DNA of 64,000 bases from Glutinoglossum americanum (Eukaryota > Ascomycota > Geoglossomycetes > Geoglossales > Geoglossaceae). The notes beneath the pieces are model-generated. The model was not told the DNA's origin and ran no database searches. It was given only the letters and a program-made list of their open reading frames with translations. Location of the stretch: the NCBI GenBank assembly GCA_020080175.1, contig JAGHQL010000031.1, positions 108,185 to 172,184 on the forward strand, written 5' to 3'. The number at the start of each line of letters is the position of its first letter. Within the stretch, counting starts at the first letter, position 1. Shown here piece after piece: positions 1-64,000 of the stretch. The position numbers were made by a program, and so were the translations under genes.

Positions 1-122
1 TGTTCGTAAACTGGCGTTGGCTGGCCGTGAGCCGGGGGTTGATTGAAAACCGGTGGTGGCACCGAGGTGTTTCCTGGCGCCGAGTATGGCGGTGGAGGCG
101 CTTGGTACTGCTGAAATGACAT
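1..122 (-). CDS. N-terminus of a proline-rich protein (partial)
   Basis: An open frame begins with an ATG at 122-120 on the minus strand and runs off the window edge. It encodes about 40 residues rich in Pro, Gln and Tyr, starting MSFQQYQAPPPPYSAPG and containing a PPPPY motif, which is the kind of sequence bound by WW domains. No folded domain is visible in this fragment, so the product cannot be named. The start is chosen because it is the first in-frame ATG and the sequence upstream loses the proline-rich coding character. The next gene, on the opposite strand 1.2 kb away, encodes a WW-domain protein, but any functional link is only a guess. Confidence 0.5.
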   Translation of the reverse strand, partial: MSFQQYQAPPPPYSAPGNTSVPPPVFNQPPAHGQPTPVYE

Positions 123-631
123 TCCTTATATACTCCCGGCAAACTGTAGAAAGGAAAGGCTAATGTGTATAAATAGCCGGTGAGGTAATTGTGAAAAATA
201 CGGTGAAAACCAATAGTACAGCGAACGTATAGTGATTCGGCTTAACAGATCAAGTCGTTTCACAAAGGCGACGATGAGAATTAGACTAGAGAGCGTGGTG
301 ATTGTAAAATGTACAATCGTGTGAAGGTCGAAGGCTGTCGAAAGGCCATTCCGCGGATCCCCACATAAGGCTGAAAGATACCCGCAAGAGTACGGGCACG
401 TACGCTGTTTGGGACGGGCCAAGCCCCTTTAGCCACACGCTAAGCTTTCTTTCGCATTGCGTGTGGCGTGTGGCGTGTGGCGTGCAGCGCTCGCGTTACT
501 CGCAGCAGCAAAACGCGAGAAACAAGATCTTGATCATCTACACTCAACCGCAGGAGCTTGTCCGGACGTCAGACGCTGTTGCCATGCCGACCGCTGGGGA
601 ATCATCTGCCGCGTGCACGCAGACACACGTG

Positions 632-690
632 GACACGCACACGCTGACACGCACACGCTGACACGCACACGCTGACACGCACACGCTGAC
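632..690. repeat. 14-bp tandem repeat, four copies
   Basis: The unit GACACGCACACGCT is repeated four times without change from 632 to 687 and followed by the first three bases of a fifth copy. The array is A/C-rich on one strand and G/T-rich on the other. It creates overlapping open frames on both strands that should not be read as genes. Confidence 0.9.
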
Positions 691-773
691 GGCCGGCTGG
701 CCCGACGGATGGAATTGAAACCACAAAGAGAGCCGTGCGGTGGACTCTGCCATGGCTGCACAGAATATCGATA

Positions 774-820
774 TTGCCAAGCAGAATTGCCAAGCAGAGT
801 TGCCAAGCAGAATTACCAAG
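774..820. repeat. 13-bp tandem repeat, about 3.5 copies
   Basis: The unit TTGCCAAGCAGAA recurs at 774, 787 and 800 with one substitution (final A to G in copy 2), followed by a partial and diverged fourth copy. It is a simple minisatellite in the divergent intergenic region. Confidence 0.85.
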
Positions 821-1326
821 ACCGGTTCTACGTAGTTTACTCGCCCGTCCGAATAGAGACGAGGTGGCTGAGGTCTCGCCGTGTCTCGCTGTGTCTCTCC
901 TATCTGTAAGCGCCTGCTGCACGCCGACCCAATCACGTTGCCGTCTGGGGTGTCGGACTGCTCGGTGCGGAGGGGCAAACCGTCAAGGCCCGGCGGCTCC
1001 ATCGCAAGTCAAAACCCGTTCTCGATATCGCGCTCATTTACTAACCCCAACCTCTTCCTCTCTCTTCGTCCCCCGACTTTGTTTGTGAGACTTGGATTCG
1101 AAACCCTCCAGCTGCGTTCCTGAAACTGCTTGTTATAGTACCCAACTCCCTCTTCCTCTTTGCGGAATCTGTATCTCCACCGCCTCGTCTGCAGCAGCGA
1201 CTACCCGCGAAAAGCTGCTCTGCTCGATCTTAACGATATATTCCTAAAAATAACTTCTTTTGCATTAGTCGAACCTGTCGCGTCTCAAGCCCGTGCCTCG
1301 TCTCGGACTTCTTCGCACGTTTCGCG

Positions 1327-4300
1327 ATGGCCGGCAGTCGTCCACCGCCAGGGAAGAGCAACGATGAACTCTTCCTAAATAAACCTAGCACTGAACCAAT
1401 TACTCCCACCGTTGGGCCCTTGAGGATCAACAAGCACAGCTCCACGTCGCCTGAGCCGCGCAGCGGGTCCGCCCAAGGTCAGCATAACGGAGTTGCGCCC
1501 CCGACGAGAAAGCAGACGTTTCCTCTTCCGCCTGGAGCTTCTAGTTCTCCAAACCCGTTACCGTACCCCGACGACCGCCCTCGCCTGCAGCAGCAGCAGT
1601 CGTCGGGTGGCCGTCCTGGCCAACTGCCATACCCCGATCGTGACAGGGTGCCAACGCCCGAGAGAAAGAAGCAAAGCTCGCCCGCAAACAGCTCTTCCTC
1701 TCCGACCGAACCGGCCACCTCCCCCCGGGTCGCCCCGGGTCGCGATGCTCAGAAATCTTCGGGGCTAGCGGAAAGGCGAGGGAATGCTCCGAGGCCTCTT
1801 CCCGCCTCGCCGGACTCAGATAACCCTGATCAGGAAGGGTTGTTCGCGAAGGCCCCCCGGCGTCCTTCTCAGGAGGGAGCGCAATCGTCAAATCAGCGTA
1901 GACGCCCTTCACAAACAGAGATTAATCCGTATCCCGAGTACCACCAGCAATATTGGCCATCACCTGTTATCGGTACCTCCGGTAGTAATTCTCCTGATAA
2001 GGCCGCCCCTGCGACCAGCGGTGGCCTTGTTGCTCCCACTCCGAGCTCTACTGTTAATCGCCTAAGCTCGACAGCATCCACTTCAACAACTCGGGCTCAG
2101 CGGGGGTCTCCGCCTCCACCCGAGACTCCCGTCTCGGTGGTTGGGGATGGGCCTCCCGGTGGAGGCATTGAAGCGCGCTTTGCAGCTGCCGGAATTGCTG
2201 GCACTTCTACCCTCAATAGTCTCCAAGCCCAAGGGGCTGCTGCATCGCAACGGGCGAACCAGTACCCACCGCCAGTACCACAGCTCGGACAACTAGCGCC
2301 AGGACACCCTGCGTATCAACAACAACAGCAAGACCCGCCTCAAAGACCTTGGACACCCACAGAACCCCCGGGCAGCCAGCCGTATGGCCCGCCCACCGTC
2401 TACCAGGGGCCGGGAGAGCTGCCCCCTACCGGGCAAGCTCCACAGGGGGCGCAACCAAGCCATGCTGAGCAGCCACCGCGGTCTTCGTCTCAACAGATGC
2501 TAGAGCAAGACTTCCAGAGGATGCAAATGACATCCTCACCACCTCCGGCGTATTCCAGCGTCAGTCCACTCGGTGCGACCGCGCAACAAGGATATCCGCC
2601 AGAGAAGAGCCCAACTCCTGTCGCTGCGGCGGCTGGAGCGACAGCTGCGGGGCTTGGTGCAGCTGTAAGCGTGGTGGGCGCTCCCCCGACTGATCCAGCA
2701 CATCAAACACACCCAGCTTTCGCAAACGATCCTAGGCAATCGGCACCTTCTCCACAGCAGGGGCAAGACCCACATCCCCCGCCTCAACAGGCTGCACCCT
2801 CAACCTACGACACGCCACATGGACCTGCGCAACCAGCATCACCCCCACCGCTCCCAGAAGGATGGATCGCACACCTGGACCCGAACTCAGGACAGTATTA
2901 CTATATCCACCTACCTACTCAATCCACACAGTGGGAGTTTCCCAAAGGGCCAACTCCCCTGAACTTGAGTGAGCCCATTTCGCCTACCTTAAGTACGTAT
3001 GCGGGACACCCCCTCGCTTCACCCGGTTTAAGCCAGTTTGGGAAGACGCCACTTGGTTCGCCCGGGTTTGCCCCAATGACTCCTGGGTACTCAGAGAGTA
3101 TAATGAGCATGAGCACTGGGACCACGGCTACTGCAGGCTTTACTGGGCCACCTCCAAGCAGTGGGATGGATATGTATAAGGTCGCCCCCACAAATGGGGT
3201 GTATTTTGGACCGTATCTGAGATATACCAATATGGATCTGGAAAGAGGGCTTTGGTTAGGTTCAATCATGTTGGTGACGGATGCGCCACAGCCACCAACA
3301 ATCCATATACATCAGAGCTTAGATCTCTCCCCTAACCGTAAGTTAGACGCTCAGAACCTAGTTCACACAAAAACTAACGAAAACATGAATAGCCCGGCAG
3401 CTCAAAGCAAACCCGGTCTATACCCACCAGAGATGGGTGTTCTACCGCTACGACATCGACCTTCAAATGGAAGAATCTGGCGGCGCAAAATGGACATATG
3501 CAATCACCTCTCACCTAGGCTGCACTCGGTACGAATTCCTCGTCGCGGGCCGCTATGAGACGAGCTGGCGATTTATTGCACACTCAGGCAATGACTTTTC
3601 CTTACATGTCAACGCCAATGAGCGTAGCCGGTTAGGAGGTGTCGGCTTCATGTGGAAAGACGTTATGCAGAAGCATATCGACTGTGGGGGATTTCATGCG
3701 CAGCTTGGGCTTGGTGATCAGATATATGCGGACAGGTTGTGGAAAGAAATCCCCTTACTCAAGGAGTGGCTCGGCATGAGCGGGAAAGCAAACAGAAAGA
3801 ATGCATCGTGGACCGCAAAACACGAGGAGGATGTCTCGCACGCATACTTTCATTACTACTCAAGCCACTTTGACCAGCCCCACTTGAGGGAGGGTTTTGC
3901 CCAAATCCCCCATATTCTGCAGATCGACGATCATGACATGTGAGTTACCCTCGAATTGGAGCGATCTCCCCATCCATGACTGATGATTGAACCCGCAGCT
4001 TCGACGGTTTCGGGTCTTACCCGGAATATATGCAGTTCTCCAACATGTTCAAGAATATTGGCAGAATAGGCATCGAGATGTATCTCCTTTTCCAGCATCA
4101 CACGACCCTTGAAATCCTTCGCAACGTTAGCAACGACCAAGACTTGTTTACCATCACGGGCACCGGTTGGCATTTCGTCAAATACCTCGGACCGGCGGTT
4201 GTTGTTGTCGGGCCTGATTGCAGATCTGAGCGAAACCCCCATCAAGTTATGGCCGGTCCCACGTATCAAGGACTGTTCCCGAAGGTCGCGATGCTCCCAC

Positions 4301-5265
4301 CTAGTGTGCAGCATTGTATATGGATGATTTCGGTCCCGATCGTCTATCCACGTATGGAGGCTGCAGAATCTCTCGCAAATACTGTAGCAACAGGAAAGAA
4401 AGCTATGACTGGAGCCTACAATGTTTTGGGGAAAGTCACAAGTTCAGTCGCGGGAGTTGTGGGAGCTAAGACTGTGGTTGGAGAAGGGTTCAACTCCGTG
4501 AAGAAGGCGGTGGGGAAATCTGGACTAATGGGCGGTATTTTGAGCCCGTTTGGAGAAATTGATATGCTCGATGAATTGAGAGATCAGTGGACCCATGAAT
4601 CCAAGGTCAGCCCCACTAGATGTTGCTCTTCCATGAGTTACGCTAACACCAATCATAGGATCTCGAGCGTACATACCTCATCAGGACCCTGCAGGGCATA
4701 GCGCATCAGAAGAGTATCCGAATGACTTTTCTCAGCGGAGGTAAGGAGATCTCTACGCAACTTCCAAAACTACCACACGCTAACCCTCTTTGTCCCAAAA
4801 ACAGATGTAAATTGCTGCGGTGCAGGCCTTGTGCACGACCCATCCCACCCCTCTGATCACAAAACCATGTATCAAATCATCTCCAGCGCGATCGTTAACG
4901 TACCACCGCCATCCTACTTGCTCAAGATGCTACACAACAACAAAGTCCTCTATATTCCGCAGAATGGCCAGCGTTCTAACAACAGCGTCTCTGACACAAA
5001 AGAGGACATGATGGAGATCTTCCTGACGGACGTCAACGGCACCGCCCGTGAAATGAAGAAACTTATGGGCCGTCGCAATTATGCCGCGTTCGTTGCGTTT
5101 GATCCCGATCTCGTCGGCCAGCAATACCAGCAACAGCCGCAGCCGGAACAACACGCCTCAAAGCTGAGTCTAGCGGTCGATTTTATGGTTCAAGGGGATG
5201 GTATTTATTCCGTGCCGATGAAGTATGGTCCGGTGGTTATTCCACGGTTAGAATACGGGGCCTAA
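1327..5265 (+). CDS. WW-domain protein with PhoD-like phosphatase domain
   Basis: Five exons join in frame: 1327-3337, 3393-3939, 3999-4605, 4659-4740 and 4805-5265, giving about 1235 residues. Residues 1-500 are disordered and rich in Pro, Ser and Gln. A WW domain lies at about 506-540 (PEGWIAHL, YYYIHL, TQWEFP). The C-terminal half resembles fungal PhoD-like/alkaline phosphatase D proteins of the metallophosphatase superfamily. Likely metal-site motifs are LGLGDQIYADRLW, QIDDHDIFDGFGSY and FLSGDVNCCG. Introns are 53-64 nt; the first (3338-3392) has a CTAAC branch site. The family is widespread in filamentous fungi, but the substrate is not known to me. WW domains bind PPxY ligands, so the protein may be recruited to a proline-rich partner. 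The start is the first ATG of the long open frame, after a pyrimidine-rich leader. Confidence 0.85.
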
Positions 5266-7329
5266 GAAATGGGGTGGCATCGCTTCAAGCAGGTGGTTTA
5301 CTAGTTGCTCATAGATCACAGCGGGTGCCTCCTTCATTTTTCTGGTCAGTCACAATTTTGGCTATTGCGTTGATTTTACACATGAGCAATTCACGCGTCA
5401 GATAAGCGAATCCCCACGATTTGATGTCCATGTACCAGAATTACACAAGATAGTCCCTTCTATTTCCTTCCCACAGATGCCCACCTCTCGAATACCAAGT
5501 GGACCGATTCACAATTTGCCGAACCCATTCCGCTCCGGTGACGCTAAAAGTAGGGTATAAATGGAGATTGTGGGGTATAAAAACACTCTGTTTTCCGTTC
5601 CAACTCACACAAGCGTTGCACGGTCCTTTCGAGCCCGTACAGCCTAGAGTGCACCATCATATTTTCGAGGACCGAGATCACTGTCCTCAATGCCCCGAGA
5701 GCCCTGTGCAACGACGGCCGGTCTCGTCCGCCACCCATGTAGAAACGGTGAAGTAGCTTATATTCGTTTGAAACATACATCCGATGTGAGGAAAAGGGCT
5801 GGATTCAAAGTTAGCCTCCTGACCCTAGGACCTGATCCGCGCAGAGTGGGGTGAGGTGGGAATGGGGAGCAGTACAAATTCAGGACACTCCTTATTGAAG
5901 ATCCTGCAAAATTGACAACCATATTTATCTCGATCAAGGTCACTACCTCCACCTCCGCCTCCGCAAAGGCAACCAAAGGAGCGACCCTCGAAGCCGCGAC
6001 TAGGCGAGAACATAGGCATGGCCGTAGACCCGAGGCGATGAGTGGAGCAAGCAGAGTCCTGAGTTCCTCTAGGAAAGCCCTAAAGTTAAGGCGCCTGTAA
6101 TTGGAACTAGTAAAATCGGTCGTGTATCTAACAATGGAAGTTGTCCGCCTTGTGTGGGAAGATTGCCCTCTCTTATAAAGTACCTCCGGGCCACCATGAA
6201 GTGTCATTATTTGCCATCCAGCTCCACCTCGCACCACAATGTATAGAGCACCAAGCCCCTCAGCAATGACAGCAGCATGAAGAAAAAGCAAACGCACCAG
6301 GTCGTTTATACAATAGTGGCTTTGGAAACTGGCCGAAGGCCGGGAATTACGGTTATTGAGGGTTAGTCTTCCATCGCTCATATCCTAGCTCGTAAGCATG
6401 GTTGAGACTGGAGCAAACTTGGAGAGAAAATCACAACGTGATGTCGTTTGTGGACATGTGGGTGCGAGTACATGAACATGTAAGCGCACGGTATACCTAG
6501 AGGCAACTAGGGAAACTTGGGATATATTAGATAAGAGAGGTGAATTCACTGAATAGCTAAGGAGTTGTTGCGTCGAATGGTCACGCGTGGAAGGTGAGCT
6601 GGTAAGACCACACAGACTCAGTCGAACGCTAGAAGTGATATCTTCTCTCACCATCGCATGAGAGCGTCAAGGTAAACCCGAGGAAGGCCATGCTAGCCCT
6701 ACGAGCCTTCGCGAGGCCCCTCTATCCAGATTTCAAATAACGTCTGACGCTCCCAAACCGTATATCGGTTGGAGTACTTGTCCCAAGAAAGACCTATCAG
6801 CCGGTGTATACGCGTTACATAATCGCAGGAAAACCTCCTGCAGCTTCCCGCCCAATACCCTGGATTTTCGAGGCGTCAAACAGACAGTCAATGGCCGTAT
6901 CAAGGTGGAGTTGTACCGTGCCTAGGAGACAGGGGCCCGATGTTTGCCGGCCCAGGACTATTTTCAGCTCCGGCTCTCAGACAACGGATGGAAGGCGAGG
7001 TGCTCCGCGCTGTTCTGTGTGGAAGGGCTCCCTCAGATTCCAGCGGATTCGTGTCAGGGTATCTGTATTCTGTCATGAGGCATGTGAATGGCAATGCTTC
7101 CGAGTACATTCTCTGAATGTTTGTCCGCGGTCAGGTGACGTGAAATTCTTCATGTTGTTGTTTTGCCGTTTCGGGTCTGGGCTGGCCAAGACCACTCAAC
7201 GCGCGACGCGCTAAGACGGACGCGCCAACCACTTCTCTTTTCGCGACTTCTCTAATTTGGTTGACACCTTAGAGTCCTCTCCCTCCGTCACGCCTTCTAT
7301 CGCTCAGTCACAGCAGGAACTTCCGGACC
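5266..7329. other. 2-kb intergenic region without a convincing gene
   Basis: This region lies between the PhoD-like gene and cdc6. The longest frame is 207 codons on the minus strand (6381-5758). Its composition is unusual and it matches no family I recognise. Other frames (6804-7214 plus, 6654-6385 minus) also lack recognisable motifs. The final 100 bases carry the pyrimidine-rich cdc6 leader. I annotate no gene here, though a poorly conserved lineage-specific one cannot be excluded. Confidence 0.4.
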
Positions 7330-9418
7330 ATGGCGTCTTCTGTACTGGGCAAGCGGACGAGAAGCTCAGGCGCATCCGGTATTTCCTTTGAACCTGACAG
7401 AGTCCTTCCGGATTTGAGACTGACTTTGCTTGTGCAGCTTCGATTTCGAGATCTCCGTCACGCGTCAAGCGTCGCTCACAGGTTTCGGTCTGTACCAATG
7501 AGAACGAAAATCCTTTTATCACACGAGTTACAGAGAAAGCAGCTCAGAATGGTGATGTTATGCAAGTGGATGATGTTGAGGACGGGGCACTGTTCAAGTC
7601 TCCGGGCAAGGCGCCCAAAGAGGCGTCTCTACCAGTCAAACATACAATTTCAGGCGCGAGAATCCCTCTCTCCCCAACGAAGATCAATACACACTTCAAG
7701 GTCACCAAACCTGCCTTCGGTAAGTTGTGGCCCCAGTCCAATATTCCTAAGGATATGTACTAACTACACGCACAGACGAGAATACGAAAGTAACATTAAT
7801 CACATCCCCACAAACACCCAGACGCCGAGATGCTCTATCCAAAAAGCAGCCGGTCACACCTCGACACCGCGTCGCTGTCGGCAAACTTTTCACCCCACGG
7901 ACTCCTCGGACGCCTATGACACCAAGATCCACGGTGCCTACCGTCTATGCCGCGGCACGTCAGCTCTTCGTACGCAGCGCGAATCCAGGGAGACTTGTGG
8001 GGCGTATTGAGGAACGAAAAGAACTCAACCATTTTATCCAGACTAGAATCGAGTCAAGCTCGGGGGGTTGCATATACGTGAGCGGGCCACCTGGCACAGG
8101 AAAGAGTGCGCTGGTGACCGAAATCGCTGGCGGTTACACTGGCCAGGACTTGGTGAAGACTGCATATATCAACTGCATGACTGTGAAGAATTCCGGAGAT
8201 ATCTTCAGCAAATTAGTAGCGGATCTTTGCGAAGACAGTGATGACTGGGAAGGAGATGAAGCTAGGATACTCCAAGGAATGTTTATACCCAAAAAGACCA
8301 CTAAGGAAGTTTTCATTGTCACTCTGGATGAGATTGACCATCTCCTAACACTGGACATCGAAATCCTGTACACAATCTTCGGGTGGTCGTTACATCGCTC
8401 CTCTCGGCTCATCCTCATTGGCATTGCGAATGCATTGGACCTTACAGACCGCTGCTTGCCTCGTCTCAAGGCACGCAAACTGAAACCTCAGCTATTGCCT
8501 TTCCTTCCTTACACGGCCCCCCAGATTGCATCTATCATTACTACCCGGCTACAGTCCCTTATACCAGAGCACGATGAACAGAGCGCTACGACTGCGAGCT
8601 ATATACCATTTCTTCATCCAGCGGCCATCCAACTCTGCTCCAAGAAAGTTGCTAGCCAAACTGGTGATCTTCGCAAGGTTTTCGATATTTGCCGCCGTGC
8701 AATCGATCTGATTGAGTCAGAAACAAAGCAGAAGTTCCAAGAGCTTAATGACCAGGCTCTTATGCTTAGTCCATCTAAGTCACCCCTAGTAGAGAACATG
8801 AATCTCTCCTCGCCGTATTCGACCTCTTCTCCCAAATCTCACCCGCTCTCACAGCAGTCTTCTCTCATGGCGTCATTAGCGAACTTAACCCCAGAAACGG
8901 CTCCCCGGGCATCAATTGCTCATATCGCGCGCATCTCATCCGCAGCATTTGGGAACGGTTCGGAACAACGATTTAAGTCACTCAACTTGCAGCAGAAGGC
9001 CGTCCTTTGCGCACTGATAGCACATGAGAAGCGCTCGCGCACAATCGCATCGACCCTACCATCCACACCCTCCAAGGCCGGCAGGAACAACACCGCACCG
9101 TCGATCAGGTCGCTCTTCGAGACATATACATCCTTGTGTAGGAGAGACAATATGTTACACCCGCTGACGAACACCGAGTTCAGAGATGTGATAAGCAGTC
9201 TCGAAACGCTATCGCTGATCACCATCCTTGACTCCGGTAAGGGGGGGAGTTCAGGGTTATTGCGTACTCCGAGTAAGCGGGGAAGGTTAGGTGGCTTTGG
9301 AAATGGAGACGAGAGAAAGGTTGGGAGCTGTGTTGGAGAAGGAGAAGTCGAATCGGCAATAGAGGGAGCTGGGAGCCAGATTCTAAAGGCCCTAATGAGG
9401 GATGGGACCTTTGAGTAG
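7330..9418 (+). CDS. cdc6: Replication licensing ATPase Cdc6/Cdc18
   Basis: Three exons (7330-7378, 7438-7719, 7776-9418) encode 657 residues. The protein begins MASSVLGKRTRS, and exon 2 continues with SRSPSRVKRR and NENPFITR, as in other filamentous-fungal Cdc6 proteins. The first 150 residues carry many CDK-type sites (SPSR, SPTK, TPRRR, TPRHR and a TPRTPRTPMTPR run). This suggests cyclin-CDK control of stability and loading. The AAA+ module has Walker A GPPGTGKS at about residue 214 and Walker B TLDEIDHL at about 291. A C-terminal winged-helix region follows, around LHPLTNTEFRDVISSLETLSLI. Cdc6 acts in the nucleus with ORC and Cdt1 to load the MCM helicase. The second intron has a TACTAAC branch site. 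A related Orc1 would be larger and carry a BAH domain, which is absent. Confidence 0.93.
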
Positions 9419-10846
9419 AAACCTCACAGATCGCTCTGGTGATTGACCAGCAGGAAACCGGTTCGGTGTTTGATTTGTTTGCCGTACGTATGGTATCAGT
9501 AAAAAGCCTATACATATAGTTAATACCTTCGAAAGAACTAGCCTCCAGAAGTGAAGAGCTCTAGCACCGCTTACAGATGCTAACAAATCAATGATGATGC
9601 CAGCTGCCATATTTCTCGCACCCCCCCCCCCCCGCCGACCCCCCGTCCACACCCTCCCCCACCCCAACCACCATCCCCTCACCATACTCAGTCTACCCCN
9701 NNNNNNNNNCCCAAAAAAAAAAACCCACAAAAAGAAAAGAGCCGGCACCCCCCCCAAAAGCCAAAAAAACAAAAGAGTGGGCCACCCCCCCCCTCTTCCC
9801 CCCCCCCCCCCCCCCCCCCCCCCCGGACTCAATAAAAACTGCCTTCCTACACGTTGGCTAACGTCCGCAAGGCCAATCAACTGTCTCGGTCTCTCCCCTT
9901 CTATCGTTAAGGTGCCCCGATGGCGTATATACTGTCGTGCCAGAGTCAGAGAACGTACTTGACACGGTTCCAAGTCGTCGGGAATCTCAAGGCAACAGTA
10001 CCGCTTATCGGACCCACGAAATGCTCGAAGGATTGACTTGGGCACGAGACTTAGTCACTCTATAGCTCTACGGAAGAACCACGGGCGATTGCTCGAATAT
10101 CACGACTCCCATTCTATATACTCAGATACCGAAGGGTTTTTCACCAGAATACCAAACAAGTCGATGCGCGAAACATTATATGCTAGGACTACCACCATTA
10201 CATCATAGTGCATATACGTTCCTGAAAAACAAAGAGAGGACAGATAAAGAAGTGCTCTTGAAAGATAATTCCACCAATACCGAAGATATGGTGTTTTAAT
10301 AAACCTTTTTTGCGGTACTCGAGAAATTATTTCAAAGAATCAGCTTCACTTTTAAGGGACTTGATATGGTGCTGAACGATTGCCGTAAAGTCGGCGTGAT
10401 TTTAGCCCTTGATTATGCCTGAGATGATAGCTTATTGCAGAACCAAACTGCAACAAAACACCTGATCAGATGATAGGAGATTGGACGATAGAAGTCGGGA
10501 GAAATGCGGTGACTCGACGGTTGCAGGCCTCAGTCCCTCGCTTAGGCACCAATGGTCCACATTCACTTTTCGGCCCCCGAACACCTGCAGCTTACTTGTG
10601 TGCCTGCTTCCGAACTTCTACAACCATTCACTACCCTACCCAATTGCTTTCCTTTAGACACTTCACCACCTCCGTGGAATCGGTATGGCTGTTTAGCAAT
10701 CTCACGGCCATCCTTCTACTTCCCCCCTACACTCTCTTCTTCATATTCTATCAGTAACACTCATTCATACCCGTTCAAGATCGGCCTTTTACACGTTAAC
10801 ACCGCGAAGAACGTCGGAAGATTCAGCTCTTCGGTACCTCTCTACA
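9419..10846. other. Intergenic region containing an assembly gap
   Basis: This is the cdc6 3' flank followed by the promoter side of the checkpoint kinase. Positions 9611-9830 are highly abnormal low-complexity C- and A-rich sequence surrounding ten Ns. Apparent frames across it (for example 9591-9962 and 10045-9392) are artefacts of that composition. From 10100 to 10846 the sequence is ordinary AT-rich intergenic DNA, with a CT-rich leader at 10640-10740. Confidence 0.6.
9611..9830. other. Ten-N gap flanked by poly-C/poly-A sequence
   Basis: Ns occupy 9700-9709. On the left is an interrupted C-run beginning near 9620. On the right are an A-run and then an almost unbroken run of more than 25 Cs ending at 9824. 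The composition is unlike anything else in the first 50 kb and looks like unresolved or error-rich sequence beside a scaffold join. It should not be interpreted biologically. Confidence 0.8.
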
Positions 10847-13177
<2,331 letters not shown>

Positions 13178-13874
13178 TGGTACTTCATTCGAAGTACACT
13201 CTAGACGGCATCGGATTCTTCAGGCTCTCTTTGTTCGCATCGGCTTTGTTCATAGCATGGTGGGTGGCGAGACAGGCAAGACTTGAATGGCGTTCTACTG
13301 CCACTTAAGATCACGCTTACTCATGATGAACGAATTTTCCTTTTTAAGTCATGGGTGGTGATTTATATAGGTGACAAGATGATGAAGAGAAGATTACCAA
13401 AAAGTGATTTTATATTAGAGGCATTGAAAACAGACTTTGCCAAACACTTCGTACTTTAATAAAAAAAAAGTCCCCAAAGTCATATTTATTTTCCGTTTTG
13501 CCCTGCAAGAAATGAGAGCAGTCGTTTTCTTACTGATAGCTCAAAGCAAATACTTACTTTATTATCACATCTTTTGTCGAGTGGAAGCAGTGAAGGTCAG
13601 CAGTTGGTGGGATGCGGTAAATTACTATAGCGAGTTATATTGTGATCACATGCAGGTTAATAGTCTTCAATATTGTATTTGGGATAGTGGAGAAAGGAGA
13701 GATTTTTTTTTTATATGTTAAAACATTGCGTGCGTATACCCCTGTCAAAAATAAATAAAATTCGCGAATGTCTACCCCTGAACCTGCTTGCCCCGATGTT
13801 TTTAATTTACCCTTCAACGACCACCATCACGACCACGAATCCGCAGAGAACCGCAAGAGCAACAATTGTCAACC
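13178..13874. other. Intergenic region, chk2 3' flank and CYP51 promoter
   Basis: About 700 bases are AT-rich with several poly-A/T runs (13458-13468, 13703-13713). No open frame resembles a protein. The last 90 bases before the CYP51 ATG are rich in CCAC/CAAC words. Sterol-responsive sites may be present but I cannot identify one with confidence. Confidence 0.4.
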
Positions 13875-15747
<1,873 letters not shown>

Positions 15748-16206
15748 TTTCGTTTCCGATTCGCCTCTCATTCCCCCCTTTGAGCTTCCCAATTATAGGG
15801 GAAGGCGAGGGAGATTAATAGATAATAATCTTTTAGATAAGAGCGCTTCATTTGCGGCTCCCCTGACCTTGTCCACACCTTCCCCTCAGGCGATTCTTTT
15901 TTTTTGCTTGACTTGCTCTGGAAAAATTAGGCGTGGAGCACGACCTAGTAAACGCGAAGTGGGCGCTGCTATTTGTTGTTGCTTGTTGCGGCTGTACAGT
16001 TCGGTTTTTTCTTCTCTTCATCTTGAGTATATGCAGACAAGCATTGGTCGGGGCTTCTCCGAACCGGGGGTAGTCGGCGGGCGGTAAATATATGTAGTTA
16101 GAAATGCAGAAATAATGCTCTATAAGATTTTGTCACATTTCTATGCTAGGCTACATTTGTATAGGCCTCTTAACATTTATCTATCATATTTTATGGTGTG
16201 GGCATA
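15748..16206. other. Convergent 3' flanks of CYP51 and ade8
   Basis: About 460 bases separate two genes that end towards each other. The sequence is AT-rich towards 16100-16200, with TTATAAGATTTTG-like and poly-T stretches suited to 3'-end formation on both strands. No gene is seen. Confidence 0.45.
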
Positions 16207-16950
16207 TCACGCATACTTTGGGGGGGAGTAACTCCTCTCCTTCTCCCTCTCCCTCTCCTCCCATAATCTTGCAAGCGCCACGCCCGTCCCCTTGACGATC
16301 AGTTCATGTTCAGCCACGTGAATCCTCTCCTCCAGGCCCTCCAGGCCCTCTCCCTCCCTCATCTCCACCTCCTTGACCACAATCGGCTCCCCCCGATCCA
16401 CATCTCGGACCACATAATGAATCATGATCCCCGTGCGCTTTATCCGGCCTTCCTGGAACGCCGCGTGCGCCCGCGCTATTGCGTTTGTGCCGTCGAATTC
16501 TCGCGTGAGGGCCGGGTGGAGGTTTATCACTGGGACCTTGGCGGAGGAGAGGGGAGAGAGGAAGGAGGTCGTGAGGATGTGCATCCAGCCGGCGCAGACG
16601 ACGAGGTCGGGGGCGTCGGCGAGGACGAGGGATGCTAGGTCCGCGTCGTATGCGTTGCGTGCGGCGGTGTCTGCTGAGTCTAACGCATCTGCAGATTTAG
16701 TCGGGGGGTCCCCAGCGTCGTTGAAGCGCTTTTTGTACGCTAGCAGGTTGTGATAGGTTGTCGGTATGCCTGCACCCTCGGCGCGCCTGAGGCCGTAGGC
16801 TGCTTTCCGATTGGATATCACCCGGACTATGGAGGAGCTGGGGAGGATTCGGGAGGAGCAGGCGTTGATGAGGGCTTGTAGGTTAGTTCCGCTGCCGGAT
16901 ATCAAGACGGTTAGGCGCGACGGTGCAGGCTCGGCGGGCGGAGACTCCAT
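16207..16950 (-). CDS. ade8: Phosphoribosylglycinamide formyltransferase (GAR transformylase)
   Basis: A single uninterrupted frame of 247 residues matches monofunctional fungal GART (Ade8). It transfers a formyl group from 10-formyltetrahydrofolate to GAR, the third step of purine synthesis, in the cytosol. Visible family motifs are the phosphate-binding LISGSGTNLQAL near the N-terminus, VVCAGWMHILT, the catalytic NLHPAL and FDGTNAI region, and IHYVVRDVDRGEPI. The Asn, His and Asp expected in the active site are present. A segment around residues 75-100 (ADALDSADTAARNAYDADLA) is longer than in bacterial PurN, which is common in fungi. It lies head-to-head with stt4, only 217 bases between start codons. 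It is one of the few intronless genes here. Confidence 0.94.
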   Translation of the reverse strand: MESPPAEPAPSRLTVLISGSGTNLQALINACSSRILPSSSIVRVISNRKAAYGLRRAEGAGIPTTYHNLLAYKKRFNDAGDPPTKSADALDSADTAARNAYDADLASLVLADAPDLVVCAGWMHILTTSFLSPLSSAKVPVINLHPALTREFDGTNAIARAHAAFQEGRIKRTGIMIHYVVRDVDRGEPIVVKEVEMREGEGLEGLEERIHVAEHELIVKGTGVALARLWEEREREKERSYSPPKYA

Positions 16951-17167
16951 GGCTTTGGTAGTGAGGAGAAAACGAACCGGTTAGTGGGTGGGAGTGATTG
17001 GTCGATGTCGTTCTCAAGAGCAATACCGAGGCAATTTCTCGCGAGTGTTTTGGAATTTGTGGGGTACACGCGATGGCGCTTGTGGCGCTTGGTCTCGCAT
17101 AAATATTTCCGGATGTTGTTCATTCTGCTGAACCACCTGAATAATTTCATCGGAATCCCTTGACGTG
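16951..17167. promoter_or_regulatory. Shared divergent promoter region of ade8 and stt4
   Basis: Only 217 bases lie between the ade8 and stt4 start codons, which point away from each other, so both promoters must be within or overlap this interval. No defined transcription-factor site is claimed. Confidence 0.5.
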
Positions 17168-20100
17168 ATGGAGGCGTAAGACGGATACCCCCAAATTCCT
17201 ATACACAGATAGCTAACCGCTAGCCAGACTATCTCGTGATATTAGGCGCACCGCGCTGCAAAAGATAGCTGCCCTTTCCGCTACCTCACCGTCTGCAACC
17301 TTCGATGGTTCTGACCTTCACAGACTGTGCGATGCGTGCCCTCCGCAGAAGGTACAAACAAATGGGGTGCTTAATGGAGTATGGAAGAGCATAGCTCCGG
17401 CGTCTCAGGTGCCAATGGTGAGCGGGGACTGTCTCTCTTATCGACCAAATGCCGGAAAGGGCTAACATTATGACCCAAAAGAGCCTACGTGAATTCGAGG
17501 TCCTGCTAGCCTTGTGCAAAGCTGCACCGCTACTGGAGACAATCCAGAGTGCGGAGAGGTTACTTAAACAGCTTGGGCCGTACCTCCCCGAGGCCCACAA
17601 CCAGGTCATCACCCCTTCGCCGTTCCTGCGAGATATAGAACCTTCGCCGTGGGAGGCATTGAGTTACAGCCTGACATCTGCTGTGTTGGCACTTGGCATC
17701 AATCACCCAGAACTGCGAGATTCAGCTCTGAGCAAAGCTACGGACTATCTGGAAAACTGCCACTACGCAGTCACGAACCTTCCTCAGGTGCAGACCGAGG
17801 AGTCTCCCGAGGCAGATATTCTCAACATCGCTTCTATAACCGTTTCCATTCTCGGATTTCTGGATGCCGCTGCTAGCTATGCTAACTTTTGGACGGCCAG
17901 TGAGAGGCTCTATTTGGTCGAGCGGATCCGAAAAATCTTGACCGAGAAATTCCTGATCTCGGTAGAGGCGGCTTTCTCGACGATAAGAAATGCTCACCAT
18001 ACGTCTGGCAGGGCTTTGAGGGATTGGAAGCGGTATACAAAACATTATGCCGCGATAGGACGTCCTCTCGGCGCCATGCTGCTCCAGCGAGGTTTTATGC
18101 GACTTCTAGTTTCGACCACATCGCTTCTTATAGCCGACTCGTCAGTCCTCCGAGAGGAGGATATACTGGATGTTTTGATGTCGGGGCATGGTATTGCCAA
18201 GACTGGACTTTCTGGGTTCGAAGACAATGACATTGGGACAATTGAGACACTGGTCGATATTGCGACTGGAGAGATGGATTTACTTGAAGACGGCGCAGAC
18301 TATCTTCAGCTTGGAACCGCATGGCAACAGAGGCTTGCGTTTGCCGTCAAGGCATATGTCCTGACCAGCTACGTCAACTGCGTTATCCTCAACGAAGGCG
18401 CGGCCGACGCCGAAGTCCTAATGTCGTGGCTCGAGGATACGATGGCCGATCCTATCGAAATGGCGGATGAAACCCTCGCTAGCGTTGTCCTCAAGTGTAT
18501 GGCGGTTCTAGCTAGAATCTCACCAGCATTCGCTTCGAGTCTAAGCCGATCGTTGCCACGATTCATTGTCAGGGGTGGGCTTCGTGGGCAAACGGTTGCG
18601 GTTGCTGCGAATTGCTTGGCTTATGTTCTCCAGTTCCTCTCTCAAGACGCTGTGATCACGACTCTATATACCCTCGGAAACGTACTTAGTTCGGGCAGTG
18701 GCGAGATAGCACCAGTCTTAGGCAACACACTAGATGGAATTCCCAAGCCTCACCCAGCTCGCGAGGGGTTTACACCATATGACCACCAGACAAGCGGAAG
18801 TGCAATTTCACTAGCGCTAAGTGGCGTAGAGGAGACGGCAGCTATATACGGCAACGTTGTCCAAGCAATAGTTGTCATCTCAAGAACGTGCAAAGATGAC
18901 AAGATCATGGCCCTTGTGCAGTCAATGCTAATTCAGAAGATTGGCAAAGTAAGTCCTGCGGTGGATGCGCGTATCCTGACCGATGGAGTTGCCCTCGCAG
19001 TCGAAGGCGGTCAAAACGAATTTAGGTCTTTACTCAAGCTACTTATGAGACTGGGGCATTCGGGGGTGGTTCAGAATGATGCAGTTATCCTTGGCGCTGT
19101 GAGTCCAATCACACAAGTTTATAGAGGTGGGATAACTGATGAAAGACTAGATCATGAAAGCTAGGAACTACTTGTCTGTAGCAATTTGCAAGGACTCCCC
19201 GCTACACGGCATCTATCTGGCAAACCTGCTGGAGGCAGTGATAAGCAAAGGCGATGTACCCGAAAGTGGATATACAGGACAGGCAGAAGTTGAATTCGCT
19301 GCACGGGAGATTGCTCAGCTATTGCCGTCTCTGGCTCTAGCCTTGACTACTAGTGATCTTCTTCAGGAGGAAGACGTTGGCGACGAACTTTTGGCATTAT
19401 GCCGTGATGCCTGGCTCAATATCGTTGTACATGGCTTCGTCCCCAAGTCTGAGCTTGGAAAGAGGTACGACAAGGAGTTGCGGATCATGGCAAGATATCT
19501 CCCACCTCTTGTGGCCGAACAACGAGCCGACCAGGTTGAGAGCGACATGGACTTAAACATAGTCCTAAGGCGCGGAATGAGCGCTCAAAACACAGCAGAA
19601 CAAAAACGACGGCTTATATCGTTGCTGCCTAGGAATGAAACTGACATTAGAAGCCTAAGCTATCCTAAGGTTATATTTCTAACTGCAACGTTTTTGCTAG
19701 AAAGCCTAAGAGCCGAGTCAGGGGATTGCACGAAGCTCCTCACTTATTTCCTAGATCCAAACTTTAGAGCTGGGGACTCCGGCAACACCATGATGTCAAT
19801 TGCCCAGGAGGTTATGAAAATCTATATTCATAAATCTCTAACAGGAAATATACAGGAATTTTGTGCAGCCAACGTTGCCAAGCAACTTGCGGTACTCCTT
19901 ACAGGCTGCTGCCACCGCATCGAGAAGGTCCGACATGCTGCGACCGCATGTGTAGAGCTTATCATTTCGGTGACCCCATCCGCGCTCTGTCAGAAATCAT
20001 CTCTGTTTGCGCTCCTTGAGCTCCTGACGCTCATGTGGACGAGCTGTCTTGATGCTGAGACTGATGAGTACGAATGGAGATCGACCTTCACTTCACCTCG

Positions 20101-23100
20101 AGGCAAGGTTACGGTGGAACTTTCTGACAACTACGAAGTAAGACGAAAAACGCTGAATGTATTTGCTAAGAACGCTCGGGTATGGGTGATGAGGGTGATG
20201 GATATTGCCCCCCTAGATGTCAAAGGGTTGCTGCAGACATATTTGTCCGAATATGAGGAAGGCGATCTTTACGGCCATGTCTCTCTGGGGCGGTCCTTTG
20301 CCCTTGAAATGGGCACTGTGGTACCCACGACCGACCAAAGACTGGGTACTAACTCTTCACTTGATAGTCCAAGACACTGCTAACGGTTACAGGGGCCATC
20401 GATCACCTCGGGGACTGTAACATCAATACCGCATCAGACTTCATCGCGCAGTACACAACACGTCAGGAGTATCGATATGCAGATACACTTCCTGACCATG
20501 ACCAAGAATGGCTTAATTTCATGCACTTCAGTAAGCGTTCAACCATACCATCGAGGCCAACGAATCTAACAATCTCTTATTAGATGATCGACCGGCTTCA
20601 TTGCTACATAGGCCGGGGCAAGATGCGGAAGATGCAGAAAATATACTTACCCATCTCGAAAATAGAACTTTGCATCGTAAATTCGTTTCCGTCGGTGAGC
20701 TACGGGACGTGTTGAGAAGGGCTGCCGCTCTCCTCTGCAGGGCGAAGAAGGATGAATGCTCTATCGTCCACCACCTAGTTGGTATCCCATTCGCTGTGTT
20801 TACAAAGCAATCCGTAAAGCTAGGTATTTCTCTGTGGATGGGCGTCATTAATGAAAACCCCAGAATGGGGCCCGGCATGCTCGTGGAAATCGCTGAGAAT
20901 TGGGAGAACACTGTACGAAAACGGATAGGGATCTTCAATGACAAGTTTAAGTGAGTACCTCTTGTCTGAACCTATATAAAGGGTTATTTCTGACTCCAGT
21001 GTAGGCATCCCGACCCTTTTTTCGTGAAGCAGGAGTTTGCACCCTCTGACAAGGAGGCCCTGCTCAGACGGCAACAAGCAGCTCATAACCTAATTGCGCC
21101 TCATCTCCGAATCCTCCAATTTCTCGGTAGTCACTTCAATGCCTCTCGACTTGGGAACCCTCACATCCAGAAGATATTCTATCGGCTTGTGCGTATCACT
21201 CTTGATGGCATGAAACATGCCACCGGCCACCCTCTGGCCCGTGAAGTGCGCTTCCAGATCATTCTATTTAGTCTCAAGGTTCTGACCTATGGCGCTGGCC
21301 TGGACGCCATTGGTTCTTGGAGATTGAAGGACCAAATTCTCTCTGCGGCTCTGACCTGGTTCAGCTTTCCTCCAAGGTACTTTCAAAACTCCCCTTTTGT
21401 TAGAACCGTTAACCGACGGGTATAGGTGGTCTTTCGGAGGCAATAGATTGCAGATCAAGGCTGAAGCTCACCTCCTGGCTGATGTTGATGCGGCCCTAGC
21501 ACAGGTTGAATCTATTGGCTTACGGCCCTACGGCTCCCTCAAATCACTAAGGGCCAAGCAAGACTTACTACATTTGCTGTTGGGCAATGAACAGAACCGT
21601 CTTATTGTCTGGCTATTTCCTCTTCAGCCTGCACCAACACACCTCCTGCCAACCCGCTCGGCTAGCAAGAACCTTCCAGATGTATGTGTTAGTCCCAGCA
21701 CTCCTGCCGGAAAATAAGCTGACTAAAGCAGAACACCGTGTCTGTGCTCCTGAAGACTGCCTGGATTGAGAGCCCTGCCTTGGCGATACAACTATCCCGC
21801 CGGTTTCAATCACCTAAAATTTCCGAAGACGTGCGCTGGTTGCTCCTGAATTTCCCGGAGAAGGCGATTGGAGAACCAGATGCACTCGAGATATTGCTCG
21901 GCTCAAGCCTGCCAACCGATGTTTCCTTCCAGTTAAAGGTGAGCATCTATAATGATCTGTGTGAGCACCGTAACTAATGTGGGCAGTATCTACTCTATTG
22001 GGCTCCTGTGGACCCCGTAACCGCAGCAACATACTCCCTTCCCGCGTATAAAAACCACCCTTACATCATCCAGTATGCCATGAGGGCCCTTGAGAACCAC
22101 TCTGTAGATATCACTTTCTTTTACGTACCACAAATCGTCCAAACCTTACGGTACGATTTCCTTGGATACGTGGAGCGGTACATCATCGAAACGGCGAAGC
22201 TCTCGCGGCTTTTTGCTCATCAAATCATCTGGAATATGAAAGCCAACATGTTTAGGGATGAAGAAACTGTAAGCAACCTGACTGCTGCTAAACTGACAAA
22301 TCAGATTCTTGAGTAATACTAAGCATTCATAGCCCGATCCTGTCAAGCCAACCCTCGAAAAGGTTATGGACCGTCTCATCCACAGCTTCTCGGAGGCTGA
22401 TAAGGATTTCTATGAACGAGAATTTTCCTTTTTCAATGAAGTTACGGACGTATCCGGCAAACTGCGACCATATATCAAGAGAAGCAAACCGGAGAAGAAA
22501 CAAAAGATTGAAGATGAACTGCGGAAAATAAAAGTCGAGGTTGGAGTCTACCTCCCCAGCAACCCAGAAGGCGTAGTCATAGGCATCGACCGGAAATCCG
22601 GCAAGCCGTTGCAGAGTCATGCCAAGGCACCATATATGGCCACTTTCCGTATCAGGAAGAATAAAAGCGATCTAGTCGAAAATACTGAAGAGGCGACAGA
22701 GAGCAAGGGCCGGCAGGGACCGCTTCAGGATAATACTATTGAGGTGTGGCAATCCGCAATCTTCAAGGTCGGCGATGATTGCCGGCAAGATGTGTTAGCC
22801 TTACAGATGATCTCCGCCTTTCGCGGCATCTTCAACAGCGTCGGCCTGGATGTCTTCGTCTATCCCTACCGCGTGACCGCCACTGCCCCCGGCTGTGGTG
22901 TCATTGACGTCTTGCCAAACTCGATATCGCGAGACATGCTAGGACGCGAGGCAGTGAACGGTTTATATGACTACTTCACGTCGAAGTATGGCGGGGAGGA
23001 TTCCGTCAGGTTCCAGGAAGCGCGGAATAATTTCGTCAAGAGCATGGCTGCGTATTCGCTTATTTCGTACCTTCTACAGTTCAAGGATAGACACAATGGG

Positions 23101-23607
23101 AATATCATGATCGACGATGCTGGGCATATTTTGCATATCGGTAGGTCCTTCCCAACACTTATTTAAAAGAAAATATCCTTTCAGACATATCTTGTCCCTT
23201 ACTAACCCTACCACACTATAGACTTCGGCTTCTGCTTCGACATCGCCCCCGGCGGCATAAAATTCGAACGCGCCCCTTTCAAACTAACCTCCGAAATGGT
23301 CGCCGTAATGGGCCACTCTACGACCTCCCAACCCTACCACTGGTTCGAGGAGTTGACCATCAAGGCCTTCCTAGCCTCCCGCCAGTACACGGAGAAATTA
23401 GTGCATATCGTTCAGCTGATGATGGACAGCGGGCTGCCGTGTTTCATCCCTCAGACCATCCAGCATTTTAGGGAGAGGTTCGTCCTGGAGAGGACGGAGA
23501 GGGAGGCGGCGGATTTTATGAGGGATCTGATTAGGAGGAGCTGGAGCAGTTATTCGACGAGGGGGTACGATCAGTTCCAGCTGTTGACCAATGGGATTCC
23601 GTATTGA
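17168..23607 (+). CDS. stt4: Phosphatidylinositol 4-kinase type III alpha (Stt4)
   Basis: Twelve exons are inferred: 17168-17175, 17228-17417, 17482-19098, 19151-20345, 20393-20530, 20584-20950, 21005-21376, 21426-21681, 21732-21938, 21987-22268, 22333-23140 and 23222-23607, giving 1941 residues. The N-terminus reads MEALSRDIRRTALQKIAAL. It is reached only by splicing an 8-nt first coding exon, which fits fungal Stt4 well. A long helical solenoid (about 1-1500) precedes the lipid-kinase accessory helices and the catalytic domain. The catalytic domain shows GDDCRQDVLALQ, FKDRHNGNIMID at about 1796 and HIDFGFCFDIAPGG at about 1814. The protein ends YDQFQLLTNGIPY, a typical PI4K terminus. Stt4 makes PI4P at the plasma membrane and feeds PI(4,5)P2, cell-wall integrity and actin pathways. 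All introns are 47-81 nt. Confidence 0.95.
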
Positions 23608-24534
23608 AGCGGTTTGGGGGTAAGTTTGGCCCCTTTCTTTTGGAGGGGGGATGTAGATATTGTTTTTCGGGTTGTGCGTGGCGATCTATCAACGATGGGT
23701 ATGGCCGACTGCGTAGCTGACAGCGAGTTTGTGCGCCCCACAAATCCTATCCCCAAAACGAGAGTCAGGCTGCGGCCGTCCGATCTACCTACTTTAGATT
23801 ATTGTAATTAGAGGCGGCTTTTATATGTATACATGTATAATATATACCTTTTTTTTTTAAATCATCCTAGTGGGAAATAAGCCCCATAAAGCGTTGCTTT
23901 GGATGGGTTGGCATATGCGCCACCCCCTATCCCCCACGCTAGGTTGTCGAATTATAGGCAAACAAAAGGCTCTAAACCACGGAACTCATGTCCAACCAGC
24001 TAAATCTTGAATAAATGCTACTGCTACCGCGCCATGCCATATACCCAGTATTCGACCAGACCGCCATAGCTTGTAAAATAAACAAACCGAGTCGCGATAT
24101 CTCGTACATACATAAATAAAGCACACAGAAACGTCAGCAAGCCTAGACTCTCAAATCCAGCATACGACAAGAGATATTCATTGTAGCATAAATATAAGTT
24201 ACTATACAAACTTCTCGGCCATTTCTTTGCACAGATCGTTCTGGTGGGGGGTGAGAAAAGAAGAGGCATACTATGTAACAGAAAGCTTCCGCGTCGACAA
24301 AAGGGTTGGAAAAAAAAAAAGATATGTTAGGAATAAGGGACCGCTGTTAGCCAGCTAAACCACCCACTTGGGTATAGCCCGAGGATGAGGAAAAGAAAAA
24401 TCGTTCGTGCTCGCTCGCGTAACGTTGCCTCGAGGAGAAAAGGAGAGAGAACAGAGGAAAAACTTCGAGAGCATCGATCAGTCTTTATCCATCCACCATC
24501 GGAATCAAAATCAATCAGATCAGTCAAAAATCCA
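23608..24534. other. Convergent intergenic region between stt4 and rgd2
   Basis: About 930 bases of AT-rich DNA with homopolymer T/A runs (23851-23860, 24310-24320). Short frames exist on both strands without recognisable domains. It probably holds the two 3' UTRs and nothing else visible. Confidence 0.45.
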
Positions 24535-27404
24535 TCAATAATTCATCGGCCTATCGGTCAGACTGACACCCACTGGCCTCGCATCCTCCCCTCCGGTCTC
24601 AAACCCTAGTGCGTTGCCTCCCTTCCCAAGGGATTGACGCGCTAGACTCTCGCCTGGAGCCCTCCTTGGGAACCTCGATGATGCACCCACTGCCGACGAA
24701 CGGCCGAGGGAGTTGCGTTTTTCGATGCTAGGCCCCTCCAGATCAATTGCGGAGTCTAGGCGTGCTGTGTCGGCGGAGCCGTTGAGGGAAGGGGAATGGT
24801 CTATAGGCGAATTATCATTGCTTCCAGGGACATCCAAGGACTGGCGGACAGCCTTTCTCTCAATGGCAGCTGTAGGACTTATTGGGAACCTTGTTTCGGC
24901 GCCTCCGCTCGAGCGATCTCGTCTGTGACCTCTTGAACTAGGATTTGGACTGCTTGCTCTACTTCGGTTTGCGATAGCTCGGTTCCGTGCCTCCATGTTC
25001 GCGCGACGATTACTCTCATCTGTGCTGATGGCTCTGGGTCTATTATTACTTGAGCCGGAGGTCGAATGAGTAAGTGTCGAAGCGCGTTTGAGTTCTCCAA
25101 AGATAGCTTCTTTATGTGCGAAAAGGTCACGGATTAAGCGGTAGCTATGCCGATCATGCATGGTAAGAGTCGTGTCCTGACGAGGACGTAGGATACATGG
25201 TGCTAGGTTGTGAGCAAGCGCAGATATATATGCCTCGTCAGCAGAAGTGAGTTCAATGAGGCGGGTGAAATGAGTGGTAATGGCATCAAGAGTGGCGATG
25301 TTGGCAAGCCGGAGCTGACCCAAGGTATTCTGGATAACGGAGATGCGGCTCGAGTCGTCGGACTCCGTCGCTTGGGTTGCGTAGATTGTCTTGACGATTT
25401 CGTATACCATCGAAGAAACGAGAGAATCTGTCTAATAGTTAGAAATCGCGACCAGGCAAATAAATCTGTGGGGATGGCAAACGAGCTACCTACCCGGCAG
25501 TTCTAGGAGATACAGTTTTAGAACACTTGCAACAATGGGGATCTCGTATCGATCGAGAAGTTCATGGGGGATGGCTTTGCCGGTGTTTATAGCGTTTCGA
25601 AGGTGGTGGGTGGCCGCTAAAGGCACATCCACTAGCCAGATGCCACGCCGGGCCTCGTCGCCTTCAAGATCAGGATAGTCTGTATAGATATTAGCACATC
25701 TCATAAGACCAAACGATTCAAGGGGATTTTCCGCATACGGTTATCGAGGAAAGTTAAAATGGTCGTAATGACGATTGGAACTCGTTTTCGATCAGCTCTT
25801 GCCCGAGCTTCAAGATCCACACCAAACGTTTGATCTGCTCAACCAATTAGTGAACGGGTAGGTGTAGATGAACCTCTAATGGCCATACCATCTGTGTTGT
25901 TATAATAATTCTCATAGATGTGAACTTTGGGAGAATATGCCCCCGTACGATAGTTCTCTAAGAGATACCTCAGATCGCCCAGAGGCTGCACAGTCTCCTG
26001 GTAGAGCATCATTCTGTCCACAGTACTCTGCAAGCTCGGAATGACATTGCTGATGGCCCCCGAGAAATCCAGAATCACAGCTTTAATAGCCTTTAGACGA
26101 TCAAGCTCGCAACGCTCCATGAATTTCAGATGATCCGTCATAGATTCTTCGAGACTGCAACGCATAAAATCCAATTTCCGGATGGCAGCCTTGTATCGCT
26201 CGTCGGCTTCATTTGCTTCACGCCGGAGCTTGTCAGCCGGAGTCTCGTTCGGGTACGGGTTGTTTAGCGGATTCCAATTTGCTAAGTAGTCTCCCACAGA
26301 TCCAATGGATGGCGAGTCGGGGGTATCGCCATTCGAGAGCGTGGTTGATGAACGCTCCAACGTCTTCTTCTTTTCCGGGATCCCAGTGATTTGGAACACT
26401 CTCGGCCGCCACTGATAATTTAGCTTCGAACTATTGGCGAAATTGTTCCCAACAGCTCCGACTAATCTTAGGAACCCATTGCTAACGAGATCTTGTCCTA
26501 TGCTCTCGGCTATATTGAGGGTCGATGCATCCAAATGTTTCTGGAGATATTCCACAATGGCGGCTCCTGTAGACACGTTCTGGTATGTCCCTAGGATCGG
26601 TACTTTTACTTCTCCGATAGGGATATTCTCGAGCATATGTACCAGGACCTTCTTGACTTGCTCCGGGGAATAGGTCCTATCACCAATTTCGAATTGTTCC
26701 TCCTCTTCTGGATCTTCCTTTTCGGGAAGTTTGACCTGGGGAATAATTTTTTGTTTCGGGCTCGTCTCTATATCCTGGAAAGCAAGTTTGTTCTCCTCCT
26801 CCAAGTCTTCTACTAACCGGCATTTATTGAAGTAGTGACTTCGCAGCTTCCGCACGGTGTCGGCCTGCTTGTCATGTGCCTTTATCTGGGCCTGGAGGTC
26901 ACTGTGGGAGTTTTGAATTCGGGACTCGTGTGCCTCGCACCAACGACTGAAGGGATTAACGACAAGCTCGCGGATATTGGATGCTATTTTCCGGTGGTTT
27001 TTAGAAGCTTCCTCCATCTCGGTACGGACACCTTCGAAAGCCTTTTCGAAATGTTAGAGCAATGAAACCAATATCATAACACGAAATATCTCACCTTTCG
27101 CACGCTAGCACCATCATCTCTTGAGAATCCACCGCTCACCTTGTCTGTCGCTGGTACAATTTCGGCGAGGCGTTGGCCGTAGACGTCTTCCGCCTCAGCA
27201 CGCATCCTCGCAATCGTCAGAACCTGCTGGTTCTCCACAGCCCCCTGTTGGAGCTTTCCGAAAAGTACACCCAGGCCTATGCAAGCAACTATGGTCAACT
27301 TCGGAGCGCTGACTCCAAATGTCACGCCGACGCGAATCGCGAAAGCCTGAGCACTTACCACTGGCATAGTCGCCCGACCAGAACGAATCTGCAAAGCCCG
27401 GCAT
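24535..27404 (-). CDS. rgd2: F-BAR/DEP/RhoGAP protein, Rgd2-type
   Basis: Six exons, in minus-strand order 27404-27359, 27276-27095, 27041-25889, 25834-25739, 25679-25494 and 25427-24535, encode 851 residues. The start MPGFADSFWSGDYASG is typical of this fungal family. F-BAR sequence (residues about 1-440) is split by a DEP domain at about 197-285 (TYSPEQVKKVLVHML to NSSKLNYQWR). A RhoGAP-like domain follows at about 462-640, with KLYLLELPDSLVS and NLAPCILRP. The C-terminal 200 residues are Ser/Arg-rich and disordered. F-BAR domains bind curved membranes, and yeast Rgd2 acts on Cdc42 and Rho5, so a role in polarity or septation is likely. Oddly, where canonical RhoGAPs have the arginine finger (GxxRxSG), this protein has GIWLVD. 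Confidence 0.88.
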
Positions 27405-27930
27405 TTCAAAATCTCGATGAGAAAACCCCCGAAGAGTACTTGGTTATTTGCCTAATGAGTCGGGACGTTCCAATATATATAAATGGTCGTCTTGATGGTG
27501 ATGTGTTCAAATTTCCTAGGGGCTGAATATGATTGATCCAAGTTATTTCACAGTTTGTTCGTTCGCCTCCAAGATCGTTGGGTGAATCGGCTATTTTAAA
27601 TGAGTGACAGGTGACGTATAATACCTGAATTCCTCTTCCTCAAAGCTCGCTGGCTTCAGTGGTTGTTGGCGGTTTCCTTGTAGATGTGGACTCTTCCTAG
27701 GCGCTGCAACTAGACGTTCGATTCTTTTGCCTGGGACGTCCCGATCGTTTCGGTAAGAGACAGGGGTGTTTGATCCTATGGTCGCTGTGGCTTGGCCTTA
27801 CCCAGCCCTGCGACGGGAACAACAAGCTTCGCGTCACAGAGCACGGTGTATTGACTTGGGAGGCATTCACCCCATCGCCCAATCCGTCTCGGTATCGGAT
27901 CATAATAATTGAATACAGCTCTGTGAGGTG
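27405..27930. promoter_or_regulatory. Divergent promoter region, rgd2 and dipeptidase
   Basis: The 526 bases between the two opposed start codons contain no coding signal. Both 5' leaders and promoters must lie here. No specific motif is assigned. Confidence 0.4.
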
Positions 27931-29551
27931 ATGGCATATTCCGAAACAGATCCACTTCTTCCAAATGTTAGATCTGCTCCCGAGATCTCCGAATATAGGC
28001 TCCCCGGAAATGGAGAATACCCGCTTTCCGCTGATATCAATGATGATGAATTCCTCAGTGCAGAATCGCCAGAGACAGAACAACTGCCCTCTGTGGACTT
28101 CAAATCCCTGCTGCTCACGACGCTGACAACTCTAATATGGGTCGCGGTATTCATTATCGTCGTCTTCCCTACAGGATTCTTCTGGCATGACCGTCTGACG
28201 ATAGAGGCAAGGGTTGAAAGGATTCTTTCAAACACGCCTCTAATAGGTCGAGTTTATCTACTACCTGTTTGTAAATTGCTGAAGAGAGAAAGAAAGCCCT
28301 GACTTCTGTCTTTCTTTTGTATATACACAGATGGACACAATGACCTCGCTATCGCCCTCAGATATTTATATGGAAACCACATCTATAACAAGAATTTCAC
28401 TAGGCCGTTTGAGGACGGTGGCTTGTATGGGCAAGTTGACCTACCGCGCCTGAAGAAAGGGAAGGTTGGGGGAGCATTTTGGAGTGCATACACCTCATGT
28501 CCCGCAGACGGTGATGATTTTTCAGATAATAATTACGCTGAAGGTAAACTTCATTTCAGTAGCATAAGTGCGGATGAACTAACCTAGAATGCCATTCGCA
28601 GCTGTACGTCAGACCTACCAACAGATCGACATACTTCAGCGCCTTTTCACTGCATATCCAAAATACTTTTCTCCCACTCACTTCTCTTCGTTCGCCCTCC
28701 CAGCCTTTGCGCAGGGCCGTCTCATCTCTCCCTTGGGTATCGAAGGCCTCCACCAAATTGGTAATTCGTTCTCCACCCTACGATCCTACTATGGTCTTGG
28801 GGTTCGTTATGCCACACTCACGCACAACTGCCACAATGCCTATGCCGACGCCGCCCTTACCATGGGTCCCAACAAATCAATCGTCGTATCCAAGCCCCTC
28901 CATCACGGCCTTAGTAGCGCTGGGGTAGTGTTAATTAGGGAAATGAACCGCATGGGAATGATCGTCGACCTTTCCCATGTCAGCCACGATACTATGTTGG
29001 ACTCCTTGGGCGGCAACCCCTCCAAATTCCCGGGCGGTAGCGCCGCACCTGCCATCTTCTCCCACAGCTCATCCTATGCCCTCTGTCCCCACCCACGCAA
29101 TGTCCCCGACTCTATTCTGCCCCTCATCAGAGCCACAAACTCTCTCATTATGGTGAATTTTAGCCCAGATTTTATCTCCTGCACACCCGCCTCACCCGAC
29201 TCTACCACTGGCATCCCAGACTTCCTCCCCGCGAATTCCACCCTCGACCACGTCGTTGCGCACATTAAGCATATTGGCGATGCGATTGGCTATGCGCACG
29301 TTGGGCTGGGCAGCGATTTCGACGGCATTCTGAGCACGCCGCGGGGCCTGGAAGATGTGAGCAAATTCCCGGCGCTGGTTGCAGGGATGCTAAGGCAAGG
29401 TATTAGCGATGAGGATGTGGGTAAAGTTGTTGGAGGGAATGTGCTAAGGGTATGGAGAGACGTAGAGACCGTCGCCGAGAGGCTACAGCGTGACGGGCAG
29501 AGACCAAGGGAAGATGATCTCCAAGCGATTTTTCACCCTCCGGAGGCCTAG
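27931..29551 (+). CDS. Membrane dipeptidase, peptidase family M19
   Basis: Three exons (27931-28246, 28331-28543, 28602-29551) encode 492 residues. A cytosolic N-terminal tail of about 55 residues leads to one membrane helix at about 56-82 (LLLTTLTTLIWVAVFIIVVF). The zinc-dependent M19 (renal-dipeptidase-like) domain sits on the far side. Metal-ligand motifs DGHNDLAIAL, DLSHVSHDTM, FSHSSSYALCPHPRNVPD and GLGSDFDGI are all present, so the enzyme should be active on dipeptides, probably at the vacuole or cell surface. Potential N-glycosylation sites fit a lumenal or external domain. The first ATG is in frame with an upstream GTG; the ATG is chosen. The first donor (GTCGAG at 28247) is non-consensus but required to restore DGHND. 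Confidence 0.9.
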
Positions 29552-29755
29552 GCGTGGGATCTCAACTACCACAGTCGCGTTTCAATTCTCCCGCTTTGCT
29601 TTACTTTTGGTCGTTATCCTGGCTTTGGGAAATACCGATCCTTTAACGGATTCCTTATAGCTTCCACCCAACTCACTTTAACACAAACTAACCTTTTAGC
29701 AATAGTGGTCGTCTGTAGAGTCTCTCCGTGCGTCACCAAGGGGATCCATATCAGC

Positions 29756-30856
29756 TCAAAGCTTCGCCTTCTCAACCGCCTTCATTATGCTCGCTTCTGG
29801 TAAATCAGTCTCTACCGCCGCCGTTACACCCGCATCCACCGGAAGAATTACACCAGTGACCCACCGCGCCTCTTCGCTCGCTAGCCACCTCACTGCGGCT
29901 CCACAGTCCCAGCCATAACCCTCTGTCTTCAGCAGGCTCCGCTGTCGTCGCGCCTCCCGCGCCTGGGGTGTCATCCCATTGTGGTACATCATCGGGGTGT
30001 AGAGCATGCCTTTTGCTATCAGCTTGGGATCCCATCTAGTGTAGAGGCGGGGTAGAGGGAGATACCAGGACAAACGCAGTTAACGCGAATTCCCGCTGGG
30101 GCGTGGTGAGCGGCCATGGCGCGCGTCATGTTGGTGATGGCCCCCTTGCTGGTGGGATAGAGCAGCCCCGGCGAGCCACCTTTTAATCCCGCGACGCTAC
30201 CGATATTGATGATGCTACCGCGGAGGGGGCCACGCTTGTTACGTTGCATGGCAGGAATAGCGTACTTGGCCATTAACATCATACTAGTGACGTTTACTTG
30301 GAGGCCCTTGACCCATTCGGAGGGTTTAACAGTTGTTGCGTCTCCTATTTTAGGTGGGCGTTAGCGGTGCGGCATCCATGACGATATCTTCGAACGGTAA
30401 TAGCTGCGGGAATGGAAACACACCAGGAGGTCCCCCAACCCCAACATTATTAACCAGCACGTCAACCCTCCCGAACCTCCTCACCGCCTCTCTCACAACC
30501 CTCTCGCATTCCTCCGCCTGCGTCACATCCGCACACACTACTACCGCATTCCCAAACCCTGCTTCCCTCCCTTCATCATTGATCATCTGGACCGTCCGCT
30601 CCGCCCAGGGGAGGTTCAGATCCACGCATACGACGTTGCACCCCGCTTCCGCCAGGAGGACGGCGCTGGCACGTCCATTGCCAATACCATTGGAGCGGGA
30701 GCCGGCCCCGGTGACGATGGCGACTTTGTTCCTGAGGGAGTGTCGGGAGGGACGTGGGGGAATAGGTTCGTCTTGATTGTTCAGTCGATGGCGAGTGGCC
30801 CGTGCGGTAGCGGAGGTTGATTGTGTGGGGTTTGAGGCGAGGATAGAGCGGCTCAT
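29756..30856 (-). CDS. Short-chain dehydrogenase/reductase (SDR)
   Basis: Three exons (30856-30424, 30344-30066, 30009-29756) encode 321 residues. Classical SDR features are the cofactor loop VTGAGSRSNGIGNGRA, the NNVGVGG core and the catalytic Ser/Tyr/Lys arrangement GSVAG with YPTSKGA. The C-terminal half is typical (GIRVNCVCPG, VTGVILPVDAG). D/L after the second beta strand (VCVDLN) suggests preference for NAD(H). The substrate cannot be told from sequence. The start is uncertain: the frame stays open upstream with ATGs near 30976 and 30958, which would add about 40 residues. The chosen start gives a Ser/Arg-rich leader (MSRSILASNPTQ), possibly mitochondrial. Both joins restore expected SDR sequence (GGPPG-DATTVKPSEW and VCPG-MLYTP). 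Confidence 0.87.
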
Positions 30857-31141
30857 GACTTGTTCGGTTGATGCAGCGCTTGTCCACGCTTTGGGCTTTG
30901 TGGAATAATTTCTCTTTATTTCCACAACCGAAAATGCAGGGACGTTGAGCCACCACATGCCCCCCCCACCCCACAATTGTGTTGGAAAAAACGCTGGTTG
31001 GCTGGTCTACATGCTTATGCGCATATGCTACGAAAGCCTCTGTCTAGATGCGGCAGGTGCGAAACACAAAATATCGTACACGGATAAGTTATAATACAGT
31101 CCCAAATAAAAGATAATACTTATTTTCACACAGCGCCAGTG

Positions 31142-33424
<2,283 letters not shown>

Positions 33425-33764
33425 ACCAAGTGTGAAGGCATTCGGGGAGGGAGTGGGGATAGTTAAAACCTCACAGAGTAGCACTTAGTATTACACGCAT
33501 TATACATTACTTTTTGGCCCCATCCCCTAAGGTCCTGAAAGGCCAACAAAGCAAAGTTGGTCCCCTCACGTGAGTTCTTGGCGTTCAGACGGAAAATACC
33601 AAGAGGGCAATAATTATACACTTATTAAATGCTAGCATGGGAGACAGCCGTTATTTCTGCAAGCTTTGTCCAAAGATGAGTGGTATTATATGTATAGCTA
33701 AGGTCTACTACGCCATGCTCTTAATGCAGTCCAGGGTAGATAGAAATTGTAACCATAGTACACT
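33425..33764. other. Intergenic region, GH47 promoter and rpt4 3' flank
   Basis: About 340 bases between two genes on the same (minus) strand. A TCACGTGA palindrome occurs at about 33567-33574, an E-box-like core that could bind a basic helix-loop-helix factor. Nothing else is recognised. Confidence 0.4.
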
Positions 33765-35159
33765 TCACAACTTTTTATACTCCAACTTGCCCTCAAGTTT
33801 CTTAGATTCAGCTACCTTCCGTACAGCCTTATTGAAATCGTCTTGGGTGACAGAGTCTCTGTAATCTTTGATGGCAAACAGACCCCTAAACAGAAACATC
33901 AGGTTTAAACACACGACTTGTCAAAAGGGTTGACTTACGCCTCGGTGACAACGTTACGCAAATCTGCGCCATTGAGTTGATCACTCATCTTAACCACACT
34001 CTCAAAATCGATTTCCCCCTCCAATGCAACACCGCTAGCATGGATCTTTAGAATCTCTAATCTTCCGACCTCATTGGGTAGGGGGATCTCTATTTTCCTA
34101 TCCAGTCTTCCAGCTCTTAGCAGAGCTGGATCGAGAGTGTCCGGTCTATTCGTCGCCATGATAATCTTTGTCTTTCCAAGATAGTCAAACCCGTCTAGTT
34201 GGTTAAGTAGTTCCATCAGTGTACGCTGAATCTCTCTATCTGCGGACGTTCCCTCCGAGAATCTACGGCCTCCGATGGCGTCGATCTCATCCATGAAGAT
34301 AATGCAGGGTTCATGTTCCTTGGCATAACCGAACATTTCGCGAATAAGACGGGCAGATTCGCCAATGTATTTGTCCACAATAGCAGACGAGACAACTGTT
34401 CCAGTGCGTCAGTCGCGGCCCATACACTAAGCACTCCAGACGCACCTTTCAAGAAGTTCGTCTCTAGGCTGCTTGCCACTGCCCTTGCGAGCAGCGTCTT
34501 TCCGGTTCCAGGTGGTCCATATAACAAAACACCTTTCGGCGGCTTGATCCCAACCCGTTGAAAAAGTTCCGGATTTTTCAAGGGCAGTTCGATGACCTCA
34601 CGCAACTCTCTAATCTGGTCGTTGAGCCCACCAATTCCGCCAAAGCTGACCTTACCAGGATCCTCTAGGGACATGTTGTAAACCAGTGGATCGACTTCCC
34701 GAGGAAGCATGCGCATTATGGTGAGTGTGGTCATGTCGAGGGCAACGCGGGTACCTTGGAGAAGCTTCGTTTTATCGACCTTTGACCGGCAGCCAACCAC
34801 ATAACGAGGCCCTGACGAAGCCTTTACAATAACTTTAGGCAAGCGGTCAGCGAATGTAGGCCTATCGACGACCGAGCTCCTTTAAGGCTGCAGGAACTTC
34901 ATTTCCAGCGCACCCATCGTGTCCAAGGCGTATAGCACTCACATCTCTCTTCATCTAGTTGCTTCAACACCTCCCCTATTATTTGCCCAACACTCTGTAG
35001 CGCCTTCAGGTTCTCTTCCGTTTTATCGAACTCCTTTTGTGAACCCTTGACTTCCAGTCTTAGGGCTTTCAGCTTAGCCTCCCACTCTCTGGACTCCAGA
35101 AGCTTATTCTTATACTGCTCAAGGGCCATCTGCCTCTCCGGATCGCTGCTTCCATCCAT
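33765..35159 (-). CDS. rpt4: 26S proteasome regulatory ATPase Rpt4
   Basis: Four exons (35159-34943, 34832-34446, 34395-33939, 33885-33765) encode 393 residues, the normal Rpt4 length. An N-terminal coiled coil (about 1-70) leads through [18 protein letters not shown] to the OB fold. The AAA+ domain follows: Walker [10 protein letters not shown], Walker [15 protein letters not shown], and the second region of homology with [17 protein letters not shown]. The sequence [13 protein letters not shown] is characteristic of Rpt4/PSMC6 among the six Rpt subunits. It ends [12 protein letters not shown]. Rpt4 is part of the hexameric ring that unfolds ubiquitinated substrates in nucleus and cytosol. 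Introns are 51-110 nt. It is divergent from the enolase gene. Confidence 0.96.
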
Positions 35160-37920
<2,761 letters not shown>

Positions 37921-38454
37921 AGACTGGGTTGGACCTTAAGGTTCGCCTGCTCCATAAGGAAATAGCAGGGAAACAGGAGAGAGAAGATGAAAACGACCGT
38001 CGTCGAGGACCTGCGAAGAGGGTGTGGCCCATAAACAGGGGCGAAAACTGAAAAGTGAAAAATCAGCTACTTCATGAACTAGCAATGTAACTCACCTTGG
38101 CACGGAACAAGAGAAAATGCTTCAATCAAAACACGGCCTGAAGCACGTGACCCTCGGTGACATGCAGAAGCCATGCGATGCATGAGCTTTTCGATCTCCC
38201 GGGAGTAGATATGAAAACGGTTAAACGGTGTTGAGCCTTGTCTAAGCGCTATTTTTTTTTTCTTCCTCAATAGCGAATCGCGCTATCGTGACGGTTGAAA
38301 TGCCCCACCATTTTCCTCACTTCAATCTTCACTTCCCACTCCCTCACTCACCTCCACATTCGCTGCCTTCCTACACTACAAAATCTCCTTCTCGCGGGCT
38401 TACAGCTTGAGGTCACTTCATTTGGCTTTCACAGACAAACGGCAGCAATAAATC
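37921..38454. other. Intergenic region between enolase and hcr1
   Basis: About 530 bases on the same strand as both flanking genes. A T-run (about 38251-38260) and a CT-rich stretch (38310-38400) that is probably the hcr1 leader are visible. No open frame is convincing. Confidence 0.4.
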
Positions 38455-39559
38455 ATGGCACCGGCAAAATCAAAAGGGTGGGGTAAGTGTTGGAAGCCAA
38501 TTTCCATTGTCCCGACCAATCCGCACTTGTGCGCCTTGGGTCTTTCACGAACTCAACCACACGTAGCTCCCATATCTTGAGGTATAGTCCCGCTAATTAC
38601 TTGCGTTCGGCTGGGTGGATTAGAAGAAGAAGAAGAAAGCACTCCTCCATCCTCGCCTCCGGTCGTCGCTGTACGGAAGAGTAAATGGGATGATGAAGAG
38701 GAAGAGGACAGCGACGTGAGCAAATACATTCCTATAGTCTTTAAATAGTGTGTCTTTACAGTCGGTGTCTATTTCAGGTTCTAGAGTCGTGGTCCGCGGC
38801 CGAGGATTCTGAAGTTGAACGGGAAAAGGCCAAAACGGAAGCGGCGCGTAAGGCCAAGGCTGAGGCTGAGGCCGCCGCGAACAAGAAGACAAAGTCGCAA
38901 CGGATAGCGGAGAAACAGGCACAGAATAAGGCGAGGGCGGCTCAGGCTAGTGATGATAGCAGCGAAGAAGAGGAAGACGAGGCAGCTAGGCGGAAACGAC
39001 TGCAGAGGACTGAGCAAGACGCGGACCTCAAGCACGCAGAAGACCTATTCGGGACCGTCGGTATCTCAAACAAACGCACCACGAAAAAAGCCGTCATCAC
39101 AGCAGATCCAAACGACCCAACCACCGCCATCGACCTTGGGGCCCTCGGCCTCTTCAACCCAACTAACAAAGCCTCCTTCGCCAAGCTCCGCGAAACTCTC
39201 GTACCCATCCTCACCTCCTCCTCGAAAAAAGCCCACTACACACTCTTCCTCCAGGAGCTCACCCGCGACCTGACCAAAGACCTACCGAGCGGAGACATCA
39301 AGGCCATCGCGAGTAAATTGACTACACTCTCAAATGAGAAGATGAAGGAGGAGAAGGCGGCGGAGAAGGGGGGAAAGAAGTCGAAGGCTGCGAAGACTAA
39401 GACTAGTTTAGTGGCTAGTAGAGGGGAGAGCTTTAAGGCTGATACGACGAGTTATGAGAATGAGTTTGATGAGTGAGTTGGATTTTTTCACCTCTTCTGC
39501 TCCCCTTTCCCCTTGGGCTCGCACGTACTGATGGGTTTAACAGCGATGATTTCATGTGA
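38455..39559 (+). CDS. hcr1: Translation initiation factor eIF3 subunit J (Hcr1)
   Basis: Four exons (38455-38482, 38624-38715, 38778-39472, 39544-39559) encode 276 residues. The N-terminus is MAPAKSKGWEEEEESTPPS, followed by an acidic KWDDEEEEDSDVLESW block that is the hallmark of eIF3j. A Lys/Ala/Glu-rich helical segment comes next, then the C-terminal domain (DLGALGLFNPTNKASFAKLRETL, YTLFLQELTRDL). The protein ends with acidic residues and DDFM, encoded by a 16-nt last exon. The equivalent yeast protein binds the 40S subunit near the decoding centre and also helps in termination and 20S rRNA processing. Confidence 0.9.
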
Positions 39560-40534
39560 AACCAGGATCCCGTCGATATGCAAAAGACAAAACCGGTTTT
39601 CCCTTGCCTCTTTTCCTCATTATACACTTCGAGGCCCCCCCGAAAAACCCTGTGGATTCTCCTGTTCCGAGTGCCTGTTCTCCTGCCTTTCCTCTTCTAG
39701 GACAGAAGGAACACCTGCACGCTCCCTCCATCTACCATACTATACACTCCGTCCCATTGGTCTCCTTCCCTCTACCTTAGTCTAACTACATAACTAATTT
39801 CTCCCTACCCTCCCGCACCACAACTACCCTAATTCTCTCCCCCTCCCTCCTCTAAAAATCCGCTTATGTCATCCTCCCCTACCTGCCTCCGCCATACCTA
39901 GAACTCAAAAAAAAGATTGCAACGCAACAACCAGCACATATATGTTTTCTTGTACGGCCTGATCCTTCCACAAGCGTTATTTCATCACCCTCCCCTTGAT
40001 TTTCCGATTCTCTGGTTTTTCCATTCCCCCCTACTCTCCATTGTTTGCATAGGCACGGGTGACGGGGAATAAAGAAAATTACAGCTTTTGTTGTTTTTTT
40101 TTTTCACTTTTTTCATTGGTACGCCTGGCATGAAGTGAAGTGAAGACAGCCAAGGGATTAGGACTGTAGGTGCCGGATGGTATATGGAAGCGTAAAAGAA
40201 CTATCAATCTATGTGAACCCGGAACCTAAGAGCGCTAGGTCTGCACGATTTATTGTTTCATTCTCTATAACCGTACCTGTTTTGCACATCGCCACACCAT
40301 CCGCCCTGAAAAATTCCAACACCGTCACCCACCACCCACGTTCATCTCACAGAACCCTAGGAGAATAAAACCAACCCTTTTATGGTAGATGGGGGGAAAC
40401 ACCCCAATTCTCTCCCCCTCTGATTCTCGCGTCAGCTCGCCGCTCATAGGCATATTTGCGAGTTCCATCTCTACATAAGTCTAAAAATAAAATAAAAAGG
40501 CCCCTGTGGGGTGGGAGAAAATATTCCAATCCAT
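39560..40534. other. Convergent intergenic region between hcr1 and spp2
   Basis: Nearly 1 kb of mainly C/T-rich sequence (39600-39860), then poly-T/A (40090-40115) and AT-rich DNA. Short frames without recognisable domains only. Probably two 3' UTRs. Confidence 0.45.
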
Positions 40535-42142
40535 CTAAAAAACCTCCTGTCTCCTTCGACTCTTCTCCTCCTCATACCCTCCACTCTCTTGGTGCCCTCG
40601 TCTCGACGGCGAGCCCCCCGACTCGTCACCTCCCCTCCGTCTCCTATCCCTCTCCCTCTCCCCCCTCTCCCCATCTTCACGACGTCTCCGGTCCCTACTA
40701 CCCATCTCCCTCTTCTCTCCCTCGTCATCACCATCTCTCCGTCTCCTATGCGACGATCGGCTTCGTTCCCGACGTGCGGAGCGGTCCCGACTGCTACCGC
40801 TTTCTTGATGGTAGTCTCGACTATCGCGGTCTCGGCGATGGTGGTGGGAGTGGTGGTGGTTATCGCGATCGCTAGAGCGGTTGTAGGTCCTATGGGTGGG
40901 GCAAGGGTTAAAAAGGGAAATAAGAGACTCCGGGTGCCCGGACAAGGCATACCGTGAACTTCCTCTGCTCCCATTCCTCCCTTCTTTTCTTTCCAGATCT
41001 CTGCCAAGATTCCTATCCCTCCTCTCTCTCCAGTCCTCCTCCAAGCCTTTCTCTCTCTTCGCTCTCTCGTACTCCTCCTTCTTAGCCTTAAGTTCCTCCT
41101 CGGTAAGCATTTCTCCCGTCTTCGAGTTTTTCAGTACCACAGGGTTGTATATCTTGTCAGTCGCTCTGCCTTTCTTATTCTTGACCCCCTTTCCCCACGC
41201 CCCTAGCTCCTCGCCCACGCCACCGGGTACCTCTTTTGCCCCGATCCCTAGTAGCGCTGGTCGCCGCTCTACAACTCGAGGCTTGCTGACCTGATCCTTG
41301 CGCTTTCCCACTACGTCGCCTTCTTTCCAGCCCATTCCACGTAGTAACGCTGCACCAAACTCTTCAACAGGTACTGCAGCGTAGTCCTCCAGAGAGGCGG
41401 GATCGGGGCGAGAAGCGACATCGAGCCGATACGCATCATCTTCTGAGATGTGGTTGGTTCGCACCCGGTAGCTGTAGTCCAGCGTATCCTGTCGTGCCTC
41501 CGAGGTGGGTAGGGTGAGACTTGAATTCCTCCCAGCGCGGTTATCGGATGTAAGCGCCTCAAGCGCCAGTTCATCGTCCGTCTTTGTCCGTGACTGCGCT
41601 ACTTGTCGTTCCGCCTCCAAGGCCGGCTCAGTGGTCATCTTCACATCACCATCTTTCCCTGTCATTGTCCGTTCCACAAACGTGAGTCCGTATGCTTGAA
41701 CACCTCCATTTACTACATCGCCTTCTATACCCCCTACCGTCCCACCAGCTCTCGCTTGCTGTACCTCTGGCGGCAACAAGTTCTTACCCCGCTTCCGTTT
41801 CGATTCCTCTCTCCAGTCCCGATTCTTTTGGCTCGGTATCACCAAAGGTCCCCTGTCCTCTTCTACTTTATCAGCACCAATAGCTCCGCCGGCGGAGTGG
41901 TCGAATGCGGAGACAAGTTGAGGCTGACTGACAGTTCCTGCTGTGTCTTCCTCCTCAGAGTCAGACAGGGTGGTGACATGCCTGCGCTTGGTGCCATCTT
42001 TGAGGGCGGAGGACGGAGCAAGCGGTCTGCGGCTTAGAGGTGGCGGCTTAGGCTTCGAAGTGCCAAGTGAGAGGGAGAAGGCTTTCGGCGTCGAGGGGTT
42101 TGGTGGGGGAGGGTCTGAAGGAAGCCGTTCGCCAGATGCCAT
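40535..42142 (-). CDS. spp2: Pre-mRNA splicing factor Spp2 (G-patch protein)
   Basis: A continuous frame of 535 codons starts MASGERLPSDPPPP. The middle carries a G-patch at about residues 256-275 (VEEFGAALLRGMGWKEGDVVG), preceded by a conserved PVEEFG lead-in and followed by RPALLGIGAKEVP. This arrangement is that of Spp2/GPKOW. In yeast the G-patch activates the helicase Prp2 to remodel the spliceosome before the first step. The C-terminal 170 residues are an Arg/Asp/Ser/His-rich tail of the RS type. A probable 63-nt intron with GT/AG ends (40952-40890 in minus order) lies inside the frame. It has no stop and a multiple-of-three length, so 514 residues would result if it is spliced. Confidence 0.88.
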   Translation of the reverse strand: MASGERLPSDPPPPNPSTPKAFSLSLGTSKPKPPPLSRRPLAPSSALKDGTKRRHVTTLSDSEEEDTAGTVSQPQLVSAFDHSAGGAIGADKVEEDRGPLVIPSQKNRDWREESKRKRGKNLLPPEVQQARAGGTVGGIEGDVVNGGVQAYGLTFVERTMTGKDGDVKMTTEPALEAERQVAQSRTKTDDELALEALTSDNRAGRNSSLTLPTSEARQDTLDYSYRVRTNHISEDDAYRLDVASRPDPASLEDYAAVPVEEFGAALLRGMGWKEGDVVGKRKDQVSKPRVVERRPALLGIGAKEVPGGVGEELGAWGKGVKNKKGRATDKIYNPVVLKNSKTGEMLTEEELKAKKEEYERAKREKGLEEDWRERRDRNLGRDLERKEGRNGSRGSSRYALSGHPESLISLFNPCPTHRTYNRSSDRDNHHHSHHHRRDRDSRDYHQESGSSRDRSARRERSRSSHRRRRDGDDEGEKREMGSRDRRRREDGERGERERDRRRRGGDESGGSPSRRGHQESGGYEEEKSRRRQEVF

Positions 42143-43526
42143 TTACGTACTTGCTACGCTGCATTCAGTCCTCACTACCTAAAGATGAATCAGTTCCTGA
42201 CAACGAAAATACGGTCCCCAGGTGTAGCTGTCCGCAACACTTCAGAAGAGACGTAACGAGGACGACGACGATGACTTAGTTTTGGTGTGGAGATGAGATG
42301 ACTCGGCTACGAAATATTAAGAGCCGCAGAATATATATGGTCACGTGCACATCTTGTGACCAGATAGTTGTTCTAATGTGGACTATGCTTACCTCCGGGC
42401 AACACTTGAAAGAACATTTAATGAGATAGATTCTTACAATGTCGACTTTTTGCCCTCATTACCTTTCAAGGGTACATGTAGTTCTTTGCCTATACCCCTT
42501 GTTTTCCGACGGCATGACTTATAGGAGCCCCTCCTGAGTCGTGATACAACAATACAATGGTAGCCCCTATGCATCGGTAGCCCTCAGAGGGGTGTATGCA
42601 GTTATGAGGATCCCTCCCAGCATATGCAACCAACAACACTGTAATAGTTTGCATGTTAACTTTTGGGGGATAATTTCTCAAATGCCACGATTTTTGATTT
42701 TATTTACTTGGATACCACACAAGTCAACATGCGAAAAACCACCAGTATCACCAATTGTTCTAAGGACCACTAGTGCGCTATAGAGTATATAATTGGGGAG
42801 CATACCTCAGGAGACTACTGTTGTACCATGGCACATATGTTCTGGAGGGACTCCCAGGACCATAGGAATATTCCTAAGGACCATCGCTATGTCAAGTTGT
42901 ACATATCTAGGAGACTCCTATAACTGCTAGACACGCCCTCAGAGAACGCAAGGAGAAGGGAAAGCAATACGCTTGAAAAGCAGTAAGCGAGCCAAAGTCA
43001 AATTCGTGGTATTCTGGTGGGTGACATCGTGTAAATAGAAAGTGATGGTATTTGAGAAGTTATCTAACACTTTGTGGTGCCCGGCAGGCTTGTTATGGTA
43101 TCCTGACTAAATAGGATGGGAGGGAGGTGTTCGATTAATTATCCCTTGAAAGGTCGAGAGTGTAAGATGTCATCATGTCAATGGAGGTGGTGTTATGGAG
43201 ATAGATATCTGTCGCTTTTGGGTTTTCCATTTTCGATGTTGCTCGAAGGCAAGTAGTCCACGGAATGTTCTATTGTTCACTCTCCTATAGACTATAGTAC
43301 CATCACTGCTCGATTCAAAGCCCATCAAGCAGCCGTCGAGTTTGCCGACGGTGCCTGGGATGTAATTGACATTTATCTTGGTAGTAATGCTCTCTGCAAG
43401 ACCAGACATAGAGATGCAGCTGCGCAAGCCTTTGCGACACAGCTAATTATATACAATGTGTCTACTAAGAGCTCGCACAAATACCCCTCATAGAGATCCC
43501 TCTGAGAGGTCGGGTTGCTGCGTTAC
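42143..43526. other. 1.4-kb intergenic region without a recognised gene
   Basis: Between spp2 (whose promoter lies at the left end) and the 3' end of eaf1. The only frames are under 85 codons and lack family signatures. The sequence repeats short words such as CTAAGGACCA (42758-42767 and about 42873-42882) and AGGAG/CTCCT palindromic pairs. It may hold decayed repeat sequence, but nothing can be classified. Confidence 0.4.
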
Positions 43527-46500
43527 CTACTGACCTGTAGCTGCTTGAGCCTGCGGCAGTCGGGGTGACTGGTTCTGCCCTTGCCCCTGAGCACTTCCCG
43601 TCCTCTGCGTCTGCGGTGTGACGCTCCTCGACGGCGGCCTATTCGTTCCATTCACCACACCAGGGCCAGCAATACCTCCTATTTGAGTGGTTTGTTGAGC
43701 CCTTATCATCTGGGCATACATCTGCTGCTGTTGTGACTGTGGAATACCCGTCCCATTCATCATGTTTGCGGCCTGTTGTTGTGCGTGTGAGTTGTTACCG
43801 CCAGCTGCGGCATTCATCGCCTGGGCCATCCGGTATTCGCGAGCAAATCGCTCATCTGTAAACCTTTGCATCTGCTCAGCGCTCATCTGGGGATATTTTA
43901 CTTTTAACTGTTGACTGAAATGAGAAATGTTGCTCATAGCAGGTGTCATCCCATTTGGCAGGCTTTGGGACTGGGTGGTCTGAGCGAGGAGAGATTGTCC
44001 CATCCGTGGAGAAGCCGATGATCCCGCCGCTACGTTCATGCCATTAGTGGCAGGGCCGGGGATACCATTCCCGTTTGATGTCGCAGCTTGGAAAGCGGCC
44101 ATCATATTAGGGCTGCTATGCATCACAGCTTGAGCAGCTGACCCATTCATATTACCCATATTGGACGGTGATGACGAGCGGCCTTGTTGTTGTGACTGGA
44201 GGAGGTGCTGTTGTTGATGTTGTTGTTGCTGAAGATATTGTTGTTGTTTTTGAATTCGACTGTTCTCCATCAAGAGTCTCACGTGTTCAGGTGGCATCTG
44301 GGGGTTCATCCTCGTTTGCGGTACCATGCTGCCCTGCATAGGGGCCTGAGGCACACCCTTCGCGCTCATCGGCACTCCTCCATTAATAACCTGAGGGAGA
44401 GAGCCATTTTGGGAGGCAGGTATACCACCAATACCATTCGGTAAGTTGTGTAGCGGTCCAGGTTGCCTTGCTTGGTTGGAAATACCGGTTTGACTCTGGC
44501 CATTAGGAAAAGACGAAGCGACGAGGGGACTTGCTGCATTACCAGTAGCTGGTGTAGTATTTCGTTGCTGGGCAGGCACCCCGCTACCGGCAGTATGCTG
44601 TTGAGCAGCTTGATGCTGTGCATTGAGCCGTTGCTGCTGAGCAAGCTGGGATAAGTTAATAAACTCGAATAATTCATTGAACGCAGGCGGTCTTACCCTC
44701 TGTTGCGCAAGGACCTGTTGCCGGTATTGCTCATGCCTCTCCTGTAGCTTAACCTCGCGCTCATGCTTTATGCGACTGAAGTCCTGAGGTGTGTTAACAG
44801 CTCCCCGAGGCTGCTGCACTTCGTTGGCTTTTCTCATAGCGGCTAATCCAGCGGCTGACATAACAATAAATGTTGTTAGTCGAAATAGGAGTCCAAGAGT
44901 ACGACGGGTGTAATTGCAAAATAAAAGCTCATCTCATACCATGCTGCAGCTTCTGAACAGTCGTTTCCCTCTTCTTTGCAACCTTCCTAATCGCGTCAAT
45001 CAGGCTCAAATGCCGGGTGTTCTTCCTTCGTTCCACTCGTACACTTCGGGTGTCTCTCCTCCTGAGAGGTGCCAAGGATGTATTGTTAGGTCCACCTTGG
45101 TGATGCCCGGGCAAAAATTGTGACGGATGCTTGGCTGCATCGAGTCTGGAATGCAGTGCACGGAAATATTGTGTCTTCTGCATATCGAGAGGTAGTCCCT
45201 CTATCGAAATCCATCTCTCAAAGCACTCCCACGGCGTTCGGCGTTCGGCACTAGATGAAAAGGCTGACCGTGACGAGACGATGCTAGATATTAATGACCA
45301 ATTATAGCAGTATTCCTTTACCAATGATTTAAGTTCCTCTTCTTCAGCAAAGGTCCACTGGGCAACGCCCCTACACTCAAAGAAACCCTGTGGCGGCATT
45401 GGGTGCTCAGAAGGCGGTCTAAAGAGGTGCCCTGCATGGATACGGTCCCTTATTGGTTTGTTCTCAGGATTAAACAGCGCAACATCGTTCCTCTCCGGTG
45501 GTCGTTCGAACTTTATTCGCTTGGGGGTACGGTAGAATCCATATGATGGGTCAATATCGATAGTCTTGTGTTCTGGTGTCTGGTCGTCGTCTTCTTCGAA
45601 CTCATATCTACTCCTCTTACGCGGAGGGCTGTTGTCCTTGACCACCATCTTGCCAAGAACGTATTTGCTGACTGGCACAATTGGAGTCTTCCATTCTGCA
45701 TCCGGAGATAGACTGGAAGCATGTTGACCAAGAGGCTCATAGAGAGGGAGTTCATGGAGTAGCTTTTCACTAGATGGTGTCTTTCTAATCCCAATCACGA
45801 TATCATCTGGCGGTAACGAGAAAATTTCAGCTGGAGCAACTGCATCATATATGTCGACCTCATCAAAGTTATCGCCGATAGATTCATCTTCGGCAGATGG
45901 AACGAGTTCAGGTGTCGGATGTGAAGCCTCAGCACCATCGAGGTCGGCTGGCGAAATAAACCCGTCCCTCATTTCCACGTCCCGAGGGCTATCCTCCGTC
46001 TTTGGTGCAGCAAGCAATTGATCCATTTGTCTGGCTCTGATTCGAAGTTTGGCTCGCTCGTCCGGAGGCGCAATCACCCATTCCATGCAAGCATCGGCCA
46101 TCTTCTTAGCAGCTACGATCTTCCACTTCCTCTCCTCTCTGAAGTCGGTCCGCATCCATTTCATTTCATCTAATAGTCCATCCCAGTGCGACAGCGGTCT
46201 ATCAGGCTCGACCGATCGCTCCATCTGCCGGAACGACCAAAAGTTTTTAAGCTGCAGCGAGTATATCCTTCGAAGAAGCCGCGCATCCTGCATTTCGTGG
46301 AAATTCACATACTGGTTGGCAGTAGTTATCGTTTTGTGCGCGGTTGCCAGAAGGCTATCGAGGGGCTGTGATGCCGTCTGTGCGACTTGGTAAACTTTTA
46401 GATAATTGATATCTTCGGCTGCTTGATGCGCTAACTGTTCCGAGGCAGAATATGGGTCTCGCCGGGCCAATGACATATCTTCCGCAATTTTAGGAGGCTG

Positions 46501-49000
46501 GTGCTTTGTAAATGTCACAGTGGAGAGCCTACTCCTCTCCTTGTCTTTGCGCTCGGCCATTCGAGGCCGAGTAGAAGAGGGTTGAGGGGTGTTGCTTCCC
46601 GATGCCGAAGTTGATGTTTCAGTTGCTGAGGTTGGTCTAGTGGACTCCGTGGACACTTTTTCCACCACCACTCGTTCAAGTTGTGGAGAAGTGTTTGGCT
46701 TTGGTGTCTCTCCTAAGATTTCTGATATGGACTTGTGTTTAATGGCACCAGAAGAAACCCTAGTCGTCATCCGTTCAGGAGAAGGTATTGATAGAGCAAG
46801 AGGACTTGCCCGTATGGGAGTGGCTGTTCTGCCCCGCTGGTCCATTGTCGCAGTATTATCTATCTGAACGTCTTCGGGAGTCTGTCTTGAGGGCGTTGGG
46901 ATCTTTTTAGGGCTAGGAGTGACTTTGTTGATTTCATCCAAGTTGGGGCGTTCGGGTGTCTTTGCGGCGAGTTCCTCCCTTGCAAGAACGCCAAGATCTG
47001 CTGCCACCCCTTGTGTTTTATCCCGTTGAACAGGTAACGACTGACTTGGCATTTCGGGGTGCGGTTCTTTCTCGTCGACATCCATCGCCCCAGCCTCATG
47101 ATCTCCGGTGGCTGCTGTATCAATGTTATCTGGCAAGACTACTTGCTCCTGCTCCTGTGGCTTGGGCTTTATATCTTCCCGCTCCGCAGTATCCACCTTC
47201 TCTGGAACAGAACTACTTCTTTCTCCTTGTTCAGGAACAGTACCGTCCTCCGGAGTGGGTACGCCAACCACTTCGTCTTCTTCCTCATCTATGACATCCT
47301 GTACATATTCAGTGACCACTTTAGACAAGTGAGACTTATCGCCACATCTTGCAGCTTCGTCCTCGACTGGGGAAAGTGTAGAGGGAATGGATGGCTCTGG
47401 CTCAGACAATGCCTTTGCTGCCTGTTGCTCTTCCAAGCGCAGCTGGGCGTTCGCATCTGTAGGGCTCACTTCATGTGATCTGGATAAATCCGCTTCCGAC
47501 GAGAGAAGACTGTCACGTTGCGCTATTTCCACCTGCTCCTCGGTGCTGTATGCCAACGCAGCGGAGGATTTTCCTTCGTACTCCCTTGAATGCGCTTTAG
47601 AACTCAAGGCCTCAGTGTTGCTTGGCATAAACTCATTCTCTGGGCTGGTATCGGCGGACGTAACATTCAAGCCAGGAGTATTGGATGCCTTGGATTCTCC
47701 AATGGTCGAACTTGGCGACGCTGGGAGATCCCCAGTTATTGAAGGCGCCAGTTGGGTCACACTTGGCAGTCCATTAGTCCTAGCAGAGCTAGACGTAGGG
47801 GTTGGCAGTGTATCCGCGGATGAAATAGCTGCTGGTGTGGGACCATCATTGCCTCCCGACGAGCCATTTGGCGCAATAGATAATGGAGATTCCACAACGA
47901 GACTTAGAGGTCGCTTTCTGCTTTCACCTGCTTTGCGACCACGTCCTACTGAAACCGGCGTCCGACGACCGATCCGACGGTTAGCACGCGGCGCTCGGGA
48001 TTCCGCTAACGGCGGTCCGGCAGCCTTTTCTTCTTGTTCACTCTGCTCAGACACAGAGACAGTTTCAGACATATCTTCGGCAGGTGCGGAGGTAACCTCC
48101 ACCGTATCCGGCCCTACGCGTCGAGGTGGGGTTGGTGACCCCTTAACCAAGCCACTATCGGAAGTCTCTAGCAGCGCGACACCATTCAGGAGTTGAGGTG
48201 AGCCGCTCTGAGCAGTCGGAACAGCTTCATCGGCCACGATATCCGATGGATTAGCAACGACATCGAAGAGGTCGGTTTGAGAGCCTTTGGATCTTTCTTG
48301 GGCGTTGCTCTGCTTCGATGAATCTGCAGCTCCATTCGCGACGGGACTTCGGGACGAGCGTCGAGTCCGCTTTGGTGTACTCGCCCTTCCAGTGAGTGCC
48401 GGCGCATAGCCTGGAGAACTCAGAAGGCCAGTCTGGTTTAGTGCCGCTACTTCATTCTGTTTCGAACGCGATTCCGATTTGGGAGTCGTTGGTGTCTGTA
48501 GCTCTCCACCTACCTGCAAAGCAGTAGGCGCAGCATTATAGCGCAAGGCATGCTGGTTGTTCTTTGGAAGCGTGGCCTCATCAAAGAGCCGACCTCTGTT
48601 AGAGACAAGGTTAATGATAGAACTTTATAAATCTCGACGACCATAAAGCGAAAAAACTTTGAGGGCCGGAGCATTTACTTGAGAAGATCATTCGTATTTA
48701 AAAAAGTAATTTCGAGCTGATCGAGTGGCTCGGCAGTGATGTCGAATTGAGCGTTAATGATCTCGCCATATTCGACATATCGTGCGACCGCGTAAACCTC
48801 ACGCAACTTTCGCTTTCGGGACTGGATAACGCCTCTAATCGCAACAACAACACGGCAACAACGCCGGTAAATTTTATTAGCGATTTATTCTTTTCGCTTC
48901 ATCGCGCTCTTCAAGTGCATACGAATTTGAAGGGAAATACTTACGCGATCTCTTCATGTTTGGATCGCAAGATCCCCTCCGAGGAGACGTCTAGCGTCAT
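43527..49000 (-). CDS. eaf1: NuA4 acetyltransferase scaffold Eaf1/Vid21 (HSA and SANT domains)
   Basis: Five exons (49000-48945, 48834-48679, 48595-44940, 44854-44697, 44645-43527) encode 1714 residues. The N-terminus MTLDVSSEGILRSKHEEIA joins to SRKRKLREVYAVARYVEYG and TAEPLDQLEITFL, as in fungal Vid21. A long disordered acidic, Pro/Ser-rich region precedes an HSA domain at about 806-926 (AHKTITTANQYVNFHEMQD, MKWMRTDFREERKWK). A SANT/Myb-like domain follows at about 1148-1205 (QWTFAEEEELKSLVKEY). The last 370 residues are very Gln-rich. Eaf1 nucleates the NuA4 histone H4/H2A acetyltransferase: the HSA domain binds actin/Arp4 and the SANT domain contacts the Tra1 side. The 51-nt intron at 44696-44646 is stop-free and a multiple of three. 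The stop at 43529-43527 overlaps a donor-like GTAACG, so a further short exon cannot be excluded. Confidence 0.9.
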
Positions 49001-49394
49001 ATAGAAGTAGTTTTACCGAACAACATCCGTTATTCGTGCTAAAAGTGAGGGCGATGGGGTAAATGAGGCCCAGAAACACGATCTGATCGGTCTGTTTTGA
49101 TGAAATCGAAAGTATGGATGATATTTTCGACAAGGAAAAAGACGCGTGGACGAGGTGAGGTTGTCGGTTTGACCGCGGATGGATTAGTGTTGCGCAAACG
49201 ACAGGCAGCAACCGACCTAAAGGACAATGATAGGGGCGCCGCGTCTTACCCTTTCCGGTAGCCAATGGCAACACCGCACTTGAATGTCGCTTGCCCCACA
49301 GAATTACAATTTCAACAATTTTTTCAATTTTCTTACGAAGTCAATCTCAACGACCCTGCTCCGCTACAATAGTATACGCAACAAACGTGGCTAG
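49001..49394. promoter_or_regulatory. Divergent promoter region, eaf1 and mak11-like gene
   Basis: The 394 bases between two opposed start codons contain no gene. The 49290-49380 part is AT-rich with CTCAACGACC-type leader sequence. No specific binding site is assigned. Confidence 0.4.
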
Positions 49395-51089
49395 ATGGGC
49401 AAAAGAAAGCGCGATGCAGTTGATGACCACCGGCCTTCACCTATTAATGGCAGCGCAAAAGAGCAAAAGACCTCGGCGCAGAGGATAGATGCCAGTGCAA
49501 ATAACCACATTACGATACAAATTGTAGTGGGCTCGTATGAGCGTGTGCTGCATGGCATCACGGCCGAGGTTCCTCAATTTGCCGTTGCTCTAACAGATAA
49601 GGATAGCGATGAATGCATCACATTTTCGGATACCTTCCTCTTCCACGCTCATACCTCCGCAATTCGATGTTTAGCCCTCTCGCCGCCTACGTCATCCAAA
49701 GACACTTCCGCACAGAACCAAAGAGTCTTGCTGGCTACCGGGAGCTCCGATGAACGCATAAACCTTTATCACCTCTCCGCGAGCCCTCCTCCACGGAACA
49801 ATAAAGCACCACCAATTCCGTCACTGACCAGCAACGCGGTTACGGAGGACCCAAAGAATCGAGAGCTCGGCTCTCTAATCCACCACTCCGGCCCTGTCAC
49901 TGCTCTACACTTTCCGACGCGTTCGAAATTGCTATCTTCCGCTGAAGATAGTACCATTGCCATTGTCAGGAGTCGAGACTGGACAGTGCTCTCCACGATC
50001 AAAGCTCCCATACCAAAGGCCCAAGGCAGACCAAGCGGCGATACCGCACCTCCGGGGTGTGTGCCCGCCGGTGTGAATGACTTTGCCGTACATCCGAGCA
50101 TGAAGTTGATGCTTAGCGTAGGCAAAGGAGAAAAGTGTATGAGGCTGTGGAATCTCGTAATTGGAAAAAAGGCGGGAGTCCTGAATTTCGGAAGAGAAAT
50201 TCTGCAAGGCGTTGGGGAGGGTAAATGGGGAAGCGGAGAGGGCAGGAAAGTTGTGTGGAATCAAAGTGGGGATGAATTTGTGGTTGGGTTTGAAAGAGGA
50301 GCCGTTGTCTTTGGGCTAGTGAGTGAATATATGATATACAATGCCTCCCAGCCATCGCTTTCCGATAACAGCTAATGTTGGGGACGTCTATCTCTATAGG
50401 ACTCCAAACCTAGAGGACGTATCTTGCCATCTCCACCCACGAAAATACACCAACTCCGCTACCTCAGTACCTCCAAAGCACCTGAAAACCCTCGATCTAA
50501 CAAGGTCGAATTGTCGAACGTACTGGCCGTGTCGACAGAAGACGGTCGAGTCATATTTTATACCACCACCCCGTGTGAGGCTTCTGGATTAGGCATAGAT
50601 AGTTCAGAAGCAGGAATCCCCAACTGCCGCCTTCTTGGTCAGCTTGGAGGTCGAAGTACCGGACTGGGCGGACGCATAAAGGATTTTGATATTCTGGAAG
50701 TATCATACGGAGATCTTCGATCAGGGAACCCGGAGTTCATCACGGTTACAGGAAGCAGCGATGGCGCCGTTAGGCTATGGCGTATTAAAGTCCATGACAT
50801 ACTGTATTCACTTAAGGCGAACGGATCACCCGCCAGCGAAAACCAAAGCTCATCAATGAGGGTTGGCTCCGAGAATACGGATGCGACAAAACCCAGCAGC
50901 CCCTCGCCACGTCAAATTGGTACACTAGCTGGGGTGTATGAGACAGGAAATAGGATTACATGCTTGAGGGCATTCGTGATGGTGGGCCATGCTGATTCAG
51001 GCGGTAATGGGGGTAATGGCGGGGAGCATCCGGAAGAGGAGATGAACTATGAAAGCAACAACAGCTCCGACGGTAGCGACGACAGTTGA
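49395..51089 (+). CDS. mak11: WD40 ribosome-biogenesis protein, Mak11/PAK1IP1-like
   Basis: Two exons (49395-50318 and 50400-51089) encode 537 residues. A basic start (MGKRKRDAVDD) precedes WD40 repeats: GSYERVLHGI, FLFHAHTSAIRCLALSP with LLATGSSDERINLYHL, LIHHSGPVTALHFP with LLSSAEDSTIAIVRSRDW, NDFAVHPSMKLMLSVGKGEKCMRLWNL, and WNQSGDEFVVGFERGAVVFGL. Exon 2 continues with DSKPRGRILPSPPTKIHQLRY, matching Mak11-family proteins, and adds NVLAVSTEDGRVIFY and VTGSSDGAVRLWRI. The C-terminal 80 residues are acidic and Ser/Asn-rich. The family works in 60S subunit assembly in the nucleolus, and the human member also binds the kinase PAK1. Divergent from eaf1. Confidence 0.87.
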
Positions 51090-51483
51090 AGAATCTCGCT
51101 AGGGTTAATCAACCCCAAGAGAAGCCACGGTACTCCAATTTGAATCGCAAATCAAGAGATCCATCCAAAAATTCAAATAATGCTGCTGGGCCTGCTGCGT
51201 TTTAATATGCCAAGTTATCCCAGCCTAACCGCCGCGGCCCGAAATCTCGTCACGTGAATATCACGTGAAATACTAAAAATGTATATTCACTAGACTCCCA
51301 AACGGAAGTTAGGCTTGTAGTATTCATTTTGATAGTATTGTGTCATAATATTGCTCTGAAAGAAAAGTTTTTCGAACATAAATTGCCGGTGGGGTTTCCC
51401 TTCCATGCGGGGTACCAAGCATCAGACTTTATTCTTTGATTCTGATTCGTTGCGGCCAATCTTACGATGATTAAATCCCCTTA
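51090..51483. other. Intergenic region between mak11-like gene and mri1
   Basis: About 390 bases on one strand, AT-rich, with a near-palindromic TCACGTGAATATCACGTGA block at about 51249-51267 (two TCACGTGA cores 3 bp apart). That block is a plausible site for a basic helix-loop-helix factor in front of mri1, a methionine-salvage gene. In yeast, sulphur-metabolism genes are controlled through CACGTG sites. The link is inference. Confidence 0.5.
51249..51267. promoter_or_regulatory. Paired CACGTG (E-box) motifs upstream of mri1
   Basis: Two TCACGTGA octamers sit 11 bp apart, start to start, about 215-235 bases before the mri1 ATG. CACGTG is the core bound by Cbf1-type factors, which regulate sulphur and methionine genes in yeast. 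Mri1 belongs to methionine salvage, so the site fits its neighbour, but binding here is inferred from sequence alone. Confidence 0.45.
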
Positions 51484-52675
51484 ATGGCTCTCCAGGCGAT
51501 TAAATACTCACGTGGTGAGCTTCGAATACTCGATCAGACCAAATTACCGCATCAGGAGCAATATGATTCCTTGCGATCCAGCAATGATGCGTGGCATGCT
51601 ATCAAAAACATGCGGGTGCGCGGTGCTCCTGCCATCGCCATTGTCGCCGCATTAGCCCTCGCTGTTGAATTAGAAATCATTCAAGCCGATGGCAAGTTAT
51701 CAGAGATCGCGGAGGAGATTAAACTGTTTGTGTATGAGAAGCTGGACTATTTGGTTACCAGCAGACCAACAGCGGTGAATCTCGCGGATGCGGCAGGGAA
51801 GCTGAAGAAACTTGTAGATGGTGCAGCGGCAGGAAAAGAGGCCACGGGGGAGAAGGTGAAGGACGCGTATATACTAGCAGCGGAAGAAATGCTGGTAGAC
51901 GATGTGCGGGATAACGAGAACATCGGACGACATGGAGCGGAATGGATTATCAGGAACTGCGATGGTGGAGGGATGAAAACCCGCATACTCACACATTGTA
52001 ACACGGGGTACGCACATCGGATTGCTCCTCCTGCAGAGCACACGAGTCTAACGGATAGCCGCCCGTCGCAGGTCGTTAGCAACGGCGGGATATGGCACCG
52101 CGCTCGGAGTCATTCGCTCTCTCCACGCCAACGGGTCCCTCGAGCTGGCTTTTTGCACCGAAACCCGGCCTTACAACCAAGGCTCTCGGCTCACCGCTTA
52201 TGAACTTGTACACGACGATATTCCAGCGGTGTTGATAACCGACTCTATGGCCGCAGCCCTGCTTCAGCAAGAGAATATCGCAGCCGTCGTTGTAGGTGCC
52301 GACCGCGTCGCTGCCAATGGCGATACCGCCAACAAGATTGGCACATATGCCCTCTCGATTCTAGCGAGACACCACGGCGCCAAGTTCCTAGTAGCTGCCC
52401 CTCGGACGACAATTGACCTCGGTACAGCATCCGGGAAAGATATCATCATTGAGATGCGGCCTGGCGAAGAAGTAGGGCGAGTTAGAGGCCCTAGGGATTG
52501 CGGGGGAGGCGAAGTCGACCCGGATTGTTGGGAGACCGTTAGCATAGCACCAAAGGGCATTAAGATTTGGAACCCATCGTTTGACGTGACGCCTGCTGAG
52601 TTGATTGACGGGATTGTGACAGAGGTTGGAGTTGTGGAGAAGGGGTCTGATGGGAGTTTTCACTTGAATATATGA
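51484..52675 (+). CDS. mri1: Methylthioribose-1-phosphate isomerase
   Basis: Two exons (51484-52007 and 52072-52675) encode 375 residues. The enzyme isomerises methylthioribose-1-phosphate to methylthioribulose-1-phosphate in the methionine salvage pathway in the cytosol. It belongs to the eIF2B-alpha/beta/delta superfamily. Family motifs include [45 protein letters not shown] (active-site Cys) spanning the splice junction, [16 protein letters not shown] and [20 protein letters not shown] (catalytic Asp). The end [15 protein letters not shown] is typical. The exon join is confirmed because it recreates GSLATAGYG. Length and spacing match fungal Mri1, rather than a regulatory eIF2B subunit. 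Confidence 0.95.
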
Positions 52676-53706
52676 GAACGTTTTTTGGACAGATCGAGTA
52701 ACGTATCCAGGCATTCAAACGCAATTTTTTGTCTGAATACAAAAATAGCAACACGTCGGACATTCGACATTGCTAACCCTATCCACTCCATTCCAGCCAA
52801 GCCTGACGCGGGACCACCAGTTGTCACTAAACAACTGAAACAAAGTGCGTAGTAGTCACCCAGTGATGATCGCCGAAAAAGACCACATCAGATAAGAACA
52901 GGGGAGCCTAGCGGATGGCGATTTCCGTGTCCTGAGAAATCTGTTACTTACAGAGCGCCCCAGCCAGACGCCATCGTTGACTTCTGGGTGATTCCTAGAC
53001 AGCTGGGACCTTTGTTAATGCACGGTGCAAGAGTTTCGCCGAGCAGGGGGCTCACGCATTGGACTTGCTTTTTCTTTTTCATTTTTATCGCGCAAGGCAA
53101 CGAATCGTTGAGACTGCAGTCAGCCTCTGAACGATCAGCGAATCACAAAGCCGACCCGAACCTCTGGCTCAGGCGAGGCGAGGGCCCTTCCCGAGCCCGT
53201 GTACCGCCAATAGGGAGTCAACCAAGATAACTACGATACTACGATGATCGCTCTGCGTAGTAATGAGGACTACCCGCAGATCTCAAGAAAGAAAACTAAG
53301 GTCGATGGGCCGCTTGACTGATTGATTCTGACAACCGATACAGATGTGCAGCAAGCTCACACACCGGGGTGATGCAAGTGATGCAGGCGATGCAAGAATT
53401 GTAAAGTAATCCTCAAGGGCGCCCACATGAGAATAGCGTCCCAATTATGTTTTCCTGTTGCTCTAGCTCGCTGCACCAAAACGCCACCTGGGCCAAAGGG
53501 GACACGCTACTTGACAAGACAGGGGAAATACGTGGGGTTAGCCATCCAGAGACTGGCTGTGATGTCGCAAGGCCCTCTCTGGTCGAGAATACAGGGCGAT
53601 TCGAGGATGGTGTGCCACCGCTCACCAACTATAAAGCTCCGGCACTTCTCCCCTCGGCAGGATTCAGGGACGAGGAGCAAGCAAAAACGCCAATCCTAAA
53701 TGATAA
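52676..53706. other. Gene-poor transition region
   Basis: From the mri1 stop onward no conserved gene is seen. A minus-strand ATG at 52974 followed by eight codons and a perfect GTAAGT donor could be the start of a tiny split gene, but no second exon can be identified. The last 120 bases include a TATAAAG (about 53628) upstream of zinc-finger copy A. Confidence 0.4.
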
Positions 53707-53881
53707 ATGAGAATGAATCGAGAAACCTCTCGCCGCAGGGTCGACGGACGGATCCGATGGCTACCCACCGCAAGTGGTTGGTTTCAGTATGCCCGTCCGA
53801 CCAAGGTGCACAACACGACGGAGCCAAAAACGGTAGATGGACAGAGGTATGTTCCTACGTTCCTCCATCACCTCCGACATT

Positions 53882-53919
<38 letters not shown>

Positions 53920-54362
53920 TTCCCTTCTTCCCTCCTTTCTTCCCTTCTATTCTCTTCCACCCTCTTCGTCCTCCCCTTCTCCCGATGCTCCAAACAGGCA
54001 AGCAAAGACTAACCCTATCCAGGACTGATCTGAAAACAAATAGGTGATTACAAGCAACCTTCCTACAACTCCAGGTCCAAGTCCGTTTAGTTGTTGGCCA
54101 TCGAGCTTATGTCAATTTTTAATTTTTTTTGTCCAGCTCCTCGACCGGCGATAAATTCGTCTGTCTCTGGCCCAACTGCAGTACGAGTAGAACCTTCTCG
54201 CGGCATAGAGACCTCGACCGTCACCAGCAAGTCTACCATGTGGCTCCCACGCGCTACGGGTGTCCAGTCACCGGCTGCTCTCGCACCACCGCAGCTCAGG
54301 GCTTTCAGAGGAAGGATACCCTCGCCGCGCACCTACGGACGAGACACCCCGGATTTACCTGA
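53707..54362 (+). CDS. Small two-finger C2H2 zinc-finger protein, copy A
   Basis: Two exons (53707-53846 and 54137-54362) encode 121 residues. Exon 1 gives a basic N-terminus (MRMNRETSRRRVDGRIRWLPTASGW). Exon 2 carries two fingers close to the C-terminus: FVCLWPNC with DLDRHQQVYH (C-x4-C-x14-H-x4-H) and GCPVTGC with AAHLRTRH (C-x4-C-x17-H-x4-H), then GFT and stop. Zinc ligands are all present, so binding of nucleic acid is plausible. The 290-nt intron is far longer than the window's norm and contains a (TTTC)n microsatellite and a T-run before the CAG acceptor. The join is supported because copies B and C have the same intron position and phase. Exon 1 shares an RWLPxAxGW motif with copy B. 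No known family name is offered. Confidence 0.7.
53881..53918. repeat. (TTTC)n microsatellite
   Basis: About nine uninterrupted TTTC units followed by a diverged TTCC/CCTT-rich tail to about 53955. It lies within the proposed intron of zinc-finger copy A. Confidence 0.95.
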
Positions 54363-56127
54363 CTTTTTTGTTCTCTACGTTGCGTGGCGTGTGACGCCGT
54401 CCAGCGAGGTCGTTGAAGGCGTTTCTGGCGATGTTTTGGTGCGCTTTGTTCGGATAGGGAGAGCACGCACGGGCCGGTTGAAGGGCGACACACCACACCG
54501 ATCCGATCCGATCCGATCCTAATTTCTATGGCGTCCTTCTGCTTCTTTTCCTTTTTCCCCCCGTACTCCGCTACGTAGTGGTTAGCCGTATTCGTGGACA
54601 TGGCGTCCCAAATCCAATCAAAATCCAGAAAAAGGAAATTATCACCCACATATTCCCACGGCGTCGTTCCATTCCGCCTTATTTTTTTAGTTTTGCCGGT
54701 TTGAATCCAACGCCGAGCCAGCCAACCAACCATTCCACTCCCCCGCCCTCGCGCTCGCCGCCAATAAGAATCCGGATCGCACGAAAACCTTAAAACCCGG
54801 CACACACACCCAGCACCCCAGCACCCCAGCACATCCACGCACGTCCCAGCACACACCCAGCTCAGCGGGGCCAACTAGCGCCCCCCCCCGTTTCAGGCAG
54901 CAAAACCCAGACGGCAAAACCCAGACCACCGGAACGCTAGCGGGAATCCACCCCCACGGATTCCCACTATAAAGAAACGACATCCCCTCCGACCCACCCC
55001 GCACTTCTCCTTGCATAACGAACAACACCTCACAGCGAACCCAAACGCAAAAACGCAAAAAACCGTCCACGGGCGCGCGACCGAACGGGGACGGAGGACA
55101 CGGAACGAGGACGACCAGGAGAGGCGATGAGGAAAAAAAGAAAAAAGAAAAAAAAAAAAAAACTCTGCAACCTACACGCTCCCCCCCTTGCCGAAAACCG
55201 AGGGGTTCCTCCCAGCGAGGAGGAGAGGACGAGGCACCCGCTCACCCACCCCCCAGATCGATCGAGCACGCACACACACACACACCGCGCTAGCCAGCAG
55301 CGTCGCAACGCCCACACCAGCAGCCGACCGACCGCGCGTCCCAGGGACCGAGCGCTCGGGTCCGCTCCCCCCACCCCCCCCTCGCTTTGGAAAAAAAAAA
55401 AAAAAACCGGTCGGGGCTGGAATGGGAATGGGGCTGGGTGTCTGTGCGTAGGGGGGGGGGCTGGAGCGGTCTGGGTCTGTCTGGAGCGGGATGGTTGGGT
55501 TGGTTGGTTGGTTGGCTGTTAGGGGTTTTTTTGGGGAGGAGGAGGAGGAGGGGGATTGGGTTGGGTTGGTGTGGTGTGGTGTGGTTCTTGGTTCTCGATG
55601 AGGAGGAGATAGGGGGATTGGGTTGGGTTGGGTTGGGTTGGTTCTTGGTTCTCGATGGGGAGGAGAGAGGAGGATGAGAGGAGGATGTAGTGATGATGGC
55701 GGGTTTTCGGCGCAGCCATCTCTTCCTTTCCCTTCCTTCCTCTTTTCTCCATCTCTTTTCTTTTTCTTTTTTCCATTCCCCCTCGGCGACTTCAATCCGC
55801 GTCCCCAACGCTTTCATCTAGCCCGTGCCTAGATGAAATAGCCCGCTTCAATCCTCTTTTTCTTTTTTTTTAACCCTTTGATCTTGTCCTGAGCGTAACG
55901 TTCCAAACGGTAGGTTAACACGATATCCCTCTTCTTTTTTTTTTCCTTTTTCCTTAATGTTATCTTTAATTCCCTTAAAATTTTATTTCAAATTGAAGAG
56001 AAAAGGACATCGCGTGCCGATGCGACCAAAAAAAAAAAAAAAATCAAACAGACCATCTCTGCCACACCCTTCTCGCCAGTCACTTCCTAGTTTGCTCATT
56101 ATCCCAGCCCGACCGGCCGACCTTTAT
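54363..56127. other. 1.8-kb low-complexity region between zinc-finger copies A and B
   Basis: No credible gene. It contains GATCC repeats (about 54502-54520), CCCAGCA repeats (54810-54835), A-runs (55142-55160, 55388-55403, 56030-56042), a CA tract (55269-55286) and G/T-rich repeats (55495-55665). Long open frames here (for example 55795-55172 minus) are Pro/Lys/Arg-biased products of this composition. Confidence 0.5.
55495..55665. repeat. TTGGG-rich G-strand repeats with a duplicated segment of about 57 bp
   Basis: Runs of GGTT/TTGGG (55495-55520, 55556-55572, 55616-55642) and GGTGT units are interspersed with a segment containing TTCTTGGTTCTCGATG that occurs twice about 57 bp apart (near 55584 and 55641). 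Repeated G-triplets could fold into a G-quadruplex. The unit is not the TTAGGG telomere repeat. Confidence 0.7.
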
Positions 56128-56683
56128 TCATGCACTGTCCGGATGATGGGCCCGCATATGTTCAGTGAGCTTGTCCTTTCTGGCAAACCCCGATTCCTGG
56201 GCGGGACAGCCGTCTACAGGACAGTCGTAGCGCGAAGGCATATGGAAGGTCCTTTGGTGACGATCGAGGTCTTGGAACCGCCCAAAAGTCCTTGTCGGCT
56301 CACAGCCTTCCCAGAGGCAGACGAACTTCTGGACGCTGGGTTTGGGATAAGCGATTCAGCTCTCGCGAGCAGGGTAGCGGGCCGGAGCGGTCACCTTTTG
56401 TCCGCTCGGCTGGTTTTGGGTGGAGATGGGGTTAGCCGGTGACGTTATGGGTGTTGGTCGGGGTATCGAAAGAGGCGTGTGCTGAAGGGAATAGAATGGA
56501 TGAAAGGAGAACGTACTCTGTGTCGACTGGATGGTGCGTTGAGGGCAAGGGTAGTTTCCCTGATCTCATTAGCAACGATCCGACAAAAGGAGTGCGAATG
56601 CGCATGTTGCAAGACCAACCGTTTGCAATTGGCAGCCATCGATCTTGCTCTTTGAGCTGGTCTTCTCCCTTTCCTTTGTTCAT
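56128..56683 (-). CDS. Small two-finger C2H2 zinc-finger protein, copy B
   Basis: Two exons (56683-56517 and 56335-56128) encode 124 residues. Exon 1 gives MNKGKGEDQLKEQDRWLPIANGW and ends GKLPLPSTHHPVDT. Exon 2 encodes QKFVCLWEGC with DLDRHQRTFH, then DCPVDGC with KLTEHMRAHH, ending PDSA and stop. All zinc ligands are present. The intron (181 nt, GTACGT donor, CCCAG acceptor) lies at the same phase as in copies A and C. The linker between the finger cysteines and histidines holds a TFGRFQDLDRH motif shared by the family. It is open and looks potentially functional. Function is unknown; a nucleic-acid-binding role is inferred from the fingers only. Confidence 0.7.
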
Positions 56684-57724
56684 GGACGAGTTTATTGTGT
56701 AAATACGTTCCGAGTACCTGAGCTCTAAGCTCCAACTGCATGGGAACGTCGACGTTATTTATATTCGACGTGCTGCAACAACACGTTATCGATTTTCGAC
56801 GATCTATTTCTTGGCCATCTAACTTTAGCGGAACATTCGCTGGCAAACGATCCTCGCCACCCCAGGGACTACGCAGCTAGAACCCTTCTTAGGCGCATCT
56901 AGGACCCCGTTCGCACATGGCATCTTTATGTTTCAAAATGCCACGCCTTAGCTCATGGTTGGATGGCTGCAGCAGGAAATGCCCGCGGAGGTCGTCGCAT
57001 CATGAGGGACTTTCGTCTCACTTCTATTGGCTGGTACATATGTATAGATACTCGAAGTGTACGCCGTTGTTGGCGAGTTATTAGTCGTCCATGCGTGGAA
57101 ACTATTCATCCCATCGAGTACTCTATTTTCCACAATGCCTCTCCGCGCAAGAACACATGGCAACTCATACCCTGGGCGCTGCGCTTCAATCCTTATTACC
57201 ACTCGCCACCCGATAACTTGAGTAGAGAGGAACAGTCGATCTCAGGATGGAATTACTCGTACTACGCACTCTAGAAAATATAAGAAAAGCGGCTGATGTC
57301 GGCCATTTTGTGGGATGATGCACGGTGGTCCAAGCTCCAGTAGATACCCGAAGCCTGTAAGGCGGTAACGAAAATCACAAGCACGTGTCTACTTTTTCGC
57401 AATTTGAACGCGCCTCGACTTCCTTACAAAGACCGCATCGCAGCTGCAATTGCGGACTTGGGATCGCAAAAGAGGCCTAGTTTCGGGGGCGTAGCAGAAA
57501 AACGACAGCTTGAACGGAAGATTCTGTCGCGACGCTTCAAGAGCGGGTCGTCGAAGAAGGTCGTCTAAGCAGATCGTCGAAGCAGTGTCGGGGGGCATAT
57601 CTACGGGGGATGCCGTTCGCTGCGTGGCGATGCCATAGTAGGCCGAGAGTTACATTTACCTCAGCCCCCTCCGATGATCGGTTATCTTTAGGGTCGCAGT
57701 GCGCAACAAAACACGCGCGGAACA

Positions 57725-57749
57725 TTTTTTTTTTCCGGGAAAAAAAAAA
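57725..57749. repeat. Poly-T/poly-A perfect hairpin
   Basis: Ten Ts, a five-base CCGGG spacer and ten As form a perfect inverted repeat. It may be a fold-back remnant of an insertion or a homopolymer assembly effect. Confidence 0.6.
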
Positions 57750-58260
57750 CAACTGGAGATCCCCGTCGCAAAAACACACGATTCCCTGCCTGTGCGACGA
57801 TGGGCCAATGCTGTGGTGTCGTGACCAAGTGGGTGATGACAGGACACACGGGCAAACGCGCTATGACATCGATGGGCTCCAGCCGCCGCCTCGCAAAGTG
57901 TTTTGTTTGGTGCCGTGCTATTGACCAGATAGCAGGGAAAGCACGCACCAATGACAGGGGGCAATGTTCCTGTCAGCCTGGCGCTGGGGGTACGCACCAA
58001 CCAGGCAACAGCACCTGTATCCTTTTCCCTCGCGTAGGTTGTACTCTTAGAGACCGGCCTGATTGTGCATATTACAGAAGGTGGTTAGTGGTGGGTGAGA
58101 TTGAGGTGCCTCCCATCTAACCCGTTCCGAAGTGGCGCGCGATTCGGACTTGCGGCTAGCGGTTCTTTTTTTTCTTTTTTTTAAACGATACATTGGAATA
58201 CCATTTGTTCCCCCCAAAGTGTCTCGAGGGGATACAACGGACTTTCTCCACCTGACACAG

Positions 58261-58297
58261 CCCACAACCCACAGCCCACAGCCCACAGCCCACAGCT
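58261..58297. repeat. CCCACAG heptamer array
   Basis: About five tandem CCCACAG units (the first with AAC in place of CAG). It is a simple minisatellite directly downstream (minus-strand sense) of the zinc-finger copy C stop codon. Confidence 0.85.
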
Positions 58298-58324
58298 CCG
58301 CAAAGCGCCGCCACCCAAAACAGG

Positions 58325-58840
58325 TCAATCAGAGCCCTCAACCCCAGTATGATCCACCCGCATATGCTCAGCGAGTTTATCCTTCCTCGGAAACCCCCGT
58401 CCCGGGACGGCGCGAGGGCAACCAGTTACCGGACAATCGTGGCTCACAGGAGATACGTGGTAGGCCTTTTGATGACGATCGAGATCTTGGAGCCGCCCGA
58501 AAGTGCTTGCCGATGCGCAGCCAGGCCAGACACAGACGAACCTCCCGGTGCTGAGTCGGTATTAGCTCTTTTGCTCCCATATGCAAGGCGGTGGACGAAT
58601 CGGATGGTCACCTATTATCCGCTTGGTTGGCTCTGGGTGGAATTAGTCCATGATCTAATGGGTGGGGGATCGAGTGATTAAAATAGAAGGCGCATTGAAG
58701 GGGATGGAGAGGAGGGATGGTAGGACGTACTCTGGCTCTACTGGATGCTGTGCCGGAGGCAACGGCAGTTTTCCTGGTTCCGTTAGGCATGACTGAATAA
58801 GAAAGGTAAGAGTGTACACGTTGAAAGGCCAACCGTTCAT
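58325..58840 (-). pseudogene. C2H2 zinc-finger gene, copy C (frameshifted)
   Basis: The same two-exon layout as copies A and B is visible (58840-58731 and 58551-58325, with the same GTACGT donor and CAG acceptor phase). Exon 1 encodes GKLPLPPAQHPVEPE, close to copy B. Its N-terminus is shortened by an in-frame TAA just upstream of the ATG at 58840. Exon 2 opens with GRFVCVWPGC, then a run of four Ts (58503-58500), where copy D has three and copy B keeps frame, shifts the frame before QDLDRHQKAYH. The rest of both fingers (DCPVTGC, KLAEHMRVDH) continues in another frame. As read, the product loses the histidines of finger 1 and all of finger 2. A homopolymer sequencing error is an alternative to a true frameshift. 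Confidence 0.65.
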
Positions 58841-60098
58841 GGCTAGAAGTCGGTCTTGTTAGCTGGTGTTCTTCAGTTCTCTTATTCTTGGATGGTCTGT
58901 ATTGTTCGAACTCGGATTCCTCATTCTAAGGATCCAAACATTGCCGGGGGAATATCGACATTAAATATCCGTGCGTGCTGCGGCAACACACCACGGGGAA
59001 ATTTATCGAGAGAATTCATTCGTCGCCCTTGAGCAGCAAAATGGCTCTAGAATCACCTCAGTAAAACAGATTTTGAGACTGTGTTGCTGTGTGTTTACTC
59101 GGAACGCCACCCCCGCCATCCACTGTCGTGCGAGGCCACCTCGGTAGCAAAATGCGTTGCAAGATAACCCAACAAGGCCCATTAAAATCACATATTTCCA
59201 GGAACCAAGCGCATATAAGAGATCCCCTGAAGTAGTTCTATAAATCCTATAATTTAAGTTGGAAAAAAAACTGCAGTGACCAGAAAATTGCACGTGGCAG
59301 ATGTGACGGAACAAGTCAATATCACGCCAAACACCTACAACTCGGCGCTCGGGCCTCGCGCTGCCGGGGTCTGGGGCAACGCCTTGCTATCGATCACCGA
59401 CTCGCCTAATCTACTGCCCGAGCTAACCCGGCGAATCACCGAGCCGCCGTGGTGGATCCGGTCGAAGCAGCTCTTATTGCGTCAAAATTTTCAAAGCAGG
59501 GAGCGCTATTTTCCATATATTGAAATATGCAGAAAAAAAAAATTTTTGGTTGCGATCGCTCTACACCATCCGAAAGATATCGAGGTGTATTTTTGAGTTT
59601 ACAGACTGTGAACCGCATCGATACGATATTTCGCCGGATACGGCATGAAACGTAAATGAGAAGGGGGTTTTTTTTTTTTTTTTTTTTTTTGGCTTGAAAT
59701 ATTGCGGAAATGCATGGAAGGGGAGGTGGAGCAGCGATTGCGGGATGGAGATTGATAATGATGGCGGTAAACTTCTTGCCCGTAGAGGTTGTGGAAGGTC
59801 CCCCGGGGAGCCACAACGGTTCTGCATATTGCTTTTCTGTGCGGCTCTGTCGGAATATATGGGTTTTTGTGCGTCGAGTCAGCTGGGGCGGCAGATTAAG
59901 CCGAGCACTCGCTGAATTTTGACACCCAACATCACGCATTGCTTGTGTTAGACATTAAAAACCGGCTTCTGCACTACTCCGCCATCGCTGCAGAAATTTT
60001 CAATCAGCCAACCAAGTTCTTCTATGCTCTTTCCTCTACCGCTGTGATCTTTTCGTGCATGGCCCGACATTTGTTGTCTAGCATTTGCTATCATAAAC
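58841..60098. other. Region between zinc-finger copy C and the transposase fragment
   Basis: The 58920-59050 part shares short blocks with the upstream flank of copy D (ATTAAATATCC, ATTCGTCGCCCTTG) and is probably duplicated promoter. A T-run of more than 20 lies at 59667-59690. Remaining frames (59276-59596 plus, 59939-59436 minus) show no family resemblance. Confidence 0.45.
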
Positions 60099-60101
60099 CT
60101 A

Positions 60102-60449
60102 CTTTGGCGCATCTCGTGCATGTTCGAGTTTCAGAGCATGCGAAACTGCATGGTCGTAGTCACATGGTCTAGCTTTTTCTCCAAGATCAAAAATAGTCCT
60201 TTTAGAAACTCCTGTAATTTCCGTTACCCGCTTGACGGGATCACCTTCTTCAGCGAGGGCTAGTGCTCGTAGACGTACAGCGACATAATGTTTCTTAGAG
60301 ACCGTGGTTTTTGAGTTGGTTTGGTTGGGTAGGCTGGAATTCCACTCCGCTTTGGTTTGGTTGAGTAAGCAGTCGGCCAGCAGGGAAAACCCCATCCCCC
60401 ACTCCACACATTTTTTGGAAAACCCCTTATGGCCCTTAATTAAATCCAC
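60102..60449 (-). mobile_element. Tc1/mariner-like transposase N-terminal fragment (degenerate)
   Basis: A minus-strand frame contains a helix-turn-helix segment, RALALAEEGDPVKRVTEITG followed by VSKRTIFDLGEKA, and then LKLEHARDAPK and a stop codon. The order resembles the DNA-binding start of fungal Tc1/mariner-type DDE transposases, where LLEHVEDAP-like sequence is followed by a Gly/Arg/Pro-rich segment and the catalytic domain. No DDE domain follows in any frame, so this is a truncated relic. Residues before the helix-turn-helix are not clearly transposase. Terminal inverted repeats were not found by eye. Confidence 0.5.
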
Positions 60450-60929
60450 TGCAGCTCAAGGGATGGGGTGACATACAATCGGAGGGGGGGTTGAGTGGGG
60501 TACCGCGACGCAAGGCTTGAGGAAAACCAAACAGTTGGTTGCTCCGCATCCACGGGTTCGAAGTGTGATAAGCGAGGTCTAGCGTCCGGTAAATTCTCTT
60601 TTTCTATTTGGTTGGTTTCGCTTAGGAGAATGGGATGGGACGACTTCCTCGCAGGCAAGTAAAGAGCAAACACCGCACATCTTTAATATGTAGAATGCTA
60701 TAACGGGATGTCTATAGAGAGAGAGAGGGGACGCGATTCCGAAGAGGGTGACCAGCTTTTTTTTTTCTTCTTAGCCATTCATGGAAACCCCGTGACATGC
60801 ATTGGAGCGTCAACAAAGTCAATTGGGACAATATCTAGTGGGGGATCCGCTGCACCAAATTTTTTTTTCTTTCGCCAGACTCCCCCCGGGGACGAACCGC
60901 GCTCTACCTGATGACTAAACGCCCATCTT
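60450..60929. other. Region downstream of zinc-finger copy D
   Basis: About 480 bases without a gene: an AG repeat at 60716-60728, T-runs (60758-60767, 60860-60869) and a short tRNA-like stretch at 60878-60925 on the minus strand. Confidence 0.4.
60878..60925 (-). other. tRNA-like remnant (possible SINE head)
   Basis: The minus strand reads GGGCGTTTAGTCATC and then AGGTAGAGCGC, which resembles the 5' acceptor strand and D-arm/A-box of a tRNA. A GGTTCGTCCC block similar to a B-box follows almost directly. There is no anticodon arm and the stems do not pair well, so this is not an intact tRNA gene. A tRNA-derived short repeat is one explanation. Confidence 0.3.
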
Positions 60930-61497
60930 TCACAACCCCTCAGACTCCGCGTGGTTGGTCCGCATATGCTCGATGAGTTTATCCTTCCTCGGAAACCCCC
61001 ACCCTGGAATGCCGTGAGGACAGCCGGGTACCTGACAATCGTGGCTCATTGGAGATACGTGGTAGGCCTTTTGATGGCGGTCGAGGTCTTGGGGCCGTCC
61101 GAAAGTGCTCTTCGACTGACAGCCGGGCCAGATACAGACGTATCTCTCGCTACCGGAGGTGATATAAGATCTTCTGTACTCATGAGCGGGGTAATGAGTG
61201 TGGTAGTCACCTTTTATCCATTTGGCTAGTTTTGGGCAGGGTTAGTCGGTGACCTTGTGAGTGTTTTGATGGGTTGGTCTAGGGATTAAAGGAAAGGAGA
61301 GGTTTTGGGAAGGATTGATGGTCGAAATATTAAAAGAGGCGATACCTAGAGGGATACAAAGGGAGGGATGGGTGGCAGGACGTACTCTTGTTCGGCTGAA
61401 TTGCGTGCCAAAGGTAGTGGTAGCTTTCCTGGTTACAACTCAGCACGACGGTAACCAATGTAAGTATACTCACGCATTGGGAAAACCAACTGTTCAT
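60930..61497 (-). pseudogene. C2H2 zinc-finger gene, copy D (exon 1 disrupted)
   Basis: The finger exon is intact at 61149-60930: RYVCIWPGC with DLDRHQKAYH, then DCQVPGC with KLIEHMRTNH, ending AESEGL and stop, with all zinc ligands kept. It is closest to copy C. The exon 1 equivalent (61497-61386) keeps the same GTACGT donor and can be aligned base by base with copy C. However, it contains a 2-nt length difference and a TAA in the homologous frame before PGKLPLP. Read from the ATG at 61497, the frame does not join correctly to the finger exon. Either this copy is a pseudogene or it uses another first exon that I cannot see. Confidence 0.6.
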
Positions 61498-62647
61498 AAC
61501 CGGCGGCCTTCGGTTTCGCGCGTACAGTTGGTGATCCTCAGATGCTCTATCCGCGGAGGTGCCGTCTGTATTGCTCGAATACGAGTTCTTCGTTCAAAGC
61601 ATTCGAGTTCTACGAGGGCATGCCGACATTAAATATCCTGTGTGTTACAATGCCACACGGACACGACCGTGGGGTTTCGACAGATTTATTCGTCGCCCTT
61701 GCGCACCCTAATGGCCGTGGATCTAGTATCGGCATCATAATAGCAAATGTGGTACTTTGTGGCTTGGTGGGGTGAGTTGGATTATTGAATTCAGCTCTAT
61801 TGCAACCAAACTATTGCTTAAAAGTGAGGCGGGCGCTGAGCGTTGTTTGAAACGACGCCAGTTGTGTAACGAACACTAGGCCACAAAAGCGGCGTGAACG
61901 AGCCACACATGGTCTTGGCTTCCTAAGGATCTGCTGTCTTTAACAGCCTGTCGGGCAACAAGTTCCCACAAGCTGATTAATGTGCTTACGGATTAGACCC
62001 CCAAATCCGTGACGAAGTTCGTGTTCGGCTTCCGGGGGAAATCCATATTTCGTTCGTCCGTGCTCGAGGCGCAGCGACCAAATGACAATCGCTGCGTGGC
62101 TTGGAAACTCTTGCGTCGCTGCATTCGTACATGGAGTATTACAACGGCTCGCCGATGACGTTCCGTCGGTCGGTTATCCGGTCCCACCTCTGGCTGCTTT
62201 ATGAGTGTGGGTTAGAACGCTGCGCCGGGCAGGATCAGATTTCTCCAACGGGTGATCCTATCCGATCATTGGACGTGTCAGAATGAATCAAGTATGAGGG
62301 GGATCGAGTATGACACTTGCACCGATAGGACGGCTCTGCGAACCCGCCACTCCTTCGGATTAATTAAGCAGGGTTCTATCGAAAAGTCTGATAAAGCCGG
62401 GCAAGATAGCATTACACTAATGACACGCGAGGGGATGGTGGAGAAATCTCTCGCCGGACCTCTTGCATCTCGCGTCAAGACAGCCCACGTATGCAACTAG
62501 CGGGGGTTGATTATAAGATCTGCGCATTGTTGCCTAGAACAGCCGAGCGAGCCTGATCCTTGCCAGGGTTAGGGCTCATGCAGGCGAATCAGAGTTGTGC
62601 TCCGCGCGCACGCGGTTAGCCCTGCGATGCATCTAAAAGCAGCAAAT
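61498..62647. other. Gene-poor region upstream of copy D
   Basis: The first 200 bases contain duplicated upstream sequence of the zinc-finger unit (ATTAAATATCC near 61629, ATTCGTCGCCCTTG near 61687). Beyond that no gene, RNA or mobile element is recognised. Confidence 0.45.
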
Positions 62648-62881
62648 TCGATCTAGATATCGACCGTTTGACGAATGTCACGCGAGGTCAAGCCCGCAGC
62701 TAGAGGTGACTACTCCTCCCGCAACGGTCGATCTAGATATCGACCGTTTAACGAATGTCACGCGAGGTCAAACCCGCAGCCGTAGGTGACTCCCCCTCCC
62801 GCATGTTCGATCTAGATATCGACCGCCCAACGAATGTCAAACGAGGTCAAACCCGCAGCTATGGGTGACTCCCCCTCTCGG
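62648..62881. repeat. Three tandem copies of an 80-bp unit with inverted-repeat core
   Basis: Units start at 62648, 62728 and 62807. Each begins TCGATCTAGATATCGACCG, followed by ACGAATGTCA, CGAGGTCAA, CCCGCAGC, GGTGACT and a CT-rich end. Copy 2 has arms CGGTCGAT and ATCGACCG around six bases. Differences between copies are substitutions, concentrated outside the core. It lies 1.2 kb beyond the last zinc-finger copy. Confidence 0.9.
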
Positions 62882-63954
62882 ATTCTAGGCTCTCTCGACG
62901 ACTCCAGTGTAACAACCAAAGATTTGCCGCCCCGCGAAACCCGCTAGAGCGGTACGGGGAAGAGGCTGCGATGGCTTATCGCCCCGAGGAAAAAACGCGG
63001 TCTGGACGATAGACAGATTGATCGGTTAACTGAATCCGTGAGTGTTTTCTCCCCTTCTTTTTCTTTTTGGCCCGGTCGCAAAAGTGTCTGGAATGTCGAC
63101 GGGGGTGGTGGAAGATCCCCAGCATGCTGGATGCAGGATCTCCGGGCTTTCGGAATCGTTATGTTGAGCATACATGCTGCATTGCATACATCTCGCATAG
63201 GTTCTTGACAGAACGATCCTCCAGGCCTGGAAGAGTCTCTCGGGCTCTCTCCTTGGGTTCGTCAGACAAAGCGGCATTAGATAATGCCGCCTTTGCTTTT
63301 TGAGTCCGACCGGTGCATATGTTAAACCAGCGGGCCGCATGGAAACTTCCGCAGTGGCGCAGCACGGAATATTGTTGGTTCACCGCATGTTTTTTTGCTT
63401 TTTGGAAGAGATTCCTGGACGTGGTTGGGCGGGGGGCAGATCGTCGCTGCTTTTGCGATTTACCTGTAAACCACCATTCGCCATTCACCATTGCCCCCGG
63501 AGGGACAACGCATCAGGCGAGGCACCTATGAAAAACGGAGTTGGGAAGAACGATCGCGAGACTATTGGTTGACCCCACCGACAACCGGTCCAGATTAAAG
63601 AAAAAGAAAAAGAAAACGCCTCGAGCAACATGGCAGCCCGCGCTGCCCAGCATAACGGGTCAGGTTTCTAGGGAAAACCCGCCGCGAGAAAAAAACACGT
63701 GCGATTCGATTATGGATACGGCGACAGCGTAACACCCCCGCTTCGCTCTACTCTCTCCCTCTCGACCCGACAGATTGCGTGGCAGACCGCGAAAAAAAGA
63801 AAAAAGAATCACCCCACCATTACGAAGCATCCCCTTTACGCGACCAGAAAAATTACCCCTAACAACTACAATCATCCCCACGTCCTCCTCCTCTCCTACG
63901 CTACCCCGTACGTCATAAAAAGTAAAATAAAACCCTTTTTCCTTTCCCCCCCCC

Positions 63955-63956
<2 letters not shown>
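62882..63956. other. Gene-poor window end
   Basis: No coding region can be supported. A perfect 9-bp stem hairpin (GCGGCATTA, two-base loop, TAATGCCGC) sits at 63271-63290, and A/G- and C/T-rich stretches follow from 63590. Open frames of 60-110 codons match nothing I recognise. Confidence 0.45.

Positions 63957-64000
<44 letters not shown>
63957..64000. other. Poly-C run at the window end
   Basis: An unbroken C-run of 44 bases reaches the window edge, preceded by CCCCCCCCCAA. The unit is not telomeric (no CCCTAA). Together with the poly-C beside the gap at 9.7 kb it looks like a sequencing or assembly artefact at a contig end. Confidence 0.7.

Follow-up and report, generated by a model that had tools for sequence, protein, structure and literature searches.

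A local cluster of four short two-finger C2H2 zinc-finger genes, apparently unannotated, at a contig end of Glutinoglossum americanum

We report here four short genes, A to D, that encode pairs of C2H2 zinc fingers near one end of a contig of the Glutinoglossum americanum genome. The window, that is the whole stretch of DNA analysed, is 64,000 nucleotides long (C233:108185-172184) and its right end is the end of the contig itself, in a genome of 25.8 Mb in 317 contigs. The four finger exons, A on the + strand and B, C and D on the - strand, lie within 10.3 kb of the C233 end, with copy A about 9.6-10.3 kb and copy D about 2.5-3.1 kb away from it. On its other side the cluster is flanked by an IF-2B family gene that ends at 52675, which we take to be MRI1, and the other neighbours scanned are of housekeeping types, a WD40 protein and an HSA-plus-Myb protein that is presumably EAF1. 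A check for subtelomeric sequence found no TTAGGG or CCCTAA runs of two or more units within the window. The organism is a member of the Geoglossomycetes, and its genome is one of the Pezizomycotina. We also note that C233 terminates in a run of C.

Each copy can be read as a short first exon, an intron and an exon encoding two fingers and a stop, the finger exons being placed by profile match and open reading frame and the introns by splice-site reading. In copy A (+ strand), exon 1 (53707..53846) begins at an ATG at 53707 or 53713 and stays open up to a donor whose phase matches exon 2; a predicted 290-nt intron (53847..54136, GTATGT..TCCAG) leads to exon 2 at 54137..54362. In copy B (- strand), the reading frame gives an exon 1 at 56517..56683 with its ATG at 56683, followed by a predicted intron of 181 nt (56336..56516) and by exon 2 at 56128..56335. 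Copy C (- strand) has exon 1 at 58731..58840, a predicted 180-nt intron at 58551..58730 and exon 2 at 58325..58550, and copy D (- strand) has an exon-1 region at 61386..61477, a predicted 236-nt intron at 61150..61385 and exon 2 at 60930..61149. All four predicted introns before the finger exon are GT..AG introns of phase 2, and the range of about 180-290 nt at a shared phase given by the first-pass annotation holds as a prediction. The predicted proteins are 88-124 residues long, of which exon 1 would encode 15-55 (15 in the model for D). No exon-2 open reading frame contains a Met before the fingers, so that the lack of an in-frame ATG until splicing, proposed earlier for B, C and D, is also true of A, and in all four the last His lies 4 to 7 residues ahead of the stop, as had been described.

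The identity of the finger exons is well supported. With a hidden Markov model of 25 rows built without any window sequence, the four copies were recovered among 912 window ORFs at E-values of 4.1e-22 (B), 1.1e-21 (A), 6.7e-21 (C) and 1.2e-19 (D), at the places first proposed for them; the fifth-ranked ORF had an E-value of 0.65, and 18,240 shuffled ORFs peaked at 12.1 bits compared with 66-74 bits for A to D. The 25 rows were selected through matches to profiles containing the window copies, and the test is partly circular because the rows were chosen with these window-derived profiles. A profile of the four copies alone, which stands outside this circular choice of rows, matches GLI in the PDB at an E-value of 6.5e-8, and Pfam's own models see A to D only under their cut-offs. 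Each finger has the two Cys and two His ligands of C2H2 fingers in general, their beta-beta-alpha fold being predicted in a model of B exon 2, and all eight zinc ligands are among the 28 columns that are invariant in the four copies. The first-pass annotation had noted intact ligands in A, B and D, which is correct for those three but too narrow, since C keeps all eight too.

The 5' ends of the genes are less uniform, and the short first exon said to be common to all copies is not intact throughout. The starts of A (from ATG 53713) and B align over 18 gapless codons ending in RWLP, with six of the 18 residues identical, but copy C starts later and the expected frame of copy D is interrupted by a stop. 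In C there is no A/B-type start, and the in-frame ATG at 58840 would give a 36-residue exon 1. In D the frame fitting exon 2 has its stop immediately 5' of PGKLPLP, with no ATG downstream of that stop; the position 61497 proposed for the end of the gene has an ATG, but in another frame. Copy D would be intact only on removal of a predicted extra intron of 45 nt (61473-61429, GTGAGT..CAG), which would bring an ATG at 61477 into use and yield an 88-residue protein. Across the GKLPLP stretch of B, C and D (six codons) all eight changes are synonymous, a pattern with a probability of 1.5e-4 in neutral simulation for a stretch that was picked after inspection; over all 15 aligned codons of exon 1 in these three copies the changes by codon position number 7, 4 and 13, a weaker signal than that of GKLPLP. 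Upstream, repeat comparison reveals promoter-side blocks in copy C (58945..59045, - strand; TATA-like TATTTAATGTCG and TTCGTCGCCCTTG), to which B aligns too, and their counterpart in copy D (61613..61715, - strand), with C and D 84-85% alike.

One model to consider is that the cluster is decaying, with A and B still functional while C and D have become pseudogenes in which the finger exon remains intact for now. Neither C nor D has the A/B start, and in D a stop closes the expected frame. The base-pair indices of A and D also lean slightly in the direction of RIP, those of B and C do not, and GC content is not reduced, all in stretches of less than 800 bases: the values of TpA/ApT and (CpA+TpG)/(ApC+GpT) in these short stretches are 0.88 and 0.97 for A, 0.69 and 1.11 for B, 0.65 and 1.21 for C, and 0.89 and 0.94 for D, compared with 0.77 and 1.19 for the rest of the window. 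In a stretch of this length (under 800 bases), the indices of D reach RIP thresholds used in the literature. Set against this is the behaviour of the finger exon of the two copies concerned. Between C and D, exon 2 has a dN of 0.17 and a dS of 0.71, a ratio of about 0.24 in the coding frame compared with about 1 in the other two frames (codons containing stops excluded), and neutral simulation gives a probability of 0.0011 for the synonymous excess and a joint probability of 0.0003 with the absence of a stop. Moreover, C has a complete alternative reading, and D has one with the predicted extra intron. We therefore regard decay of C and D into pseudogenes as possible but rather doubtful.

Across the cluster the pairwise exon 2 omega values are 0.22 (A-B), 0.37 (A-C), 0.46 (A-D), 0.36 (B-C), 0.22 (B-D) and 0.24 (C-D), those other than C-D being rough because dS is high (0.71-2.0). 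Exon 2 is under purifying, not diversifying, selection. The earlier suggestion of selection with rapid turnover is thus upheld as to selection but not as to turnover, given that the putative contact positions of the finger helices are identical in B, C and D. At positions -1, 2, 3 and 6, finger 1 of these three copies has R, Q, D and R, and finger 2 has R, D, K and E. Copy A departs from this pattern at one of the positions in finger 1 (position 2) and at two in finger 2 (3 and 6), the finger-2 residues of A, C and D being taken from the alignment. The constancy of these positions in B, C and D suggests a kept binding function and not an arms race.

A finger tree places the copies in the order (A,(B,(C,D))) with supports of 0.90, 0.85 and 0.94, and A to D form one clade at 0.90. 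The tree has 29 rows, 26 loci from the window and genome and three proteins, drawn from 43 domain rows with one match per ORF, at least 22 bits and sufficient length. Beyond this clade, a search of the same genome with B gives 37 places at E<=1, each of the 37 candidates having been scored, and 23 of them reach E<=1e-3, which with A to D included leaves at least 19 further places. The top match outside the window, on C145, is 51% identical to B, and there is a second local group on C32, where four matches fall within about 17 kb. In searches beyond this genome, the four-copy profile finds four of 341 candidates at E<=1e-3, and a wider profile finds five of 1,111 at E<=0.01.

One of the closest known relatives is FGG08_003984 (P0005), a 301-residue 'C2H2-type domain-containing protein' of the same genome. 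Like A to D it has two fingers in a C-terminal last exon preceded by a phase-2 intron, here of 55 nt, and it matches a 10-row profile (A2), which already includes the finger exon of this protein (L022) as a row, at 3.0e-30; C291 encodes the same finger sequence. A to D share with it the position of both fingers in the last exon near the C-terminus, the phase of the predicted intron and the profile match. The differences are that in FGG08_003984 nearly 200 residues precede the intron, compared with 15-55 predicted in A to D, that its intron lies 24 residues before the first Cys instead of about 4-8, and that its finger linker is longer (VRPPLEDL type). The long N-terminal region of FGG08_003984, a putative family trait, is absent from A to D, whose predicted exon 1 encodes at most 55 residues. 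Residues 205-301 of FGG08_003984 used as a query match only the protein itself (one of 13 candidates). An intron scan of 10 paralogs including L022 gave a longest candidate of phase 2 in six and of phase 0 in two, with no candidate in two, using a pattern that did not cover the true donor of L022 and a set that left out L016, L019, L020 and the second L018 copy (which contains Ns). The ORFs of L016, L019 and L020 run into the fingers and need no intron, and L013 is of phase 2 by eye. Taken together, the introns scanned and read indicate that a phase-2 intron before the fingers is common in the paralogs, but not universal.

Further relatives are BKA66DRAFT_400147 (P0002, a partial protein of Pyrenochaeta sp. 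MPI-SDFR-AT-0127) and the JGI protein P0001, which share with A to D two C-terminal fingers and the GGRGFPRKDK stretch, with TFGR in P0002 and TFKR in P0001. These are the best matches to the four-copy profile (9.3e-11 for P0002 and 4.3e-11 for P0001); both have precomputed PF26176 matches, are 38-39% identical to B and fall outside the A to D group in the finger tree. PF26176 and PF26177 are precomputed on the relatives P0001, P0002 and P0004. At the level of search results, literature queries on PF26176 and PF26177, on small or tandem two-finger genes, on the species genome and on C2H2 proteins of Geoglossomycetes returned nothing on the family. The matches of the two profile searches include no annotated product of any of the four genes, which therefore appear to be unannotated in the sources searched. 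The earlier description of the cluster as undescribed thus applies to the four genes but not to their kind, in view of FGG08_003984 and the 19 genome places: the genes appear new to annotation in those sources, and the kind is already known. The further genome matches (at least 19) and the anatomy of FGG08_003984 indicate that A to D are a small tandem expansion, local to this contig end, of a fungal C2H2 kind already known.

The predicted structure of B exon 2 has a mean pLDDT of 77.3, with a helix after each Cys pair (helices H27-38, H52-55 and H60-70) and very short strands, and its top fold matches, in lists that do not count against families missing from them, are DNA-binding C2H2 proteins. 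These include the two-finger peptide of PDB 2drp, which we take to be Tramtrack and in which two C2H2 fingers suffice for DNA binding. The best solved sequence matches of the four-copy profile are GLI, ZIC3 and AEBP2, with E-values from 6.5e-8 to 6.7e-7. DNA binding is the likeliest function to infer for the four proteins.

A second set of models proposes that the fingers serve protein-protein or RNA contacts, or that the proteins act as microprotein-like inhibitors of longer relatives, and are not DNA-binding regulators in their own right. A to D have two fingers only and no long N-terminus, compared with about 200-270 residues before the fingers in L019, L020 and P0005. In addition, finger 1 of A to D has a Trp between its cysteines, and in other families a Trp in each of two fingers marks finger-finger packing (PMC2837044). 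The tandem CWCH2 motif is defined by Cys-X-Trp-Xn-Cys in both fingers (PMC2837044). The Trp of finger 1 is common to all four copies and to tCWCH2 pairs such as those of Zic/Gli, PacC, Zap1 and Aebp2, whereas in all four copies the Cys pair of finger 2 encloses no Trp; membership of the tCWCH2 class is ruled out because finger 2 lacks this tryptophan. The unchanged putative DNA-contact positions of the helices in B, C and D argue against such models, and we consider them unlikely.

We propose, as the probable explanation, that A to D are paralogous local duplicates forming a small, apparently unannotated branch of two-finger C2H2 genes, whose short predicted proteins most likely bind DNA. Local duplication next to the gene read as MRI1 would have given rise to the four paralogs, with A branching first, then B, and then C and D; the 5' end of D may be undergoing decay. 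If the genes are expressed and spliced as predicted, exon 1 would supply each protein with a short N-terminal stretch and exon 2 with the two C-terminal fingers. The protein would enter the nucleus, where the two fingers would bind a short DNA site, and could either serve as a regulator or compete with longer family members that have an extended N-terminal region. What anchors this proposal directly is the finger motifs and their ligands, the purifying selection on exon 2, the shared phase of the predicted introns and the relationship among the copies, with splicing, expression, nuclear location and DNA binding as its conjectural part. A more particular version, in which the copies are lineage-restricted microproteins whose finger pairs, lacking the long N-terminus of their relatives, compete for the binding sites or partners of longer two-finger regulators, strikes us as improbable.

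This cluster of short paralogous genes for putative DNA-binding proteins is of interest in that short, intron-split zinc-finger genes can escape fungal annotation yet be under selection. A to D also offer a small natural series with a conserved finger exon and a drifting first exon and start codon. This is useful to gene prediction and to work on how small DNA-binding proteins evolve, although on its own the cluster does not open up new biology.

A role as effectors that are secreted or directed at a host and evolve under diversifying selection might be suspected from the small size and local duplication of the genes, and from a predicted N-terminus of C that is fairly hydrophobic by eye, but omega is below 0.5 in all six pairs and the N-terminus of A is basic, not hydrophobic, and this is very improbable. 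The notion that the finger exons belong to a transposable element is scarcely credible: a transposase-like HTH_23 fragment does lie between C and D (60099-60455), and at the protein level it recurs at 10 other places in the genome, but the Pfam hits of the finger ORFs include no transposon domain, a C-gene DNA query matches only C and D with no copy on another contig, and three flank-DNA queries each find one other genome place of about 90-200 bp, in a search that skips very common words and therefore does not rule out all repeats. The placement inside a known transposon that the first-pass annotation had named as a ground for abandoning its proposal was thus not found in these Pfam hits or in the C-gene and flank DNA queries, and with neither a transposase domain nor repeat-borne copies found in the genome queries, we reject a transposon origin.

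A second local group of two-finger C2H2 genes lies on another contig of the same genome (C32:36641-53724; loci L017, L018 and L019), where four such genes fall within about 17 kb and carry stretches rich in Q, N or Pro ahead of the fingers.

Between copies C and D of the window cluster there is a transposase-like fragment with an HTH_23 domain (60099-60455, minus strand), and a protein-level search of the genome matched this fragment at 10 further places. The same interval includes a 90-bp stretch (59212-59301) that is 90% identical to C272:2971-3060, and which is possibly a short dispersed repeat.

Beyond copy D, a tandem repeat with a unit of about 80 bp is present in 2.9 copies (62647-62877). 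A genome search that skipped very common words, using a query that included this repeat, found one other place, on contig C252, with 86% identity to the adjoining positions 62239-62438. A run of 55 C closes the contig (63946-64000); it probably does not mark the end of a chromosome but a limit of the assembly or of the sequencing.
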